NCBI RefSeq assembly: GCF_022414575.1
Contig: NZ_JADWYQ010000020.1
Span: forward strand, 1 to 64,000
DNA length: 64,000 nt
Direction of reading: 5' to 3'
Source: Streptomyces sp. MUM 178J
GTDB taxonomy: Bacteria > Actinomycetota > Actinomycetes > Streptomycetales > Streptomycetaceae
A program made the position numbers and the translations under genes. The notes below the pieces were generated by a model, which saw only the letters and a list, made by a program, of their open reading frames with translations, had not been told where the DNA came from and searched no databases. This document shows positions 1-64,000 of the stretch, piece after piece (position 1 is the first letter of the stretch; every line of letters begins with the position of its first letter).

Positions 1-1
1 C

Positions 2-841
2 GGCCATGAGGACCACGACGGCGCCCGCGGCCCCGGCGCGACGGCGGAGTTCGCACGCCCCGACTTCGGCGCGCCCTCGCCCCGCGAGGGCGCGGACACC
101 CGGGCCGGCGCCCAGGCGAACGGCTCCACCGGTGAGTTCACCCGCCCCGACGTGTACGGCGGCGCACAGGACCCGGCCGGCACGGCCCAGTTCGCCCGCC
201 CCGACATGAGCGCGCCGCAGCAGCCGCAGGCTTCGGCTCCCGCACCGCGCCAGCCGGAGGCACTGCCGCCGGCCTCCACCCCCGGCGACGGCGGCACCCC
301 GCTGTACGACACGCTGGAGACGGACTGGTTCCGCGGCGGCCGGGACGGGCAGGGGCGGCAGCAGCCGCCGGCCCCGTCGGCCCCGTCGGCTCCGTCCGTG
401 CCCCAGCAGCCGGACCGCTCTGCCGGTGAGCGGCCGCAGCCTCCCCAGCACGCCCCGGCGCAGCCCCCGGCGACCCCGGACTACGCGCCGAACGGCGTCG
501 GCTCGTCGAACGCCTCCGCCCCGGCCGACCCGGCCGCCCCGGCGTGGCGTTCCTCCCCCAACGACGAGCTGGTGCGCCAGGCCGAGCGGGCCAGGAAACC
601 CGCTTCGGGCGGTGTCACCACCTCCGGTCTGCCCCGGCGGGTCCCGCGTGCCAACCTGGTGCCGGGCACTGCGCAGGAGCAGTCCCAGCAGAGCGGTCCG
701 CAGGTCTCGCGCGCGCCCGACGACGTGCGCGGTCGGCTCACCAATCTGCGCCGCGGCATCCAGCAGGGCCGGCAGCAGAACTCGACGACCGGCAGCTTCA
801 ACCTCGGCAACCTCGGCCCCACTCACCAGCAGGAGCGTTAG
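2..841 (+). CDS. cvnA: Conservon sensor histidine kinase CvnA, C-terminal tail (5' end outside window)
   Basis: Only the last 279 residues of this gene are inside the window; the open frame runs in from the left edge and stops with TAG at 839-841. The visible part is a Pro/Ala/Gln-rich, disordered tail with no recognisable kinase motif, so the name rests on context: a roadblock protein, a DUF742 protein and an MglA-like GTPase follow directly, which is the cvnA-B-C-D order of Streptomyces conservons, where CvnA is a membrane histidine kinase. The tail carries three copies of a T-x-x-F-x-R-P-D motif encoded from 41, 128 and 182. A basic stretch near the end (residues encoded about 700-780) is the only non-low-complexity part. 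The stop codon is followed immediately by cvnB, so the two are translationally linked. Confidence 0.8.
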   Translation, partial: GHEDHDGARGPGATAEFARPDFGAPSPREGADTRAGAQANGSTGEFTRPDVYGGAQDPAGTAQFARPDMSAPQQPQASAPAPRQPEALPPASTPGDGGTPLYDTLETDWFRGGRDGQGRQQPPAPSAPSAPSVPQQPDRSAGERPQPPQHAPAQPPATPDYAPNGVGSSNASAPADPAAPAWRSSPNDELVRQAERARKPASGGVTTSGLPRRVPRANLVPGTAQEQSQQSGPQVSRAPDDVRGRLTNLRRGIQQGRQQNSTTGSFNLGNLGPTHQQER

Positions 842-1264
842 TTGAGCGCGATGAGCCAGGCGGCGCAGAATCTGAACTGGTTGATCACCAACTTTGTGGA
901 CAACACCCCTGGGGTGTCCCACACCGTGGTGGTCTCCGCCGACGGACTCCTGCTGGCGATGTCCGAAGGGTTCCCCCGCGACCGGGCCGATCAGCTGGCC
1001 GCCGTCGCATCCGGTCTGACCTCGCTGACCGCGGGGGCGTCCCGGATCTTCGAAGGCGGCCCGGTCAACCAGACCGTGGTCGAGATGGAGCGCGGGTTCC
1101 TCTTCATCATGTCCGTCTCCGACGGCTCGTCGCTGGCCGTCCTGGCCCACCCGGAGGCCGACATCGGCCTGGTGGGCTACGAGATGGCCCTGCTGGTGGA
1201 CCGCGCGGGCAGTGTTCTCACCCCGGACCTGCGCGCCGAACTCCAGGGGAGCCTCCTGCGCTAG
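842..1264 (+). CDS. cvnB: Roadblock/LC7 domain protein CvnB
   Basis: A 140-residue protein that is almost entirely one roadblock/LC7 domain, the fold of GTPase-associated dimeric regulators. The body (LNWLITNF, then GVSHTVVVSADGLLLA and the later GFLFIMSVSDGS) matches CvnB proteins. In characterised conservons CvnB sits at the membrane with the kinase, CvnC and the GTPase CvnD. The start is taken as TTG at 842 because AGGAG at 831-835 lies 6 nt upstream; an in-frame ATG at 851 is the alternative. It begins on the base after the cvnA stop. A 215-nt gap separates it from cvnC. Confidence 0.93.
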   Translation: MSAMSQAAQNLNWLITNFVDNTPGVSHTVVVSADGLLLAMSEGFPRDRADQLAAVASGLTSLTAGASRIFEGGPVNQTVVEMERGFLFIMSVSDGSSLAVLAHPEADIGLVGYEMALLVDRAGSVLTPDLRAELQGSLLR

Positions 1265-1479
1265 ACGAACCGATCTGACCCGACCGCCCGCTCAAGCCCG
1301 TACCGCCCGACCGTAGCGACGCTCGTACCGAACGACCTGCCCCACGCTCTTCCCGGTACCTGCCCGATGCGAAAAGTACGAGCCCACCGCACCGACATCC
1401 GTCACGGCCGCCCACCGGCCCCCCACCGGCCCAGTCAGACGGCACAGCCGACCACTTGCTGTCATCGCCCGGAGGATTC

Positions 1480-1887
1480 ATGACCCCGCCACCCGCCTCT
1501 CACGATCCGTACGGTGTCCCCATGGACGCCGGATACGGAGATGAGGGCGACCAGCCGCTGGTGCGTCCGTACGCCATGACCGGCGGCCGTACGCGGCCGC
1601 GTTACCAGCTCGCCATCGAGGCGCTGGTGTCGACGACCGCAGACCCGGCGGTGCTCGCCAGCCTGCTGCCGGAGCACCAGCGGATCTGCCATCTGTGCCG
1701 TGAGGTCAAGTCGGTCGCCGAGATCTCGGCGCTGCTGTCGATGCCGCTCGGCGTGGCGCGCATCCTGGTGGCCGACCTCGCGGAGGCGGGCATGGTGGCG
1801 ATCCACCAGCCGGGCAACGGAGAGGCCGGCGGCGCGCCGGATGTGACACTGCTCGAAAGGGTGCTCAGTGGACTTCGCAAGCTCTAG
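1480..1887 (+). CDS. cvnC: DUF742 protein CvnC
   Basis: A 135-residue DUF742 protein. The family has a winged-helix-like region, visible here as the segment around HLCREVKSVAEISALLSMP, where a helix-turn-helix pattern can be read. CvnC proteins are conservon partners whose biochemical role is not well defined. ATG at 1480 is chosen over an upstream in-frame start at 1456 because GGAGG at 1471-1475 lies 4 nt before it. The gene overlaps cvnD by 20 nt, so translation is very probably coupled. Confidence 0.93.
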   Translation: MTPPPASHDPYGVPMDAGYGDEGDQPLVRPYAMTGGRTRPRYQLAIEALVSTTADPAVLASLLPEHQRICHLCREVKSVAEISALLSMPLGVARILVADLAEAGMVAIHQPGNGEAGGAPDVTLLERVLSGLRKL

Positions 1888-2458
1888 CGGCGGCGCCGCG
1901 GCGGCGGCCAGATCGACCACCAGTGCGAAGATCGTGGTGGCGGGCGGCTTCGGCGTGGGCAAGACCACGTTCGTCGGCGCCGTCTCGGAGATCAACCCGC
2001 TGCGTACCGAGGCCGTCATGACGTCAGCGTCGGCCGGCATCGACGACCTCACCCACACCGGGGACAAGACGACGACCACCGTCGCCATGGACTTCGGCCG
2101 CATCACCCTGGACCAGGACCTCATCCTCTACCTGTTCGGCACCCCCGGACAGGACCGGTTCTGGTTCATGTGGGACGACCTCGTCCGCGGCGCCATCGGA
2201 GCCGTCGTCCTCGTCGACACCCGACGCCTCGCCGACTGCTTCCCCGCCGTCGACTACTTCGAGAACTCAGGACTCCCCTTCGTCATCGCCCTCAACGGCT
2301 TCGACGGACACCAGCCCTACAACCCCGACGAAGTACGCGAGGCCCTCCAGATCGGCCCCGACACCCCCATCATCACCACCGACGCCCGCCACCGCGCCGA
2401 CGCCAAGAGCGCCCTGATCACCCTCGTCGAACACGCCCTCATGGCCCGCCTGCGGTAA
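1868..2458 (+). CDS. cvnD: MglA-like GTP-binding protein CvnD
   Basis: A 196-residue small GTPase of the conservon type. The P-loop GGFGVGKTT lies at residues 26-34, the G3 motif reads FGTPGQDRFW, and the NKxD position is the divergent ALNGFDG. Within conservons CvnD is thought to cycle between GTP and GDP and to bind the CvnA/B/C membrane complex, much like a eukaryotic G-protein module. It starts with GTG at 1868 inside the end of cvnC and is the last gene of the operon, followed by a strong hairpin at 2483. Confidence 0.95.
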   Translation: MDFASSSGGAAAAARSTTSAKIVVAGGFGVGKTTFVGAVSEINPLRTEAVMTSASAGIDDLTHTGDKTTTTVAMDFGRITLDQDLILYLFGTPGQDRFWFMWDDLVRGAIGAVVLVDTRRLADCFPAVDYFENSGLPFVIALNGFDGHQPYNPDEVREALQIGPDTPIITTDARHRADAKSALITLVEHALMARLR

Positions 2459-2482
2459 CCGCTGCGCGCCGCGGCCAAGGGA

Positions 2483-2514
2483 CGCCCCCGCACTCCTCGC
2501 GGAGTGCGGGGGCG
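2483..2514 (+). terminator. Terminator of the conservon operon
   Basis: A perfect 14-bp GC-rich stem (CGCCCCCGCACTCC with its complement) around a TCGC loop, 24 nt after the cvnD stop. There is no long T run, as usual for Streptomyces terminators. Confidence 0.8.
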
Positions 2515-2695
2515 TTGTGTTCCCCGTCCCGCCCGCCCTTCCTGGCCGCGGGGTCCGTCCCCTGCGCCCCTGGCGGCCGGGCGGGTCTACCCGGGCGCCG
2601 CCACCGTCCTGGAGGGTCAGCCCCCGCGCCCCTGGCGGCCGGGCCCCATGCACAGCGCCCCACACCGCCCCGACAGCCAAGCCCCCGGCATACGG

Positions 2696-2729
2696 CAAGG
2701 GCCCCCACCCGTCCGGGTGAGGGCCCTTG
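2696..2729 (-). terminator. Terminator of accB-accE
   Basis: Inverted repeat of about 16 bp with one mismatch (CAAGGGCCC...GGGCCCTTG outer arms), 12 nt past the accE stop on the reverse strand. It could also stop read-through from the conservon side. Confidence 0.7.
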
Positions 2730-2741
2730 CTTCGCGGGGTT

Positions 2742-2936
2742 TCAGCCCTGCCAGCTGTGAGCTGAGCGGAAACCGCGCTGGCGTTCGAGTCGACGCCAGC
2801 CCGCCGCACGGGGGCGGCGCGGCTCGGCGGCAGGCTGGGCGGCGGCGCGGGCCAGGAGGATCGCGGTGATGGCCGCGAGCTCCTCCGGCTCGGCCTGGCC
2901 CTTCTCGACACGGAGCAGAGATGCGTCAGTCGTCAC
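2742..2936 (-). CDS. accE: Acyl-CoA carboxylase epsilon subunit AccE
   Basis: A 64-residue protein of the actinobacterial AccE/PccE family. These small subunits bind the biotinylated alpha chain and the carboxyltransferase beta chain and raise the activity of acetyl/propionyl-CoA carboxylase. The N-terminal pattern VEKGQAEPEELAAITAIL is the family's conserved block, and the C-terminal WRRLERQRGFRSAHSWQG is also typical. It starts with GTG, with GAGGAG upstream, 12 nt after the accB stop, so the two are co-transcribed. The middle is low complexity (Ala/Pro/Arg). Confidence 0.92.
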   Translation of the reverse strand: MTTDASLLRVEKGQAEPEELAAITAILLARAAAQPAAEPRRPRAAGWRRLERQRGFRSAHSWQG

Positions 2937-2948
2937 GAGGGGCTCCTC

Positions 2949-4532
2949 TTACTGGGGCGGGTTGCCGTGCTTGCGCGACGGCAGGTCTGCGTGCTTGGTG
3001 CGGAGCATCGCCAGGGACGCGATCAGCACTGACCGGGTCTCCGCGGGGTCGATCACGTCGTCGACCAGGCCCCGCTCGGCGGCGTAGTACGGGTGCATCA
3101 GCTCGGCCTTGTACTCCTTGACCATGCGGGCGCGCATGGCCTCGGGGTCCTCGGCCTCTGCGATCTGCCTGCGGAAGATGACGTTCGCCGCGCCCTCCGC
3201 GCCCATGACCGCGATCTCGTTCGTCGGCCAGGCATAGGTGAGGTCGGCGCCGATGGACTGGGAATCCATGACGATGTACGCACCTCCATACGCCTTCCGC
3301 AGGATCAGCGAGATCCGCGGCACGGTCGCGTTGCAGTACGCGTACAGCAGCTTCGCGCCGTGGCGGATGATCCCACCGTGCTCCTGGTCGACGCCGGGGA
3401 GAAAGCCGGGCACGTCCAGCAGAGTGATGATCGGGATGTTGAACGCATCGCACATCTGCACGAAGCGGGCGGCTTTCTCGGAGGCCTCGATGTCCAGCAC
3501 CCCCGCCAGCGACTGCGGTTGGTTGGCCACGATCCCGACGACCTGCCCGTCGAGCCGCGCCAGCGCGCAGACGATGTTGCGGGCCCAGCGCTCGTGGACC
3601 TCCAGGAAGTCGCCGTCGTCGACGATCTCCTCGATGACCTTGTGCATGTCGTACGGCCGGTTGCCGTCGACCGGGACGAGGTCCATGAGGGTGTCGCAGC
3701 TGCGCTCCGCCGGGTCGCCGGAGGCGGCTGCGGGCGGGTTCTCGCGGTTGTTCTGCGGCAGCATCGACAGCAGGTAGCGGACCTCGGCGAGGCAGGTCTC
3801 CTCGTCGTCGTAGGCGAAGTGCGCCACGCCGGACGTCTCGGCGTGGACATCCGCGCCGCCCAGCCCGTTCTGCGTGATCTCCTCGCCGGTGACGGCCTTG
3901 ACCACGTCGGGTCCGGTGATGAACATCTGCGAGGTGTCGCGGACCATGAACACGAAATCCGTCAGCGCCGGACTGTAGGCCGCGCCGCCCGCGCACGGGC
4001 CGAGCATCACGCTGATCTGCGGGATGACGCCTGACGCACGGGTGTTGCGCTGGAAGATCCCGCCATATCCGGCGAGCGCCGAGACGCCCTCCTGGATGCG
4101 TGCGCCCGCGCCGTCGTTCAGCGACACCAGCGGAGCGCCCGCCGAGATCGCCATGTCCATGATCTTGTGGATCTTCGTGGCATGGGCCTCGCCCAGCGCA
4201 CCGCCGAAGATCCGGAAGTCATGGGCGTAGACGAAGACCGTACGGCCCTCGACCGTGCCCCAGCCGGTGATCACACCGTCCGTGTACGGCTTCTTCGCCT
4301 CCAGGCCGAAACCGGTCGCCCGGTGCCGCCGCAACTGCTCGACCTCACGAAACGAGCCCTCGTCCAGCAGCAGCCCGATCCGCTCCCGCGCGGTCAGCTT
4401 GCCCTTGGCGTGCTGCGCCTCGGTCGCGCGGTCGCTCGGCCCGCGCCGGGCCGATTCGCGCAGAGCATGCAGTTCGGCCACGCGTCCGCGCGCGTCACTC
4501 GCCTCGCCGGCGGTCTCGTCGATAACGGTCAT
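2949..4532 (-). CDS. accB: Acetyl/propionyl-CoA carboxylase carboxyltransferase (beta) subunit AccB
   Basis: A 527-residue biotin-dependent carboxyltransferase. It moves the carboxyl group from carboxybiotin on AccA to acetyl-CoA, giving malonyl-CoA for fatty acids and polyketides; many family members also take propionyl-CoA. Family blocks are clear: QHAKGKLTARERI near the N-terminus, the oxyanion-hole GG pairs in FGGALGEAHATKIHK and GPCAGGAAYSPALTDFVFM, and ASEKAARFVQMCDAFNIPI in the second crotonase-like half. The length is usual. The close match to the AccB rather than PccB type, plus the adjoining accE, suggests the main malonyl-CoA-forming enzyme. ATG at 4532 has AGGG 8 nt upstream. The biotin-carrying alpha subunit is not in this window. 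Confidence 0.95.
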   Translation of the reverse strand: MTVIDETAGEASDARGRVAELHALRESARRGPSDRATEAQHAKGKLTARERIGLLLDEGSFREVEQLRRHRATGFGLEAKKPYTDGVITGWGTVEGRTVFVYAHDFRIFGGALGEAHATKIHKIMDMAISAGAPLVSLNDGAGARIQEGVSALAGYGGIFQRNTRASGVIPQISVMLGPCAGGAAYSPALTDFVFMVRDTSQMFITGPDVVKAVTGEEITQNGLGGADVHAETSGVAHFAYDDEETCLAEVRYLLSMLPQNNRENPPAAASGDPAERSCDTLMDLVPVDGNRPYDMHKVIEEIVDDGDFLEVHERWARNIVCALARLDGQVVGIVANQPQSLAGVLDIEASEKAARFVQMCDAFNIPIITLLDVPGFLPGVDQEHGGIIRHGAKLLYAYCNATVPRISLILRKAYGGAYIVMDSQSIGADLTYAWPTNEIAVMGAEGAANVIFRRQIAEAEDPEAMRARMVKEYKAELMHPYYAAERGLVDDVIDPAETRSVLIASLAMLRTKHADLPSRKHGNPPQ

Positions 4533-4813
4533 GCATCGACCCTACGGATCCGACCAAGAAAACCCTGCCGTCGGTTCCGTACAGTCTCCGGCCCCATCTG
4601 CTGTCACCCCTAAACAGAAGGGTGCGGAGGTTGAGCCCTAGTGCCAGCGTGGAGGCCGTTCGCGTTGTTGAGGTCCAACAAGCCGGGCAGTGCCGGAGGC
4701 GCCTCACGCGACGGCGTGTCGTGCGCCCACCGTATCCGCCGGACGGATGGACGTGAGTCGGCGTCGAGCGGCCCCGGAGCGGCCGCCCCTTTGCTGGAGA
4801 GTGGAGACAGCTG

Positions 4814-4842
4814 TTGAAGATTAAACGGAATACTCGTACAGT
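4814..4842 (+). promoter_or_regulatory. Candidate promoter of the YceI gene, in the 4533-4898 intergenic region
   Basis: TTGAAG at 4814-4819 and TACAGT at 4837-4842 are separated by 17 nt, a good vegetative sigma-factor spacing. This part of the 366-nt gap is clearly more AT-rich than its surroundings. GTTGAA (4813-4818) and TTCAAC (4851-4856) form an inverted pair around the predicted start, and TTGTTCAAC/TTTCAATAA just downstream could be an operator. The left part of the gap (4533-4790) shows nothing recognisable. Confidence 0.55.
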
Positions 4843-4898
4843 TGCCATTGTTCAACTTTCAATAAGATTCTGATCCGCCTCCACCCAGGGAGCACGCC

Positions 4899-5513
4899 AT
4901 GGGCATCTTCAACCGCAAGCCCGAAGCCACCACGACAGCCGCCGCGGCCCCTGCGGCCGTCGACCCCGCACTGGCCGCGCTGACCGGCGAGTACACCATC
5001 GACGCCGTCCACAGCAGCATCGGCTTCACCGTCCGCCACGCCATGGTGACCAACGTCCGCGGCTCCTTCGGCGAGTACGAGGGCACGCTGCACCTGGACG
5101 GCTCGGACCCGTCCCGCTCCACCGCCGCCATCGACGTCAAGATCGCCAGCATCGACACGGGCATCGCCGACCGTGACGGCCATCTGCGCAGCCCGGACTT
5201 CTTCGACGCGGAGAACCACCCGCTGATGACCTTCCGTTCGACGAGCGCGGAACAGCTCGGCGGCGACGCCTACCGGATCACCGGCGACCTCGCCATCAAG
5301 GGCGTCACCCGCCCCCTGGCCATCGACCTCACCTTCAACGGCTCCGCCAAGGACCCGTACGGCAACGAGCGGGTCGGCTTCGAGGGCGGCGCGGAGATCC
5401 TCCGCTCGGACTGGGGCCTGACGTGGAACGCGGCGCTGGAGACGGGCGGTGTGATGGTCAGCGACAAGGTGAAGCTGACGTTCGACATCTCCGCGATCAA
5501 GTCCGCGGCCTGA
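4899..5513 (+). CDS. YceI family lipid-binding-type protein
   Basis: A 204-residue protein whose residues about 30-200 form a YceI domain, a lipocalin-like barrel that binds polyisoprenoid-type lipids in studied homologues. Diagnostic pieces are YTIDAVHSSIGFTVRH, the GxF-x-G block FGEYEGTLHL, DGHLRSPDFFDAENHP and GDLAIKGVTRPLAIDL. There is no signal peptide; the first 25 residues are charged and then Ala/Thr-rich, so the protein is probably cytoplasmic, as is common for Streptomyces YceI proteins. ATG at 4899 follows CAGGGAG. It is a single gene with its own promoter and is convergent with the toxin-antitoxin pair. The true ligand is unknown. Confidence 0.9.
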   Translation: MGIFNRKPEATTTAAAAPAAVDPALAALTGEYTIDAVHSSIGFTVRHAMVTNVRGSFGEYEGTLHLDGSDPSRSTAAIDVKIASIDTGIADRDGHLRSPDFFDAENHPLMTFRSTSAEQLGGDAYRITGDLAIKGVTRPLAIDLTFNGSAKDPYGNERVGFEGGAEILRSDWGLTWNAALETGGVMVSDKVKLTFDISAIKSAA

Positions 5514-5567
5514 GCCGGGTCTCGACACCTCGGCCCCCTCTACCTACCGCACGGCCAACGGGTGCCC

Positions 5568-5600
5568 CGCCTGCGCCGCGCCCCCTCTGCGGTGCAGGCG
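5568..5600. terminator. Bidirectional terminator candidate
   Basis: Arms CGCCTGCGCCGC and GCGGTGCAGGCG pair with one wobble, in the 94-nt convergent gap between the YceI gene and the PIN toxin gene. Confidence 0.5.
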
Positions 5601-5607
5601 AGTCCCG

Positions 5608-6006
5608 TCAGCAGAAGCCCAGCATCCCCGGCGAGTCGATGCCGACGGTGACCACACCGGGCGGATAGGCGTCCTCATCACCTGTGAGCAGGATGGACAT
5701 ACCGGTGAACTCCGGGCGAGGCAGGGCGCAGTACAGCGCATGGCAGGTGTCGGGGCCGCCATACCCATCACGAACCATGGCGCCGACGCTCGCAGCCGAG
5801 ACCGTGTCGAGATCGTCGACGACGACGGAGGAGAAGGCGAGCACGCCGCGAGCGAGATTCTCCTCGTCGGCCTCGGCCTGCATCAGGCAGAGGGCAGGAA
5901 CGCGAAGGCGGTCGCCCGGCGTCCGCGCCATGTTGCCCGCCAGCAGATTCAGGGTCTTGTGCCCGCCCGCAAGCGCCTTGACAGCGCCGGTGTCGAGGAT
6001 GATCAC
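5608..6006 (-). CDS. PIN-domain ribonuclease toxin (VapC-like)
   Basis: A 132-residue PIN-domain protein. The acidic residues expected at the metal site are present: Asp5 in MIILDTG, Glu45, Asp86 in GPDTCHA and Asp110 in LLTGDED. VapC toxins are Mg-dependent RNases that cut tRNA or rRNA and are held inactive by a cognate antitoxin. GTG at 6006 overlaps the upstream antitoxin stop by 4 nt, so translation is coupled. The domain runs to the C-terminus without additions. The target RNA cannot be told from sequence. Confidence 0.82.
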   Translation of the reverse strand: MIILDTGAVKALAGGHKTLNLLAGNMARTPGDRLRVPALCLMQAEADEENLARGVLAFSSVVVDDLDTVSAASVGAMVRDGYGGPDTCHALYCALPRPEFTGMSILLTGDEDAYPPGVVTVGIDSPGMLGFC

Positions 6007-6287
6007 GCAGCGGCGCCCCTCGCCGCCCGGACCTTCTCCGCCGCGATCTTGTAGATGTTACCCAGGATGTCGGGAGCCTCGTCGAACTCCGCATCGCTGA
6101 TATGCAGCCCGATCGCCCGACGCACGACCTCACGGTCCGCGGCAAGCCGCTCGGCGCGTTGCGCAGCGGTCGGCTGCTCGGCAGCAAGGGCGTCGACCAG
6201 TTGGCCAATGCTCAGTCCTCGCTCTCTGGCGAGCTCGGCGAGATGGTCGCGGGTCTCCCGGCGAACCTGAATTGTGGTCGATCCCAT
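6003..6287 (-). CDS. Ribbon-helix-helix antitoxin partner of the PIN toxin
   Basis: A 94-residue protein. The first 45 residues have the RHH pattern: a short beta strand (TTIQVRRETRDHL) and two helices (ELARERGLSIGQLVDAL), as in VapB-type DNA-binding antitoxins. The remaining part, up to ARGAAA, would wrap the toxin. It lies directly upstream of the PIN gene with a 4-nt overlap, the normal antitoxin-first order. No ribosome binding site is visible, and a TATAGT -10 element sits 6 nt before the ATG, so the mRNA is probably leaderless. It should autoregulate this promoter. Confidence 0.8.
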   Translation of the reverse strand: MGSTTIQVRRETRDHLAELARERGLSIGQLVDALAAEQPTAAQRAERLAADREVVRRAIGLHISDAEFDEAPDILGNIYKIAAEKVRAARGAAA

Positions 6288-6293
6288 AGCAGA

Positions 6294-6299
6294 ACTATA
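6294..6299 (-). promoter_or_regulatory. -10 element of the antitoxin-toxin promoter, predicting a leaderless mRNA
   Basis: TATAGT on the reverse strand ends 6 nt before the ATG at 6287, placing the start of transcription at or next to the start codon. No clear -35 is seen. Confidence 0.5.
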
Positions 6300-6368
6300 G
6301 AGCAGTTACGGACTCAACGACATCCGCCCGCCTCCCATCCGTACAGGCTCCGCCGAGGGCTCCCGGAT

Positions 6369-7493
6369 CTACGCTTGGGCGTCGACAGGATCGGCGACCG
6401 CGCCGATGAGGCAGTCGACCACGTCCAAAAGGCTGGACCTGCGACGGTGGGCGGCCCGCTGCCGATCCGCACCCGCGCCGTTCCCGCGCAGCCGCTCCCA
6501 CGCCGCGTCGGCCTGCTCCGCATCGCCGCTGCGCTCAAGCGCCGGGCGGACATACGCGTACAGCCGGTCGGCCAGGTCGGCGGCCGGCACCAGCCGGTGT
6601 GTGCGCACGTCCAGCGCCTGGCCGCGCAGTCCGTCTCGTGCGGCCCGCCAGTACGCGGCCCGCACCACCTCCGGGGCGGGGTTCGGCACCGGCTCCCCCT
6701 GCTCCGTCTCCCGCAGAGCGGTCGCCACCAGAGCGCGCACCAGCGACGCGTACAGAACCGTGTCCCAGGCGCTCATCAGCGCGTCGGCGGTCCGCACTTC
6801 CAGGGTGGGCACATGGACCGAGGGGCGCACGTCCCAATAGAGGCCCTGCCGGTCCATCACGGCCCCGCCTTCGAGCAGCCTGCCCACCAGCTCCTCGAAG
6901 TGCCCCACGGACTCGAAGTGGGGCGGCGGCCCCGAAACCGGCCAGCGGGCCCAGATCAGGGTGCGCCAGCTTGCGTAGCCGGTGTACCGCCCGGCCCAGA
7001 ACGGGGAGTTGGCGCCGAGGGCGACGAGCACGGGCAGCCAGGGTCGCAGCCGATTGCTCACCTCGATCGCGAGCCTCCGGTCGGCAAGGCCGATGTGCAC
7101 ATGGCAGCCGGCCGTGCCCTGGTCGTCGTTCAGCGCCCGGAAGATCTCCAGGTTGCGCGCATACCGCGCGCCCGGAGTGAGCGGCGGCGGCACGATGTCG
7201 CCGAGCACCGGCGACCCGGACGACACCACCACCAGTCCGTGCGCCGCCGCCGCGCCCGCCGCGACGGCGCGCATCTCCCTTATCTGGTCGCCGAGTTGCC
7301 GCATCGTCGCGCACGGCGTGGTCCTCGCCTCGATATGGAAGCGGGTGAGCTCGTCCCCGACCCGGTCCTCCCCCAACTCCTTGGCGGCGGAGGCGATCAC
7401 ACTCTCGGCACAGGGCCGTACGGCACGCGACACGGGGTCGACGATGAGGTATTCCTCTTCCAAACCCACCGTGAGCAGTTCGTCACTGCGCAT
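6369..7493 (-). CDS. YbdK-type carboxylate-amine ligase (glutamate-cysteine ligase 2 family)
   Basis: A 374-residue member of the GCS2 family (YbdK/EgtA-like ATP-dependent carboxylate-amine ligases). The start MRSDELLTVGLEEEYLIVDP holds the metal-binding GLEEE motif, and GTAGCHVHIGL and NSPFWAGRYTGYASWR are the family's other landmarks. E. coli YbdK has weak glutamate-cysteine ligase activity; the physiological substrate of the Streptomyces homologues is unknown. The open frame extends further upstream, but ATG at 7493 fits the family N-terminus exactly. The C-terminus is Arg/Ala-rich. It stands 62 nt after a GNAT gene on the same strand. Confidence 0.88.
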   Translation of the reverse strand: MRSDELLTVGLEEEYLIVDPVSRAVRPCAESVIASAAKELGEDRVGDELTRFHIEARTTPCATMRQLGDQIREMRAVAAGAAAAHGLVVVSSGSPVLGDIVPPPLTPGARYARNLEIFRALNDDQGTAGCHVHIGLADRRLAIEVSNRLRPWLPVLVALGANSPFWAGRYTGYASWRTLIWARWPVSGPPPHFESVGHFEELVGRLLEGGAVMDRQGLYWDVRPSVHVPTLEVRTADALMSAWDTVLYASLVRALVATALRETEQGEPVPNPAPEVVRAAYWRAARDGLRGQALDVRTHRLVPAADLADRLYAYVRPALERSGDAEQADAAWERLRGNGAGADRQRAAHRRRSSLLDVVDCLIGAVADPVDAQA

Positions 7494-7555
7494 GCCTGGG
7501 AGAGTCTCACACCGGACCCCCGCAACGTGCGGCTGCTGTCGGCCAATTGCGTGGC

Positions 7556-8026
7556 TCAAGCACTTGGGTGCGGCGTGCCGGCGAGCAGCCTCTCGAAGCA
7601 GAGGGAGCTCGGGGAGTCGGCGTACGCCCCGAAGCCGGGAATCCGCGCATAGCCGCAGCGCGTGTAGAAGCGGACGGCGTCGGGCTGGGCGCCCCCGGTC
7701 TCCAGACGCAGACTCCTCCAGCCCCGCCCGCAGGCCCAGTCCTCCGGCGCGGCGAGGACGCCCTGTGCGACACCCGAGCCGCGCCGGTCGGGCACCACGT
7801 ACATGCGCTTGACCTCGCCGACCCCTTCCCCCAGGGAGCGAAGCCCCCCGCATCCGACGGCCGCGCCGTCGCCGTCGTAGGCCACGAAGAACACGGCGAT
7901 GTCGGCCGCCGACGGCGCGGCGCCGGGCTCGCTGTCCGGAGTTCCGTACCGCTCGGCGATCTCCGCTCTCTGACGCGCACGCAGCGCGACGGCATCCGCG
8001 TCCCCCCACGGGACCTGCTTGATCAT
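7556..8026 (-). CDS. GNAT family N-acetyltransferase
   Basis: A 156-residue single-domain GNAT. The acetyl-CoA pyrophosphate loop is VKRMYVVPDRRGSGVAQGV, preceded by the strand VGCGGLRSLGEG and followed by LRLETGGAQPDAVRFYTRCGY, the motif-B block near the C-terminus. Members transfer acetyl groups to small amines or protein N-termini; the substrate here is not predictable. ATG at 8026 (GTG at 8029 is also possible) is preferred because the in-frame extension upstream has no family similarity. It may form an operon with the YbdK-like gene. Confidence 0.85.
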   Translation of the reverse strand: MIKQVPWGDADAVALRARQRAEIAERYGTPDSEPGAAPSAADIAVFFVAYDGDGAAVGCGGLRSLGEGVGEVKRMYVVPDRRGSGVAQGVLAAPEDWACGRGWRSLRLETGGAQPDAVRFYTRCGYARIPGFGAYADSPSSLCFERLLAGTPHPSA

Positions 8027-8166
8027 CACGCCGGTGACTCTGCCACCCGTCTGTTTCGCGCGGATGAACCGCCGCCGGGCCCCGGCTGTGCTTCGGATGC
8101 AGGACATCACGCTCGGCAGCCGCCCGGGCGTCCGGCACCGACTCCGGCTGACCGCCGCGGGCTGAG

Positions 8167-8508
8167 TCAGCAGGCCGCCCAGGGGACGCGGCACGCTCGG
8201 CACGCGTCCCCTTCGGGGCACAGGGCCAGAAGGACGCCCTTGCGCAGGGAGCGCCAGACGCGCAGGGAGCAGGTGAAGCTCAGCCGCAACTCGACCGGTC
8301 TGCGGGCACCCGGGTCCTGGCCGGGCTGCTCGTACGCCCACTGCTCGGCGAGGTAGTCGCAGCTGTCGTCGTCCGGCGGGACGGGCGTCTCGGACCAGCG
8401 GACGATGCGGGCGTGGCGGGCGCGCGCCACGGACTTGACGGACTCTCTGACCCAGGCCATACCGTCCTCGTCCGCATACAGCTCAAGCAGGAGCTTCCGT
8501 TTCCTCAT
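8167..8508 (-). CDS. Hypothetical protein with Cys-rich C-terminus
   Basis: A 113-residue protein I do not recognise. It begins MRKRKLLLELYADEDGMAWVRES, is charged through the middle, and ends with five cysteines in about 18 residues (CPEGDACRACRVPWAAC), which could bind a metal. ATG at 8508 is chosen over an upstream in-frame start at 8550 that would run into the palindrome at 8528-8571. That palindrome lies 20 nt before the start and may be its control region or simply a block boundary. Confidence 0.6.
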   Translation of the reverse strand: MRKRKLLLELYADEDGMAWVRESVKSVARARHARIVRWSETPVPPDDDSCDYLAEQWAYEQPGQDPGARRPVELRLSFTCSLRVWRSLRKGVLLALCPEGDACRACRVPWAAC

Positions 8509-8527
8509 CCGGCACACCGTAGGCGTC

Positions 8528-8571
8528 CTGGACACTGCCCGTACACCCAAATTTGTACGGGTGCTGTCCAG
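8528..8571. repeat. Palindromic element, copy A
   Basis: A 44-bp imperfect palindrome. The outer arms CTGGACA/TGTCCAG are perfect and the inner arms CCCGTACA/TGTACGGG are perfect, with a 3-nt mismatched bubble between them and a CCCAAATT loop. It is related to elements at 9287, 10641 and 11489, and the CC-rich side of the loop lies on the same strand in all four. Confidence 0.85.
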
Positions 8572-8632
8572 CCAAGCCCTCGTGTGGACTCCGAACGCGA
8601 GCGGGGCGGGACCGCCGCTCGCAGCTCTTTGG

Positions 8633-9061
8633 TCAGCAGCTAATAAATGCGCTTCCTGACTCCTTGTAGACGGTCCGGCCGGTCGAACGGTCCTTCACCA
8701 TTCCCAGCGAGTGGTACAGGCCAGACTTGGTGCAGTCGATGCTCACCGGAATCGCACCACCGGTTACGATCGACGGTGGATACCTGCATTCACCTTTCAC
8801 CGGAACCCAGCCCGGAGCGGGGAAAGGCACCCAGACCTCCAGCCAGACGCAGACCTTCGATGCGTTCGAGTAGCCCACCTTCCCGTAGATCTTCCCGCGG
8901 GACTTAGTGGGCAGATACGGGCGGGGTTCGTTCGTGGCCATGGCGATGGCGTCCGTTTCGGCAACCGCGCCCTTGTCCGACGCGGCAGCGGTTCCCGTAC
9001 TGAGGAACGAGGCCGTGAGCCCGGCGGCCATGAGGACTGCGAACGATTTCCGACAGTTCAT
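8633..9061 (-). CDS. Small secreted protein with four cysteines
   Basis: A 142-residue protein with a Sec signal peptide: basic MNCRK, hydrophobic SFAVLMAAGLTASFLSTGT and a likely AAA-S cleavage near residue 28. The mature part of about 115 residues has four cysteines (KVC, GEC, IDC, ISC), suggesting two disulfides, and no domain I recognise. ATG at 9061 is chosen because AAAGG stands just upstream; a GTG at 9076 has no such site. It is divergent from another small secreted protein at 9472 and is bounded by palindromes A and B. Secreted disulfide proteins of this kind can be inhibitors or surface proteins, but nothing decides this. Confidence 0.75.
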   Translation of the reverse strand: MNCRKSFAVLMAAGLTASFLSTGTAAASDKGAVAETDAIAMATNEPRPYLPTKSRGKIYGKVGYSNASKVCVWLEVWVPFPAPGWVPVKGECRYPPSIVTGGAIPVSIDCTKSGLYHSLGMVKDRSTGRTVYKESGSAFISC

Positions 9062-9286
9062 GTGAACCTTTCGCACGGAGGGTGTCAGGGGCGTTTCCTC
9101 CGACCCTTATGGGACGGATGGCATAGCGCCCCAGGCGCTTCTTGCGTCTTCGGCTGCCCATGCGCAGCCCGTGGCGGAGAAGTTAGCGAGCAGAAAATCA
9201 AGCGAGAAGGGTCAGCGTGCACAGCGACCAGGGGCGACGGTCTCGTTCTGCACACTGACGGCCCGACAGCACCGGGAGGGCGCGCG

Positions 9287-9320
9287 GCCGGACACGGCCC
9301 GTACACCGAATCTGCACGGG
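9287..9320. repeat. Palindromic element, copy B, in the 9062-9471 intergenic region
   Basis: The left half (9287-9311) is identical over 25 bp to copy C at 10641-10665. The inner arms CCCGTACA and TGCACGGG pair with one mismatch around a CCGAATC loop; the outer right arm is absent. The rest of this 410-nt divergent gap holds the promoter at 9389 and otherwise nothing I can name. Confidence 0.85.
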
Positions 9321-9388
9321 AGAGAGGTGGGTCGGATTCCCTAGCCCACCACAACCGAAACACAACAAAAGGGATTCCAGCCCCACGA

Positions 9389-9417
9389 TTGGCTGAGATT
9401 CTTCTCGGATTTAAAAA
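9389..9417 (+). promoter_or_regulatory. Candidate promoter of the secreted protein gene at 9472
   Basis: TTGGCT (9389-9394) and TAAAAA (9412-9417) with a 17-nt spacer, in the most AT-rich part of the gap and about 55 nt before the start codon. Confidence 0.5.
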
Positions 9418-9471
9418 CAGTGATCCTTTAGCGTCCCAACAGAAAGCACCCAAAACGCGAAGGAATCCAAG

Positions 9472-9885
9472 GTGACGTTTCGTTCGAAGGTGGCAGCGCT
9501 CGCATCGTGCGCGGCCCTGTTGATGTCAGCTGCAGGAACGGCAGCCGCCGCTTCTCCCGACCCCGCTCCGACACGAGCTCAGTACCAGACGTGCGGGCAA
9601 ACCACCAACGGGACCCTTTGTCTCCACTCACCGGACTTTTCAAAGACGGGGGATTACACGACTGAGTACTGCCGCCACAGAGGTAAAGGAAGCATCACCG
9701 TACGCTTCGGCTACCAGATAAGAGGCAGCGACTATGTGCGGGATGGATACGACCACCAGTTCGTATCCGCAGGCTACTGCGCAGCCTTCACGAGGACCCT
9801 CAACAGCGTAAAGTCGGGAGGCCAGATACGTGGCATCATGAAGTCCGACGGGAAAGTCTACGTAACGAAGTGGAAGGGTCTCTAA
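9472..9885 (+). CDS. Small secreted protein with four mature cysteines
   Basis: A 137-residue protein starting with GTG at 9472, with AGGA 7 nt upstream. The signal peptide is MTFRSKVAALASCAALLMSA followed by AGTAAAA, with cleavage near residue 27. The mature part has four cysteines (QTC, TLC, EYC, GYC) and many Gly, Tyr and Thr residues. I recognise no domain. Base composition is lower in GC than the backbone genes. The VanZ-like gene follows 30 nt later on the same strand, so the two may be co-transcribed. It forms a divergent pair with the gene at 8633-9061, which encodes a protein of the same type and size but without obvious sequence similarity. Confidence 0.75.
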   Translation: MTFRSKVAALASCAALLMSAAGTAAAASPDPAPTRAQYQTCGQTTNGTLCLHSPDFSKTGDYTTEYCRHRGKGSITVRFGYQIRGSDYVRDGYDHQFVSAGYCAAFTRTLNSVKSGGQIRGIMKSDGKVYVTKWKGL

Positions 9886-9915
9886 CCGTCAGCTGCTTCA
9901 TCTGAGGACGTCCAC

Positions 9916-10482
9916 ATGCTGCTTACCGCTGCCCATATGCCCCTTTACGCCATGCTAGCCATGCTGCTTTTGCTTGCGATATTCACCGCAGTAGGCCACT
10001 GGGTGGCCGTGGCGCGCCCGGATGGCGTTCGCCGGGTGACGTGGGTCGCAGGGGCCATGTGGCTGATCAGCGTGCTTGCCGTCACGCTCACGGGCGTTGG
10101 GCCGGACGTTGGCCAGGCCTCCCCTTGGTTCTCCGACGGCATCGCCACCCTCTCCGCCCCCGCCTCACAAGCGTCGGAGACGGAGAAGCAGATGGTGCTG
10201 ATGCAGTGGATGCTCAACGCTCTGCTCTTCACTCCCCTGGCCCCCGTTCTGTCGTTGGCACGGAAACGCCCCATCGCCGCCTGGCGGATGATGGCCGCAG
10301 CGCTGGCCATCTCGGTGGGCGTGGAGACGCTTCAGTGGGTACTCGCTGCCTCACGCGTGCCGGACGCGGAGGACGTGGTGTGCAATGTGCTTGGCGCGGC
10401 TGTCGGGATTGTCCTGGTGGCGGCCGTGCGCCGTGTGGTTGCCACCTACCGACGACCACGGTACGCAAGCACCACCCGCTGA
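9916..10482 (+). CDS. VanZ-like family membrane protein
   Basis: A 188-residue integral membrane protein with about four to five hydrophobic segments. The VanZ pattern is visible: LNALLFTPLAPVLSL after helix 2, then the charged helix ISVGVETLQWVL and RVPDAEDVVCNVLGAAVGI, where the Glu, Gln, Asp and Asn are the conserved polar residues. VanZ of enterococci gives low-level teicoplanin resistance; the activity of distant homologues is not known. ATG at 9916 has GAGGACG upstream. It is the second gene of the block bounded by palindromes B and C. Confidence 0.85.
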   Translation: MLLTAAHMPLYAMLAMLLLLAIFTAVGHWVAVARPDGVRRVTWVAGAMWLISVLAVTLTGVGPDVGQASPWFSDGIATLSAPASQASETEKQMVLMQWMLNALLFTPLAPVLSLARKRPIAAWRMMAAALAISVGVETLQWVLAASRVPDAEDVVCNVLGAAVGIVLVAAVRRVVATYRRPRYASTTR

Positions 10483-10640
10483 CAGGCGCGCGGTGTGCAT
10501 GTTGCTGACGCCGCGCTCACCGTCCGGCCCGCACGTGAGGCGGCCCATCGGCTCAACTGGTCCCGCTGGCGACGCCGCCACCAGGCCCGCTCCCAAGCCA
10601 GCCGCTACCAGCGACAAGCTACAGCTGGAGTACCAGGCAT

Positions 10641-10666
10641 GCCGGACACGGCCCGTACACCGAATT
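10641..10666. repeat. Palindromic element, copy C (left half only)
   Basis: Identical to copy B over 25 bp (10641-10665), but the right arm is missing and the sequence turns into the 3' end of the S1/SUKH gene, whose stop is only 4 nt away. The 15-nt core 10652-10666 recurs at 11489-11503 with one change. Confidence 0.85.
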
Positions 10667-10669
10667 CAC

Positions 10670-11464
10670 TTATCGGCTGAAGATCTCGAAGTTGGGTACA
10701 AAGCGGGACCTGTCCTGCGGGTCTGTGATGTCGTCGAGGTCCGTGAAGTAGATCGACCTCGACGTGCCTGCCACCACATCGAGGAGAAACCGGCTGCACA
10801 AGGCCGGATGAGCCTCCCAGAGGGGGCCGCGGCCCTCGTTGAGGAGGACGGTCCACTCTTCCGGTTCGAGGCCGGGTCGGACCAGCCAGTAGAGGAAGTG
10901 GCCAGAACCTTCCACGTACCCCCAGGGCACCAGCCGGACGTTGTCTTGCTGAAGTTCAGACGGCTTGGCCTCGCCCGCGCTCCAGAGTTCGGCGAGGATC
11001 TCCTCCCGCTCCGCAGCCTGGGCGACGAGGTCGTACATCTCATCTGGACAACCCGGCTCCAGCAGCCGGATCGTCCCCGCGAAGAGGCCGCCTCCGTACA
11101 TCTGGACGAGACGCCTGTAGTCGGCCGGCAAGGCGGTGCCCAGCGCCTCCTCCACAGCGGCCCACTCCACGGTTCGGCCGCCGACGGCAGGTGGCGGACA
11201 GAGGCGTGCCAGCGGCTCGGTGTGGCGCAGGCTCCGGGCCGTCCTGATGTCGCCGGGCAGGGCGCTGAGCCGTGGCGGGGTCCTGGAGGCGTCCAGCACT
11301 GCCACGCGCATGCGGTCGCCGACCGCGGCGCGGGGCGCATCCGACCACCACGAAGGGTGTTTGACCTGGTCGATGAACCCGTCGTGCCCTTCTATGTCGA
11401 CCACCGCCCCAACGGAGGCCACGGCCTTGACCACTACGTCGTACTCCTGGTGATCGGCAAACAT
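10670..11464 (-). CDS. S1-like/SUKH (SMI1-KNR4) fusion protein
   Basis: A 264-residue protein in two parts. Residues about 7-70 look like an S1/OB RNA-binding fold: EYDVVVKAVASVGAVVDI, then DGFIDQVKH and VGDRMRVAVLDASRTPPRLSAL, matching the strand order of S1 repeats. Residues about 95-250 match the SUKH superfamily (VEEALGTALPADYRRLVQMY, then GGGLF, VRLVPWGYVEGSGHFLYWLV). SUKH proteins are often immunity proteins of polymorphic toxin systems, but no toxin gene is adjacent. ATG at 11464 fits the domain start; longer in-frame starts would run through palindrome D. TAA at 10670-10672 lies against palindrome C. Confidence 0.75.
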   Translation of the reverse strand: MFADHQEYDVVVKAVASVGAVVDIEGHDGFIDQVKHPSWWSDAPRAAVGDRMRVAVLDASRTPPRLSALPGDIRTARSLRHTEPLARLCPPPAVGGRTVEWAAVEEALGTALPADYRRLVQMYGGGLFAGTIRLLEPGCPDEMYDLVAQAAEREEILAELWSAGEAKPSELQQDNVRLVPWGYVEGSGHFLYWLVRPGLEPEEWTVLLNEGRGPLWEAHPALCSRFLLDVVAGTSRSIYFTDLDDITDPQDRSRFVPNFEIFSR

Positions 11465-11488
11465 GGCGTCCACCCTGTCACCACGTAA

Positions 11489-11521
11489 CCCGTACGCCGA
11501 ATTTGTACGGGCGGTGTCCGG
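11489..11521. repeat. Palindromic element, copy D
   Basis: Inner arms CCCGTAC and GTACGGG flank a GCCGAATTT loop; the outer right arm CGGTGTCCGG is present and the outer left arm is absent. It is thus the mirror of copy C, which keeps only the left half. It lies in the 91-nt divergent gap between the S1/SUKH gene and the XRE regulator. Confidence 0.85.
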
Positions 11522-11528
11522 TCGAGCA

Positions 11529-11542
11529 CCCTGTGTACAGGG
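11529..11542 (+). promoter_or_regulatory. Palindrome upstream of the XRE regulator
   Basis: CCCTGT-GT-ACAGGG, a perfect 6+6 inverted repeat ending at the ribosome binding site of the XRE gene. It is a plausible autoregulatory operator. Confidence 0.45.
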
Positions 11543-11555
11543 AAGGGGGGTTGCC

Positions 11556-12383
11556 ATGCATGGGAAGCGAAATGGCAACAGGCCCAAGAGGATCACCTCT
11601 TGGCATCTGATCGGGGCTCAGCTCGCGGTGTTCCGGGCTGCGGCGAAGATGACGCAGGGCGGGTTGGCGAATCTGCTGGGGGTGAGTGAGGAGACGGTCG
11701 CGTCGATCGAGCAGGGGCGCAGGCCGCTGAAGATGGACCTGGCGGTCAAGCTGGACCATCTGCTGGACACGAAGCAGGCGTTGCAGACGGCGGTGGAGAA
11801 GGTGCCGACGCGGGAGAAGTTTCCCGCGTTCGTTCAGGACTTCATCCACCACGAGCAGGAGGCGCTGACGCTGCTGTCGTACGAGAACCAGGTCGTGCCG
11901 GGGCTCCTGCAGACTGAGGAATACGCGCGAGCAGTCTTCTGCTGCCTCTACCCGCCGCTGGACGAGGACCAGTTGAACGAGTGGGTTTCGGCCAGGTTGG
12001 AGAGGCAGAAGGTTCTGGCGCGTAAGCCGCCGCTTATGGCCAACTTTGTGCTTGAGGAGTCGATCCTGTACCGACCCATCGGTGGCCGCGACGTGTTGCG
12101 CAGGCAGATCCGTCATCTGCGGGAGTACGCCGAGCTGCCTTCACTCGGGTTGCAGATCATGCCGACCGGCCGAGAGCCGCATGCCGCTCTCGACGGCCCC
12201 ATCGTGCTGTTGGAGACGTCCGAGCACGATCACCTGGCCTACATTGAGGGACAACGGGTCAGCTTCCTCATTGATGACCTGGACGAGGTCAGCGTGCTCC
12301 AGCAGAAGTATGGGATGCTGCGTTCGCAGGCCCTCTCACCCGAGGAGAGCATGCGTCTGCTGGACGAGCTGCTAGGAGAATGA
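11556..12383 (+). CDS. XRE family (DUF5753) transcriptional regulator
   Basis: A 275-residue regulator with an N-terminal XRE helix-turn-helix at about residues 15-75 (IGAQLAVFRAAAKMTQGGLANLLGVSEETVASIEQGRR) and a C-terminal DUF5753 ligand-sensing-type domain (YENQVVPGLLQTEEYARAV, later YRPIGGRDVLRRQIRHL). Such regulators in Streptomyces are normally paired with a DUF397 protein, as here; characterised pairs (WhiJ-like, Scr1/Scr2) affect development or antibiotic output. ATG at 11556 is preceded by GGAAGGGGGG; an in-frame upstream start at 11463 would read through palindrome D. The stop overlaps the next gene. Confidence 0.9.
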   Translation: MHGKRNGNRPKRITSWHLIGAQLAVFRAAAKMTQGGLANLLGVSEETVASIEQGRRPLKMDLAVKLDHLLDTKQALQTAVEKVPTREKFPAFVQDFIHHEQEALTLLSYENQVVPGLLQTEEYARAVFCCLYPPLDEDQLNEWVSARLERQKVLARKPPLMANFVLEESILYRPIGGRDVLRRQIRHLREYAELPSLGLQIMPTGREPHAALDGPIVLLETSEHDHLAYIEGQRVSFLIDDLDEVSVLQQKYGMLRSQALSPEESMRLLDELLGE

Positions 12384-12649
12384 TGAACCGCGACGCAAGC
12401 ACCCGCCCCGGCATAGACATCCACTGGTTCAAGTCCAGCTACAGCGGCAGTGAGGGCGGCAACTGCGTCGAAGTGGCCTATGAGTGGCGCAAGTCCAGCT
12501 ACAGCGGCAGCCAAGGCGGCGACTGCGTCGAGGTTGCCGCCCACCCCGGCGCCGTCCACGTCCGGGACTCCAAGAACCCCGGCGGCCCCGTCCTCACCGT
12601 CTCCCCCGCCGCCTGGGTCTCTGCCGTCCGCGGAGTCGTCGTCCGTTGA
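12383..12649 (+). CDS. DUF397 protein with internal duplication
   Basis: An 88-residue DUF397 protein. The family core, W-x-K-S-S-Y-S-x-x-x-G-G-x-C-V-E-V-A, occurs twice in tandem (first W encoded at 12425, second at 12485), a 60-bp duplication, followed by the usual VHVRDSKNPGGPVLTV and AAWVSAV. The normal family has one copy. ATG at 12383 is preferred because AGGAG ends 4 nt upstream; ATG at 12380 overlaps the regulator stop and is also possible. It is translationally coupled to the XRE gene and is likely its partner. Confidence 0.9.
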   Translation: MNRDASTRPGIDIHWFKSSYSGSEGGNCVEVAYEWRKSSYSGSQGGDCVEVAAHPGAVHVRDSKNPGGPVLTVSPAAWVSAVRGVVVR

Positions 12650-12735
12650 TCGAGGTCGGGGGCGAGGACGAGAAGCTCGATGCGCGGCTCAGCGATGAAC
12701 TGGACGCGTTCAACCGCCTCTTCAAGCAGCTCTGA
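12646..12735 (+). pseudogene. Possible remnant of a GNAT acetyltransferase N-terminus
   Basis: A 29-residue frame (IEVGGEDEKLDARLSDELDA, then FN) resembles the first strand and helix of a class of GNATs, but stops where the family goes on for 100+ residues. It overlaps the DUF397 stop. It could be chance; similarity is by eye only. Confidence 0.35.
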
Positions 12736-12757
12736 CCGGCTCGGTCAGAGAGAGACG

Positions 12758-14110
12758 TCAGAAACCGCCGCCCGCGTCGAAGCCGCCGAAGCCGCCTCCG
12801 CCGAAGTCTCCGCCGCCGCCCCAGTCGCCTCCGCCGCCGAAGTCACCGGAGTCGAAGTCCGCGCCGGAGTAGTCGCCGCCGGTGAACTCGCCGCCGCCGT
12901 ACTCGGCGGCATACGCGGGGGTGGCGAGCATATGGCCGAGCATGGTGCCCATCAGCAGGCCGGGAAGCAGCCCGCCGCCGAAGTAGCCGCCGGCCCAGGG
13001 GCCGTACGCCGGGCCCGCCTCCCAGTACGGGCGGCGGCCGGATTCGGTCTCGACCGTGCGGGCCATGGGCTCCTGGCCGTCTTCCAGGCGGGCCGCGTCC
13101 GCCGCGCAGACGGGGATCTGGCGCGGGGAGCCGCCTGCCGGGCTCCACATGGCGTCCGCGGCCGCCGGGCCGTGACGGGGGTCGAAGAAGCAGGGCGGAC
13201 GGCGGTCCGGGATCGACTCGCCCGTCCGGCGGGCGTCCAGGACCGCGAGCGAGTAGCGGCCGTCTTCGAGCTCCTGGGTGACCGCCTTGACGTCGTGCGG
13301 GCGCTCGGCCGCGCCCATCAGCGACTTGGCCTTGTCGTACGAGTCGAGTGCGCGCTCGTAGTCGGAACGCATCGCGTCGTCCGCGCCCTTCTCGGAGGGG
13401 TGGAAGTCCAGCCGGTCGAGCTCCTCGCCGTACGAGGTGATGTCCTCGTCCACGACGACCCGCAGCTTCTCGAGGGCCGCCCGCTCCTCCTCCGCCTTGC
13501 GGCGGCGGTTGCGGCGCACGATCGCGTACGCGCCCGCGCCGCCTGCCGCGGCGACCGTGCCGAGCACGATCAGCGAGGTGCCGCTCGGGCCCTCGGGGGC
13601 GCCGCCCGTGCCGTCCCAGCCGGCGGGTGCGGTGCCGCGGACCTGCGGCAGGGCCTGGTCGACGAAGTTGTTGAGCTGGGTGACGGCGTCGGCGCCCGGC
13701 GGGGTCTTGACCGCGGTCACCAGGTTCCGTACGGCGTCGTTGGACATCACGCTGCTGTCCGCGCCCGCGTTGAAGCCGTCGCCGAGGCGGATGGCGTACA
13801 GGCCGGTGATTCCGGTCTGGGTGCGGAGATCGCGCAGGACGGTGTCCTCGGGGAACTCCTCGCCCTCCGGCAGGACGGCCACGAAGACGGGCTTGTCCGC
13901 GTCGAGGATCTTCTCCGCCAGTGCGTCCGCCTCAGCGGTGGACAGCTGGTCGGAGGCGCGTGGGTCCACATAGACCGGGCCCCGCTTCAGGGCGTCGGCC
14001 GCGTCGGGGATTCCCTGGGCTCGCGCTCCGGCGCCGGCGGCCAGGACGAGCAGCACGGAGAGCGCCAGCGCCGCGAGGGCCGACAGGAGTGAAAACGGCC
14101 TCGTCTTCAT
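12758..14110 (-). CDS. TPM-like membrane protein with Gly-rich C-terminus
   Basis: A 450-residue protein: signal peptide (MKTRPFSLLSALAALALSVLL), an extracytoplasmic domain of about 130 residues with the TPM/repair-type pattern (LSTAEADALAEKIL, KPVFVAVLP), one transmembrane segment near residues 178-200 (SGTSLIVLGTVAAAGGAGAYAI), then a cytoplasmic region with coiled-coil character (RRNRRRKAEEERAALEKLRV). The last 60 residues are Gly/Asp/Phe-rich (GGGGDWGGGGDFGGGGF), like C-termini of TPM-domain proteins. The function in Streptomyces is unknown. ATG at 14110 is the only sensible start. It is 60 nt from the terminator at 14171 and appears monocistronic. Confidence 0.75.
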   Translation of the reverse strand: MKTRPFSLLSALAALALSVLLVLAAGAGARAQGIPDAADALKRGPVYVDPRASDQLSTAEADALAEKILDADKPVFVAVLPEGEEFPEDTVLRDLRTQTGITGLYAIRLGDGFNAGADSSVMSNDAVRNLVTAVKTPPGADAVTQLNNFVDQALPQVRGTAPAGWDGTGGAPEGPSGTSLIVLGTVAAAGGAGAYAIVRRNRRRKAEEERAALEKLRVVVDEDITSYGEELDRLDFHPSEKGADDAMRSDYERALDSYDKAKSLMGAAERPHDVKAVTQELEDGRYSLAVLDARRTGESIPDRRPPCFFDPRHGPAAADAMWSPAGGSPRQIPVCAADAARLEDGQEPMARTVETESGRRPYWEAGPAYGPWAGGYFGGGLLPGLLMGTMLGHMLATPAYAAEYGGGEFTGGDYSGADFDSGDFGGGGDWGGGGDFGGGGFGGFDAGGGF

Positions 14111-14170
14111 ACATCGACGCTACCTGAAGCGGGGCGTAAGTGACGAGGACGGATGTCAGGGACATGCGAC

Positions 14171-14202
14171 CTGTGCCGCCGCTCCGGAGAGCGGCGGCAC
14201 AG
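14171..14202. terminator. Strong hairpin between the TPM gene and cimA
   Basis: A perfect 14-bp stem (CTGTGCCGCCGCTC and its complement) around a CGGA loop. It lies downstream of cimA on the reverse strand after the tandem repeats and would terminate cimA transcription before the TPM gene. Confidence 0.75.
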
Positions 14203-14215
14203 CGTCGTCGTCCCG

Positions 14216-14360
14216 CCGGCCCGGCACCGTCACTCGGCCGGCCCGGCAGCGTCACTCGGCCGGCTCGGCACCTCGTCCGGTCGGCCCGACGTCGTCGTCC
14301 GGCCGACTCGACACCGTCGTCCGGCCGATTCGACGCTGTCATTCGGCCGGCTCGACACCC
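14216..14360. repeat. 22-bp tandem repeat running into the cimA stop codon
   Basis: Six consecutive units of 21-22 bp start at 14216, 14238, 14260, 14281, 14303 and 14325, with a seventh partial unit from 14347. Units share CCGGCYCGGCACCGTC-type sequence and diverge by several bases. The array crosses the cimA stop at 14339-14341 and enters the last codons of the gene. Confidence 0.85.
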
Positions 14361-15949
14361 GCCCTGAGCAGGCCGTATGTATAGGCGTCCTCCAGTGCCT
14401 GCCAGGACGCCGCGATCACGTTGTCGGCCACGCCGACCGTGGACCATTCGCCGGCGCCGTCGCCCGTGGTGATCAGTACGCGGGTGGTGGACTCGGTGCC
14501 ATGGCGGCCTTCGAGGATGCGGACCTTGTAGTCGATCAGCTCCAGCTTGGCGAGTTGCGGGTAGAACTTCTCCAGGCCGACGCGCATGGCGCGGTCGAGG
14601 GCGTTGACGGGGCCGTTGCCCTCGGCAGTGGCGACGATGCGTTCGCCCTTGGCCCAGAGTTTGACGGTGGCCTCGTTGGCGTGGGTGCCGTCGGGGCGGT
14701 CCTCGACGATCGCGCGCCAGGACTCCGTACGGAAGTACCGGCGTGCCCGGCCCTCCACCTCCTCCCGGAGCAGCAGCTCGAAGGAGGCGTCGGCGGCCTC
14801 GTAGGTGTAGCCCTTGAGTTCGCGCTCCTTGACCCGCTCGACGACGCGGCCGACGAGTTCGCGGTCGTCGCCGAGGTCGACGCCGAGTTCCCTGCCCTTG
14901 AGCTCCACGGAGGCGCGGCCGGCCATGTCGGAGACGAGCATCCGCATGGTGTTGCCGACCAGCTCGGGGTCGATGTGCTGGTAGAGGTCGGGGTCGACCT
15001 TGATCGCGGAGGCGTGGAGGCCGGCCTTGTGGGCGAAGGCGGAGAGGCCGACGTACGGCTGGTGGGTGGAGGGGGTGAGGTTGACGACCTCGGCGATGGC
15101 GTGCGAGATGCGGGTCATCTCGGCGAGGGCGCCCTCGGGCAGGACGCGCTTGCCGTACTTCAGCTCCAGCGCGGCGACGACGGGGAAGAGGTTGGCGTTG
15201 CCGACGCGCTCGCCGTATCCGTTGGCGGTGCACTGAACGTGGGTCGCGCCCGCGTCGACGGCGGCGAGGGTGTTGGCGACGGCGCAGCCGGTGTCGTCCT
15301 GGGCATGGATGCCGAGGCGCGCGCCGGTGTCGGCGAGGACGGTGGCGACGACTGCCTGGACCTGGGCGGGAAGCATTCCGCCGTTGGTGTCGCAGAGGAT
15401 CACCACGTCCGCCCCCGCCTCGGCGGCGGTGCGCACGACGGACTTGGCGTAGGCGGGGTTGGCGCGGTAGCCGTCGAAGAAGTGCTCGCAGTCGACGAAC
15501 ACCCGGCGGCCCTGTTCGCGCAGGTAGGAGACGGTGTCGCGGACCATCTCCAGGTTCTCGTCGAGGGTGGTGCGCAGAGCGAGCTCGACATGGCGGTCAT
15601 GGGATTTGGCGACCAGCGTGATGACCGGCGCACCGGATGCGAGCAGCGCCTTGACCTGCGGGTCCTCGGCGGCGGCAGCGCCCGGGCGGCGGGTGGCGCC
15701 GAAGGCGACGAGTTGGGCGTGCTTGAAGTCGATCTCCTGCTGGGCGCGGGCGAAGAACTCCGTGTCCCGGGGGTTGGCGCCCGGCCAGCCGCCCTCGATG
15801 AAGCCCACGCCGAACTCGTCGAGGTGCCGCGCGATGGTCAGCTTGTCGGCGACGGTCAGATTGATGCCTTCGCGCTGTGCGCCGTCGCGCAGCGTCGTGT
15901 CGAAGACATGAAAACTGTCGTCGGCGGGCTTGGCTTCACTGGTGGACAT
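14339..15949 (-). CDS. cimA: Citramalate synthase (CimA type)
   Basis: A 536-residue enzyme of the isopropylmalate/homocitrate/citramalate synthase family. The DRE-TIM catalytic motif reads FDTTLRDGAQREGIN at residues about 14-28; HAQDDTGCAVANTLAAVDAGATHVQCTANGYGERVGN contains the metal-binding H-x-H-like and NGxGER elements; the C-terminal third is the LeuA-type allosteric domain. The short N-terminus and the RDGAQREG signature fit the CimA subgroup, which condenses pyruvate and acetyl-CoA to citramalate for threonine-independent isoleucine synthesis. ATG at 15949 has AGGAG 8 nt upstream. A candidate leader peptide and attenuator lie 105-224 nt upstream. Confidence 0.92.
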   Translation of the reverse strand: MSTSEAKPADDSFHVFDTTLRDGAQREGINLTVADKLTIARHLDEFGVGFIEGGWPGANPRDTEFFARAQQEIDFKHAQLVAFGATRRPGAAAAEDPQVKALLASGAPVITLVAKSHDRHVELALRTTLDENLEMVRDTVSYLREQGRRVFVDCEHFFDGYRANPAYAKSVVRTAAEAGADVVILCDTNGGMLPAQVQAVVATVLADTGARLGIHAQDDTGCAVANTLAAVDAGATHVQCTANGYGERVGNANLFPVVAALELKYGKRVLPEGALAEMTRISHAIAEVVNLTPSTHQPYVGLSAFAHKAGLHASAIKVDPDLYQHIDPELVGNTMRMLVSDMAGRASVELKGRELGVDLGDDRELVGRVVERVKERELKGYTYEAADASFELLLREEVEGRARRYFRTESWRAIVEDRPDGTHANEATVKLWAKGERIVATAEGNGPVNALDRAMRVGLEKFYPQLAKLELIDYKVRILEGRHGTESTTRVLITTGDGAGEWSTVGVADNVIAASWQALEDAYTYGLLRAGVEPAE

Positions 15950-16053
15950 GGGTCTGACTCCTGTCGGATGTGGCTTCCGGAATTCCGGGATCCACTTGCC
16001 CCCATCATCGCGCGCGTCTCGCCATGGCCGGGGTGGGGCCCAACAACGAAAAA

Positions 16054-16075
16054 ACCTCTCGCGGGTGCGAGAGGT
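16054..16075 (-). terminator. Attenuator-type terminator in the cimA leader
   Basis: Stem ACCTCTCGC/GCGAGAGGT with a GGGT loop, followed on the reverse strand directly by a run of T (complement of 16049-16055). It is 105 nt before the cimA start and 57 nt after a candidate leader peptide, so it may be conditional rather than the tetR terminator. Confidence 0.7.
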
Positions 16076-16131
16076 CTGCGCGCGGGTCTGGGGCACGGTG
16101 CCGCATTGCCGCGAGGGGGTACTGCCGCGGT

Positions 16132-16173
16132 TCAGCGGTCACTGCGGACCGGCGCGCTGCTGCCGATAATCAT
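16132..16173 (-). CDS. Candidate cimA leader peptide with Ile-Ile
   Basis: ATG at 16173 opens a 13-codon frame reading MIIGSSAPVRSDR before TGA. Two adjacent isoleucine codons near the start, and a valine later, are what an attenuation leader of an isoleucine-pathway gene should have, and a terminator with a T run follows. No convincing ribosome binding site is visible, which lowers confidence. Confidence 0.45.
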   Translation of the reverse strand: MIIGSSAPVRSDR

Positions 16174-16189
16174 GCCGAGAGCAAGCACG

Positions 16190-16204
16190 GTGGCAGTTTG
16201 CCAC
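16190..16204. promoter_or_regulatory. Palindrome upstream of the cimA leader
   Basis: GTGGCA-GTT-TGCCAC, perfect 6+6 arms, 17 nt before the leader ATG and 27 nt after the tetR stop. It could be an operator or a small mRNA hairpin. Confidence 0.4.
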
Positions 16205-16230
16205 AGATGGGACGTACCTGGACGTGTGTC

Positions 16231-16842
16231 TCACGTAGTGAGCAGCGTGTCCGCAAGGAACTCCCGGACGTGGGCGAGCGCCTGCTCGCGGCCCGTGCCC
16301 GGTATGCCGACCGCCACATGGACGCTGAAGCCGTCCAGCAGGGCGCGCAGCCTGGTGGCGTACCGGTCAGGGTCCACGGGACGGAACTCTCCGCGCGAGA
16401 CCCCTTCGGCGAGCAGCGCCACCAGATCGCGGTGCCAGACGCCCTCGATGGCCGCCTGGCGGGCGCGGGCGTCCGCGGCGGCGTCCTGCGAGCGGTTCCA
16501 GACCTCCAGCCACAGCATCCAATGGGGGTCGCGGTGGCCCTCGGGGACGTAGAGGTCCACATAAGCGGACAGCCGCTCGGCCGCCGGGGCCTGCCGGGAC
16601 AGCAGCGCGCTGCGCTCCGCGCCGAGGCGGCCCTCGCTCCACTCCAGGGTCTGCAGCAGCAGCTCGTCCTTGGTGCCGAAGTAGTAGAGCAGATGGCCGC
16701 TGCTCATCCCGACCTCGCGGCCGAGGCCCGCCATGGTCAGTCCGTCGAGTCCGCGCTCCGCGATGGTGGCCATGGCGGCGGCGAGCACGGACTCCCGGGG
16801 CGGCGCGACATTGCGCCGGCGGGGAGCGGGAGCAGGGGTCAT
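16231..16842 (-). CDS. TetR family transcriptional regulator
   Basis: A 203-residue TetR/AcrR regulator. The helix-turn-helix is at about residues 15-60 (ESVLAAAMATIAERGLDGLTMAGLGREVGMSSGHLLYYFGTK), followed by an all-alpha domain of the BetI-like type with WMLWLEVWNRS. It is the last gene after ureAB-ureC-aguA on the same strand (87-nt gap), so it may control that operon; the paired palindromes upstream of ureAB are candidate operators. The ligand is unknown; a polyamine or related nitrogen compound would fit the context, but this is inference. Confidence 0.88.
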   Translation of the reverse strand: MTPAPAPRRRNVAPPRESVLAAAMATIAERGLDGLTMAGLGREVGMSSGHLLYYFGTKDELLLQTLEWSEGRLGAERSALLSRQAPAAERLSAYVDLYVPEGHRDPHWMLWLEVWNRSQDAAADARARQAAIEGVWHRDLVALLAEGVSRGEFRPVDPDRYATRLRALLDGFSVHVAVGIPGTGREQALAHVREFLADTLLTT

Positions 16843-16929
16843 TTGGTCACCGCTGCAGTGCCGGGGAACACGTTCACCCGTATGTTCTACCTGATCGAGC
16901 GGGTGCTCGCGGCGGGTCCCGGCGGGTCG

Positions 16930-17946
16930 TCAGACCTTCGGCTGCTGCTGGGTGATGCAGTGGATGCCGCCGCCGCCCGCGAAGATCGTGCGGGCGTCGA
17001 CCAGTGTGACCGTGCGGTCCGGGTAGAGGCGGCGGAAGGTGTCGGCCGCGATCTCGTCGCGCGGGTCGTCGAAGGCGCACAGCACGACGCCGCCGTTGCA
17101 CACGTAGTGGTTGACGTAGGAGTAGTCGACCCACTCGCCGTCCTCCTCGACGACGGTCGGGGCCGGGATCTCGACCACCTCGACGGCGCGGCCCCGTGCG
17201 TCGGTCTGGGACTTCAGGAAGGCGACGTTCTCCCGGCAGATCTCATGGTCGGGGTGGGACGGGTCGGGCTGGGTGTGGGCGACGATCACACCCGGCCCCG
17301 CGAAGGCGGCGACGATGTCGACATGGCCGAGGGTGCCGAAGTCGTGCGGGGGGTAGTCGGCGGTCAGTCCGCGCTTGAGCCAGATCGCCTTGGTCGTGCC
17401 GAGTTGGGCGTGGATCTCGGTCTCGACCTGCTCCTTGGTCCAGCCCGGGTTCCGCTCCGGGCCGAGTTGGACGGTCTCCGTCAGCAGGACCGTGCCCTCG
17501 CCGTCGACATGGATGCCGCCGCCCTCGTTGACCAGCGCGGAGCTGTGGACGGAGACGCCCGCGAGGTCGGCGACCACGCGGGCGATCTTGGAGTCGTGCT
17601 CCCAGCTGGCCCACTCCTGGGCGCCCCAGCCGTTGAACACCCAGTCCACGGCGGCCAGGCGGGTGCCGTCGGAGACGAAGGTGGGGCCGATGTCGCGCAT
17701 CCAGGCGTCGTCCAACTCACGCTCGACGATGTCGACGCCCGGGCCGAGGAGGGTGCGTGCGTGTTCCGCCTGGCCAGGGCCGACGACCATGGTGACCGGC
17801 TCGAAGCGGCGTACGGCGCGGGCGACCGAGGCCCAGGCGCGGCGGGACTCGGCGAGGTCGTCGCCGGAGAAGGTGACGTTCGGGCCGGGCCAGGCCATCC
17901 AGGTGCGCTCGTGGGGCGCCCACTCGGGCGGCATACGGAAGGACAT
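16930..17946 (-). CDS. aguA: Agmatine deiminase
   Basis: A 338-residue enzyme of the peptidyl-arginine-deiminase fold. It turns agmatine into N-carbamoylputrescine and ammonia. Family marks: MPPEWAPHERTWMAWPG at the N-terminus, DDAWMRDIGPTFV, NEGGGIHVDGEGT, the His motif GHVDIVAAF, and the catalytic Cys in AGGGGIHCITQQQP near the C-terminus. ATG at 17946 fits the family start although the open frame extends upstream. It begins 11 nt after the ureC stop, so it is in the same operon. No N-carbamoylputrescine amidase gene is present in the window. Confidence 0.92.
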   Translation of the reverse strand: MSFRMPPEWAPHERTWMAWPGPNVTFSGDDLAESRRAWASVARAVRRFEPVTMVVGPGQAEHARTLLGPGVDIVERELDDAWMRDIGPTFVSDGTRLAAVDWVFNGWGAQEWASWEHDSKIARVVADLAGVSVHSSALVNEGGGIHVDGEGTVLLTETVQLGPERNPGWTKEQVETEIHAQLGTTKAIWLKRGLTADYPPHDFGTLGHVDIVAAFAGPGVIVAHTQPDPSHPDHEICRENVAFLKSQTDARGRAVEVVEIPAPTVVEEDGEWVDYSYVNHYVCNGGVVLCAFDDPRDEIAADTFRRLYPDRTVTLVDARTIFAGGGGIHCITQQQPKV

Positions 17947-17957
17947 CAGCTGGGTTC

Positions 17958-19649
17958 CTAGAGGAAGTAGAGGCGGTTGAGGGAGATGGAGTCGGCGGGG
18001 CCGGAGTGCACGGGGTCGCCGTCGAGGGTGACCAGTCCGGTGCGGCCGTCGACGCCGACGTGCCCGATGCGGGAGTTGAGGCGCAGGTCGGCGGGGCCGA
18101 TCCCGCGGGTGCCGCGGACGGCGACCCGGCGGCGACGCGTGGGCATCCGGTCCGCGCCCAGGTCCACGGCGGCCTGCGCGACGAACGCGACGGAGATGTC
18201 GGCGGGGGTCGCTCCGTGCGCCCCGAACTGCGGCCCCAGGACAAGAGGTTCGCAGGTGTCGGTGGCGGCGTTCGGATCGCCCGTCACCCCGTACGCAGGG
18301 AAGCCGGACTTCAGCACAAGCTGCGGCTTCGCGCCGAAGTACTGCGGCTTCCACAGCACGATGTCGGCGAGCTTCCCGACCTCGATGGAGCCGATCTCAT
18401 GGGCGAGGCCGTGTGCGATGGCCGGGTTGATCGTCAGCTTGGCGACATAGCGCAGCACGCGCACGTTGTCGTCGTGCGGGCCGTCGCCCTCCAGCGGGCC
18501 GAGCTCCGCCTTCATCTTCCCCGCCATCGCGAAGGTGCGGCGCACCGTCTCGCCGGCCCGGCCCATGCCCTGGGCGTCGGAAGAGGTGATGCCGATGGCC
18601 CCGAGGTCATGGAGCACGTCCTCCGCGCCCATGGTTCCGGCGCGGATGCGGTCGCGGGCCATGGCGGCGTCGCCGGGCAGGTCGGTCTTGAGGTCGTGTA
18701 CGGAGACGATCATCCCGTAGTGCTCGGCGACCGTGTCCCGGCCGAAGGGCAGGGTGGGGTTGGTGGAGGAGCCGATGACGTTCTCCACGCCCGCCATCTT
18801 GAGCACGTTGGGGACGTGTCCCCCGCCGCAGCCCTCGATATGGAAGGCGTGGACGGTACGGCCGTCGAGGACCCGCAGGGTGTCCTCGACCGACAGGCAC
18901 TCGTTGAGGCCGTCGCTGTGCAGGGCGACCTGGACGTCGTGCTCCTCGGCGACCCGCAGGGCGGTGTCCAGGGCGCGGGTGTGCGCGCCCATGTCCTCGT
19001 GGACCTTGAAGCCGGACGCGCCGCCCTCGGCGAGGGCCTCGACGAGCGGCGCCGGGTCGGACGACGACCCGCGGCCGAGGAAGCCGATGTTGACGGGCCA
19101 GGCGTCGAAGGCGTTGAAGGCGTGGCGCAGCGCCCAGGGGGAGTTGACGCCGACGCCCCAGACCGGGCCGAACTCCTGGCCGATGACCGTGGTCACGCCG
19201 GAGGCGAGCGAGGCCTCCATGATGCGCGGCGAGAGCAGATGGACATGGGTGTCCACCGCGCCCGCCGTGGCGATCAGGCCCTCGCCGGGGATGATGCCGG
19301 CGCCGGTGCCGACGACGACGTCCACGCCGTCGAGGGTGTCGGGGTTGCCGGCCCGGCCGACGGCCGCGATCCGGCCGCCGCGGATGCCGATGGAGACCTT
19401 GCGGACGCCCTGGACGGCGTCGATGACCAGCACATTGCTGATCACGATGTCGCAGGTGTCGCGTACGGCGGCGGCCTTGAGGTGCAGTCCGTCACGTGCG
19501 GTCTTGCCGAAGCCGGCGAGGAACTCCTCGCCGGGCTTCTGGGCGTCGGACTCGACGCGGACGACAAGGCCGGAGTCTCCGAGGACGACGCGGTCGCCGG
19601 CGCGGGGGCCGTGGACGGCGGCGTACTCGTACGGGTCGATGCCGGTCAT
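17958..19649 (-). CDS. ureC: Urease alpha subunit, atypical
   Basis: A 563-residue UreC homologue. All expected nickel ligands are present by alignment to the Klebsiella enzyme: His135/His137 (DTHVH), Lys215 and His217 (FKVHED), His244 (ALHSD), His270 (FHIEG) and Asp358 (SSDAQ). The mobile flap differs: Klebsiella MVCHHL corresponds to VSVHDL here, so the catalytic-flap Cys is Val317, His318 is kept and the next His is Asp319. The loop after SGVTT is shortened and rewritten, and HEDWG has become HEDMG. It overlaps ureAB by 4 nt. No accessory genes (ureD, E, F, G) are nearby. Whether it hydrolyses urea is open. Confidence 0.88.
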   Translation of the reverse strand: MTGIDPYEYAAVHGPRAGDRVVLGDSGLVVRVESDAQKPGEEFLAGFGKTARDGLHLKAAAVRDTCDIVISNVLVIDAVQGVRKVSIGIRGGRIAAVGRAGNPDTLDGVDVVVGTGAGIIPGEGLIATAGAVDTHVHLLSPRIMEASLASGVTTVIGQEFGPVWGVGVNSPWALRHAFNAFDAWPVNIGFLGRGSSSDPAPLVEALAEGGASGFKVHEDMGAHTRALDTALRVAEEHDVQVALHSDGLNECLSVEDTLRVLDGRTVHAFHIEGCGGGHVPNVLKMAGVENVIGSSTNPTLPFGRDTVAEHYGMIVSVHDLKTDLPGDAAMARDRIRAGTMGAEDVLHDLGAIGITSSDAQGMGRAGETVRRTFAMAGKMKAELGPLEGDGPHDDNVRVLRYVAKLTINPAIAHGLAHEIGSIEVGKLADIVLWKPQYFGAKPQLVLKSGFPAYGVTGDPNAATDTCEPLVLGPQFGAHGATPADISVAFVAQAAVDLGADRMPTRRRRVAVRGTRGIGPADLRLNSRIGHVGVDGRTGLVTLDGDPVHSGPADSISLNRLYFL

Positions 19650-20932
19650 CGCGGTCCTCCCCGGGGGCGGTCGGGGCGGGGCTCGGCTGCCGCGGAGCGT
19701 CCGGGCGCGGTCGGGTCGTCTGCTTCGGCTTTGGTTTCGGCTTTGGTTTCGGCTTTGGTTTCGGCTTTGGTTTCGGCTTCGGGCGACAGCCGGCTGTCAC
19801 CCCTGTGGTCCGGTGCAGACGGGCCGCGCCCGTCAGAGCCGGGGGCCGCAACCGGGGCGGGCCCGGGGTCGGCGGTGGAGGCCGCCGAGCCGCTCACACC
19901 CTCGCCGGGCACCGGGCCGCCGGCCGAATCGGCGGCCGCGCGCTCACCGGGGGCGTTCTGCGCGGCGGGGCCGCGAACGCCGGGGGCGTGTGCACGGGGG
20001 GCGTGTGCACCGGGGGCTTCCGGGCCTGCGGCGCTCGCGCCGAGGTAGCCGCAGGCCGCCGCTCTGCGCAGGGCCTCCTCCTTCGCGCCGGGTGCGTCGA
20101 GGGGGCCGTCGACAAGGCCCGCGAAGCCGATCGCGACGCGGTCGCCGCCGATGGGCACAAGGCCGATCTCCGATGTGCCGCCCGGGTCGAAGCGGGCGGA
20201 GGAGCCGGCGGGCACGCACAGCCGCATGCCGTAGGCCGCGGCGCGGTCGAAGTCGAGGCGGGGGTTCGCCTCGAAGAAGTGGAAGTGCGAGGTCACGCTG
20301 ATGGGCACGGCGGCGGTGTTCCGCACGGTCAGCCGCAGTGCGGGCTGCGGCTCGGGGTGAGGCGGGGCGGGCAGCACGGCGCCGGGACCCGCGGGGCCGC
20401 CCGGGCCCGCGGCACTGCCGGAACCCGCGGCACTGCCGAGACCCGCAGCACTGCCGGAACCCGCATCGCCGCCCGCGCGAGTGCCGGAACCCGCGGCACC
20501 ACCGAGACCCGCGGCACTGCCGGAACCCGCAGCACCACCGGAACCCGCATCGCCGCCCGCGCGAGTGCCGGAACCCGCGGCACTGCCGGAACCCGCAGCG
20601 CCGCCCGCGCGAGTGCCGGAACGCGCGGCGGCGCCGAGGGGGTCGGAGACGACGGCGAGCCGGGAACCGTCGTCGAATACGGCCTCCACATGCACCTCGG
20701 TGACCACGTCCGCCACACCGGGCAGCACATCGTCGGGCCCGAGCACACTGCGGGCCGCCTCGATCGCCTCGGCGAGCCGCAGACCGTCGCGGGCCGCCTC
20801 GCAGACGGTGTCCGCGATCAGGGCGGTCGCCTCGGGGACGTTGAGCCTCAGGCCGCGGGCCCGGCGGGCTCTGGCCAGCTCCGCGGCGGTGAAGATCAGG
20901 AGCCGGTCGCGCTCCGTCGGGGTCAGTCGCAC
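19646..20932 (-). CDS. Fused urease gamma-beta subunit with expanded linker and tail
   Basis: A 428-residue fusion. Residues 1-100 are UreA (gamma: MRLTPTERDRLLIFTAAELAR, VPEATALIADTVCEAARDG, VLPGVADVV). Residues about 190-300 are UreB (beta: LTVRNTAAVPISVTSHFHFFEANPRLDFDRAAAYGMRL, VPIGGDRVAIGFAGLVDG). The linker of about 85 residues is Gly/Ala/Ser repeats, and the tail of about 125 residues is low complexity, ending with AETK repeats. Compact versions of such fusions are about 230 residues from memory, so this one is nearly doubled. GTG at 20932 has GAGGAGG 9 nt upstream. It is the first gene of the operon. Confidence 0.87.
   Translation of the reverse strand: MRLTPTERDRLLIFTAAELARARRARGLRLNVPEATALIADTVCEAARDGLRLAEAIEAARSVLGPDDVLPGVADVVTEVHVEAVFDDGSRLAVVSDPLGAAARSGTRAGGAAGSGSAAGSGTRAGGDAGSGGAAGSGSAAGLGGAAGSGTRAGGDAGSGSAAGLGSAAGSGSAAGPGGPAGPGAVLPAPPHPEPQPALRLTVRNTAAVPISVTSHFHFFEANPRLDFDRAAAYGMRLCVPAGSSARFDPGGTSEIGLVPIGGDRVAIGFAGLVDGPLDAPGAKEEALRRAAACGYLGASAAGPEAPGAHAPRAHAPGVRGPAAQNAPGERAAADSAGGPVPGEGVSGSAASTADPGPAPVAAPGSDGRGPSAPDHRGDSRLSPEAETKAETKAETKAETKAEADDPTAPGRSAAAEPRPDRPRGGPR
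19724..19780. repeat. 12-bp tandem repeat in the ureAB tail
   Basis: TTCGGCTTTGGT repeated four times exactly plus a partial fifth unit. It encodes the repeated AETK tail, and its T-rich composition on this strand is unlike the surrounding sequence. Confidence 0.9.
20405..20621. repeat. 18-bp and higher-order repeat in the ureAB linker
   Basis: About a dozen units of the form CCCGCGGCACTGCCGGAA and variants, with a longer sub-block (containing CATCGCCGCCCGCGCGAGTG) recurring three times. It encodes the Gly/Ala/Ser linker between the gamma and beta domains. Confidence 0.85.
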
Positions 20933-20950
20933 CTCACCACACCTCCTCGT

Positions 20951-20965
20951 TTGAGCGCTACTCTA
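20951..20965. promoter_or_regulatory. Operator-like inverted repeat, proximal copy
   Basis: TTGAG-CGCTA-CTCTA, 19 nt before the ureAB start. One base differs from the perfect TTGAG-N5-CTCAA found at 21027. Confidence 0.5.
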
Positions 20966-21026
20966 ACTATCCGAGTCTTCTTAAGCCAGGCATTGACTCT
21001 GAAATCCGAGACAGGGGTGACTCATA

Positions 21027-21041
21027 TTGAGCACCACTCAA
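21027..21041. promoter_or_regulatory. Operator-like inverted repeat, distal copy
   Basis: TTGAG-CACCA-CTCAA, a perfect 5+5 inverted repeat, 76 bp centre to centre from the proximal copy. The sequence between them is AT-rich and should hold the operon promoter. Confidence 0.55.
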
Positions 21042-21320
21042 ACAACGTCGAGCGTCAGCGGCAGCCCATGCCGACGGAGCAGCGCGGAGTCGGCGCCAAC
21101 CCCGAAGCGCAGCGCACCAGCTCTCCGTGCGATCCCGCGCCGGTCCTCCCGGGGTCGAATCTCTGCCTCCGCATGATCGTCTTCGGCCGGCTGCCGGTCT
21201 CCTTCGGCCTGAGCCCTGCCGGACGGCATGCGACCGATGCCGTCCGGCAGGGCGTGGCGGCTCCGGGTCATGGCCCGTGGTCGGCATCGGTGCACGCGGC
21301 ACGAAGCCGGCGCGCTTCCA

Positions 21321-21344
21321 GGGGCGGGGTGACAACCCCGCCCC
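21321..21344. terminator. GC hairpin in the 20933-21427 intergenic region
   Basis: GGGGCGGGGT/ACCCCGCCCC with a GACA loop. Apart from this, the hairpin at 21376 and the operator pair, nothing is recognised in this 495-nt gap. Confidence 0.5.
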
Positions 21345-21375
21345 CGAGAACAGGGGTGGAGGGGTGGGGAAACGA

Positions 21376-21407
21376 CTCGGCCCGGCCCCGTGAGGGGCCG
21401 GGCCGAG
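21376..21407 (-). terminator. Terminator of ilvE
   Basis: A perfect 14-bp stem (CTCGGCCCGGCCCC and complement) with a GTGA loop, 20 nt past the ilvE stop. Confidence 0.8.
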
Positions 21408-21427
21408 GGGCGCGGGGTGCCGGGGCG

Positions 21428-22516
21428 TCAGCCCAGGGGGTGCATCCAGGCGTGGGGGTCGGGGGCTGTGCCCGTCTGGATGGCGAGGAGGGACTCGCGC
21501 AGGCGCATCGTGACCTCGCCCGGCTCGCCGCCGGACTGGGTCCACTCGCCGGAGGCGCACTTCACCCGGCCGACGGGGGTGATCACCGCGGCCGTGCCGC
21601 AGGCGAAGACCTCCTTGAGCGTGCCGTTCTCGGTGTCACGCCGCCAGTCGTCGATGGAGACGCGGCCCTCCTGAGACTGGTGGCCGAGGTCCTTCGCCAG
21701 CTTCAGCAGCGAGTCGCGGGTGATGCCCGCCAGCAGGGAGCCCGTCAGCTCGGGGGTGACGATGCGGTCCTCGTACACGAAGTACAGGTTCATCCCACCG
21801 AGTTCCTCGACCCACTTGTGCTCCAGCGCGTCGAGGTAGGCGACCTGGTCGCAGCCGTGCGCGGCCGCCTCCGCCTGGGCGAGCAGCGAGGCCGCGTAGT
21901 TGCCGCCGGTCTTCGCGGCGCCGATGCCGCCGGGGACGGCGCGCACCCGGTCCTCGGAGAGCCAGATGGAGACCGGCTTGACGCCGCCGGGGAAGTACGC
22001 GCCGGCGGGCGACGCGATCACGATGAAGAGGTACTCGTTCGCCGGCTTCACCCCGAGGCCGACCTCGGTCGCGATCATGAAGGGGCGCAGATACAGCGAG
22101 GCTTCGCCGCCGTGCGCCGGGACCCATGCCTTGTCCTGCTGGACCAGCGCGTCGCACGCGGCGATGAAGGTCTCGACGGGGAGCTCCGGCATGGCCAGCC
22201 GCGCGGCCGACCGCTGGAAGCGCTCGGCGTTGGCCTCGGGGCGGAACACCGCGACCGAGCCGTCCGGCTGCCGGTAGGCCTTCAGGCCCTCGAAGATCTC
22301 CTGCGCGTAGTGCAGCGTCATGTTCGCGGGGTCGAGCGAGAGCGGCGCGTACGGAACGAGCTCCGCATCGTGCCAGCCGCGACCCTCCGTCCACTTGATC
22401 GTCACCATGTGGTCGGTGAAGTGGCGGCCGAATCCGGGATTGGCCAGGATCGCCTCACGCTCCGCGTCGGACAGCGGATGCGCGGATGGCTTGAGCTCGA
22501 TCGTGGTCGTCGTCAT
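21428..22516 (-). CDS. ilvE: Branched-chain amino acid aminotransferase
   Basis: A 362-residue PLP-dependent class IV aminotransferase that makes the final step of leucine, isoleucine and valine synthesis using glutamate. The PLP lysine is in [32 protein letters not shown] and [10 protein letters not shown] are the other family blocks, and [20 protein letters not shown] is the late substrate-site loop. The length matches actinobacterial IlvE. ATG at 22516. A promoter candidate lies 102 nt upstream, and the terminator at 21376 ends the unit, so the gene is probably monocistronic. Confidence 0.95.
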
Positions 22517-22617
22517 GAGTGCAGTCCTTCACCGTTTGGTTGTGTTGGACCGCGCTTCACGCCACCGCAGTTTGCTAGGACGTCCGAGCTTTCCCGCAGA
22601 CACACGGCCCGGTTCCG

Positions 22618-22646
22618 ATTATCGCTCGGGGTGAACACGGCGTGAA
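22618..22646 (-). promoter_or_regulatory. Candidate ilvE promoter
   Basis: On the reverse strand TTCACG (22641-22646) and GATAAT (22618-22623) are 17 nt apart, leaving a 5' leader of about 95 nt. No leader peptide was found in it. Confidence 0.5.
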
Positions 22647-22691
22647 TGCGGCCCAGGGATTGATGGTGACACCCGGAGGCCGCACAGGAGA

Positions 22692-22722
22692 AGCCGCCGG
22701 GTGCGGTTGCGACCCGGCGGCT
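22692..22722 (-). terminator. Terminator of leuB
   Basis: AGCCGCCGGGT/ACCCGGCGGCT, an 11-bp perfect stem with a 9-nt loop, 20 nt past the leuB stop. Confidence 0.75.
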
Positions 22723-22742
22723 GGGGTGGTATCAGGCGCGGG

Positions 22743-23786
22743 TCAGCTCGCTACGCGTACCGCGAGCGCGTCGCCGATCTGGTCCGTCGTACGGGGCCGG
22801 TCGGCCGTCCGCTCGGCGAGATCGGCCGCCACGGCCGTCTCGACTCGCGCCGCCTCCGCCTCATAGCCGAGGTGGCGCAGCAGCAGCGCGACGGAGAGCA
22901 CCGTGGCGGTGGGGTCGGCCTTGCCCTGGCCCGCGATGTCGGGTGCGGAGCCGTGGACGGGCTCGAACATGGACGGGAACTCGCCCGTCGGGTTGACGTT
23001 GCCGGAGGCGGCCAGGCCGATGCCGCCGGTGACGGCGGCGGCGAGGTCGGTGAGGATGTCGCCGAAGAGGTTGTCGGTGACGATGACGTCGAAGCGCTCC
23101 GGCTGGGTGACGAAGAAGATCGTCGCCGCGTCGACATGCAGATAGTCGGTGGTGACCTCGGGGTACTCCCGGCCGACCGTGTCGAAGATCTTCTTCCACA
23201 TGTGGCCGGCGTAGACGAGGACGTTGTTCTTGTGCACCAGCGTCAGCTTCTTGCGCGGCCGGGCCTGGGCCCGCTCGAAGGCGTCCCGGACGACGCGCTC
23301 GACGCCGTACGCCGTGTTCACGCTGACCTCGGTGGCCACCTCGGCGGGCGTGCCGGTGCGCAGCGAGCCGCCGTTGCCGGTGTACGGGCCCTCGGTGCCC
23401 TCGCGGACCACGACGAAGTCGATGTCGGGCCGCCCGGCGAGCGGGGTGGCGGTGTTCGGGAAGAGCTTCGAGGGACGCAGATTGATGTAGTGGTCGAAGG
23501 CGAACCGCAGCTTCAGCAGCAGTCCGCGCTCCAGGACGCCCGACGGCACGGAAGGGTCGCCGATCGCGCCGAGCAGGATGGCGTCATGGCTCTTGAGGGC
23601 GTCGAGTTCGGCGTCGGGGAGGGTCTCTCCGGTGCGGTGCCAGCGCTGGGCGCCGAGGTCGTACTCCTTGGTCTCCAGCTTCACATCCTGCGGCAGGACG
23701 GAGTCGAGGACCTTCAGGCCCTGGGCCACGACTTCCTGGCCGATGCCGTCACCGGGGATCACTGCGAGATTGATGCTGCGAGACAT
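22743..23786 (-). CDS. leuB: 3-isopropylmalate dehydrogenase
   Basis: A 347-residue NAD-dependent decarboxylating dehydrogenase of leucine synthesis. Marks: [14 protein letters not shown] at the N-terminus, [17 protein letters not shown] for substrate binding, the catalytic region [18 protein letters not shown], the metal-binding [21 protein letters not shown], and [21 protein letters not shown]. It is the short actinobacterial-type LeuB. ATG at 23786. It is transcribed alone, in the same direction as ilvE, with no leader peptide seen. Confidence 0.95.
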
Positions 23787-24048
23787 GGCGGCACCCTACT
23801 CCTCGTCCCACCCCATGACACATGCCGTCCGCCATTCGGACGTCAGCGCGAACTGCCGTTCCCGTCATGGGCGTTCCGTTGCATTCCGTTCACCCGGGCC
23901 CGGCGTCAGGCTGCCCTGCATCGGCTACTTCGCAGTCCAGCGCCCGGGGGCCTGAGCGAAGCGCCCGGGCGGGAGGCAGTGACCCGGAGTGGGCCAGCAG
24001 CCGCGGGTGGGTCAGCGACCGGGGGGGCGGGTGTGGCCGGGGCGCGGG

Positions 24049-24180
24049 TCAGTGGCCGGTCGCACCGCCGTTGTCCCTGCGGTCGAGGGCGCGCTGCAGC
24101 GCAGCGGCGGCATTGCGGCGGTCGGACTCGCTGAGGCGGGCGGCGGTGTGGCGGACGCGACGGACGGTCGTCTCGGGCAT
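24049..24180 (-). CDS. Small conserved hypothetical protein, 43 residues
   Basis: A 43-residue protein beginning MPETTVRRVRHTAARLSE and rich in Arg and Ala (later NAAAALQRALDRRDNGG), probably a single helix or helical hairpin. ATG at 24180 has AGGAG 9 nt upstream, and codon usage is strongly GC3 as expected of a real gene. Similar small proteins occur at this position in other Streptomyces, from memory. Function unknown. The flanks (23787-24048 and 24181-24473) hold nothing else recognisable except the tandem repeat at 24415. Confidence 0.7.
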   Translation of the reverse strand: MPETTVRRVRHTAARLSESDRRNAAAALQRALDRRDNGGATGH

Positions 24181-24414
24181 GGTGATCGACTCCTGGAGAT
24201 CACGAGGGATATCGAGGCGCCGGAGGGGCGGGGGGACCGGTGCCGCAGGGGTGACCTGCTCGGGGCACGGCGCGCATCCGCCATTCGCTGGATCGAGCGA
24301 GACGTTCGGCTTCTACAAAGCTAAGTGAGGACCGCGCCGCTGTCTCCACAATTACTCGGACTTCCTACTATCTGAGACGGCGGCCGGGTTCGCAGCTCGT
24401 GGACCGAGGCGCGG

Positions 24415-24482
24415 GCCCGGATTCTGCGGTGGCCCGGATTCTGCGGTGGCCCGGATTCTGCGGTGGCCCGGATTCAGCCGCC
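24415..24482. repeat. 17-bp tandem repeat at the 3' end of the binding-protein gene
   Basis: GCCCGGATTCTGCGGTG occurs three times exactly (24415, 24432, 24449), then a fourth degenerate unit that overlaps the stop codon at 24474-24476 of the next gene on the reverse strand. Confidence 0.9.
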
Positions 24483-25742
24483 GTCGACTATGGCGTTCAA
24501 CTCCCGCGTCAGGCGCTCCACGGCGTCCTCGGGTGTCTCCCGCTGGGCCAGGGTGTCGTGGACCACCGCCTGGATCGCGCTGCTCACCTGTTCGTACTGC
24601 GGGCTCTTCGGCCGCGGCTGGGCCGCCAGCACGCTGTCGCGCAGGGTCGGCAGATACGGGAACCGGCTCACCAGGGACGGGTCCTCGTATATGTCGGCCC
24701 GCACGGGCGCGAGCCCGCCCTCGGTGAGCATCCGACGCTGGACCTTCTCGCTGGTCAGATAGGCGAGCAGATCGGCTGCCGACGCCTTGTGCGGGGAGTT
24801 CGCGTTGATCGCCAGGTTCGAGCCGCCCAGGACGCCGACGGCCGGCTCGTTCAGACCGGGCAGCGGGGCCACATCGAACTTGCCCGCCACCTTCGAGTCC
24901 TCCCCGCTGGCCAGCGGGTAGACGTAAGCCCAGTTGCGCAGGAAGAGCAGACGGCCGTCCTGGAATGCCTTGCGGGACTCCTCCTCCTTGTAGGTGAGCG
25001 CCTCCCTGGGGATCCATCCGTCGCGCACGCCGTCGGCCAGGAAGGCCAGGGCCTCGCGCGTCTTCTCGGGGTCCACCGTCACCCGGGTGCCGTCGCCGGA
25101 GAGGAAGGAGCCGCCGGCCGACTGCACGGCCTCGGTGGCGTTGACCGTGAGCCCTTCATACGGCAGGAACTGCCCCGCGTACCCCTGGAGGCCGTACTCC
25201 GGCGCCACCGTCTTCGCCAGGCGCTCCAGCTCCGCCCAGGTGCGCGGTGGACGCTCGCCGGCCCGATCGAGAATGTCCTTGCGGTAGTAGAGCATTCCGG
25301 CGTTGGTGATGTACGGCACTGCGTACAGCTGCCCGTCCAAGGTCGCGGTTTCCACCACGGGCGGCAGGAATTCCTTGATCGGGAATCGGTCGGCGTCCAG
25401 CGGTGCGAGCCAGCCCGCTGCTGCGAATTCTCCCGTCCACGCCACATCGAGGTCGAGCACGTCGAAACGGTCGCTGCCGGATCGCAGGCTGCTGGCCATC
25501 TGCGCGCGCGCCTCGTCCGCAGCCCACGGGAATTGCAGCAGCGTGACCTTCTCGGCCGGGTGGGTACGGTTCCACTCGGCCACCACACCACGCGTGTAGC
25601 CGGTCGGGTCCGCGCTCGCGACCAACGTGAGGGGGCCACGGCCGTCCGATCCGCCCTGGTCTCCCGAGGAGCACGCGCCCACGGAGCCCGCAAACAGCAC
25701 CGTCGCCAGAAGGCCCCCGATCCAGGCGCGCTTCCACCGCAT
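24474..25742 (-). CDS. ABC transporter substrate-binding lipoprotein, family 1 (sugar-type)
   Basis: A 422-residue extracellular solute-binding protein. The signal peptide MRWKRAWIGGLLATVLFAGS ends in the lipobox VGAC with Cys24. The body has the family 1 layout: VASADPTGYTRGVVAEWNRTHP, FDVLDLDVAWTGEFAAAGWLAPL, YAVPYITNAGMLYYRKDIL and the later VGVLGGSNLAINANSPHK. Such proteins deliver sugars or oligosaccharides to an ABC permease, but no permease genes adjoin it, so it is an orphan here. ATG at 25742 follows GGGAGG; the longer frame upstream lacks support. It is divergent from the PadR gene. Confidence 0.88.
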   Translation of the reverse strand: MRWKRAWIGGLLATVLFAGSVGACSSGDQGGSDGRGPLTLVASADPTGYTRGVVAEWNRTHPAEKVTLLQFPWAADEARAQMASSLRSGSDRFDVLDLDVAWTGEFAAAGWLAPLDADRFPIKEFLPPVVETATLDGQLYAVPYITNAGMLYYRKDILDRAGERPPRTWAELERLAKTVAPEYGLQGYAGQFLPYEGLTVNATEAVQSAGGSFLSGDGTRVTVDPEKTREALAFLADGVRDGWIPREALTYKEEESRKAFQDGRLLFLRNWAYVYPLASGEDSKVAGKFDVAPLPGLNEPAVGVLGGSNLAINANSPHKASAADLLAYLTSEKVQRRMLTEGGLAPVRADIYEDPSLVSRFPYLPTLRDSVLAAQPRPKSPQYEQVSSAIQAVVHDTLAQRETPEDAVERLTRELNAIVDGG

Positions 25743-25904
25743 CAGTTCCTCCCGACCCAGTGCCGCCTGCCGCCGTATCCGGTGCATGCCTATCGGTTAG
25801 GCAAGGCTGATAATGGATGTGGGAATGTGGCCGTGGACGATACGGCTCACGGCCGGAGGTCTCCACTTAGCAAGAAGGTATTCCAGGAGGGAGGAGGCGG
25901 CCCG

Positions 25905-26405
25905 GTGCGTCTTCCCCTTCTGGCCCTTCTCGCCAAAGGCCCGGCTCACGGGTACGAACTCAAACAGTCCCTGGAGAAGCTTCTGGGGACAGCATATCCC
26001 GAGCCCAATATCGGACAGATCTATGTCACGCTCGGTAGGCTGGAAAAAGCCGGGATGATCGAGGGGACGGATGTCACCCAGTCGACCCGGCCGAACAAGC
26101 GGATCTACCAGCTGACACCTGCTGGACGCGACGCTGTGGCCTCATGGCTCAAGGAGCCGGCCGAGGAGCCGCGGCTGCGGGATGAGTTCTTTCTGAAACT
26201 CGCCCTCGCGCCCGACACGGAGGAACGGATTGCCCTGATCAACATGCAGCGGCGTCACTACCTCAACACCATGCGTGACCTGTCCAAGCTAGCCGCGACC
26301 GAGGACCGGGACAACCGATTCTCACAGCTGCTGATCGAGGGCGCGATGCTCCATCTGCAGGCGGACCTCGACTGGCTCGAACGCTGCCAAGAGGACCTGG
26401 AATGA
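25905..26405 (+). CDS. PadR family transcriptional regulator
   Basis: A 166-residue PadR regulator: N-terminal winged helix (LALLAKGPAHGYELKQSLEKLL, NIGQIYVTLGRLEKAGMI) and a C-terminal Vir-like helical dimer domain ending LDWLERCQEDLE. GTG at 25905 is chosen because GAGGAGG at 25891-25897 is 7 nt upstream and the family N-terminus starts there. The stop overlaps the ABC gene in an ATGA overlap. PadR proteins beside MacB-like exporters typically repress the exporter and are released by a toxic compound. Confidence 0.92.
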   Translation: MRLPLLALLAKGPAHGYELKQSLEKLLGTAYPEPNIGQIYVTLGRLEKAGMIEGTDVTQSTRPNKRIYQLTPAGRDAVASWLKEPAEEPRLRDEFFLKLALAPDTEERIALINMQRRHYLNTMRDLSKLAATEDRDNRFSQLLIEGAMLHLQADLDWLERCQEDLE

Positions 26406-27190
26406 GTCACGAAGCCCCTCCCGTCCCGGAAGGCGGGAGCGCCCCCGCCGACGCCGAACCCATCGTCCGAGCACGGGGACTGGTCAAGACGCACCAGGCC
26501 GACGGCGTCCCCGTCAAGGCCGTACGCGGCGTCGATCTGCGTGTGGAGCGCGGCGAGTTCCTTGCCATCACCGGACCCTCGGGAGCCGGCAAGTCGACGT
26601 TGCTCCATCTGCTCGGTGGCCTTGACCGGCCGGACAGCGGCCAGATCTGGCTCGGGGACAAACGGGTCGACACCTACGGTGAGGCACGCTGGGCCGTGCT
26701 ACGCCGCCGAAGCATCGGCGTCGTCTTCCAGTTCTTCAACCTGATATCCAATCTGACCGTGGCCGACAACGTCGAGCTGCCGGCGCTGCTTGCCGGGCAC
26801 TCGACCCGGGAGGCCCGTCAGGCACGCGCCGAACTGCTGGCGGACCTGGGCCTGGAGGGCAGGGAGCGCAGCGTGCCGGGCGAGCTCTCCGGCGGTGAGC
26901 AGCAGCGGGTCGCGCTCGCCCGCGCGCTGGTCAACCACCCTTCCCTGCTGCTGGCGGACGAACCCGCGGGCAGTCTTGACAGCAAGGGCACCCGGGAGGT
27001 CCTCCGGCTGCTCTCCCGCTACCACGAGCGCGGCCAGACCATCGTGATGGTGACCCATGACGCCCGGCTGGCCAGCGCCGCGGACCGGGTGATCCACCTG
27101 TTCGACGGCCGGATCGTCGACGAGGCCACGTTCGGCAAGGAGCCCCCACGCGCGGAGGGCGTGGCCGGCACGATCGAGCTGAAGGGCTGA
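26402..27190 (+). CDS. ABC transporter ATP-binding protein (LolD/MacB type)
   Basis: A 262-residue ATPase. Walker A is GPSGAGKST, the Q-loop is GVVFQFFNLISNLTV, the signature is LSGGEQQRVALARALV, Walker B is LLLADEP, and the H-loop is VTHDARL. The FFNL Q-loop and spacing are typical of the LolD/MacB group that partners FtsX permeases. It is translationally coupled to PadR upstream, with the permease 6 nt downstream. The N-terminal 20 residues are Pro/Ala-rich. Confidence 0.95.
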   Translation: MSHEAPPVPEGGSAPADAEPIVRARGLVKTHQADGVPVKAVRGVDLRVERGEFLAITGPSGAGKSTLLHLLGGLDRPDSGQIWLGDKRVDTYGEARWAVLRRRSIGVVFQFFNLISNLTVADNVELPALLAGHSTREARQARAELLADLGLEGRERSVPGELSGGEQQRVALARALVNHPSLLLADEPAGSLDSKGTREVLRLLSRYHERGQTIVMVTHDARLASAADRVIHLFDGRIVDEATFGKEPPRAEGVAGTIELKG

Positions 27191-27196
27191 GCGGCG

Positions 27197-29509
27197 ATGA
27201 GGGCCCCGGTGCGCTGGGTACGCGCCGATCTCCGGGCGGTGCGCGGCGAAGCGCTGCTGCTGGTCCTCGCAACGGCCGGGATCATCGTCTCGCTGCTGCT
27301 CGCCAGCGCCTTCCTCTCCTACGCCACCAACCCCTGGCAGCGGGTCTTCACCCAGTCCTCCGGCGCCCATGTCTGGATCCACACCACGGCATCGGCCGAC
27401 GCCCGATCACTGGCCGACATCGACGGCGTGAAGAGCGTGTCAGGGCCGTTCAGCACCGCGGAGGCCACAGCGGAGCTGCGCGGCGTCACGGCGGCGCTGG
27501 AGATGCGCGCCGCCGCCCCCCAGCCGCCGGACGTGGCACGCCCGCTGATCGTCTCCGGTCGCTGGCTCGCACCCGACGACCCCGGGGGCATCGTGCTGGA
27601 GAGCTCGGTGGCCCGGGCGCTGGTGGCCGAGCCCGGCGACTCGCTGCAGCTGCGCGACTCCGACGGAACCGACCGCACCCTGCGCGTCGTGGGCACCGCC
27701 GACACCGCGGAACCGCGTTATCGCGCGGAGGAAACCCCCGGCGTGGGATGGGTGCTGCTGTCCACCCTCGTCAAGGAAGCGCCCGACCCCGAGCTCCGTG
27801 GTCAGACCATCGGGCTTCGGCTGGAGAATGCCGAGGACACCGACTTCGTCGTCCAACGGGCGGTCACCGAGCTCGGCGCCGACCAGGTGACCAGCGTCTC
27901 CACCTGGCAGGAGGCCCAGGGCGAGGCCGAAGGCGGGAGCCGGCTCCTCGGTCTGCTCCTCGGGGTGTTCGGACTCGGCGCCCTGCTGGCCGCGGCCTTG
28001 GCGGTGGCGGGCGCCATCAGCACCCGCATCCGGGGGCATCTGCGTGATATCTCGGTGCTCAAGGCAATCGGCTTCACCCCCGCGCAGCTGGTGCGGATGT
28101 ACCTGGGGGAGCACCTGTCCCTGGCACTGGTCGGCGTCGTCTGCGGAACCCTCGCCATCGAGTTGCTGGGCCCGCTGCTGCCCGGCCGGGTCGGCGAGGC
28201 GATGCAGCTGTGGCAGGCGCTGCCGGGCCATGCGTGGGTGCCCGCGGCGATCTCGGCGGGCATGCTGCTGCTCATCGCCGCCACGACGGGGGCGGCCGCC
28301 TGGCGCGCCGGACGTGTACTGCCCGTGCCGGCCGCGCGGGCCGCGGTTCCGAGCGGCCGCTGGACGTCCGGAAGCGTGCGCCGTGCTCTGGGGCTGCGCC
28401 TCCCGCCCGCCCTCGTGCTCGGCTGGCGCGGCGCCTTCGACCGCCCGGGGCGCGCCGTGGCGGCCATCGGACGACTCGCCGTACCACTGTTGCTGATCAC
28501 TGTGACCCTGGGCGCCTCGACCACGCTGGACGCCTTCGAGCACCGGCCGCAGACGGTGGGGCTCGCCGCCTCGCTCACGGCGCGCAGCGAGGGTCTCGAC
28601 CAGGCGTCCGCGCAACGGCTGCTGACAGCTCACCCCGAGGTGGCGGCGGCATACCCGGGCTCCGAAGTCGCGGCTCTGGTGCCGGGGCAGACCGGCACGA
28701 TCAGGCTCCGAGGCCTCGGCGAGGAGGACCGTCCGTACCCGTTCGCCGTCGCCGAAGGACGGACACCGAGCGGTCCGGACGAGGCGGTGGCGGGGCAGGG
28801 CCTGCTCGATCTCCTCGATGCCGAGGTCGGCGACTGGGTGCGCGTGACGGTCCAGGGGAACCCGCAGGTGCTCCATATCGTCGGGCGCAGCATCGAATCG
28901 GAGGACGGCGGACGCGTGATCTCCACATCCCTGGACACACTGCGGGAGAGCAACCCCGCACTGCAGCCGGGCTTCCACCACCTGGTACTCGAGGACGGCG
29001 CCGATGCCATCGCGGTGAAGGACGACCTGGCCGGGACCGCCGACGGCAGGATCGACGTCCGAGAGATCGGCGATCCAGCGGACGCACTCCCGCCGGTGCG
29101 CGGTGTGATCATCATCGGCCTGATCGTCGTGCTGGGACTGATCGGACTGGCCGACCTGTCGGCGACCACCGCCGCCGGGGCGCAGAACCGACGCCGCGAC
29201 CTGCTCGCGCTCAGGGCCATCGGGCTCACTCCACGCCAGATCATGTCGGTGATCGTGGCCGAGACGGGCTTTGTCGCACTTGCGGCCGGCGTGATCGGAA
29301 CGGTCGTCGGGGTACAGGTGTCGGACTGGCTGATCGATCTCCAAGGCCGTTCCAGCGGCATCGGCGCGGGCATCGCCCAGAGTCCCCCGCCGGCCACCCT
29401 GATCGTTGTCGTGGCGGCTGCGGTGACGGGCGCGGTCGCCGTCTCGGCGCTACCCGCCGCGCGGGCCGTACGGCAGCGCCTCGCGGACACGCTGAGCGAC
29501 TCGCTGTGA
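27197..29509 (+). CDS. FtsX-like ABC transporter permease
   Basis: A 770-residue permease. One N-terminal transmembrane segment (LLLVLATAGIIVSLLLASAF), a large extracytoplasmic domain, a first FtsX block of three segments around 250-380 (GLGALLAAALAVAGAI, ending KAIGFTPAQLVRMYLGEH), a second half with its own extracellular part and a final FtsX block (LRAIGLTPRQIMSVIVAETGF). This duplicated layout is common in actinobacterial MacB-like systems. With the ATPase it likely exports or extracts an envelope-active molecule such as a peptide, lipid or antibiotic. The substrate is unknown. Confidence 0.92.
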   Translation: MRAPVRWVRADLRAVRGEALLLVLATAGIIVSLLLASAFLSYATNPWQRVFTQSSGAHVWIHTTASADARSLADIDGVKSVSGPFSTAEATAELRGVTAALEMRAAAPQPPDVARPLIVSGRWLAPDDPGGIVLESSVARALVAEPGDSLQLRDSDGTDRTLRVVGTADTAEPRYRAEETPGVGWVLLSTLVKEAPDPELRGQTIGLRLENAEDTDFVVQRAVTELGADQVTSVSTWQEAQGEAEGGSRLLGLLLGVFGLGALLAAALAVAGAISTRIRGHLRDISVLKAIGFTPAQLVRMYLGEHLSLALVGVVCGTLAIELLGPLLPGRVGEAMQLWQALPGHAWVPAAISAGMLLLIAATTGAAAWRAGRVLPVPAARAAVPSGRWTSGSVRRALGLRLPPALVLGWRGAFDRPGRAVAAIGRLAVPLLLITVTLGASTTLDAFEHRPQTVGLAASLTARSEGLDQASAQRLLTAHPEVAAAYPGSEVAALVPGQTGTIRLRGLGEEDRPYPFAVAEGRTPSGPDEAVAGQGLLDLLDAEVGDWVRVTVQGNPQVLHIVGRSIESEDGGRVISTSLDTLRESNPALQPGFHHLVLEDGADAIAVKDDLAGTADGRIDVREIGDPADALPPVRGVIIIGLIVVLGLIGLADLSATTAAGAQNRRRDLLALRAIGLTPRQIMSVIVAETGFVALAAGVIGTVVGVQVSDWLIDLQGRSSGIGAGIAQSPPPATLIVVVAAAVTGAVAVSALPAARAVRQRLADTLSDSL

Positions 29510-29819
29510 GCCGAGGCCGCGCCGCGGCGGGGCGGCCCCGGCGTTCGGACCGGGGGCCGGTCCAGTGTCGCGACGGGCAGTGTCTGCCCGTCGAGGAGCG
29601 TCGTCCGGCGCGGGGGCGCCCCCGCGCCTGAAGGGCTGCGGGGGAGATCGCAAGGCGGCCGGAAGTCCTCGCAGCGGAGCTGCTCGGGCTTTCGGCCAAC
29701 GGCAGCGTGGGGCGCTGCCCGGGCCCGCAGGGCCCAGGGGGTGGGGGTCCCGCCCACGCCGGAGGCTGTGGGGGAGCGTGCAGGGCGGCGCGAGTGGGCA
29801 AAGCCCGCCGGGAGGGGCG
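29510..29819. other. Intergenic region between convergent genes, GC-rich hairpins
   Basis: The 310-nt gap contains a perfect 22-bp palindrome at 29607-29628 (arms GGCGCGGGGGC), a possible bidirectional terminator, and long C/G runs of the degenerate kind common between Streptomyces genes. No gene or small ORF was supported. Confidence 0.6.
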
Positions 29820-30338
29820 CTAGCTCGCGGCGCCGGCGCCCACCGCGGAAGTGACGCGCAGGCCGGCCCGGCTGCGCCAGCCGTCCCCTTCGGGGCCGAA
29901 CTGGGCCCAGTTCGCCAGGTGATCCACGATGCCCAGACCTCGGCCGTGTTCGTCCTCGGCGTCGGCGTCGCCCTGGGCCCGGCAGCAGTCCGAAGCTCCG
30001 GTGTCGACCACATCGACGCATATCTCCCGGCCGGTCAGGGTCAGGCTGACGGTCATGTCCGTGCCACCGTGCCGCGCGGCGTTGCCGGCCAGCTCGCCGA
30101 TGACCAGGACCACGGAGTCCCGGTCGGGCTCGCTCAGCCCCCAGCGGGACAGATGTGCCGCGGTGAACCGGCGGACCGTACGAACCCGGCAGTCCTCGGC
30201 CGGCAGGGTGATCACTACGCGGCGGGAGGCGACGACACCGGTCGTGAGCCGCTTCGCGGGCGACATCCAGGAGCCCCCGTCGAGGAGGCGACGACCGCGC
30301 GACGCGGTGGGGGAGATGGTGGTCGGTGCCAGAGTCAT
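29820..30338 (-). CDS. ATP-binding HATPase_c regulator (RsbW/anti-sigma type)
   Basis: A 172-residue protein with a GHKL ATPase domain. The N box is ELAGNAARHG, followed by ICVDVVDTG and the G box EDEHGRGLGIVDHLA. This is the single-domain serine-kinase type (RsbW, SpoIIAB) that is numerous in Streptomyces and can phosphorylate anti-anti-sigma factors or bind sigma factors. No partner sigma or anti-sigma gene is adjacent. ATG at 30338 has GAGG 8 nt upstream; a Met at residue 25 is an alternative. Two cysteines in SDCCRAQ are unusual for the family. Confidence 0.88.
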   Translation of the reverse strand: MTLAPTTISPTASRGRRLLDGGSWMSPAKRLTTGVVASRRVVITLPAEDCRVRTVRRFTAAHLSRWGLSEPDRDSVVLVIGELAGNAARHGGTDMTVSLTLTGREICVDVVDTGASDCCRAQGDADAEDEHGRGLGIVDHLANWAQFGPEGDGWRSRAGLRVTSAVGAGAAS

Positions 30339-30489
30339 GGCCTTGCCTCGCTGACCTCATCAGCAGTCCGGGCGAACGGCGTGGAATCCTCACGCCCGGC
30401 TTCTTCCGTCACGAGCGCCGACACCCGATTCCCGTGACCATGTCCGGCGCGATGCCGTTGCCGTCCCTCGCCGAACCTGTTGTACATAC

Positions 30490-30519
30490 ATGTTAGGTAT
30501 GTCCGGAAGTGCTGGTCAA
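30490..30519 (-). promoter_or_regulatory. Candidate promoter of the HATPase gene
   Basis: Reverse strand TTGACC (30514-30519) and TAACAT (30490-30495) with an 18-nt spacer, giving a 5' leader of about 145 nt. It sits in the 313-nt gap 30339-30651, which otherwise contains only the direct repeats described next. Confidence 0.6.
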
Positions 30520-30629
30520 GGGTTGAGGGAGGGAATCTGCCCAAGGAGCGCAAACGTCGTTCAACGTATGTGTGAGGCGTCGACGGGCACGGCAATCAGT
30601 GGGTACCGAACAGGTAGGTATGCCGGAAG
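30496..30629. repeat. Direct repeat pair flanking the promoter region
   Basis: GGTATGTCCGGAAG at 30496-30509 and GGTATGCCGGAAG at 30617-30629, both preceded by TTA/GTA. The first lies inside the predicted promoter spacer, so it could be an operator; the second is 23 nt from the acetyltransferase stop. Confidence 0.5.
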
Positions 30630-30651
30630 CGCAGCTGTTCACCCGCAGGGC

Positions 30652-31218
30652 CTACAGCACATCTCCGTCCCGCCAGTCGAAGCAGATCTCCCGCGAAACG
30701 TCCGGAAGCACCCGGTTCCCCGCTCCGCGCACATATGTGCTGTCCGACTCCTCCGGCAGCGGGACGCGGCCCGCAGGGCCCAGGGCGGTGATGGGGCCCT
30801 GCCAGAGGCGCCAGCCGCGGGCGCGGTAGAGGAGGGCGCCGGTGTCGGAGGCGGAGAGGGCGCCCAGGGCGTAGGCGCCGTCGATCACCTGCTCCAGCAC
30901 GTCCATCACACGGTCGCCGTACCCGCGGCGGCGGCGATCGGCGCGGACGGCCACCGCCTCGACATAGCCGGCCCGCAGCGAGCGGCCGTCGCAGATCACC
31001 CGGCGCTGGACGACGCTGCCGTGCGCCACCAGCTCCTCTCCGTCGTACAGCAGCGCGTGCACGCCGCCGAGCGCGTGGTCGAAGTCCTCGTCACCGAAGT
31101 CGCCCTCGAACGCGCCCGTGAGCAGTGTGCGGATCTCCAGCAGATCGGCGGGGCTCAGTTCGTAGGTGTGGGCGGTACGCAGGGACTCGCTCAGGCTCGG
31201 CTCGCTCATGTCCGGCAT
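30652..31218 (-). CDS. Aminoglycoside 2'-N-acetyltransferase-like protein (AAC(2')-I family)
   Basis: A 188-residue GNAT. It matches mycobacterial AAC(2')-I proteins along its length: DLLEIRTLLTGAFEGDFGDEDFDHALGG, the acetyl-CoA region RAGYVEAVAVRADRRRRGYG, then LEQVIDGAYALGALS, LYRARGWRLWQGP and the C-terminal CFDWRDGDVL. Those enzymes acetylate the 2'-amino group of gentamicin/tobramycin-class drugs and are chromosomal in mycobacteria, with an uncertain housekeeping role. ATG at 31218 has AAGGGG 10 nt upstream; ATG at 31209 (MSEPS) is possible. It is divergent from the nitroreductase gene. Confidence 0.82.
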   Translation of the reverse strand: MPDMSEPSLSESLRTAHTYELSPADLLEIRTLLTGAFEGDFGDEDFDHALGGVHALLYDGEELVAHGSVVQRRVICDGRSLRAGYVEAVAVRADRRRRGYGDRVMDVLEQVIDGAYALGALSASDTGALLYRARGWRLWQGPITALGPAGRVPLPEESDSTYVRGAGNRVLPDVSREICFDWRDGDVL

Positions 31219-31266
31219 TCTCTACGGCCCCTTGGCCCGGCGTGGCCGGAGCAGCAGACTTCGGCT

Positions 31267-32013
31267 ATGGCCTCGACATCTGACTCCGTGACCGCCGACA
31301 ATGCGAGCGCCGACCGTGCGGACGTGCCGCGCTGGACGCCGGTGCACGGCCGGGACCACCGGTCCGTCCCCTACCGCCCCAAGCGGATGAGCCCCGAGGA
31401 CTCGGTTCGGCGCGCGGCCGCGCTGCGCGCACGGATGGACGAGCGGCGCACCGTGCGGCAGTTCGCGCCCGATCCGGTGCCCGAACAGGTCGTGCGGGAC
31501 GCGATCGCCTGCGCCGCGACCGCGCCTTCCGGGGCGCACCAGCAGCCGTGGACGTTCGTCCTGGTCAAGGATCCCGGCATCCGGCGGCGTATCCGCGAGG
31601 CGGCGGAGCACGAGGAGCGGATCTCCTACGACGGCAGGCTCGGCGAGGAGTGGCTGGCGGCGCTGCGGCCGCTGGGCACGGACGCGGTCAAGACGCATCT
31701 GACGGATGCGCCCGCGCTGATCGTGGTCTTCCAGCAGCGCTACTGGCTCGGCGAGGACGGCGTCAAGCGCAAGCACTACTACGTGGACGAGTCCGTGGGC
31801 ATCGCGGTCGGGATGCTGCTGAGCGCGCTGCACCTGTCGGGTCTGGCGGCGCTGGTGCACACTCCGAGCCCGATGCGATTCCTCTCCGAGGTGCTGGAGC
31901 GCCCGGCGAACGAGAAGGCGTTCGCGGTGATCCCGGTCGGCTATCCGGCCGCGGACTGCACGGTCCCCGATCTCGTCCGCAAGTCCCTGGACCAGGTGCT
32001 CGTGGAGAAGTGA
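31267..32013 (+). CDS. Nitroreductase family flavoprotein
   Basis: A 248-residue FMN-dependent nitroreductase-fold protein. The FMN-binding start is ARMDERRTVRQFAPDPVPEQVVRDAI and APSGAHQQPWTFVLV; the end has SVGIAVGMLLSALHLSGLAALVHTPSPM and VIPVGYPA. The layout with an N-terminal extension of about 50 residues and the lid region EERISYDGRLGEEW resembles iodotyrosine-deiodinase-like members. The substrate is unknown. ATG at 31267 lacks a good ribosome binding site (GGAG is 13 nt away). Confidence 0.88.
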   Translation: MASTSDSVTADNASADRADVPRWTPVHGRDHRSVPYRPKRMSPEDSVRRAAALRARMDERRTVRQFAPDPVPEQVVRDAIACAATAPSGAHQQPWTFVLVKDPGIRRRIREAAEHEERISYDGRLGEEWLAALRPLGTDAVKTHLTDAPALIVVFQQRYWLGEDGVKRKHYYVDESVGIAVGMLLSALHLSGLAALVHTPSPMRFLSEVLERPANEKAFAVIPVGYPAADCTVPDLVRKSLDQVLVEK

Positions 32014-32029
32014 GACGGACGACGGCCGG

Positions 32030-32263
32030 TCACGCTCGGTGGTCGAGCCCTCGCGTCAGATCCTCGACCCAGTGCGTGAACTCCTCCCTCCGGTGGGTCC
32101 TGCCGCCGCACAACGCCGCCACCTGCGCGTCCGTGAGGCGGTTGGGGCCCTCGAGCCGCAGCAGCCGGGCCAGCTCGTGCAGCACCGAGGCGAGTCGCCG
32201 CGCGTCGTCCGGGGCGATGGTCGATCCCCAGTGCGTATGGGCGATGGTGGTGGAACCGGGCAT
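32030..32263 (-). CDS. Small hypothetical protein, 77 residues
   Basis: A 77-residue protein starting MPGSTTIAHTHWGSTIAPDD. ATG at 32263 has GGAGG 8 nt upstream, the best support for this start; the open frame continues upstream but with non-coding-like sequence. The middle (LASVLHELARLLRLEGPNRL) is amphipathic and the end (REEFTHWVEDLTRGLDHRA) is charged. No domain recognised. It faces the nitroreductase gene and is separated from pruA by the hairpin at 32314. Confidence 0.6.
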   Translation of the reverse strand: MPGSTTIAHTHWGSTIAPDDARRLASVLHELARLLRLEGPNRLTDAQVAALCGGRTHRREEFTHWVEDLTRGLDHRA

Positions 32264-32313
32264 GTCGGGTACCTCCGTTCCGTCCCCCTGTCGGCCATCA
32301 TCCCCCAACGCGG

Positions 32314-32347
32314 CCGCCCCCGTCCGGTGAGGGCCGGACGGGGGCGG
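32314..32347 (-). terminator. Terminator of the proline catabolic operon
   Basis: A 14-bp perfect stem (CCGCCCCCGTCCGG and complement) with a 6-nt loop, 28 nt past the pruA stop. Confidence 0.8.
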
Positions 32348-32375
32348 AGCCTGGCGGGCGGGACGACGGAGAGTG

Positions 32376-34007
<1,632 letters not shown>

Positions 34008-34059
34008 GGTTGCCGTATCTCCTTCAATCAGTGGGGCAGTCGGTCGGGCAGTGGGGGGA

Positions 34060-34986
34060 TCAGCCGCGGCTGATCAGGGAACGCATGAAGAACGCGAGGT
34101 TGGCGGGGCGCTCCGCGAGACGGCGCATGAAGTAGCCGTACCAGTCCGTTCCGTATGCGATGTAGACCCGCATACGGTGCCCTTCGGCGGCCAGTCGGTG
34201 CTGCTCGCCCTCGCGGATGCCGTACAGCATCTGGAATTCGTACTCGTCGAGCTTCCGCCCGGCCTGGCGGGCGAGCTCCTGGGTGATCGCCACGATCCGC
34301 GGGTCATGGGACCCGATCATCGGATACCCGCTGCCCTCCATCAGAATCTTCAGGCAGCGGACGTACGCCTTGTCGACCTCGTGCTTGTCCTGGTAGGCGA
34401 CGGTGGCGGGCTCCTTGTACGCGCCCTTGACCAGGCGTACGCGCGAACCCGCGGCGGCCAGCCTGCGGCAGTCCTCCTCGGTGCGGAAGAGGTACGACTG
34501 GACGACCGCGCCGGTCTGCGGGAAGCGCTCGCGCAGCTCGGCGTGGATGGCGAGGGTCGAGTCGACCGTGGTGTGGTCCTCCATGTCGAGGGTGACCGTG
34601 GTGCCGATCTCCGCGGCGGCCTCCACAACCGGGGCGACGTTCTTCAGCGCCAGGTCATGGCCGCCGGGCAGCGCCTGGCCAAATGAGGACAGCTTCACCG
34701 ACATCTCGGCGCACTCGGCGAGGCCGAGCGGTTTGACGGCCTCGATCAGCTGCAGATAGGCGTCGCGGGCGCGCAGCGCCTCGGCGGGGTCGGTGACGTC
34801 CTCGCCGAGGACGTCAAGGGTGACCTCCAGGCCGCGGTCGGCCATCGATTCGATGACCGGCAGGGTTTCCTGGACCGTCTCGCCCGCGATGAAACGCTTC
34901 ACCACGGGCTTGGTGACCGGGGCCGCCGAGACGATTCGGCGCATGGCGTCGCTGCGCGACGCGGCGAGGATCACGGGACCCAGCAC
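34060..34986 (-). CDS. Proline dehydrogenase
   Basis: A 308-residue FAD-dependent monofunctional proline dehydrogenase, oxidising proline to pyrroline-5-carboxylate. Family blocks: GLEVTLDVLGEDVTDP, MSVKLSSFGQALPG, TLDMEDHTTVDSTL, RVRLVKGAYKEPATVAY, and the C-terminal FQMLYGIREGEQHRLA plus YIAYGTDWYGYFMRRLAERPANL, which binds substrate and FAD. GTG at 34986 is preferred over 34998 because GGAGG sits 5 nt upstream. It is the first gene of the operon, divergent from a PucR-type activator, with a promoter candidate at 35011. Confidence 0.94.
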   Translation of the reverse strand: MLGPVILAASRSDAMRRIVSAAPVTKPVVKRFIAGETVQETLPVIESMADRGLEVTLDVLGEDVTDPAEALRARDAYLQLIEAVKPLGLAECAEMSVKLSSFGQALPGGHDLALKNVAPVVEAAAEIGTTVTLDMEDHTTVDSTLAIHAELRERFPQTGAVVQSYLFRTEEDCRRLAAAGSRVRLVKGAYKEPATVAYQDKHEVDKAYVRCLKILMEGSGYPMIGSHDPRIVAITQELARQAGRKLDEYEFQMLYGIREGEQHRLAAEGHRMRVYIAYGTDWYGYFMRRLAERPANLAFFMRSLISRG

Positions 34987-35010
34987 GGGCACCTCCACGG
35001 AGAGTCAGAG

Positions 35011-35039
35011 ACTTAAGCCGCATCCAGAACAGAACACAA
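35011..35039 (-). promoter_or_regulatory. Candidate promoter of proline dehydrogenase-pruA
   Basis: Reverse strand TTGTGT (35034-35039) and TTAAGT (35011-35016) with a 17-nt spacer. The departure from consensus fits an activator-dependent promoter. Confidence 0.5.
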
Positions 35040-35131
35040 CAGAACTGGAACGGCACGAAGAACCACCGTGAAACCTAAGGATCGCTCCGATCCCCCGCCA
35101 TCGACAGGTGTCACGCATCCGTGTCCGGGAT

Positions 35132-35149
35132 CTCAGACATCTGTCTGAG
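35132..35149. promoter_or_regulatory. Palindromic operator candidate between the proline operon and its regulator
   Basis: CTCAGACA-TC-TGTCTGAG, perfect 8+8 arms, 20 nt before the regulator start. It is likely the binding site for the divergently encoded PucR-type protein. Confidence 0.6.
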
Positions 35150-35169
35150 GGGGGTGCGAGAATGTCCGG

Positions 35170-36375
35170 GTGAAGGGCGATTACCAGGAGCTGGTCGATG
35201 AGATCTCCGCGCTGCTGGCATGCCCGGCAACCCTGGAGAACCGCGACTTCGGGCTGATCGCCTTCGGGGCACACGACAGCGAAGACGACAGCACCATGGA
35301 CCCGGTCAGGACGCGCTCCATCCTCACCCGCAAGTCGACGCCCGCGGTCCGCGCCTGGTTCGAGGGGTTCGGCATCACCCGGGCGACGGGCCCCGTGCGG
35401 ATCCCGGCCTCGCCGGAGGCAGGCGTGTACCGGGACCGGATCTGCCTGCCGGTGCGGCACCGCGGTGTGGCGCTCGGCTATGTCTGGCTGCTGGACACCG
35501 ACCCAGGCCCGACGCCCGCGCAGCTCGCCGCGGCGATGGAGGTCACCGAGCGGATCGGCTCACTGCTCGCCGACGAGGAGCGGGCGGGCGCGGATGTGTC
35601 CCGTGAGCTCCGTGCCGTACTGGGGGCGGAGCGCGGCTGGCAGTACGACATGGCGCTGGCCGCGCTGCGCTCCGCGCTGGGCGGCGGGCCGGACGCGGCG
35701 GACGGACCGCACACGATGGTCTGCGTCACGCCCTGGCCGTCGGCCGACGTGCCCTCCGCGCGGTCCCTGCCGGGGACGGCCGCCCTGTGCACGATTCCCT
35801 GGCGCGGCGCCGACGGCCCGGTCGGGAACGCCCTCGCCCTGCTCATACGGCTGCGGTCCGCCGACAGCCTCACCCCCGCGCTGACCGCGGCGGACCGGCT
35901 GTCCGGTCCGGCGGCAGCGGCCGGGGGCACGGCAGCCGGGGGCGCCGCGGACCGGCTCTCCGGCCCAGTGGCGGTCGGGGTGGCGCAGGCCCGGCGGGGC
36001 CTCGCGGAGCTCAACGCCGCCTGGCACGAGGCGGTCTCCGCGGCCCGCGCGGCCCTGGCGCAGCCGCGGCTCGGGCCTGTGGCCCAGTGGTCGGCCATCG
36101 GCCCGTACCGCCTGCTGACGGCGCTGCCCGACGGCGCCGCCCACGACCCTGCCGTACGGGAGCTCCTCACACCCTCGCACACGGAACTGGCCCGCACCGC
36201 CGAGGTGTTCCTCGACTGCGCGGGCCAGGCGGGCCGGACGGCGGCGGCGCTGGGCATCCACCGGCAGACGCTGTACTACCGCCTCTCCCGGATCGAGCAG
36301 CTCACGGGGCTCGATCTGGGGGAAGGGGAGGACCGGCTGCTGCTGCACATGGCGCTGAAGGCGGCGCGGCTGTAG
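35170..36375 (+). CDS. PucR/PutR-type transcriptional activator
   Basis: A 401-residue regulator with a PucR-like architecture: an N-terminal sensory part ([23 protein letters not shown], then [19 protein letters not shown]), a middle GGDEF-related region, and a C-terminal helix-turn-helix of the HTH_30 type ([36 protein letters not shown]). In actinobacteria such proteins activate proline catabolism (PutR), and its divergent position to proline dehydrogenase-pruA supports that role. An Ala/Gly-rich insert with a duplicated ADRLSGP occurs near residues 240-265. GTG at 35170. Confidence 0.9.
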
Positions 36376-36619
36376 GCGCCTGGGGCTTCGCCCCAGACCC
36401 CGCGCCTCTTCTCCCCCAGCTGCCGCTGGGAGGTACTACCGGCGGGGCTGACGTTCCGGGGCGCCGCCCCCGGACCCCCGCTCCTCAAACGCCGGAGGGA
36501 CTGGTTTTCCAGCCCCTCCGGGGGCATCCTCCCGGACGAAGTCCGGGAGAGTCCGAGGACCCAGGGACGGGGGCGCGGAGCCCCCGAAACCGGGTGTGGG
36601 GCGGAGCCCCGGGGACGGG
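36376..36619. other. Intergenic region with hairpins and a degenerate dispersed repeat
   Basis: CTGGGGC-TTC-GCCCCAG (36380-36396) is a good terminator for the activator, and CTCCCGGAC-GAA-GTCCGGGAG (36529-36549) is a second hairpin. The stretch CAAACGCCGGAGGG with the nearby CCCCTCCGGGGG belongs to a degenerate intergenic repeat type that recurs at 53549. Confidence 0.6.
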
Positions 36620-38212
36620 TCAGTCCGTGAGGTTGACCGAGCGCGCCGATGCCGCGCCGATCTCCTCCGCGATCTCCGTCAGCACCGACTGCGGCACCGT
36701 GTCGTCCACCGTGAGCACGACCAGCGCCTCGCCGCCCTCCTCCGTACGGGAGACCTGCATGCCGGCGATGTTCAGGCCGGCCTCGCCGAGGATGCGGCCG
36801 ACGGTGCCGACGACGCCGGGACGGTCCTCGTAGCGCAGCACGACCATATGGTCGGCGAGCGCCAGGTCGACGTCGTAGTCGCCGACGGCGACGATCTTCT
36901 GGAAGTGCTTGGGGCCGGCGAGCGTGCCGGAGACCGAGATCTCCTCGCCGCCGGAGAGGGTGCCGCGCACGGTGACCACATTGCGGTGGTCGGGGGACTC
37001 GCTGCTCGTGGTGAGCCGGACCTCGACGCCGCGCTCCTGGGCGAACAGGGGGGCGTTGACATACGAGACGGTCTCATCGACGACGTCCTCGAACACGCCC
37101 TTGAGGGCGGACAGCTCCAGCACCTTGACGTCGTGCTGCGTGATCTCGCCGTACACCTCGACGTCGAGCCGGACGGCGACCTCGCCCGCCAGCGCGGTGA
37201 AGATGCGGCCGAGCTTCTCGGCGAGCGGCAGACCGGGGCGGACGTCCTCGGCGATGACGCCGCCCTGGACGTTGACCGCGTCCGGCACCAGCTCGCCGGC
37301 GAGCGCGAGGCGCACCGAGCGGGCGACGGCGATGCCCGCCTTCTCCTGTGCCTCGTCGGTGGAGGCGCCCAGATGCGGGGTGCAGACGACCTGGTCGAAC
37401 TGGAACAGCGGGGAGTCGGTGCAGGGCTCCTTCGCGTACACGTCCAGGCCCGCGCCGGCGACCCGGCCCTCCTTGAGCGCCGAGGCCAGCGCCTCCTCGT
37501 CGACGATCCCGCCGCGCGCCGCGTTGACGATGCGCACGGTCGGCTTGACCTTGTGCAGCGCCTCGTCCCCGATCAGGCCGAGCGTCTCGGGCGTCTTGGG
37601 CAGATGGACGGTGATGAAGTCGGAGACCTGGAGCAGTTCGTCGAGCGAGAGCAGTTTGACGCCCATCTGGGCGGCGCGCGCGGGCTGCACATACGGGTCG
37701 TAGGCGACGATCTTCATGCCGAAGGCGGACATGCGCTGTGCGACCAGCACGCCGATCCGGCCCAGGCCGACGACGCCGAGGGTCTTCTCGCTGAGCTCGA
37801 CGCCGGTGTACTTGGAGCGCTTCCACTCGCCGTTCTTCAGGGCGGTGTTGGCCTGGGGGATGTTGCGCGCGGTGGCGAGCAGCAGACCGCAGGCGAGTTC
37901 GGCGGCGGTGACGATGTTGGACGTCGGGGCGTTGACGACCATGACGCCGGCCTTGGTGGCGGCGGAGACGTCGACATTGTCGAGGCCGACGCCCGCGCGG
38001 GCGACGACCCTGAGCTTGCGCGCGGCGGCGATGGCCTCGGCGTCGACCTTGGTGGCCGAGCGGACCAGGATCGCGTCGACATCGGCGATGGCAGGGATGA
38101 GCTCCGCCCGGTCCGCGCCGTTGCAGCGCCGGATCTCGAAGTCCGGGCCGAGGGCGTCGACGGTGGCGGGCGACAGCTCTTCAGCGATGAGTACGACTGG
38201 TTTCGAGCTCAC
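36620..38212 (-). CDS. serA: D-3-phosphoglycerate dehydrogenase
   Basis: A 530-residue SerA of the long type, the first step of serine synthesis. The NAD-binding motif is TLGVVGLGRIGVLVAQRMSAFG; catalytic elements are NAARGGIVDEEAL and TPHLGASTDEAQEKAG (His in HLGAST). Residues about 320-450 form the intervening ASB domain (AGEVAVRLDVEVYGEI) and the last 75 a C-terminal ACT domain (ALADHMVVLRYEDRPGVVGTVG) for serine feedback. GTG at 38212 has GAGG 5 nt upstream. It follows ilvC on the same strand after 292 nt and a terminator, so it is probably a separate unit. Confidence 0.96.
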   Translation of the reverse strand: MSSKPVVLIAEELSPATVDALGPDFEIRRCNGADRAELIPAIADVDAILVRSATKVDAEAIAAARKLRVVARAGVGLDNVDVSAATKAGVMVVNAPTSNIVTAAELACGLLLATARNIPQANTALKNGEWKRSKYTGVELSEKTLGVVGLGRIGVLVAQRMSAFGMKIVAYDPYVQPARAAQMGVKLLSLDELLQVSDFITVHLPKTPETLGLIGDEALHKVKPTVRIVNAARGGIVDEEALASALKEGRVAGAGLDVYAKEPCTDSPLFQFDQVVCTPHLGASTDEAQEKAGIAVARSVRLALAGELVPDAVNVQGGVIAEDVRPGLPLAEKLGRIFTALAGEVAVRLDVEVYGEITQHDVKVLELSALKGVFEDVVDETVSYVNAPLFAQERGVEVRLTTSSESPDHRNVVTVRGTLSGGEEISVSGTLAGPKHFQKIVAVGDYDVDLALADHMVVLRYEDRPGVVGTVGRILGEAGLNIAGMQVSRTEEGGEALVVLTVDDTVPQSVLTEIAEEIGAASARSVNLTD

Positions 38213-38466
38213 GTGGTCCTCACATGTCCATGGGGGCCCCTCCCGCGCTCGAAGAGCTGCGGGGGAGGACGGCCGTCCCGACGGCCGCTGGCGGTGGAGG
38301 GGGGCTAGCCGCGTGGAAGACGCACGACGCTGTGGGCCTGACGCGTATGTGTTTCCGAAGTGTAATGGTGCCGCGGGGTGCGTCTTACGCCTCGTTGGCA
38401 GGATCACCCGTCCGTGGCCGGACAGGGTGGAGAAACGGTGGAGCGGATAGCCGGGGGCAGGCGGCG

Positions 38467-38496
38467 CGAGGGGCCGGGAGTGCTCCCGGCCCCTCG
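38467..38496 (-). terminator. Terminator of the ilvBNC unit
   Basis: CGAGGGGCCGGGAG and its complement with a very short loop, 8 nt past the ilvC stop. Confidence 0.8.
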
Positions 38497-38504
38497 TCGG
38501 AGAC

Positions 38505-39572
<1,068 letters not shown>

Positions 39573-39627
39573 TCAGGTCTCGGCATCCGAGAGGATGGCG
39601 GCTTGACGAGAAGGTCTGTGCGGTGTG

Positions 39628-40152
39628 TCAGGCGCTGCGGTCCAGGGCGCGCAGCGAACGGTCGGTGATGGAGCGGGCGCCGCGCCCGATGGCGATGGTC
39701 CCCGACTGGACCAGCTCCTTGATGCCGAACTGCTCCAGCATCTTGAGCATCGCCTCGAGCTTGTCACTCGAACCGGTGGCCTCGATGGTGACGGCCTCCG
39801 GGGAGACGTCGACGGTCTTGGCGCGGAAGAGCTGGACGATCTCGATGATCTGGGAGCGGGTCTCGTTGTCGGCGCGGACCTTGACCAGGACCAGCTCGCG
39901 CTGGACCGCGGCGGACGGCTCCAGTTCGACGATCTTGAGGACGTTGACCAGCTTGTTGAGCTGCTTGGTCACCTGCTCCAGGGGCAGGTCCTCGACATTG
40001 ACCACGATCGTGATGCGGGAGATGTCGGGGTGCTCGGTGACGCCGACGGCGAGCGAGTCGATGTTGAAGCCGCGGCGGGAGAACAGCGCGGCGATCCGGG
40101 CCAGGATGCCCGGCGTGTTCTCCACCAGGACGGAGAGCGTGTGCTTGGACAT
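39628..40152 (-). CDS. ilvN: Acetolactate synthase regulatory (small) subunit
   Basis: A 174-residue IlvN/IlvH-type subunit with an N-terminal ACT domain (TLSVLVENTPGILARIAALFSRRGFNIDSL) for valine feedback and a second C-terminal ACT-like half (ELVLVKVRADNETRSQIIEIVQLFRAKTVDVS). It binds IlvB and raises its activity. ATG at 40152 lies 40 nt after the ilvB stop. The ribosome binding site is weak, consistent with co-translation in the operon. Confidence 0.97.
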   Translation of the reverse strand: MSKHTLSVLVENTPGILARIAALFSRRGFNIDSLAVGVTEHPDISRITIVVNVEDLPLEQVTKQLNKLVNVLKIVELEPSAAVQRELVLVKVRADNETRSQIIEIVQLFRAKTVDVSPEAVTIEATGSSDKLEAMLKMLEQFGIKELVQSGTIAIGRGARSITDRSLRALDRSA

Positions 40153-40192
40153 GTTCGTGTCGTCTCTCTCAGGCGTGGTCTTAGTGGCCGGC

Positions 40193-42046
40193 TCAGTCGT
40201 CTTCGGCGTCGCCGAAGTCGGGGCGGACCCCGCGGGCGGCCATGACCTCGTCGTTGGAGGTGCCGGCGGCGACCATCGGCCAGACCTGGGCATCCTCGTG
40301 GACGATGAAGTCGACGACGACCGGGCGGTCGTTGATCGCGTTGGCCTCGGCGATGGCCTTGTCCAGGTCCTCCGGGGACTCACAGCGGATTGCGTGGCAG
40401 CCCATGGCCTCGGAGAGCTTGACGAAGTCGGGGACGCGGGTGCCGGCACTGGGCTGGGTGCCGTCCGCCTCCGGGCCGCTGTGCAGCACGGTGTTGGAGT
40501 AACGCTGGTTGTAGAAGAGGGTCTGCCACTGGCGGACCATGCCCAGCGCGCCGTTGTTGATGATCGCGACCTTGATCGGGATGTTGTTCAGCGCGCAGGT
40601 GACCAGTTCCTGATTGGTCATCTGGAAGCAGCCGTCGCCGTCGATCGCCCAGACGGCGCGGTCCGGCATGCCGGCCTTCGCGCCCATCGCGGCCGGGACC
40701 GCGTAGCCCATCGTGCCGGCGCCGCCGGAGTTCAGCCAGGTGGCCGGCTTCTCGTAGTCGATGAAGTGGGCGGCCCACATCTGGTGCTGGCCGACGCCCG
40801 CCGCAAAGACGGCGCCTTCCGGGGCCAGTTCGCCGATCCGCTGGATGACCTGCTGAGGGGCGAGCGTGCCGTCGTCGGGCTGGTCGTAGCCGAGCGGGTA
40901 CGTCCTGCGCCAGCGGTCGAGGTCCTTCCACCAGGAGCCGTAGTCTCCGGTGCGGCCCTCGCTGTGCTCTGCCTGGACCGCCTGCACCAGATCGGCGATG
41001 ACCTCGCGGGCGTCGCCGACGATCGGCACGTCCGCGGCGCGGTTCTTGCCGATCTCCGCCGGGTCGATGTCGGCGTGGACGACCTTGGCGTACGGAGCGA
41101 AGCTGTCCAGCTTTCCGGTGACTCGGTCGTCGAAGCGCGCGCCCAGCGCGACGATCAGATCGGCCTTCTGCAGGGCGGTGACGGCGGTGACGGAGCCGTG
41201 CATGCCGGGCATGCCGACATGCAGCGGATGGCTGTCCGGGAAGGCGCCCAGGGCCATCAGCGTGGTGGTGACGGGCGCGCCGGTCAGCTCGGCCAGCACC
41301 TTCAGCTCGGCGGTGGCGCCGGCCTTGATGACGCCGCCGCCGACGTACAGGACGGGCCGCTTGGCCTCGGTGATCAGCCTGGCCGCCTCGCGGATCTGCT
41401 TGGCGTGCGGCTTGGTGACGGGGCGGTAGCCGGGCAGGTCCAGCTGCGGCGGCCAACTGAACGTGGTCTGCGCCTGGAGTGCGTCCTTGGCGATGTCGAC
41501 GAGGACGGGGCCGGGCCGGCCGGTCGAGGCGATGTGGAAGGCCTGGGCGATGACGCGGGGGATGTCCTCGGCCGCGGTGACCAGGAAGTTGTGCTTGGTG
41601 ATCGGCATGGTGATGCCGCAGATGTCCGCCTCCTGGAAGGCATCCGTGCCGATGGCCTTGGAAGCGACCTGGCCGGTGATCGCGACCAGCGGGACGGAGT
41701 CCATGTGGGCGTCGGCGATCGGGGTCACCAGATTGGTGGCGCCGGGGCCCGAGGTGGCCATGCACACGCCGACCTTGCCGGTGGCCTGCGCATATCCGGT
41801 GGCCGCATGGCCGGCGCCCTGCTCATGGCGGACCAGGACATGACGGACCCTCGTGGAGTCCATCATCGGGTCGTACGCCGGCAGGATCGCGCCGCCGGGG
41901 ATGCCGAACACGGTGTCGGCGCCCACTTCCTCGAGAGAGCGGATGAGGGACTGCGCACCCGTGACGTGTTCGACTGCGGCGGTCTGGTGTCCGCCGGTAC
42001 GGGCCCGCGGCTGCGGATGATGGGCCCCGGTGGCCTGCTCGGTCAT
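40193..42046 (-). CDS. ilvB: Acetolactate synthase catalytic (large) subunit
   Basis: A 617-residue ThDP-dependent enzyme forming acetolactate or acetohydroxybutyrate. Marks: [26 protein letters not shown], the activating Glu in [19 protein letters not shown], the FAD region [21 protein letters not shown], and the ThDP motif [18 protein letters not shown] with N at the metal site. ATG at 42046 (MTEQATG) is taken; ATG at 42052 is two codons earlier and equally possible with AGAAGAGA upstream. Expression should be under attenuation by the leader at 42182-42223. Confidence 0.96.
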
Positions 42047-42104
42047 CGTCATTCTCTTCTCGAAGCTGAGGGTTTTGCGGTGGTTTGGGAAGTTCCAGTG
42101 CAAC

Positions 42105-42138
42105 AAAAAACCCCTCGTGCCGTGAGGCAAGCGAGGGG
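42105..42138 (-). terminator. ilvB attenuator
   Basis: CGAGGGG/CCCCTCG with an inner TGCC/GGCA stem, then six T on the reverse strand (complement of 42105-42110). It lies between the leader peptide and ilvB and is a classical transcription attenuator. Confidence 0.88.
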
Positions 42139-42181
42139 AGCGCGCCGGTGATGGTCTGCAGTGCCCATGCGAGGGTCCTGC

Positions 42182-42223
42182 TCAGCCGACGCGCTTTCCA
42201 AGTACGAGAATTCGGGTGCGCAT
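42182..42223 (-). CDS. ilvB leader peptide
   Basis: ATG at 42223 opens a 13-codon frame MRTRILVLGKRVG ending in TGA. It contains Ile-Leu-Val-Leu in a row, so ribosome stalling reports all three branched-chain amino acids. GAGAGGG stands 8 nt upstream. The peptide type is known for actinobacterial ilvB leaders. Confidence 0.9.
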   Translation of the reverse strand: MRTRILVLGKRVG

Positions 42224-42407
42224 GGCACAGACCCTCTCCCCGCCGCACCTCCACTGTCAAGAGCGTGGGACGCGCGTCTCACTATTTGAGCCATTGCGCC
42301 CGCCGGGGAGTGCTGTGCCGGCGCAGGGCGCCACGCCGCCGGAGACCGCGTGGGCGGACACGGCCGGACCCGGGACCACAGGCCCGCCGGCCCCTGCGGC
42401 GGCGCTC

Positions 42408-45400
42408 TCAGAGGCGGGGCTGCCCAGCCCCGCCTCCGGCCTCGCGGCCGCCGGGGATCCCGGCGCCGCGGGCCGGGGCAGGCGCAGCGGCGGCCGAAGG
42501 CCCTCCGGAAACCGGAGACCCGGGCGCCCCGGACCCTGGACCCCCGGACCCGGGCGCCGCGGGCCGGGGCGGCGGCCCGGACACCGGAGCACCTCCGGGG
42601 ACCGGGGATCCCGGGACCGCAGTCTCGGGCGCCGGGGCCCCCGAGACTGTGCACACGGGGACTGCGGACACGGGTGCGGCGGAGGGTGTGAACGCGGAGG
42701 GTGTGCCGGCCAGGGCCGGAACCCCGGGCTGCGATCCCCCGGGAACTGCCCTCGCAGGACTCGCGAGCCCGGCCGCTGAGGAATCCGCCGCCGGGGATAC
42801 GGGGACCGCAGAGGCCGTGACGGTCGGTGTCGCGCCCCCGTGGCGCAGGGCCCCGGACACCGCTGGCACCACGACCGCGGCGGCGAGCGCGCCGCCGCGC
42901 AGCACGGGCACGGCGACCCCGTCCGGCACCGGGTACTCGCCCCGGACCAGGGCGCGGCGCAGGCGGTACTCGTCCAGGGCCCCCGAGAACGCCATGCCCT
43001 GGCCGTGGGTGCAGCCCATGGCGCGCAGTGCGAGCACCTGCTCGGGCACGTCCACCCCATCGGCCACGGACTCCATGCCCAGATCGCCGGCGATGCGCAG
43101 CAGGCCCGCCGTGATCTTGTGCAGCCTGGCCGATTCGACGACGCCCTCCACCAGCCCGCGGTCGAGCTTGAGGACGTCCACGGGGAGCCTGCGCAGGGCG
43201 TTGATCGCCGCGTAGCCGCTGCCGAAGCCGTCCAGGGCGATCCGGACGCCGAGCTTGCGCAGGGCGGTGAGCCGCTGCTCCAGATCGTCGAAGGAGATCC
43301 GCGGGTCGCTGTCCGCCAGCTCGATGACCAGGCCGCCGGAGGGGAGTTCGTACCGGGTGAGCAGCGCCTCGACCGAGCCGAGCGGCAGGGACTTGTCCAG
43401 CAGCCGGCGGGCCGGGATGCGGACGGACACGGGGGCGAAATGGCCCTGCCGGGCCCTTTCGGCCGCCTGCCGGACGGCCTCCTCGAGCATCCAGCGGCCG
43501 AGTTCCGCGGTGCGGTCGTGCTCGCCCCGCATGCCGTCGCCGCGCCCTCCGTCGCCCCGCATGCCGTCGCCGCGCCCTCCGTCGCCCCGCATGCCTTCGC
43601 CCCGCATGCCTTCGCCGCGGCCGCCGTCGCGACCGCCGCCGTCGCGGCCGCCGTCCTCCGCGACGCGCAGGAACTCGGCGGGGGTGAACAGGATGCCCTT
43701 GGCGGAGCGCCAGCGCGGCTGGGCCGCGACGGCGGCGACCCCGCCGGTGGACAGACTCACCACGGGCTGGTGCAGCAGGGTGAACTCGCCGTCGTGCAGG
43801 GCGCTGCGCAGGCGGGTGGCCAGCTCCGTGCGGCGTACGGCCTCGGCCTGGAGCTGGGGCGCGTACAGCTCGACCCGGTTCTTGCCGGCGGCCTTGGCGC
43901 GGTACATCGCGAGGTCGGCGTTGCGCATCAGGCTGGTGGAGCTGATGCCGGGCTCCGCGAAGGCCACACCGATGGAGGCGGCCACCCGGACATCGTTGCC
44001 GTCGATGCGGTAGGGCTGGGAAAGGGTCATCCGCAGCCGGTCGGCGATCTCGCACACCTGGCGCTCGCGCGCGGCCCGGTCGCGGCCGCCGTCGCCGACG
44101 ATGAGGGCGGCGAACTCGTCGCCGCCGAGCCGGGCGGCGGTGTCCGCGGCCCGGACCGAGTCGGACAGCCGGCGGGCCGCCTGGATCAGCAGTTCGTCGC
44201 CCGCCTGGTGGCCGAGGCGGTCGTTGACCCCCTTGAAGCCGTCGAGGTCGATATAGAGCACGGCCGTGCCGGGGTCGCCTGAGCGGCGTCCGGTCAGGGC
44301 CTGGCGGACCCGCTCGGTGAACAGGGAGCGGTTGGGCAGGTCGGTGAGCGGGTCGTGCTCGGCGTTGTGCTGCAACTGGGCCTGCAGGCGCACCCGCTCG
44401 GTGACATCGCGGCTGTTGAAGATCAGGCCGCCCTGGTGGCGGTTGACCGTGGACTCGACGTTGAGCCATTCGCCGCTGCCGGACTTGAAGCGGCACTCGA
44501 TCCGGGTGGTCGGCTCCTCCGCGGGGTGCGCGGCGAGGAACCGCCGCACCTCGTGGACGACGCGCCCCAGGTCTGCCGGGTGGATGAGGCTGGCCAGCTC
44601 GGAGCCGATCAGCTCGTCGGCATCGCGCCCGTAGACGCCGGAGGCGGCGGGGCTGACGTACCGCAGCACTCCGGTGGGCGCGGCGATCATGATGACATCG
44701 CTGGACCCCTGGACCAGGGAGCGGAAGTGGTTCTCCTTCTGGGCCAGTTCATGGGTGAGGGCGATGTTGTCGAGCAGCATGATGCCCTGCCGTACGACCA
44801 GGGCGAGCACGACCGCACAGCCGGTGAGGACGACGACCCGGTCGACGCGTCGACCCTCGATCACGTTGTAGAGGATCCCGAGGGTGCAGACCGCCGCCGC
44901 GAGGTACGGGGTGAGGGCGGCCAGCGAGCCGGCGATCGGGCGGCTGGGCTGCCGGGGGCCCCGCTGGGCCGCGGCGCTCTCCTGAGGCTGCAGCGGGCGG
45001 CGCGGGCCCCATGGGGCGTAGGCCAGCAGCAGGGAGCCTGCGAACCAGCCCGCGTCGAGCAGTTGTCCCGAGCGATAGCTCTCCCGCAGCAGCGGCGAGG
45101 TGAACAGCGCGTCGCACAGGACGGTGAGCGCAAAGGCGGCGATGGCCGTGTTGACGGCGGAGCGGTTGGCGGCCGAGCGCTTGAAGTGCAGCGCCAGGAC
45201 CATGCTGACGAGCACGATGTCCAGGAGTGGGTAGGCGAGGGAGAGTGCGGCGGGGGCCACGCTCTGCCCCTGCACCTGGGCCGTGTGCGCGAGGGCGAGG
45301 CTCCAGGACAGGGTCAGCAGCGAGCCTCCGATGAGCCAGGCGTCCAGGCTGAGGCAGACCCAGCCGGCCCTGGTGACGGGGCGCTTGGCGAGCACCAGCA

Positions 45401-46079
45401 GGCCGACGATGGCCGGCGGCGCGAAGCAGAGGAAGAACAGGTCGGCCACGGAGGGGCTGGGCACTTCACGGCCGAGCACTACCTCGTACCAGCCCCAGAC
45501 GCCGTTGCCGCAGGCGGCCATGGCGGAGGACAGCGCGAACAGCAGCCAGGCCGGCCGGAAGCGGCTCCGGTGTGTGCGCGCGTAGACGTAGCAGGAGCCG
45601 GCTGCGAGCAGGGCGGCGGCGCTCAGCCCGAAGTCGCCCATGATCAGAGCCAGTGTGGGCGACCCCCAGCCGAGGGCCGCGCCGACGCCGTATCCGGCGC
45701 ACAGCCCGGCCAGCAGAAGCTGCAGCACGCCCCTGCCGGCGGCGCCCGCCCCCGGGCCGCCGGGCACGCTCCGCCGCGCCATGAGCGCCCCCGGGGCGCT
45801 CATCGCCGGCCCCCGGTGGCGACCGGCTTCCACTGCCCTGGGCGACGGTGGCGACGGTGCGCCACCGGGGCCGGACGGGGCCGCGGCTCGAATCTGCGCG
45901 TCGGTGCGCGCGAGGGTCGCCGTCGGCCGCCTCGCCGCGTCGGATGGTTGGTCCAGTGGCCGTGCATCGCCCGTCGCCCCCCTCGATGTCTGATCGGCAG
46001 TCAGGTCGCTTGCCGGTACCGCCCCATGCCGGTGCAGCCCCCGTCGGGACGATACACCAGGACCGTCACTCAGGGACAT
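42408..46079 (-). CDS. Membrane PAS-GGDEF-EAL protein (diguanylate cyclase with degenerate EAL)
   Basis: 1223 residues from ATG 46079 (GAGG 5 nt upstream); the coding look is better from ATG 45803 (1131 residues), so the first 92 residues are doubtful. Order: about nine membrane helices (110-430), a PAS domain (460-580, ENHFRSLVQGSSDVIMI), GGDEF and EAL. GGDEF at 652-656 is intact, with the I-site RAAD five residues before it, so cyclic-di-GMP synthesis is expected. The EAL domain has lost its signature (VAAQPRW where VEALLRW is usual), DDFGTGY reads DGFGSGY, and AEGVE reads ADGVD, so phosphodiesterase activity is unlikely. Residues 820-850 are a repeat insert, and the last 190 are Pro/Gly/Ala-rich. 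Confidence 0.9.
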   Translation of the reverse strand: MSLSDGPGVSSRRGLHRHGAVPASDLTADQTSRGATGDARPLDQPSDAARRPTATLARTDAQIRAAAPSGPGGAPSPPSPRAVEAGRHRGPAMSAPGALMARRSVPGGPGAGAAGRGVLQLLLAGLCAGYGVGAALGWGSPTLALIMGDFGLSAAALLAAGSCYVYARTHRSRFRPAWLLFALSSAMAACGNGVWGWYEVVLGREVPSPSVADLFFLCFAPPAIVGLLVLAKRPVTRAGWVCLSLDAWLIGGSLLTLSWSLALAHTAQVQGQSVAPAALSLAYPLLDIVLVSMVLALHFKRSAANRSAVNTAIAAFALTVLCDALFTSPLLRESYRSGQLLDAGWFAGSLLLAYAPWGPRRPLQPQESAAAQRGPRQPSRPIAGSLAALTPYLAAAVCTLGILYNVIEGRRVDRVVVLTGCAVVLALVVRQGIMLLDNIALTHELAQKENHFRSLVQGSSDVIMIAAPTGVLRYVSPAASGVYGRDADELIGSELASLIHPADLGRVVHEVRRFLAAHPAEEPTTRIECRFKSGSGEWLNVESTVNRHQGGLIFNSRDVTERVRLQAQLQHNAEHDPLTDLPNRSLFTERVRQALTGRRSGDPGTAVLYIDLDGFKGVNDRLGHQAGDELLIQAARRLSDSVRAADTAARLGGDEFAALIVGDGGRDRAARERQVCEIADRLRMTLSQPYRIDGNDVRVAASIGVAFAEPGISSTSLMRNADLAMYRAKAAGKNRVELYAPQLQAEAVRRTELATRLRSALHDGEFTLLHQPVVSLSTGGVAAVAAQPRWRSAKGILFTPAEFLRVAEDGGRDGGGRDGGRGEGMRGEGMRGDGGRGDGMRGDGGRGDGMRGEHDRTAELGRWMLEEAVRQAAERARQGHFAPVSVRIPARRLLDKSLPLGSVEALLTRYELPSGGLVIELADSDPRISFDDLEQRLTALRKLGVRIALDGFGSGYAAINALRRLPVDVLKLDRGLVEGVVESARLHKITAGLLRIAGDLGMESVADGVDVPEQVLALRAMGCTHGQGMAFSGALDEYRLRRALVRGEYPVPDGVAVPVLRGGALAAAVVVPAVSGALRHGGATPTVTASAVPVSPAADSSAAGLASPARAVPGGSQPGVPALAGTPSAFTPSAAPVSAVPVCTVSGAPAPETAVPGSPVPGGAPVSGPPPRPAAPGSGGPGSGAPGSPVSGGPSAAAAPAPARGAGIPGGREAGGGAGQPRL
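43531..43620. repeat. 30-bp and 15-bp tandem repeats inside the EAL domain
   Basis: A 30-bp unit (begins ATGCCGTCGCCGCGCC) occurs at 43531-43560 and again exactly at 43561-43590, then two 15-bp relatives at 43591 and 43606. It encodes repeated GDGMRG-like residues in frame. Confidence 0.9.
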
Positions 46080-46085
46080 AGGTCC

Positions 46086-46100
46086 TCTACTCTGCGTGAC
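46086..46100 (-). promoter_or_regulatory. BldD-box-like site upstream of the GGDEF-EAL gene
   Basis: The reverse-strand sequence GTCACGCAGAGTAGA fits the BldD consensus nTnACnCwGnGTnAn with one mismatch. It lies just downstream of a -10 element and directly before the ribosome binding site of ATG 46079. Confidence 0.6.
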
Positions 46101-46110
46101 GGCGATAGGC

Positions 46111-46116
46111 ATTTTA
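46111..46116 (-). promoter_or_regulatory. -10 element of the GGDEF-EAL gene
   Basis: TAAAAT on the reverse strand; the predicted transcription start falls at the edge of the BldD-like box. No clear -35. Confidence 0.45.
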
Positions 46117-46231
46117 GGCACGCAGCGCATTCGGGTGATTTCACACAGTGTCCGGACGGGGTTTGCGGGGGGCAAGTGCCGGGGGTGACCTGCGGTGACG
46201 CTGAGTGAGACGGCCGTCCCAGCGACGTGGG

Positions 46232-47179
46232 CTAGGTCGTGAGCAGCACGTTGGACAGAGGTTCGGCCGCGGCGAAGCGAGTGAGCTGAGCCGCCAGCAG
46301 ACGCTTGGCGCGGGGCCAGAACGCCGAGGTGGAGCCGCCCACATGGGGACTGATCAGCACTCCGGGCGCATGCCAGAGCGGATGTCCGGAGGGCAGCGGC
46401 TCGGGGTCGGTGACGTCCAGGGCCGCGGTGATGCGCCCGCTCTCCGTCTCGGCGAGCAGCGCCTTGGTGTCCACGACCGGGCCGCGAGCCACGTTGACCA
46501 GCAGCGCTCCGTCCTTCATCCGGGCCAGGAAGTCCGCGCCGGCGAGGCCCCGGGTGGCCTGGGTGAGGGGCGTGGAGAGGATCACCACGTCCGCTTCGGG
46601 GAGCAGCGATGGCAAATCGGAGAGCGCGTGCACAAAACCGCGCGCCATGTTGCGCTCGGAGCGCGCGATGCGCGCCACCCGCGCGCATTCAAAGGGTGCG
46701 AGCCGGTCTTCGATGGCCGCCCCGACGGAGCCGTATCCGACGATGAGCACGGACTTGTCGGCGAGGGCGGGATAGAAGCCGGACCGCCATTCCTCCCTGT
46801 CCTGGCCGTGTACGAAGCCGGGCAGGCCGCGCAGGGAGGCGAGGATCAGCGCAAGGGTGAGCTCTGCGGTGGACGCCTCGTGGACTCCCCTGGCATTGCA
46901 CAGGCGCACGCCGGAGCGGAGCGCGCCGAGCCCCGGCTCCACATGGTCGATGCCCGCGGAGAGGGTCTGGACGACCTGAACGGACGACATCCGGGCCAGC
47001 GGCCGGACGGCGACCTCCATGGGCTTCAGATAGGGGACGACATAGAAGACGCAGTCGGCGGGGTCTGCGGGGAACTCGTCGCCGCCGTCCCAGAAGCGGT
47101 AGGTCAGGCCCGTCGTGGCGGGGTCGGGGAGGCCGGCTGTCTCGTCGGCCGCGAAAGGCATCCACACATCCGAAGTCAT
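46232..47179 (-). CDS. D-isomer specific 2-hydroxyacid dehydrogenase
   Basis: A 315-residue member of the 2-hydroxyacid dehydrogenase family. The NAD motif is SVLIVGYGSVGAAIEDRL, the catalytic Arg lies in LVNVARGPVVDTKALL, the Glu in LDVTDPEPLPSGHPLW, and the His in ISPHVGGST. The N-terminal half lacks further landmarks. Substrate specificity (glyoxylate, hydroxypyruvate, others) cannot be set. ATG at 47179 faces the aldo/keto reductase gene across a short gap (74 nt). Confidence 0.92.
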   Translation of the reverse strand: MTSDVWMPFAADETAGLPDPATTGLTYRFWDGGDEFPADPADCVFYVVPYLKPMEVAVRPLARMSSVQVVQTLSAGIDHVEPGLGALRSGVRLCNARGVHEASTAELTLALILASLRGLPGFVHGQDREEWRSGFYPALADKSVLIVGYGSVGAAIEDRLAPFECARVARIARSERNMARGFVHALSDLPSLLPEADVVILSTPLTQATRGLAGADFLARMKDGALLVNVARGPVVDTKALLAETESGRITAALDVTDPEPLPSGHPLWHAPGVLISPHVGGSTSAFWPRAKRLLAAQLTRFAAAEPLSNVLLTT

Positions 47180-47253
47180 GGCCCGAGGCTATGCGAAGAG
47201 TGATCAGGTTCATTGGTTACTTTGGGGTGCGGCCAAGGGAGGGGTACGGGGAG

Positions 47254-48312
47254 TTGGAGCGCAGGACAATCGGTGCGGCAGCCCTCGAGGTGGGCGCGAT
47301 CGGGCTTGGCTGTATGCCGATGAGCTGGGCGTACAGCAGCTCCCAGCAGCGTGGGGACCGCTCGCTGCGCACGGTGCACACCGCGCTGGACGCCGGCTCG
47401 ACCCTGCTCGACACGGCCGACATGTACGGCCCCTTCACCAATGAGCTGCTCGTCGGCCGGGTGCTCCGGCAGCGGCGCCGCGACGCCTTCGTCTCCACCA
47501 AGGTGGGGCTGCTGGCGGGTGATCAGCATGTGGTGGCCAACGGCAGGCCCGGCTATGTCAAGCGCGCCTGCGACGCCTCGCTGCGCCGCTTGCAGACCGA
47601 TGTGATCGACCTCTACCAGCTGCACCGCGCGGACCCCGAGGTGCCCGTCGAGGAGACCTGGGGGGCGATGGCCGAGCTGGTGGGCGCCGGGAAGGTGCGG
47701 GCGCTCGGGCTGTGCGCGGTGGGTGCGCGCGCCGCACGCCGAGCGGGCACTGCGGGCGGCGGCCGCCCCGGGGCCGAGCGGACGGGCGGCAGACCGGCCG
47801 GGGCGCGGCCCGATCTGTACGAGCAAACGATCCGTCAGCTCGAACGCGTCCAGCAGGTCTTTCCGGTGAGCGCGGTGCAGGCCGAGCTGTCGGTGTGGTC
47901 GCCCGAGGCGTTGTCGCGGCTGCTGCCCTGGTGCACGGCGCGCCGAGTCGGCTTTCTGGCGGCGATGCCGCTGGGGAACGGCTTCCTCACCGGCACCCTC
48001 ACCCCCGGCCAGGGGTTCGAGCCGGATGACGTACGCGCCCGGCACCCCCGGTTCACCGCCGAGATGATGGCGGCGAACCAGCCCATCGTGGCCGGGCTGC
48101 GGCGCATCGCGGAGCGGCACGGACAGGGAGCGACCCCGGCCCGGGTGGCGCTGGCATGGGTGCTGGCGCAGGGCCCCGACGTGGTGGCCGTGCCGGGTGC
48201 GAAGCGTGAGGAGTGGGCGGCGCAGAACGCAGGTGCGGCGGCACTGCGGCTGTCCCCGTACGACCTGGCCGAGATCGCGGAGCTGCCCGCGGCCCGGGGA
48301 TCCTGGGACTAG
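47254..48312 (+). CDS. Aldo/keto reductase
   Basis: A 352-residue AKR. The catalytic tetrad is visible: Asp53 and Tyr58 (LLDTADMYG), Lys83 (STKVGLL) and His124 (YQLHRADP). The end GPDVVAVPGAKREEWAAQNAGA is the NADPH site. TTG at 47254 (MERRTIG) is chosen because family members start there and GGAGGGG lies 9 nt upstream; the open frame begins at 47191. Residues about 168-195 are an Arg/Gly/Ala-rich insertion in a loop that is short in relatives. It may share a promoter region with the dehydrogenase at 46232-47179. Confidence 0.92.
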   Translation: MERRTIGAAALEVGAIGLGCMPMSWAYSSSQQRGDRSLRTVHTALDAGSTLLDTADMYGPFTNELLVGRVLRQRRRDAFVSTKVGLLAGDQHVVANGRPGYVKRACDASLRRLQTDVIDLYQLHRADPEVPVEETWGAMAELVGAGKVRALGLCAVGARAARRAGTAGGGRPGAERTGGRPAGARPDLYEQTIRQLERVQQVFPVSAVQAELSVWSPEALSRLLPWCTARRVGFLAAMPLGNGFLTGTLTPGQGFEPDDVRARHPRFTAEMMAANQPIVAGLRRIAERHGQGATPARVALAWVLAQGPDVVAVPGAKREEWAAQNAGAAALRLSPYDLAEIAELPAARGSWD

Positions 48313-48426
48313 GGATCAGGGATCGGGGATCCTGGAAGCAGGCGCCGCTGCCCCGGGACGCGGAGCCGGGGATCCCGGGACCGGGCAGCGCAAGAGGTTG
48401 CGATCTTGTAAGAAGGAGCGGACAGC

Positions 48427-49671
48427 GTGATCGCCCCATCGGACGCCGAAGTGCGCTTGGGCCACGGCAGTGCGCCCCCCGGGCCGTCGAAGGGATTGCC
48501 AGCCGTGAAACGTCCTGCCGTGACGGCCGTGTGCGCCGCCGTGCTCATGCTCTCCGCCGGATGCTCCTCCGGGGAGGGCGGGGAGCCGTCCGGCGGGCAG
48601 GGGACGGCGTCGTCCGCCGCGGCCGCCCCCTCGCCGTCGGCGACGCGGTCGGGCCCGTCCCCGACGGCGCCGCCCGACAAGGGCTCCGTGACCGTGGTCT
48701 CCACCCTCACCGAGGATCTGGCGTCGCCCTGGGGGCTGGCCGCGCTTCCCGGCGGGGATCTGCTGGTGAGCTCCCGCGACGAGGGGACGATCACCCGTAT
48801 CGACGCCGAGACCGGGGAGAAGACCCTGCTCGGCTCGGTCCCGGGGGTGGCTCCCGGCGGCGAGGGCGGACTGATGGGGCTGGCCGTCTCGCCCGACTAC
48901 GCCTCGGACCGGATGGTGTACGCCTACTTCACCACGGCGTCGGACAACCGCATCGCCCGCATGCTGTACGACGAGGAGAAGCCCGCCGGGCAGCAGCTCG
49001 GCGCGCCCGACACGGTTCTCCGGGGCATCCCCAAGGGCACTGTCCACAACGGCGGCCGGATCGCCTTCGGCCCCGACAAGATGCTGTACGCGGGCACCGG
49101 GGAGACCGGCGACACCGGACTGGCACAGGACAAGGAGTCCCTCGGCGGCAAGATCCTGCGCATGACCCCGGACGGCGACCCGGTGCACGGCAACCCGGAA
49201 GCCGACTCGGTCGTGTACTCGTACGGGCACCGCAATGTGCAGGGGCTCGCCTGGGACTCGCAGAACCGGCTGTGGGCGGCTGAGTTCGGGCAGAACACCT
49301 GGGACGAACTCAATCTGATCGAGCCGGGCGGGAACTACGGCTGGCCGGAGGTCGAGGGCAAGGGCGGCGAGCCCGGTTTCGTCGACCCGGTGGCGCAGTG
49401 GTCCACCGACGAGGCCTCCCCCAGCGGCATCGCCTACGCCGAGGGCTCGATCTGGATGGCGGGCCTGCGGGGCGAGCGTCTGTGGCGCATCCCGCTCGCC
49501 GGCACGGAACTCTCCGCCGACCCCCAGCCGTTCCTCCAGGAAGAGCACGGCCGCCTGCGCACGGTCCTGTCGGCAGGCGGGGACACGGTCTGGCTCGTCA
49601 CCAGCGAGACGGACACCCGAGGCACGCCCGAGGCGGGGGATGACAAGATCCTCCGGCTGGAGGTGGAATAG
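48427..49671 (+). CDS. Sorbosone/glucose dehydrogenase-like beta-propeller lipoprotein
   Basis: A 414-residue PQQ-dependent sugar-dehydrogenase-like (GSDH) protein. Landmarks: EDLASPWGLAALPGGDLLVSSRDEGTI, GEGGLMGLAVSPDYASD, HNGGRIAFGPDKMLYAGTGE, KILRMTPDGDPV, YSYGHRNVQGLAWD and ELNLIEPGGNYGWP. A lipobox LSAGC with Cys46 makes it a cell-surface lipoprotein. GTG at 48427 has AAGGAG 8 nt upstream; GTG at 48505 would give a shorter signal peptide and is the alternative. Whether it binds PQQ is unknown; many such homologues are of uncertain activity. Confidence 0.88.
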   Translation: MIAPSDAEVRLGHGSAPPGPSKGLPAVKRPAVTAVCAAVLMLSAGCSSGEGGEPSGGQGTASSAAAAPSPSATRSGPSPTAPPDKGSVTVVSTLTEDLASPWGLAALPGGDLLVSSRDEGTITRIDAETGEKTLLGSVPGVAPGGEGGLMGLAVSPDYASDRMVYAYFTTASDNRIARMLYDEEKPAGQQLGAPDTVLRGIPKGTVHNGGRIAFGPDKMLYAGTGETGDTGLAQDKESLGGKILRMTPDGDPVHGNPEADSVVYSYGHRNVQGLAWDSQNRLWAAEFGQNTWDELNLIEPGGNYGWPEVEGKGGEPGFVDPVAQWSTDEASPSGIAYAEGSIWMAGLRGERLWRIPLAGTELSADPQPFLQEEHGRLRTVLSAGGDTVWLVTSETDTRGTPEAGDDKILRLEVE

Positions 49672-49680
49672 GGGGAACCG

Positions 49681-49929
49681 TTGTTCAACCTCATCGAGCA
49701 GCTCTTCGCACCGGGCCGCCGGCACACGGACGAGGAACGCAAGCGGCTGGAGCTGACGAAGGCCGACGTCAACGACGACGACCCCTCGCGCGGGCCGATA
49801 GACCTCGCCTCCGGCAGGGTCACGATCCGCGTCTCACCGCAGGACCCGCCCCCGGACCGGCCACAGGACCCGCCCCCGGACCGGCCGCGGGACCGTCCTG
49901 CGGACGCGCCGCAGCCGCCTCGTCCGTGA
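49681..49929 (+). CDS. DUF6191-type small protein
   Basis: An 82-residue protein starting with TTG at 49681 (GGGGGAA upstream), 9 nt after the previous stop. The first 50 residues (MFNLIEQLFAPGRRHTDEER, then DPSRGPIDLASGRVTI) are a small conserved Streptomyces domain. The rest is a Pro/Asp/Arg tail made by a 24-bp repeat. The last 110 nt overlap, antisense, the 3' end of the LuxR gene. Function unknown. Confidence 0.75.
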   Translation: MFNLIEQLFAPGRRHTDEERKRLELTKADVNDDDPSRGPIDLASGRVTIRVSPQDPPPDRPQDPPPDRPRDRPADAPQPPRP

Positions 49930-52900
49930 AGAGCCGCAGGCGGTGGGCCACCGCCGCGGCCTCCCCGCGCCCCGAGACGCCCAGCTTGGCCAGGATGTTG
50001 GAGACATGGACGCTGGCCGTCTTGGGGGATATGTAGAGTTCCTCGGCTATCCGTCGGTTGCTGTGGCCGGCCGCGACCAGACGCAGCACGTCCCGCTCGC
50101 GCGGTGTCAGCCCCAGGGTCTCGGCCGATGTGCCGCCGTCCGCCGCGGGGGCGTCCCCCTCGGCCGCCGGCCCGGGACTCCGGGAGAGCGAGATGCGGGC
50201 GCGCTGGGCGAGCAGGGCGATGTCCTCGGCCAGCGGGCGGGCGCCCAGCCGCTGCGCGGTGTCCCACGCCCGGCGCAGCAGTCCGGCCGCCTCCTCGCGG
50301 GACGGTTCACCCGTGGCGGACGACTGGAGCAGTGCCTCGGCCCGGCGGCGGTGTACGGTCGCCAGCTCGTACGGGCGGTCCAGACCGTCGAAGGCGGCTG
50401 CCGTCTCGGCCCAGTCGGCCGCGGTGTCCTCACCGTCGGCGCGCGCCAGTTCGGCGCGGACCCAGCGTTCGTACGCCTGCCAGACGGGGGCGGAGGTGGC
50501 CAGTGCCTTGAGCGACATGCGGATCCGCTGCAGGGCCTCGGCCCGGTCCGCCTCCGCGGCGGGCAGGCCGCGGGCGTCGGCTTCCATGGTCGCGGCGGCG
50601 CGCAGCAGCGGCCAGGCGTAGCGCTGGGTGCCGGGCGGGAAGCCGGCGTCGACGGCGCTCTGGAACGCGGCGCGGCCGTCGAGGACCCGCCCTTCGGCCG
50701 CGGCGAGGCAGACCGCTATCTGGGCCAGCGGGATGGTGGACTGCGGCATGGAGCTGTGGGGCCCGAGATGCCCGCGGGCGGCGTCCAGATGCCCCGCGGC
50801 GGCGGTCAGGTCGCCGCGCGCCAGGGCGAGCTGGGCGAGCTTCACAAAGCCGTGTCCCCGGGGCATGGTGCTCTGTGCGGTGTGCAGGGCGCGCCGGCCC
50901 GCGGCGGCCGCCTCCTCCCAGTGCCCGAGCGACTGGTGGGACTCCGAGAGATTGCCGTGGATCCAGGCCTCGGTGTCCAGCAGGCCGTAGTGCCGGGACA
51001 GCTCGACGCCTCGCTGGAGGATCGCCACCGCTTCGTGCGAGCGGCCGATGCCTTCGAGCACGGACGGCAGATTGATGTGGGCGCGCCCCGTGGGCAGGGG
51101 GAGGCCGAGGGCGACGACCCGCTCCTTGACCGCGTACATCTCGGCCAGCCCGCCCTCGGTGTCGCCCGCGTCGACCATCAGGACGCCGAGGGTGAGGCGG
51201 GCGCGCAGCTCGATGTCCTCGTCGCCGACCATGTGCGCGTACTGCACGGCCTGCTCGGCGGCGGTCAGACTGGTCGGCCCGGGGTCGTGCAGCATGCCCC
51301 AGGCGGCGGCCTGGGCGAGGACCTCGGCATGGACTGCGGACGGAGGCAGCCCGCGGACCAGCTTCTGGGCGGTCGCCAGCTCCGCCCATCCGTCGCCGCG
51401 CCCGAGGGCGGAGACCAGCCGTGAGCGCTGGACGGAGAACCACGCCGCGCGCAGCGCATCGTCTTCCGCCTCGGCCAGCCGCTGGCCCCGCTTGGAGATC
51501 TTCAGCGCCCGCTCGCGCTCGCCGCAGAGCCGGCCCGCGACGGACGCCTCCGCCATCAGGTCCAGATACCGCAGCGGGGTGGTCGCCGGGTCGCCGCCGC
51601 ACGGGGGGTACACCTCCGTCTGGTCGACGGGGCGCAGCCGGCCGCGGACCTCTTCGGGTGCGCCGTCCCACAGCTCCATCGCACGCTCCAGCAGCCGCAG
51701 TTGCTCGGCGTGGGCGTGGCGCCGCCGTGCCTCGACGGCGGCTTCGAGGACGGCCGGCAGGGCCTTGGCGGCGTCATGGGCGTGGTACCAGTAGCTGGCG
51801 AGCCGCATGGCCCGCTCGTCCGCCCGGACCAGCGACGGATCGGCCTCCAGTGCCTCGGCGAGTCGGCGGTTGAGCCGGGAGCGCTCGCCGGGGAGCAGGT
51901 CGTCGCTGACGGCCTCGCGGGCCAGCGAGTGCCGGAAGCGGTAGCCGTCCCCCTCGGCGGCGGACTGGAGGATGTTCGCGCCGACGGCGACCCGCAGGGC
52001 CTCGATGACATCGTCCTCGGGCAGTCCCGCGACGGCGCAGAGCAGCCCATGCTCCACGGTGGAGCCGCCTTCGGCGACGACGCGGACGATGCGCTGGGCG
52101 GCCTCGGGGAGCGCCTCGACCCGGACGAGGAGGATGTCGCGGAGCGAGTCGGGCAGACCGCCGGGGCAGTCGTCCGCCAGGCTGCTCGCCAGCTCCTCGA
52201 CGAAGAAGGCATTGCCGTCGGAACGCTCGAAGACCCGGTCGACCAGGCTTTGTTCCGGTTCGGCGGCGAGGATGCCGGCGAGCTGGCGGCGGACCTCCGC
52301 CCTGGTGAATCGGGGCAGTTCGATGCGCTGGACGGTGCGCATCCGGTCGAGTTCGGCGAGGAACGGGCGCAGCGGGTGACGGCGGTGGACGTCGTCCGAG
52401 CGATAGGTGGCGATGACGACGAGCCGGCCGCGGCGCAGGGTGCGGAAGAGATAGGCGAGGAGGTGGCGGGTGGAGGCGTCCGCCCAGTGGATGTCCTCCA
52501 GGACGAGCAGGACCGTGCGGCGGGCGGCGACGCGCTCCAGAAGACGCGAGGTGAGCTCGAACAGGCGGGCCATGTCCTCTTCGTCCCGCCGGACGCCGTG
52601 GCGGCGGGGGGCCTCCCCCAGCTCCGGCAGCAGCCGGGCGAGCTCGCCCTCCTGGCCTGCGGCCGCCTCGGCGAGCTCCTCGGGGAGCCTGCGGTGCAGG
52701 GTGCGCAGGGCGGTGGAGAAGGGCGCGAACGGCAGCCCGTCGGCGCCGATCTCCACACAGCCGCCGACGGCCACTACGGCGTCGCGGCGGCAGGCGTCGG
52801 CGATCAGCTCCTCGACCAGGCGGGTCTTGCCGACCCCGGCCTCGCCTCCGAGCAGCAGCAGCTGCGGCTCGGCGGCGGAGCCCGCGGCCTCCGAGGCGTC

Positions 52901-52999
52901 CCCGGAGGCGCGGGTCAGCGCAGCGGCGAGCGCGGTCAGTTCGGCGGCGCGGCCGACGAACACCGGGCTGACAGACCTGTTTTCCACGTTGCCGAGCAT
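49820..52999 (-). CDS. Large AAA-LuxR (LAL) transcriptional regulator
   Basis: A 1059-residue LuxR regulator. The N-terminal ATPase has Walker A at 51-60 (GGEAGVGKTR) and Walker B VLLVLEDIHWAD; the middle is a long helical repeat (TPR-like) region; the C-terminal helix-turn-helix is TPRERDVLRLVAAGHSNRRIAEELYISPKTASVHVSNIL. Such regulators control antibiotic or sugar genes in Streptomyces, but its targets are unknown. ATG at 52999 is chosen from the domain edge; no clear ribosome binding site is seen and the open frame extends upstream. The final 30 residues are Gly/Ala/Pro-rich repeats that overlap the gene at 49681-49929. Confidence 0.88.
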   Translation of the reverse strand: MLGNVENRSVSPVFVGRAAELTALAAALTRASGDASEAAGSAAEPQLLLLGGEAGVGKTRLVEELIADACRRDAVVAVGGCVEIGADGLPFAPFSTALRTLHRRLPEELAEAAAGQEGELARLLPELGEAPRRHGVRRDEEDMARLFELTSRLLERVAARRTVLLVLEDIHWADASTRHLLAYLFRTLRRGRLVVIATYRSDDVHRRHPLRPFLAELDRMRTVQRIELPRFTRAEVRRQLAGILAAEPEQSLVDRVFERSDGNAFFVEELASSLADDCPGGLPDSLRDILLVRVEALPEAAQRIVRVVAEGGSTVEHGLLCAVAGLPEDDVIEALRVAVGANILQSAAEGDGYRFRHSLAREAVSDDLLPGERSRLNRRLAEALEADPSLVRADERAMRLASYWYHAHDAAKALPAVLEAAVEARRRHAHAEQLRLLERAMELWDGAPEEVRGRLRPVDQTEVYPPCGGDPATTPLRYLDLMAEASVAGRLCGERERALKISKRGQRLAEAEDDALRAAWFSVQRSRLVSALGRGDGWAELATAQKLVRGLPPSAVHAEVLAQAAAWGMLHDPGPTSLTAAEQAVQYAHMVGDEDIELRARLTLGVLMVDAGDTEGGLAEMYAVKERVVALGLPLPTGRAHINLPSVLEGIGRSHEAVAILQRGVELSRHYGLLDTEAWIHGNLSESHQSLGHWEEAAAAGRRALHTAQSTMPRGHGFVKLAQLALARGDLTAAAGHLDAARGHLGPHSSMPQSTIPLAQIAVCLAAAEGRVLDGRAAFQSAVDAGFPPGTQRYAWPLLRAAATMEADARGLPAAEADRAEALQRIRMSLKALATSAPVWQAYERWVRAELARADGEDTAADWAETAAAFDGLDRPYELATVHRRRAEALLQSSATGEPSREEAAGLLRRAWDTAQRLGARPLAEDIALLAQRARISLSRSPGPAAEGDAPAADGGTSAETLGLTPRERDVLRLVAAGHSNRRIAEELYISPKTASVHVSNILAKLGVSGRGEAAAVAHRLRLFTDEAAAARPQDGPAAGPGAGPVAGPGAGPAVRRGS
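49840..49887. repeat. 24-bp tandem repeat in the overlap of two convergent genes
   Basis: Two units starting CAGGACCCGCCCCCGGACCG at 49840 and 49864 that differ at the last base. They code on both strands: DPPPDRPQ on the forward strand and a Gly/Ala/Pro repeat on the reverse strand. Confidence 0.85.
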
Positions 53000-53138
53000 C
53001 GCACAAGGGTCTGACAGTGCACCGCGCACGTCCGCATGCACAACGGCGTCCGGGGCAGCCGACATGTCCGCACGCACGACGGCGCGCGGGTCAGGCGGCG
53101 GGTCGGCGCGCATGTCGGCGGGTCCGTCAGGCGGCCCG

Positions 53139-53321
53139 TCAGGCGGCCCGTACGAAGCTGCGGTTGTCGGGCGCCACCCGCCCCTCCCCCGCGTCTCCGG
53201 CACTTCCCCGCCCCCGCGCACGGGACATGCGGGCCTTCCGCGCCTGCCGGGCCAGCCGCTCGGCGTCGGCCTCCCGGATGAGCTGGTCGCGGCGGTGCCG
53301 GTGGAGTTCGTAGTCGAACAT
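53139..53321 (-). CDS. Small basic conserved protein
   Basis: A 60-residue protein starting MFDYELHRHRRDQLIREADAE, strongly charged and probably helical, ending in FVRAA. ATG at 53321 has AGGGGGA 8 nt upstream. Several Streptomyces genomes carry short proteins with the start MFDYEL and a similar charge pattern, from memory, which supports it being real. It lies upstream of the LuxR gene on the same strand, 139 nt away. Function unknown. Confidence 0.72.
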   Translation of the reverse strand: MFDYELHRHRRDQLIREADAERLARQARKARMSRARGRGSAGDAGEGRVAPDNRSFVRAA

Positions 53322-53523
53322 GGCGTATCCCCCTGGTGACGAGATCTGCGATCGGCTGCCACCGGTCTCGGTGACGCCTTCGACTCTCGTCGGGAAGGGG
53401 GGCGGGACGCATCGGGAAGGTGCCGGATTCCTACGCGGCGGGGGGCCTTAGGCGAGAACGGGGGAGGAGTGCGCGGGCCTAAGGCAGTGGCTTTCCCCCT
53501 CCGCTCCCCGCCCCTTCCCGGAA

Positions 53524-53541
53524 CTGGGGGCTCCGCCCCAG
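53524..53541. terminator. Hairpin in the 53322-53615 intergenic region
   Basis: CTGGGG...CCCCAG around GGCTCCG, 75 nt past the acetyltransferase stop on the reverse strand. The following ATCGCCGGCGGGGCTTGA belongs to the dispersed degenerate repeat also seen near 36490. Confidence 0.5.
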
Positions 53542-53615
53542 CCCCCCGCATCGCCTCGATCGCCGGCGGGGCTTGATTCGGCCCCGGTGCGCGGGGGGGC
53601 GGGGCGGCGCCCCGG

Positions 53616-54170
53616 TCAGGAGGGCCGCCCGCGCCACTCGTCCGCGAGCAGGGACCAGATCTCGATGTCCTGCCGCTCACCCCGGTACGCGTACTGCTGC
53701 CGCAGCACACCCTCGCGCGTCATCCCAAGGCGCTGGGCGACCTTGATGCTGGGCCGGTTGGCCGCGGAGACGTACCACTCCACGCGGTGGATGCCGCGTT
53801 CTTCGACGGCCCAGTCGATGAGGACGCGGGTCGCATGGGTGACGAGGCCGCGGCCCGTGGCGGACGGCTCCAGCCAGCAGCCCGCCTCGCACACGCCCTG
53901 GGCTGCGTCGAAGTTCGGGAACAGCACGCCGCCGACCAGCGTGCCGTCGAGCCATATGCCGTAGATCCGGCCGGTGTCCGCGGCCTGTTTGTCGGCGTAG
54001 CGCTGCAGGTGGGCCCGTGCGGAGTCGAGGTCGGTGACGACGTCGGGCAGTCCGACGTACCGGCCTATGTGCTCGCGTCCGCGGTCCATGTGGGCGAGGA
54101 ACTCCTCGGCCCGCCAGGGTTCCAGGGGACGCAACTGTGCCTGGTCGTCGCCGAGCGACACCGCGAACAT
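53616..54170 (-). CDS. GNAT N-acetyltransferase, RimJ/RimL-like
   Basis: A 184-residue GNAT of the ribosomal-protein acetyltransferase type. Marks: RPLEPWRAEEFLAHMDRG at the N-terminus, GIWLDGTLVGGVLF, EAGCWLEPSATGRGLVTHATRVLI (acetyl-CoA loop) and WYVSAANRPSIKVAQRLGMTREGVLRQ. The substrate is unknown, as many members have been recruited away from ribosomal proteins. ATG at 54170. It lies 18 nt after the MMPL gene stop, so it is probably co-transcribed. Confidence 0.9.
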   Translation of the reverse strand: MFAVSLGDDQAQLRPLEPWRAEEFLAHMDRGREHIGRYVGLPDVVTDLDSARAHLQRYADKQAADTGRIYGIWLDGTLVGGVLFPNFDAAQGVCEAGCWLEPSATGRGLVTHATRVLIDWAVEERGIHRVEWYVSAANRPSIKVAQRLGMTREGVLRQQYAYRGERQDIEIWSLLADEWRGRPS

Positions 54171-54188
54171 GCTTCTCCTCAGCCGGGG

Positions 54189-56399
54189 TTACTGCACGAG
54201 CTGGCCTTCTTCGCTCGCGCGCTGTCCCGGGATCTTCGCATGGCTGCCCGCGACGCAGTCCGGGGGCTCGATGCTGATCCTGGGCAGCCGGCGGTCGAGC
54301 CAGCGCGGCAGCCACCAGTTCGCGCCGCCGAGCATGTGCATCAGCGCGGGCACGAGCAGGGTGCGCAGCACGAAGGCGTCGAGTGCGACGGCCGCGGCGA
54401 GGGCGATGCCGAACATCGCGATGACCCGGTCGCCGCTGAGCACGAAGGCGAGGAAGACCGAGATCATGATCACGGCGGCGGAGTTGATCACACGGCTGGT
54501 CTCGGCGAGGCCGACCCGTACGGCCCGCCGGTTGTCGCCGGTCTCCAGCCACTCCTCGTACATCCGGCTGACCAGGAAGACCTGGTAGTCCATGGAGAGC
54601 CCGAAGAGCACGGAGACCATGATGACCGGCAGGAACGGTTCGATCGGCCCGGCCGCGCCCAGTCCGAGCAGCTCGCTGCCCCAGCCCCACTGGAAGATCG
54701 CGACGACGATGCCGAAGGAGGAGGCGACAGCGGCGATGTTCATCGCGGCTGCCTTGAGCGGGATGCCGATGGAGCGGAACGCGAGCAGCAGGAGCAGACA
54801 GCCCAGTGCGATGACGACGCCGATGAACAGCGGCAGCTTGCCGATGATGATCTCGGCGAAGTCGTCGTAGCTCGCGGTGAGGCCGCCGACGTACACGTCC
54901 AGGGAGGTGCCGTCCACGGCGTCGGGCAGCACATCGCCGCGCAGCCGGTCGACGAGGTCGCTGGTGGCCTTCGACTGGGGTGCGGAGTCGGGTATGACGG
55001 TGAGGACGGCGGTGTCGCCGCTGCCGTTGTAGGCGACCTGGCCGACCGACTCGACGCCCTGGGTGTCGCGCAGCGTGTCGGCGAGCTTGTCCATGGCGAC
55101 GTGGTCCCCGGCGCCGTCGAGGTCTCCGACGAGGGTCAGCGGCCCGTTGACGCCCGGCCCGAAGCCTTCGGCCAGCAGGTCGTACGCCTGTCGGGTGGTC
55201 GCGGAGGCCGGCTTGTTGCCCTGGTCGGAGGTGCCGAGGTGGAGCGAGAGCGTCGGCAGGGCGAGCACCGCCATGACGACGGCGGCGACGGCGCCGAGCA
55301 GCTTGGGGTGGCGCTCGACGAACGCGGACCAGCGGGCGGCGAAGCCGGTGGGCAGCTCGGGCTGCGGACCGTGCTCCGCGAGCTGGCGGCGCTCGCGGCG
55401 GCTGAGCGCCCGCATCCCGATGAACGACAGCAGAGCGGGCAGCAGCGTCACCGAGGCGGCGACCGTCAGCACGACGGTGAGCGAGGCGGCTATGGCGACG
55501 CCGTTGAGGAAGCCGAGCCGCAGGATGAGCATGCCGAGCAGGGCTATGCACACGGTGGCGCCGGCGAAGACCACGGCCCGGCCGGTGGTGGCGACGGCGT
55601 TGCGTGCCGCCTCCTCCACCGTGAGTCCGCGTTTGAGGCCCCTGCGGTGCCGGGTGACGATGAACAGCGCGTAGTCGATGCCGACGCCGAGGCCGACGAG
55701 CAGCCCGAGCATCGGTGCGAAGTCGGCGACCGTCATCACATGGCCGAGGAGCTGGATGCCCGCGTAGGCGGTGCCGACGGACACCAGGGCGGTGGCGATG
55801 GGCAGAGCGCTGGCGGCGAGCGAGCCGAAGGCGAGGAAGAGGACGACGGCGGCGACGGCGATGCCCACCATCTCGGCGGTGTGCCCGCCGGAGGACTCGG
55901 TCAGCGCGATGGCGCGGCCGCCCAGCTCGACCTGGATCCCGTCGCCCTCGGCGGCCTTCGCGGTGGCGACGACCGCCTCGGCCTGCTCCTTGGGGATGTC
56001 GTTGGCCTGGTCCTCGAAGGCGACCGTGGCGTATGCGGTGTGGCCGTCCGCGCTGACGCGGCCCTGGCCGTCGCTGCCGTACGGGCTGGTCACGGAGGCG
56101 ACGCCGGGGAGCTGCTCGACCTCTTCGAGCATCCCGGAGGCGCGCTCCTGCACGTCGGCGGCGCGCACGCTCCCGCTGTCGGTGTGCCAGACGATGGTGT
56201 CGCTGTCGCCGCCCGTGCCCGGGAAGCCCTCCTGCATCAGGGCCGAGGCGCGGCCCGACTCGGTGCCGGGAACGTTGTAGTCGTTCGAGTACGCGGATCC
56301 TGTGGCGCCCGCCGCTGCCGCGACGCCGACGAGGGCGAGCAGCCACAGCAGGACGGTGGCGAGTCGGTGCGAGATGCACCATCGGGCGATGGAGGCCAA
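54189..56399 (-). CDS. MMPL family RND transporter
   Basis: A 736-residue transporter with twelve predicted membrane helices in two halves, each with a large external loop: helix 1 (ATVLLWLLALVGVAAAAGATG), then GIDYALFIVTRHRRGL in the first half and LFGLSMDYQVFLVSRMYEEW in the second, the paired MMPL motifs. Relatives export lipids or hydrophobic compounds using the proton gradient. TTG at 56399 with GGGAG 8 nt upstream. It is the first gene of a two-gene unit with the acetyltransferase; no TetR neighbour is present. Confidence 0.93.
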   Translation of the reverse strand: MASIARWCISHRLATVLLWLLALVGVAAAAGATGSAYSNDYNVPGTESGRASALMQEGFPGTGGDSDTIVWHTDSGSVRAADVQERASGMLEEVEQLPGVASVTSPYGSDGQGRVSADGHTAYATVAFEDQANDIPKEQAEAVVATAKAAEGDGIQVELGGRAIALTESSGGHTAEMVGIAVAAVVLFLAFGSLAASALPIATALVSVGTAYAGIQLLGHVMTVADFAPMLGLLVGLGVGIDYALFIVTRHRRGLKRGLTVEEAARNAVATTGRAVVFAGATVCIALLGMLILRLGFLNGVAIAASLTVVLTVAASVTLLPALLSFIGMRALSRRERRQLAEHGPQPELPTGFAARWSAFVERHPKLLGAVAAVVMAVLALPTLSLHLGTSDQGNKPASATTRQAYDLLAEGFGPGVNGPLTLVGDLDGAGDHVAMDKLADTLRDTQGVESVGQVAYNGSGDTAVLTVIPDSAPQSKATSDLVDRLRGDVLPDAVDGTSLDVYVGGLTASYDDFAEIIIGKLPLFIGVVIALGCLLLLLAFRSIGIPLKAAAMNIAAVASSFGIVVAIFQWGWGSELLGLGAAGPIEPFLPVIMVSVLFGLSMDYQVFLVSRMYEEWLETGDNRRAVRVGLAETSRVINSAAVIMISVFLAFVLSGDRVIAMFGIALAAAVALDAFVLRTLLVPALMHMLGGANWWLPRWLDRRLPRISIEPPDCVAGSHAKIPGQRASEEGQLVQ

Positions 56400-56543
56400 A
56401 GGACTAGCTCCCTGGGTCGAATGGGGATCTTCACCAGGGAACAGCCTGGAAAGAACTCATGACCTACGGGAAGCCACTCTGGCAGCGATTAGTGATCCTT
56501 TGTCCGTTTCGTGGCGTTACTCACAAGGGGCTTCCGGAGGAAC

Positions 56544-58679
56544 TCAGCCGGAGACGCTGGGGCGGCCGTTCTCGATGTGCCCCATCAGGCGGCGGCGGAA
56601 GGGTTCCCCGCCCTCCACGGTGACCTCGACGTCGTACCAGCCGTGCGCGTCGGCGGCCGAGTGCACGATGCTGCGGCTGCGGCCCGGCTTGACGGTGATC
56701 CGCCGGGTCCAGTCGTCCAGGTCCGCGTCATCCACATAGCCCAGGGGGCGCACGGTGAAGGTGATCGGCGTCCGCCCTTCGTTGCGCAGTGTGACGTGGA
56801 GGTCACGATCGTGGTGGTCGACGCGTGAGGAGACCTCGGCGGGGCTGTGGACGCTGCCGGCGAACTCGCGGCGGAAGCCGTTCGGACCGATGACCGTGAA
56901 GCGGTAGGAGTCCCCGGTAAGGGGCACCCTCCATTGCGCCCTGCGCCGTACCTGCTTGTGCTGGGGGACGGCGAACTCGCCCGCGTACGGATAGAGCGCG
57001 AAGGGCACGGTCGAACGCCCGGCGTTGCTCAGCACGACGGTGAGGACACTGCCGCGGCCCTCGCGACCGTGGCCGCCGTCGCGGTCGCCGTCGCGGTCGA
57101 GCCTGCCGTCGGCGTCCGGCTGGTACGGCAGCGGGCGGGCGGGGCGTACGCCGGGCTCCTGGACCGGCATGTTCTGCACCGGCGGGGGCGACGGCCGCCA
57201 GCGCCCGGTGAACGGCGGGATCTGCGCGGGGCGGGCCACCTCCGGCTGCGGCCTGCCGCGCCGGAAGTCGAAGGCCGAGGTCAGGTCGCCGGTGACCGCC
57301 CGCCGCCATGGCGTGATGTTGGGCTCCTCGACACCGGTCCAGCGCTCCAGCAACCGGATCACCGAGGTGTGGTCGAACACCTCCGAGCAGACGTACCCGC
57401 CGACCGACCAGGGCGAGACGACCAGCATCGGCACCCGGATGCCCAGCCCCGTCGGCAGGCCCTGCCAGCGCTCGCCCTCGTGCCCCGCGGCCGGCACGGG
57501 AGGCGGGACGTGGTCGAAGAAGCCGTCGTTCTCGTCGTAGTTGATCAGCAGGACGGTGTGCCGCCACACCTCGGGGTGCGAGCCGAGGGCGTCGAGCACC
57601 TTGTAGACGAGGGACGCGGAGGCGACCGGCGAGGACGCGCCGGGGTGCTCGGAGTCGACGGCGGACGGCACCAGATAGGACACCTCGGGGAGCGTGCCCG
57701 CCGCCACGTCGGCGCGGAAGGCGTCGGCGAGCGTCCCGCTCTCCGCCCGGCGCAGCCCGCGTTCGAAAAGCGAGCGCTCATGGGGGTCGAGCGTGGCGAC
57801 CCCCTCCTCCAGGGCCTCCAGCAGCCGCCGGCGCTCGGCAGGGTCCTCGGCCGCCCGCACGGCGGCGTAGAAGGCCTCCATGTAGGTGAAGTCGCCGGCC
57901 CCGGCCAGCGCCTTGCGCGCGATCTTCTTGAAGACGGTGAAGAACTCGATGTTGTTGTCGGTGAAGTTCTCCCACTCCGTGTACGTCTTCCAGCTGCGCC
58001 CCGCGCGCTCCAGCCGCTCCGCGTACGTCGGCCAGGGATAGCCGGGATGGGTGTCCTCGTCGTACGCGGCGTTCGTCACCGCGCGGCTGCCGTCGGCCTC
58101 GTATCCGGTCCAGCCGCTCCACAGATGGTTGCGATTGGGGCTGGTGGAGGTGTGGGTGGAGGAGTGGTAGGCGTCGCAGATGGTGAACGTGTCGGCGAGT
58201 TCGTAGTGCAGCGGCAGATCACGCCGGTCGTAGTACGCCATGGTCGCGGCGGTCTTGGCGGACACCCAGCCGTCCATCCACCCGTCGCGCCACGCCCTGG
58301 CCCCGCCGCTCCAGGAGTGGTCGAGGTCTCCGATGTACTGGAGGTCCTTGTGCTGCGCCTCGGCGGCCTCGCGCACGGGGAACGGCAGCACGACGCCCCG
58401 GGGGCCCGGCTGCTCGAAGACCGGCTTCCCCGAGGGCAGCTCCACGGCGTTGCGGTCGGAGAATCCGCGGACTCCGCGGAGGGCGCCGAAGTAGTGATCG
58501 AAGGAACGGTTCTCCTGCATCAGGACCACCACATGGCGCACCGCGCGAAGGCCGCCCGCCGGGGGCTCGGCGGCCAGCGCGTCCCTCAGAGACGGAGGCA
58601 GCGCCGAGGCTGCGGCAGCCGCGCCCAGCGCGCCCGTGCCCAGTGTGAGCAGCCGCCGCCGTGACAGTTCCGTGGTCAA
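56544..58679 (-). CDS. Tat-exported phospholipase C (acid phosphatase superfamily)
   Basis: A 711-residue phosphocholine-specific-type phospholipase C. The twin-arginine signal is SRRRLLTLGTGALGAAAAAS; the catalytic start is VRHVVVLMQENRSFDHYFGALRGVRGFSD, with later NRNHLWSGWTGYE, LLINYDENDGFFDHVPPP and SPWSVGGYVCSEVFDHTSVIRLLERW. Two C-terminal DUF756-like domains follow (GPNGFRREFAGSVHSPAE near the end). An Asp/Arg/Gly repeat (DRDGDRDGGHGREG) separates them. TTG at 58679 with GGGAGG 5 nt upstream. It is exported folded and acts on membrane phospholipids. Confidence 0.93.
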   Translation of the reverse strand: MTTELSRRRLLTLGTGALGAAAAASALPPSLRDALAAEPPAGGLRAVRHVVVLMQENRSFDHYFGALRGVRGFSDRNAVELPSGKPVFEQPGPRGVVLPFPVREAAEAQHKDLQYIGDLDHSWSGGARAWRDGWMDGWVSAKTAATMAYYDRRDLPLHYELADTFTICDAYHSSTHTSTSPNRNHLWSGWTGYEADGSRAVTNAAYDEDTHPGYPWPTYAERLERAGRSWKTYTEWENFTDNNIEFFTVFKKIARKALAGAGDFTYMEAFYAAVRAAEDPAERRRLLEALEEGVATLDPHERSLFERGLRRAESGTLADAFRADVAAGTLPEVSYLVPSAVDSEHPGASSPVASASLVYKVLDALGSHPEVWRHTVLLINYDENDGFFDHVPPPVPAAGHEGERWQGLPTGLGIRVPMLVVSPWSVGGYVCSEVFDHTSVIRLLERWTGVEEPNITPWRRAVTGDLTSAFDFRRGRPQPEVARPAQIPPFTGRWRPSPPPVQNMPVQEPGVRPARPLPYQPDADGRLDRDGDRDGGHGREGRGSVLTVVLSNAGRSTVPFALYPYAGEFAVPQHKQVRRRAQWRVPLTGDSYRFTVIGPNGFRREFAGSVHSPAEVSSRVDHHDRDLHVTLRNEGRTPITFTVRPLGYVDDADLDDWTRRITVKPGRSRSIVHSAADAHGWYDVEVTVEGGEPFRRRLMGHIENGRPSVSG

Positions 58680-58823
58680 GAGAGCCTCCCGCTGAAAGGT
58701 GTTCCGGCGGGACGCTAGAGGGGCCGGATGTCCTGCGGAAGACCCGCGGACGGCGCATCGGTGAACGCCCACCGGCCCGCCCCAGGAGTCCAAGCCGGCG
58801 CCGCGGGCGATGCCCCGCGCAGG

Positions 58824-58934
58824 TCAGACCCCGGGACCCGCGGACGGGTGCGCGCGGTCGTCCGGCTGCACATCGAGCATGTCGATGGCGGCGGTGAGGC
58901 GTTCCTGCGCCACGAGGCGGGAGGAAGGAGGCAT
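58824..58934 (-). pseudogene. Possible remnant of a SAM-dependent methyltransferase N-terminus
   Basis: A 36-codon frame (MPPSSRLVAQERLTAAIDML, then DVQPDDRAHP) resembles the start of class I methyltransferases, where DVxPDDxVLEIGCGHG normally follows; here the glycine-rich SAM motif is lost and the frame stops. It lies in the otherwise empty 335-nt gap 58680-59014. By-eye similarity only. Confidence 0.4.
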
Positions 58935-59014
58935 GAGGCCATGGCGGCCCCTCGAACCTGTGTATTGGCCGATGTGCGACACCGTTGTCAGCGACGGCTG
59001 GCACGATGGCGGGT

Positions 59015-59917
59015 ATGGACTACAGGGGGACAGACCAACGACATGCGTTAGCGCCGCATGACGCGGCGGAGTTCGCCCGGTCGCTGTTCGAGGCGTCAGG
59101 GCTTTGGCAGGGGCAGAGACCGGTGCCCCTGCTCACCCTCGACCCGAGGGCCTCGCTCGCGGAGCGGCGGGAGTCCTTCCGGGGGGTGTACGACGCGATC
59201 GTGGACCGAATCGGCGAGCCGACGCTCTACGGCGGCTCGGCGCACGGCCCGAACATCCGCTGGCGGGACGCCGGGAGGGTGCTGCTGCTCTCCGGCGACC
59301 GCCATCAGGTGCAGCTCTCGCTGCACGACACGGAGGCGCTGGAGGACCAGGAGCGCAGGACGTTCGCCTGGGGCGGGGCCTGGTCGGCCGATGAGCCGCA
59401 CGACTTCGAGTATCTGCCGTACAGCTGGCAGCTCGACCGCGGCGGCCCGGGCGAGCGCCCGCTGGAGCCCCCGGGAGGCCGCCGCGCCACCTCGCTGGAG
59501 CACTTCGAGCGCGCGCTGTCGCTGCTGCTCTCCGCCTGGGTGGAGCAGTTGTCGGTACAGGTCGGCTGGGACTGGGCGAGCTTCTGCGTGACCAGCGGAG
59601 CGGACCGGGGCCGGCAGCTCCTGGTGTCGTACAGCCTGGAGGACGGCCTGCATGTGTCGATCGACGACCGGGACGGGGAGGACACGGCGGAGCGCGCGCT
59701 GCTGATGACCTCCCGCGGCTGGCAGAGCCGCGACCGCGGCTGGTGGCAGGCAGACTTCCCCGACCCGGACCGCGCGGACGCCGCCCTGCTGGCCCGTCTC
59801 GCCCTCACCGAACTCAGCGCCCGCGGCACCCGCTCCCCGGACCAGCTCCGCGCCCGCGACGTGAGCTGCAAGGACCGCGGCGAGATGTGGCTGCCGGGGC
59901 TGGGCATACGGCACTGA
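59015..59917 (+). CDS. Conserved hypothetical protein
   Basis: A 300-residue soluble protein I do not recognise. It begins MDYRGTDQRHALAPHDAAE, is rich in Trp and Asp, and has no signal peptide or membrane helix. The centre (GPNIRWRDAGRVLLLSGDRHQVQLSLHDTEALE) and the DYLPYSW-like segment suggest a globular fold. The end WLPGLGIRH is compact. ATG at 59015 is chosen over the first in-frame start at 58985 because the intervening residues look non-coding. Codon usage is typical. It is single, followed by a strong hairpin. Confidence 0.75.
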   Translation: MDYRGTDQRHALAPHDAAEFARSLFEASGLWQGQRPVPLLTLDPRASLAERRESFRGVYDAIVDRIGEPTLYGGSAHGPNIRWRDAGRVLLLSGDRHQVQLSLHDTEALEDQERRTFAWGGAWSADEPHDFEYLPYSWQLDRGGPGERPLEPPGGRRATSLEHFERALSLLLSAWVEQLSVQVGWDWASFCVTSGADRGRQLLVSYSLEDGLHVSIDDRDGEDTAERALLMTSRGWQSRDRGWWQADFPDPDRADAALLARLALTELSARGTRSPDQLRARDVSCKDRGEMWLPGLGIRH

Positions 59918-59919
59918 GA

Positions 59920-59951
59920 CCGCCGGCCGGGGCGGGCGCCCCGGCCGGCGG
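59920..59951. terminator. Bidirectional terminator between convergent genes
   Basis: CCGCCGGCCGGGGC and its complement with a GGGC loop, 2 nt past the hypothetical gene's stop and 20 nt from the glycosyltransferase stop. Confidence 0.8.
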
Positions 59952-59971
59952 AGGCACAGGCCCAGGTGAGG

Positions 59972-61117
59972 TCACCTGGGTCGCCCCATCGCCTTCTTCG
60001 GCTTTTTCGGCCGCCGGCGGCCGGGGGGCACCCTGGAGGGGGTCCCCAGCACCGCGGAGAGGCGCTGAGCCGCGTACTCACGGTTGACCAGTGTCTGCCT
60101 GCGATGGGCCTCCGGCAGCTCCGGCATGGCAAGCAGCCGGTTGCACGCCTGGTGGGAAGCCCGCCAGTCCCCCACCCAGTACGCGCTGATCGAGAACTCC
60201 ATCAGCAGCCCCCACCTGTACACCCAGGGACTCACGAACAGCAGGTCGTCCGGAACGGGCCGGTTGAGTCCGGCGCAGGCGAAGGCGTGCGCGGTCCTGT
60301 AGCGCCCCATGGCGCGCAGCCGTGAACACAGTTCGTAGCAGGCTTCGAGACGGTGGGGCCGGGTCTCCCAGGCCCGCACGAGCGCGTCCATGCCGGCCGC
60401 CCAGTCTCCCGTGTCGGCTCTGAGGATTCCGGTCTGAAGCAGCGAGTAGTAGACCTCTTCCGGCCAGCCGCCCATCGTGGCACGGCGCTCGTAGAGGGCG
60501 ATGGCCTCTTCCGCGCGGCCCATGTCACGCATGGTCTGGGCCAGATAGAAGACGGTGCGGGTGTTGTCGGGGTCACGCTCGAGTTCGGCGCTCAGCAGCC
60601 GTGCGTCGCGCTCGAACTTGTCATGACGCGACCCTCCGTCAGCGTGGTCCACGACGACCAGAGCGTCGAGGTTCGCCTGGTCCGCCTGCTCGTCGGTGGT
60701 GAGGTACTCGTGGGTGACGCCTTCGTAGCGCCAGGCGATGTCGCCCCTGACCAGCCGCTTGATGCGGTATTCGAGGGCGCCTTCGTGCCGGAGCATATAA
60801 CCGGCGGCCGTGAGCGGTGGCAGGGGGCCGTTCTGCCGGATCTCCAGGTCGGCGTCGAGCAGAAGCAGGTAGTCGGCCCTGCCGCGCGCATGACCGATGT
60901 TGAGGCTCCGGTTATGGCCGAAGTCGATCCACGGCTCCTCGTGGAGCTCCCCGGGGATGCCCCTGAGCGCGCTGCGGATCAGCTCCTGCGTGCCGTCCGT
61001 GGACCCCGTATCGGAGATCACCCAGGTGGTGATCAGGTCACGGACCGATGAGAGACAGCGTTCAATCACCCCGGACTCGTTCTTGACGATCATGCAAAGG
61101 CAAATGGTCGGCTTCAC
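59972..61117 (-). CDS. Family 2 glycosyltransferase with C-terminal helical repeats
   Basis: A 381-residue protein. Residues 1-220 are a GT-A type glycosyltransferase: TICLCMIVKNESGVIERCLSS, WVISDTGSTDGTQELI, and LLLLDADLEI with the metal-binding DxD (DAD). Residues about 170-340 are TPR-like helical hairpins (NTRTVFYLAQTMRDMGRAEEAIALYERR). The C-terminus is Lys/Arg/Pro-rich. No membrane helix. The same two-part layout occurs in many bacterial glycosyltransferases of unknown acceptor. GTG at 61117. It is divergent from a collagen-like secreted protein, but a direct link is speculative. Confidence 0.88.
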   Translation of the reverse strand: MKPTICLCMIVKNESGVIERCLSSVRDLITTWVISDTGSTDGTQELIRSALRGIPGELHEEPWIDFGHNRSLNIGHARGRADYLLLLDADLEIRQNGPLPPLTAAGYMLRHEGALEYRIKRLVRGDIAWRYEGVTHEYLTTDEQADQANLDALVVVDHADGGSRHDKFERDARLLSAELERDPDNTRTVFYLAQTMRDMGRAEEAIALYERRATMGGWPEEVYYSLLQTGILRADTGDWAAGMDALVRAWETRPHRLEACYELCSRLRAMGRYRTAHAFACAGLNRPVPDDLLFVSPWVYRWGLLMEFSISAYWVGDWRASHQACNRLLAMPELPEAHRRQTLVNREYAAQRLSAVLGTPSRVPPGRRRPKKPKKAMGRPR

Positions 61118-61463
61118 GTCATCACTGATCCCCGCGTGGTTGTGCGGGCGACCTTAGGAACCGGCCGGCGCCCGAGCGGTCCGGCACGCCGATGCCTCCC
61201 CCCTTTGGACAGCCCGCAGGCAGCCGCTGCGGCGAACGTCCGGCGCGCCTCCCACCACACCCCCCAACACCACCAAACCATGACAAACGGTACGCCCATG
61301 CGTATGCGGACGGCACAGGCGGCCAACGACAAGCACCGGCTGCCCTCGCCAGGCCTCCGCGCGGTCCCGCCGGCAGTGCAGGCGCACAGCATCATCCGCC
61401 GGAAGGGCCCACGACCGACACCTCGGGCGCGAACAGCTCGAACTCAAGAAAGCAGGTCACTTC
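61118..61463. other. Intergenic region between divergent genes
   Basis: A 346-nt gap that must hold the promoters of the glycosyltransferase and the collagen-like gene. The middle (61255-61320) is the least GC-rich part. I see no confident promoter, RNA or small gene. Confidence 0.5.
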
Positions 61464-62255
61464 ATGAGTCCTGACCGCAGGACCGCATCCCGCCTCGGCC
61501 CGCTTCCGAAGCGGCGCAGGTGGATCGCCGGCGGCGCGGCCACATCACTGGCCCTCGTCATGCTGGGCATGGCCAGCCCCACCATGGCGATGACGCCCGG
61601 CGCCCAGTCGTCCCACGTCGTGGACGACCCGACCGCGACGGAGAACGACAGGTGCATGGTCTCGGCGAGCCCCCTCGGCGCGACCGTGGAAGGCGGGGAC
61701 CGCTGCAAGGGCAAGATCGGACCCACAGGTCCGACCGGACCCACAGGTCCGACCGGACCCACCGGACCCACCGGACCCACCGGACCCACCGGACCGACAG
61801 GTCCGACGGGCCCGACTGGCCCTACGGGTCCCAGTGAGTGCGTCGACATCGACTCCTACGCGCCCAACAACGCCGAAGAGTTCAGCGTGCTGCTCACCAC
61901 CACCGGGAACTACTACGCCGGCCAGCGGCTCCACGAGGCCGCCGTGGACTCGAACGGCAACGGGGCCCCGGACCTCGACGAGGACGGCGACGGCATCGAC
62001 TTCGAGGCGATCGGGGACTACCAGTGGACGCTCATCAGCGGTGAGGACAACCCCGACTTCCCCGACAACCCGTGCTCCGTGTCCATCACGTCCCAGGGCA
62101 ACTCCGCCTACGCCAAGGTGCTCACCCTCGACAACGAGGTGTGGGAGACCCACGGTGACGTCAATGGCCTCAACTTCATCTGGGACGAGGCCTGGGTCCA
62201 ACTCACCGACCCCGAGGTCCTGAACTTCCAGGCCGAGAAGAGCCTCAAGGACTGA
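61464..62255 (+). CDS. Secreted protein with short collagen-like (Gly-Pro-Thr) region
   Basis: A 263-residue protein. An N-terminal basic, then hydrophobic segment ([21 protein letters not shown]) with AMA-M/T near residue 43 is a signal peptide. Residues about 86-124 are twelve Gly-Pro-Thr triplets and one Gly-Pro-Ser, a collagen-type triple-helix sequence. The C-terminal domain of about 135 residues is acidic ([20 protein letters not shown]) and may bind calcium; I recognise no family. Two cysteines precede the repeat and two follow. ATG at 61464 has GCAGG upstream. It should be a secreted trimer, followed by a terminator at 62303. Confidence 0.8.
61719..61835. repeat. 9-bp tandem repeat encoding the collagen-like region
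   Basis: Thirteen 9-bp units (GGACCCACC and variants) in frame, with synonymous changes among units except for the last (Ser for Thr). Confidence 0.92.
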
Positions 62256-62302
62256 CGCCGCCCGGGCCCTTCCTCGGACGGCCGATCAGGCCTCAAGGAC
62301 CA

Positions 62303-62346
62303 GCGTGCGCGCCGTGCCCGTACGGTTCCGGGCACGGCGCGCACGC
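62303..62346 (+). terminator. Terminator of the collagen-like gene
   Basis: A perfect 18-bp stem (GCGTGCGCGCCGTGCCCG and complement) with an 8-nt loop, 48 nt past the stop. Confidence 0.85.
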
Positions 62347-62453
62347 CTGGCCGAGGGCGAGCACCGGCCGGCCGGCCGGGCATCCGCTGGAAGGACCCCT
62401 GCCGCCACTGGCGGCCACCCGTCGGGGGCGGCACGTCGCGCCCGAAAAACGCT

Positions 62454-62495
62454 CCAGGGGCGGCACGCCGTCGTATGACGGTGTGCCGCCCCTGG
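62454..62495 (-). terminator. Terminator of gatB
   Basis: CCAGGGGCGGCAC/GTGCCGCCCCTGG with an inner CCGTC/GACGG stem and GTAT loop, followed on the reverse strand by five T. Confidence 0.85.
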
Positions 62496-62523
62496 GGCGA
62501 GGGTTGGCCTCAGTCGCAGGCGG

Positions 62524-64000
62524 TCATGCCTCGACGCCGAGCTTCTGCAGGATCAGCTCCTTGACACGGGCCGCGTCCGCCTGGCCGCGCGTGGCCTTCA
62601 TGACCGCGCCGACGAGTGCGCCGACCGCCGCGACCTTGCCGCCGCGGATCTTGTCGGCGATGGCGGCGTTGCCCGCGATCGCCTCGTCGACGGCCGCACC
62701 GAGCGCGCCCTCGTCCGAGACGACCTTCAGACCGCGCTTCTCGACGACCGCGTCCGGGTCGCCTTCGCCGGCGAGCACGCCCTCGATGACCTGCCGGGCG
62801 AGCTTGTCGTTCAGATCGCCGGAGGCGACCAGCTCGACCACACGGGCCACCTGCGCCGGGGTGATCGGCAGGGAGCCGAGCTCCACGCCCTCCTCGTTGG
62901 CGTGGCGGGCCAGCTCGCCCATCCACCACTTGCGGGCGCCTGCCGCGTCCGCGCCCGCCTGAGTGGTGGCGACGATCAGATCGACCGCGCCCGCGTTGAG
63001 GATGGACTGCATGTCCAGCTCGGAGACACCCCACTCCTCCCGCAGCCGGTTGCGGCGTACGCGCGGCAGCTCGGGCAGCACGGCGCGCAGTTCCTCGACC
63101 CACTCGCGGGGCGGGGCGACGGGCACCAGGTCGGGCTCCGGGAAGTAGCGGTAGTCCTCGGCCTCCTCCTTGACGCGGCCCGACGTCGTCGTGCCGTCGT
63201 CCTCGTGGAAGTGGCGGGTCTCCTGGATGATCCTGTCGCCCGCGGTGAGCACGGCCGCGTGCCGCTGGATCTCGAAGCGGACGGCCCGTTCGACCGACCG
63301 CAGCGAGTTGACGTTCTTCGTCTCACTGCGGGTGCCGAAGACCGAGACGCCCTGCGGGCGCAGCGACAGGTTGACGTCGCAGCGCATCTGGCCCATCTCC
63401 ATCCGGGCCTCGGAGACGCCCAGCGCCCGGATGAGCTCGCGCAGCTCGGTGACGTACGCCTTGGCGACCTCCGGCGCACGCTCGCCCGCGCCGACGATCG
63501 GCTTGGTGACGATCTCGATCAGCGGGATGCCGGCGCGGTTGTAGTCCAGCAGGGAGTGGGACGCGCCGTGGATGCGGCCGGTGGCGCCGCCGATGTGCGT
63601 CGACTTGCCGGTGTCCTCCTCCATGTGGGCGCGCTCGATCTCCACGCGGAAGACCTCGCCGTCCTCCAGCTGGACGTCCAGATAGCCGTTGTAGGCGATC
63701 GGCTCGTCGTACTGGGAGGTCTGGAAGTTCTTGGGCATGTCCGGATAGAAGTAGTTCTTCCGGGCGAAGCGGCACCACTCGGCGATCTCGCAGTTGAGCG
63801 CCAGGCCGATCTTGATCGCGGACTCCACGCCGGTGGCGTTGACAACCGGGAGAGAGCCCGGCATGCCCAGGCAGGTGGGACAGGTCTGCGAGTTCGGCGC
63901 CGCGCCCAGCTCGGTGGAGCAGCCGCAGAACATCTTGGTCTTGGTGCCGAGCTCGACATGGACCTCCAGGCCCATGACGGGGTCGTAGGCCGCGAGGGCC
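62524..64000 (-). CDS. gatB: Aspartyl/glutamyl-tRNA amidotransferase subunit B (5' end outside window)
   Basis: GatB, the kinase/binding subunit of GatCAB, which turns Glu-tRNA(Gln) and Asp-tRNA(Asn) into Gln- and Asn-tRNA. 491 residues are visible; the frame is open to the right edge, and about a dozen N-terminal residues are missing. Marks: [90 protein letters not shown] and the C-terminal YqeY-like tail ending [10 protein letters not shown]. The Cys residues in the two CxxC-like pairs keep the zinc site. gatA and gatC would be upstream, outside the window. Confidence 0.96.

Follow-up and report, generated by a model that had tools for sequence, protein, structure and literature searches.

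The palindrome that occurs four times within 3 kb of the Streptomyces sp. MUM 178J genome is, with a probability that we put at roughly 0.8 from sequence comparison, the operator of the adjacent WhiJ-type XRE/DUF5753 regulator; on this reading element D is the operator proper, and the other three elements, A, B, and C, are imperfect copies that arose during gene accretion. The DNA analyzed, here called the window, comprises positions 1 to 64,000 (64,000 nucleotides) of contig NZ_JADWYQ010000020.1. The probable binder is the XRE helix-turn-helix protein with a DUF5753 domain (WhiJ type) encoded at 11556..12383 on the plus strand, together with which a DUF397 (BldB-type) partner is encoded at 12383..12649 on the same strand.

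Four related elements lie between genes

The four elements are real, and on rechecking the window sequence each occupies exactly the coordinates given in the initial annotation and lies between genes. Element A (8528..8571; no strand is assigned to A, B, or C) is a complete 44-bp dyad with an 8-bp spacer, placed 29 bp upstream of the start codon of a minus-strand gene for a 113-amino-acid protein. Element B (9287..9320) has the left outer arm and both inner halves, the right half being altered to TGCACGGG, while element C (10641..10666) has the left half and the loop and lacks the right half. The identity of B and C over 25 bases was reproduced, as was the location of C in a convergent gap, between the end of the VanZ-like gene at 10482 and that of a SUKH-like gene at 10670. 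Element D (11489..11521) has a plus-strand core at 11489..11511, CCCGTACG-CCGAATT-TGTACGGG, in front of the XRE-DUF397 operon with the XRE start codon 44 bp on, and has no matching left outer arm. A loop polarity common to all four had also been reported; it holds for B, C, and D, which share CCGAAT, and fails for A, which has the 8-base loop CCCAAATT.

Exact copies of GGACACNGCCCGTACA are found at four places in the 6.6-Mb genome, all inside these 3 kb, and this confinement, with the control counts, makes chance an unlikely source. Allowing up to two mismatches raises the genome count to 38, versus 16 for the reversed control, and within the window the 18-base half-site has four matches at 15 or more of 18 positions, versus none for its reversed control. 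A REP-type repeat was considered and rejected on these genome counts of four copies at one locus. Element A had no match on plasmids. A near match with one mismatch to GGACACNGCCCGTACA was noted at C35:13854, in locus L007, which has no XRE match.

The palindrome accompanies the XRE regulator in relatives

The initial annotation had suggested looking for the motif across this genome and related ones; exact copies are local here, and in relatives the motif tracks the XRE gene. The exact form CCCGTACA-N7-TGTACGGG is present in 71 of 392 Streptomyces genomes, the reversed control being matched in three rows. In 26 of the 30 such loci inspected, the palindrome adjoins the start of an XRE-DUF5753 gene, and a DUF397 match is present in 24 of the 26. 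After four identical XRE genes were dropped, CGTAC-N9-GTACG was found no more than 150 bp upstream of 31/33 XRE genes with at least 60% identity, 32/54 with 45 to 60% identity, and 0/1 below that, versus 1/1,299 other genes, a count that excludes AbaA-like genes. In one locus without the motif, L182, the start codon looks wrong or truncated. The distance from palindrome to XRE start is 43 to 45 bp in 60 of 68 genes, and D alone among the four elements is such a palindrome, kept at a fixed distance upstream of XRE across relatives. The same palindrome also precedes a second XRE paralogue of this genome, one base farther from the start. Gene calls in these surveys came from a simple script rather than a standard gene finder, and some loci in the set of relatives are the same place reached twice.

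Over 55 unique sites the bases adjoining GTAC are invariant, C and G; the sites were picked by GTAC in both halves, so the invariance of GTAC itself is partly built in. Outside it, complementarity is seen in 47 of the 55 sites at pair 7, in 46 at pair 8, and in 35 at pair 9 (27, 27, and 23 in shuffles), and at pairs 7 and 9 G-T is rarer than in shuffles. Pairs 10 and 11 do not co-vary, and pairs 12 to 16 do so weakly. Co-variation at pairs 7 to 9 without a preference for G-T favors a DNA site for a protein dimer over an RNA structure. As single-stranded DNA, A folds at -14 kcal/mol, which none of 200 shuffles equaled; shuffles fold as well as B in 39/200 cases, C in 30/200, and D in 81/200, so a strong hairpin is limited to A. 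An RNA structure or terminator was rejected on these two grounds, and positions 8000 to 12500 gave no Rfam match at E values up to 1.

The flanks of D resemble those of orthologous operators on both sides (11477..11525, plus strand; empirical p of 0.004 on the left and 0.001 on the right in a comparison excluding the window itself), and D therefore looks intact. Rows for C in this comparison, placed two positions off, were set aside. We had considered that the SUKH-like gene was inserted into one ancestral operator, as the halves of C and D together form a perfect dyad; the orthologue-like flanks of D led us to reject this.

Several observations count against the operator reading. CGTAC-N9-GTACG occurs at 18 places in this genome, only 2 of which precede XRE/DUF5753 genes, and the strict motif is absent from 21 of the genome's 23 DUF5753 loci, as it is from 22 of the 54 XRE genes of 45 to 60% identity. 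The GGACAC outer arm and CCGAAT loop common to the copies exceed what an operator needs in relatives.

We infer that D is bound by the XRE protein. A dimer would contact a pair of half-sites built around CGTAC, whose inner halves are seven bases apart, and from there would regulate both the XRE operon and the divergent gene. The latter is abaA-like in most relatives; here the SUKH-like gene has taken over that position. The initial annotation had offered a binding site of the neighboring XRE protein as an alternative; this is borne out strongly for D by the near-constant distance.

Probable operator copies at a variable locus

The 113-amino-acid protein (8167..8508, minus strand), to which no function could be assigned and which is the candidate target of A, has a broken second gene copy on contig C6 of the same genome. 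A small secreted protein (8633..9061, minus strand), its signal peptide judged by eye, had no relatives in the 198 other Streptomyces genomes searched. Gene 9472 (9472..9885, plus strand) encodes another small secreted protein, with a signal peptide likewise judged by eye; after it comes the VanZ-like gene (9916..10482, plus strand), which also follows a relative of gene 9472 at 8 of 13 other loci. The SUKH/SMI1-like gene (10670..11473, minus strand; Pfam scores slightly below the cut-offs) occupies the site of the divergent AbaA-like HATPase gene of most relatives. Among the matches listed, other genomes match 10673 to 11486 alone in this block, between C and D, and none of the 295 genomes searched has the whole region. 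An IS701-family 3'-end remnant (10511..10632, plus strand), overlooked in the initial annotation, stops about 10 bp short of C at its right end.

Of the 67 relative XRE genes that have the dyad, a single one, that of L079, comes with a convincing second complete copy at its locus. There, 2.95 kb carrying three genes (dehydrogenase, HxlR, and MFS) lies in the abaA-XRE gap, bounded by a 143-bp repeat of 80% identity that includes the abaA start and the operator. This survey used D as the query with a spacer of 7 only, a search that detects A and misses B and C; half-site matches in the relatives' XRE loci numbered 6, versus 5 in the control. Such control-level matches reach 18/19 in L082, where the match sits inside a predicted gene, and 16/19 in L132 and L229.

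The duplicated operator of L079 and the IS701 remnant at C make it likely that the operator was copied in the course of gene accretion at this variable locus. A, B, and C would have arisen in this lineage in that way, helped by the IS701-family element, which offers an ordinary route for accretion, and perhaps also by recombination via duplicated operator DNA. A, B, and C bear on the left an inverted form of the right arm of D, which simple copying of D would not yield and which counts against this account. The palindrome as a part of the insertion sequence was rejected, its half-site scoring at best 11 to 15 of 18 in 14 IS701 loci, not above the control (12 to 16). A 27-base stretch over C does match two IS-bearing loci, L287 and L292, at 85%, about 650 bp inside the IS and with the GTAC core absent.

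The initial annotation had proposed that small gene blocks accumulate at the element as at a recombination or insertion site. Accretion with operator copies between the genes survives from this proposal; the capture site is not supported. The locus is unlikely to be a gene-cassette capture system, and we regard it as highly improbable that the palindrome is an attC-like site at which a recombinase inserts gene blocks. Each of the four block junctions does carry a copy, and the confinement of SUKH-like block matches to the interval between C and D, among the matches listed, would also fit. Against this, the regulator gene is what the motif travels with in relatives, related blocks elsewhere lack it at their ends apart from the four loose matches given below, the B, C, and D hairpins are no better than shuffles, D is native-looking on both sides, L079 stands alone with its second copy, and no recombinase or integrase is found among the 20 window proteins examined (up to 16788). 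An insertion-prone spot, where breaks or IS insertions near the operator are repaired with duplication so that copies come to flank foreign genes without a dedicated enzyme, is unlikely. The flanked insert of L079, the IS701 end next to C, and the absence of abaA in L067 as well all agree with it. However, among the 68 XRE genes that have the dyad such a state is seen at only two loci (this one and L079), variable genes are also found at other places in the interval from yceI to the gene at 12758, and the 80% identity of the L079 repeat suggests a foreign allele that came in through homologous recombination.

A, B, and perhaps C could instead be selected operators of a local regulon, through which the XRE protein would jointly control the small secreted proteins, the 113-amino-acid protein, and the SUKH-like gene. 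None of the three has the core with its usual spacer (spacer of 8 in A, core change in B, half only in C), and probably B and C have been weakened or are dead. Because A is almost complete and close to a start codon, we infer that it may still bind XRE and regulate the 113-amino-acid gene. Its spacer recurs in 3 of 88 relatives (63 have 7 bp), and the TGCACG core change of B recurs in one, L078, at that locus's only operator; A and B thus need not be dead and could still bind. The start of gene 9472, and with it the secreted-protein/vanZ pair, lies 151 bp downstream of B, and WhiJ9 controls its neighbor from an intergenic region (PMC10294661). A local regulon is nonetheless doubtful, if the least so of these alternatives: no such palindrome stands at the starts of relatives of the 113-amino-acid protein (20 loci), the secreted protein (13 loci), or the SUKH-like protein (11 stretches in 10 genomes), C lies between two 3' ends, and the identity of the loops suggests copying more than independent selection. 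Of the 33 loci examined for the first two families, 4 outside this genome have loose matches: in L153 more than 1 kb from the gene, in L160 roughly 140 bp ahead of the part that matched, and within the secreted-protein gene in both L166 and L167. The reading of D as operator and of A, B, and C as its copies, with autoregulation and the order of events that it would entail, is the one we prefer.

Implications for WhiJ-type regulators

Streptomyces are rich in WhiJ/BldB/AbaA-type gene sets, with 23 DUF5753 matches in this genome, and how a given WhiJ-type regulator finds its target is poorly understood. A position-conserved palindrome that co-varies beside its core provides a direct, testable predicted site for a large clade of such regulators; no earlier report of it was found in the open-licence literature, among the matches listed. 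Of smaller interest, the array of copies is a record of gene accretion beside a regulator. It is quite improbable, in our estimate, that WhiJ-type operators act as acceptor spots, with incoming genes placed between duplicated operators and so brought under resident WhiJ/BldB control on arrival; if true, this would be a regulator-centered route for adding genes to a developmental network.

Comparison with known systems

Integron cassettes are small gene blocks separated by attC sites, which are imperfect palindromes. The present array is alike in having imperfect palindromes between small blocks, but here the palindrome is tied to a regulator gene, the blocks occur elsewhere without it, and the 20 proteins examined include no integrase. 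REP/BIME elements are short intergenic palindromes in several copies, as here, but the present four sit undispersed at one locus of 6.6 Mb. An IS701-family 3' remnant adjoins C, yet other IS701 copies have no half-site above the control.

The Scr1 and Scr2 XRE-DUF397 pairs of S. coelicolor are of the same gene-pair type, and the words "palindrom" and "inverted repeat" are absent from the main texts of the papers on them (PMC6262351, PMC10364602). WhiJ9 of S. venezuelae provides the one measured WhiJ-paralogue site that we found; it consists of three direct repeats, CGXXCTCAAC, as opposed to the CGTAC-N9-GTACG palindrome with three nearby copies here, and this unlikeness counts against the operator reading (PMC10294661). 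In the published description, the WhiJ9-BldB9-IosA system nevertheless shares with the present locus a WhiJ XRE and BldB DUF397 pair with a divergent neighbor, a binding site in the intergenic region, which is predicted here, and a sign of autorepression (PMC10294661).

Results

All four related palindromic elements that the initial annotation had described between genes were located in the window. Element A (8528-8571) forms a dyad of 44 bp. In B (9287-9320) the two inner halves and the outer arm on the left are present, C (10641-10666) consists of a left half with its loop and nothing more, and D (11489-11521) combines the two inner halves with an outer arm on the right. A whole-genome search (6.63 Mb) found four exact matches to GGACACNGCCCGTACA, every one at this locus, and one further match elsewhere with one mismatch; at ≤2 mismatches there were 38 matches versus 16 for a reversed control. 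None of 99 other genomes contained the 32-base A-type pattern when ≤3 mismatches were allowed.

The inner palindrome CCCGTACA-N7-TGTACGGG was found in 71 of 392 Streptomyces genomes searched, the window's own genome not being among those with this exact form. Among the matches listed, an XRE/DUF5753 gene start lies beside it in 26 of 30 loci, and 24 of these 26 also have a DUF397 match. The window's XRE protein (11556..12383, + strand; DUF397 partner, 12383..12649, +), used as a query, has 23 relatives in named Streptomyces. Across 31 relative loci plus the window, a dyad lies upstream of 30/32 XRE genes, 29 of the 32 having GTAC in both halves 42 to 45 bp before the start codon; that of locus L078 has one core change and lies 38 bp before it, and the XRE genes of L086 and L089 lack the dyad. 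A more extensive set, of 93 loci and the window, has it at 68/93 XRE genes, at a distance of 43 to 45 bp in 60 of the 68. Counted without the window and four identical XRE genes, CGTAC-N9-GTACG is found upstream of 31/33 genes at ≥60% XRE identity, 32/54 at 45 to 60%, and 0/1 below 45%, and at 1 of 1,299 other genes of the same loci, AbaA-like genes being left out of this control because they share a gap with XRE. Of 88 distinct XRE genes, 63 have a 9-base spacer between CGTAC and GTACG, and 3 have a 10-base spacer.

Co-variation was assessed in 55 unique sites that had been selected for GTAC in each half. The base pair next to GTAC never varies in these, and the three pairs beyond it do so in concert (CC/GG, GT/AC, and GC/GC); pairs 10 and 11 show no co-variation, and pairs 12 to 16 co-vary weakly. 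Such a pattern is expected of a DNA site for a protein dimer. Together with the motif's association with XRE genes, it marks D as the operator-like site predicted to be native to the XRE-DUF397 pair of the window. D's flanks, compared with orthologous flanks, fit this assignment too. The genome has another XRE paralogue with CGTAC-N9-GTACG (L250, 1162-1180; contig C5, 191475), one base farther from its start than in the window.

The window's arrangement, with yceI upstream of XRE and the gene at 12758 (or its relative) downstream, recurs in 15 of 31 relative loci; L072, L085, and L086 are among relatives sited at another genomic place. In 26/33 cases, the gene next to XRE on its upstream side is divergent and encodes an AbaA-like HATPase; the window lacks it and has the SUKH-like gene (10670..11473, − strand) in that position. 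An internal near-repeat of ~20 residues in the DUF397 gene (12423-12538) is also present in L079.

Around SUKH-like relatives (11 stretches, 10 genomes, among the matches listed), palindrome and close XRE relative are both absent; in L128, a distantly related XRE (28% identity) lies about 6 kb off. Their DNA, among the matches listed, matches the window within 10673-11486 only, except in L121, which also has a relative of the 113-aa gene (8167..8508, −). The two L121 relatives (8633-9403 and 17584-17970; genome G238) lie within ~9 kb. The 113-aa protein has relatives in 20/198 other genomes, the secreted protein of 9472..9885 (+) in 13/198, with a VanZ-like match behind it in 8 of these loci, as in the window (VanZ-like gene, 9916..10482, +), and the other secreted protein (8633..9061, −) in 0/198. 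The palindrome was not found at the starts of the 20 and 13 relatives, four loose matches excepted. At 1 of the 20 loci (L149), the 113-aa relative lies beside DUF397 and AbaA-like matches. The 113-aa gene has a second copy in the window's genome (contig C6, 81455-81709; L131, L161); this copy is truncated and broken, and its DNA is 88% identical to window 8132-8408.

Of the 68 dyad-bearing XRE genes, that of L079 alone was found with a complete second copy; the same search recovered the window's A through its right half. Since extra-copy matches were not above control (6 in total versus 5), half-site matches elsewhere carry no meaning. In L079 (Streptomyces sp. TSRI0281; 6880-10060), abaA and XRE are separated by three genes, with a 143-bp repeat (115/143 identical) on either side that bears the abaA start and operator. 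The 3' end of an IS701-family element occupies window 10511-10632 (14 copies from other Streptomyces genomes match it at 76 to 88% DNA identity; several plasmid copies are annotated as IS701 family transposase), and its right end lies ~10 bp before C. The remnant has a short deletion before that end.

Discussion

Given the L079 insert and the IS701-family remnant near C, the simplest history is that genes accreted at a variable locus through IS activity and recombination. On their left, A, B, and C have D's right arm in an inverted form, which implies at least one step toward a palindrome more perfect than that of D; these left arms are the remaining puzzle for the copy history.

According to PMC10294661, WhiJ9 binds the intergenic region of its own locus, probably activating the divergent gene, with apparent self-repression. 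By analogy, D would be bound by an XRE dimer that, partnered by DUF397, would regulate both the XRE operon and the divergent gene. Element A lies 29 bp upstream of the 113-aa gene and may bring that gene into the controlled set; B and C probably have little effect.

Among the open-licence literature matches listed, no paper names the palindrome, and a search of PMC6262351 and PMC10364602 for binding-site terms gave no mention of a palindrome or inverted repeat in either main text. The operator assignment may be new, although its kind is already known. The WhiJ9 site is reported as direct repeats (PMC10294661), whereas the candidate site of the window's XRE is a palindrome.
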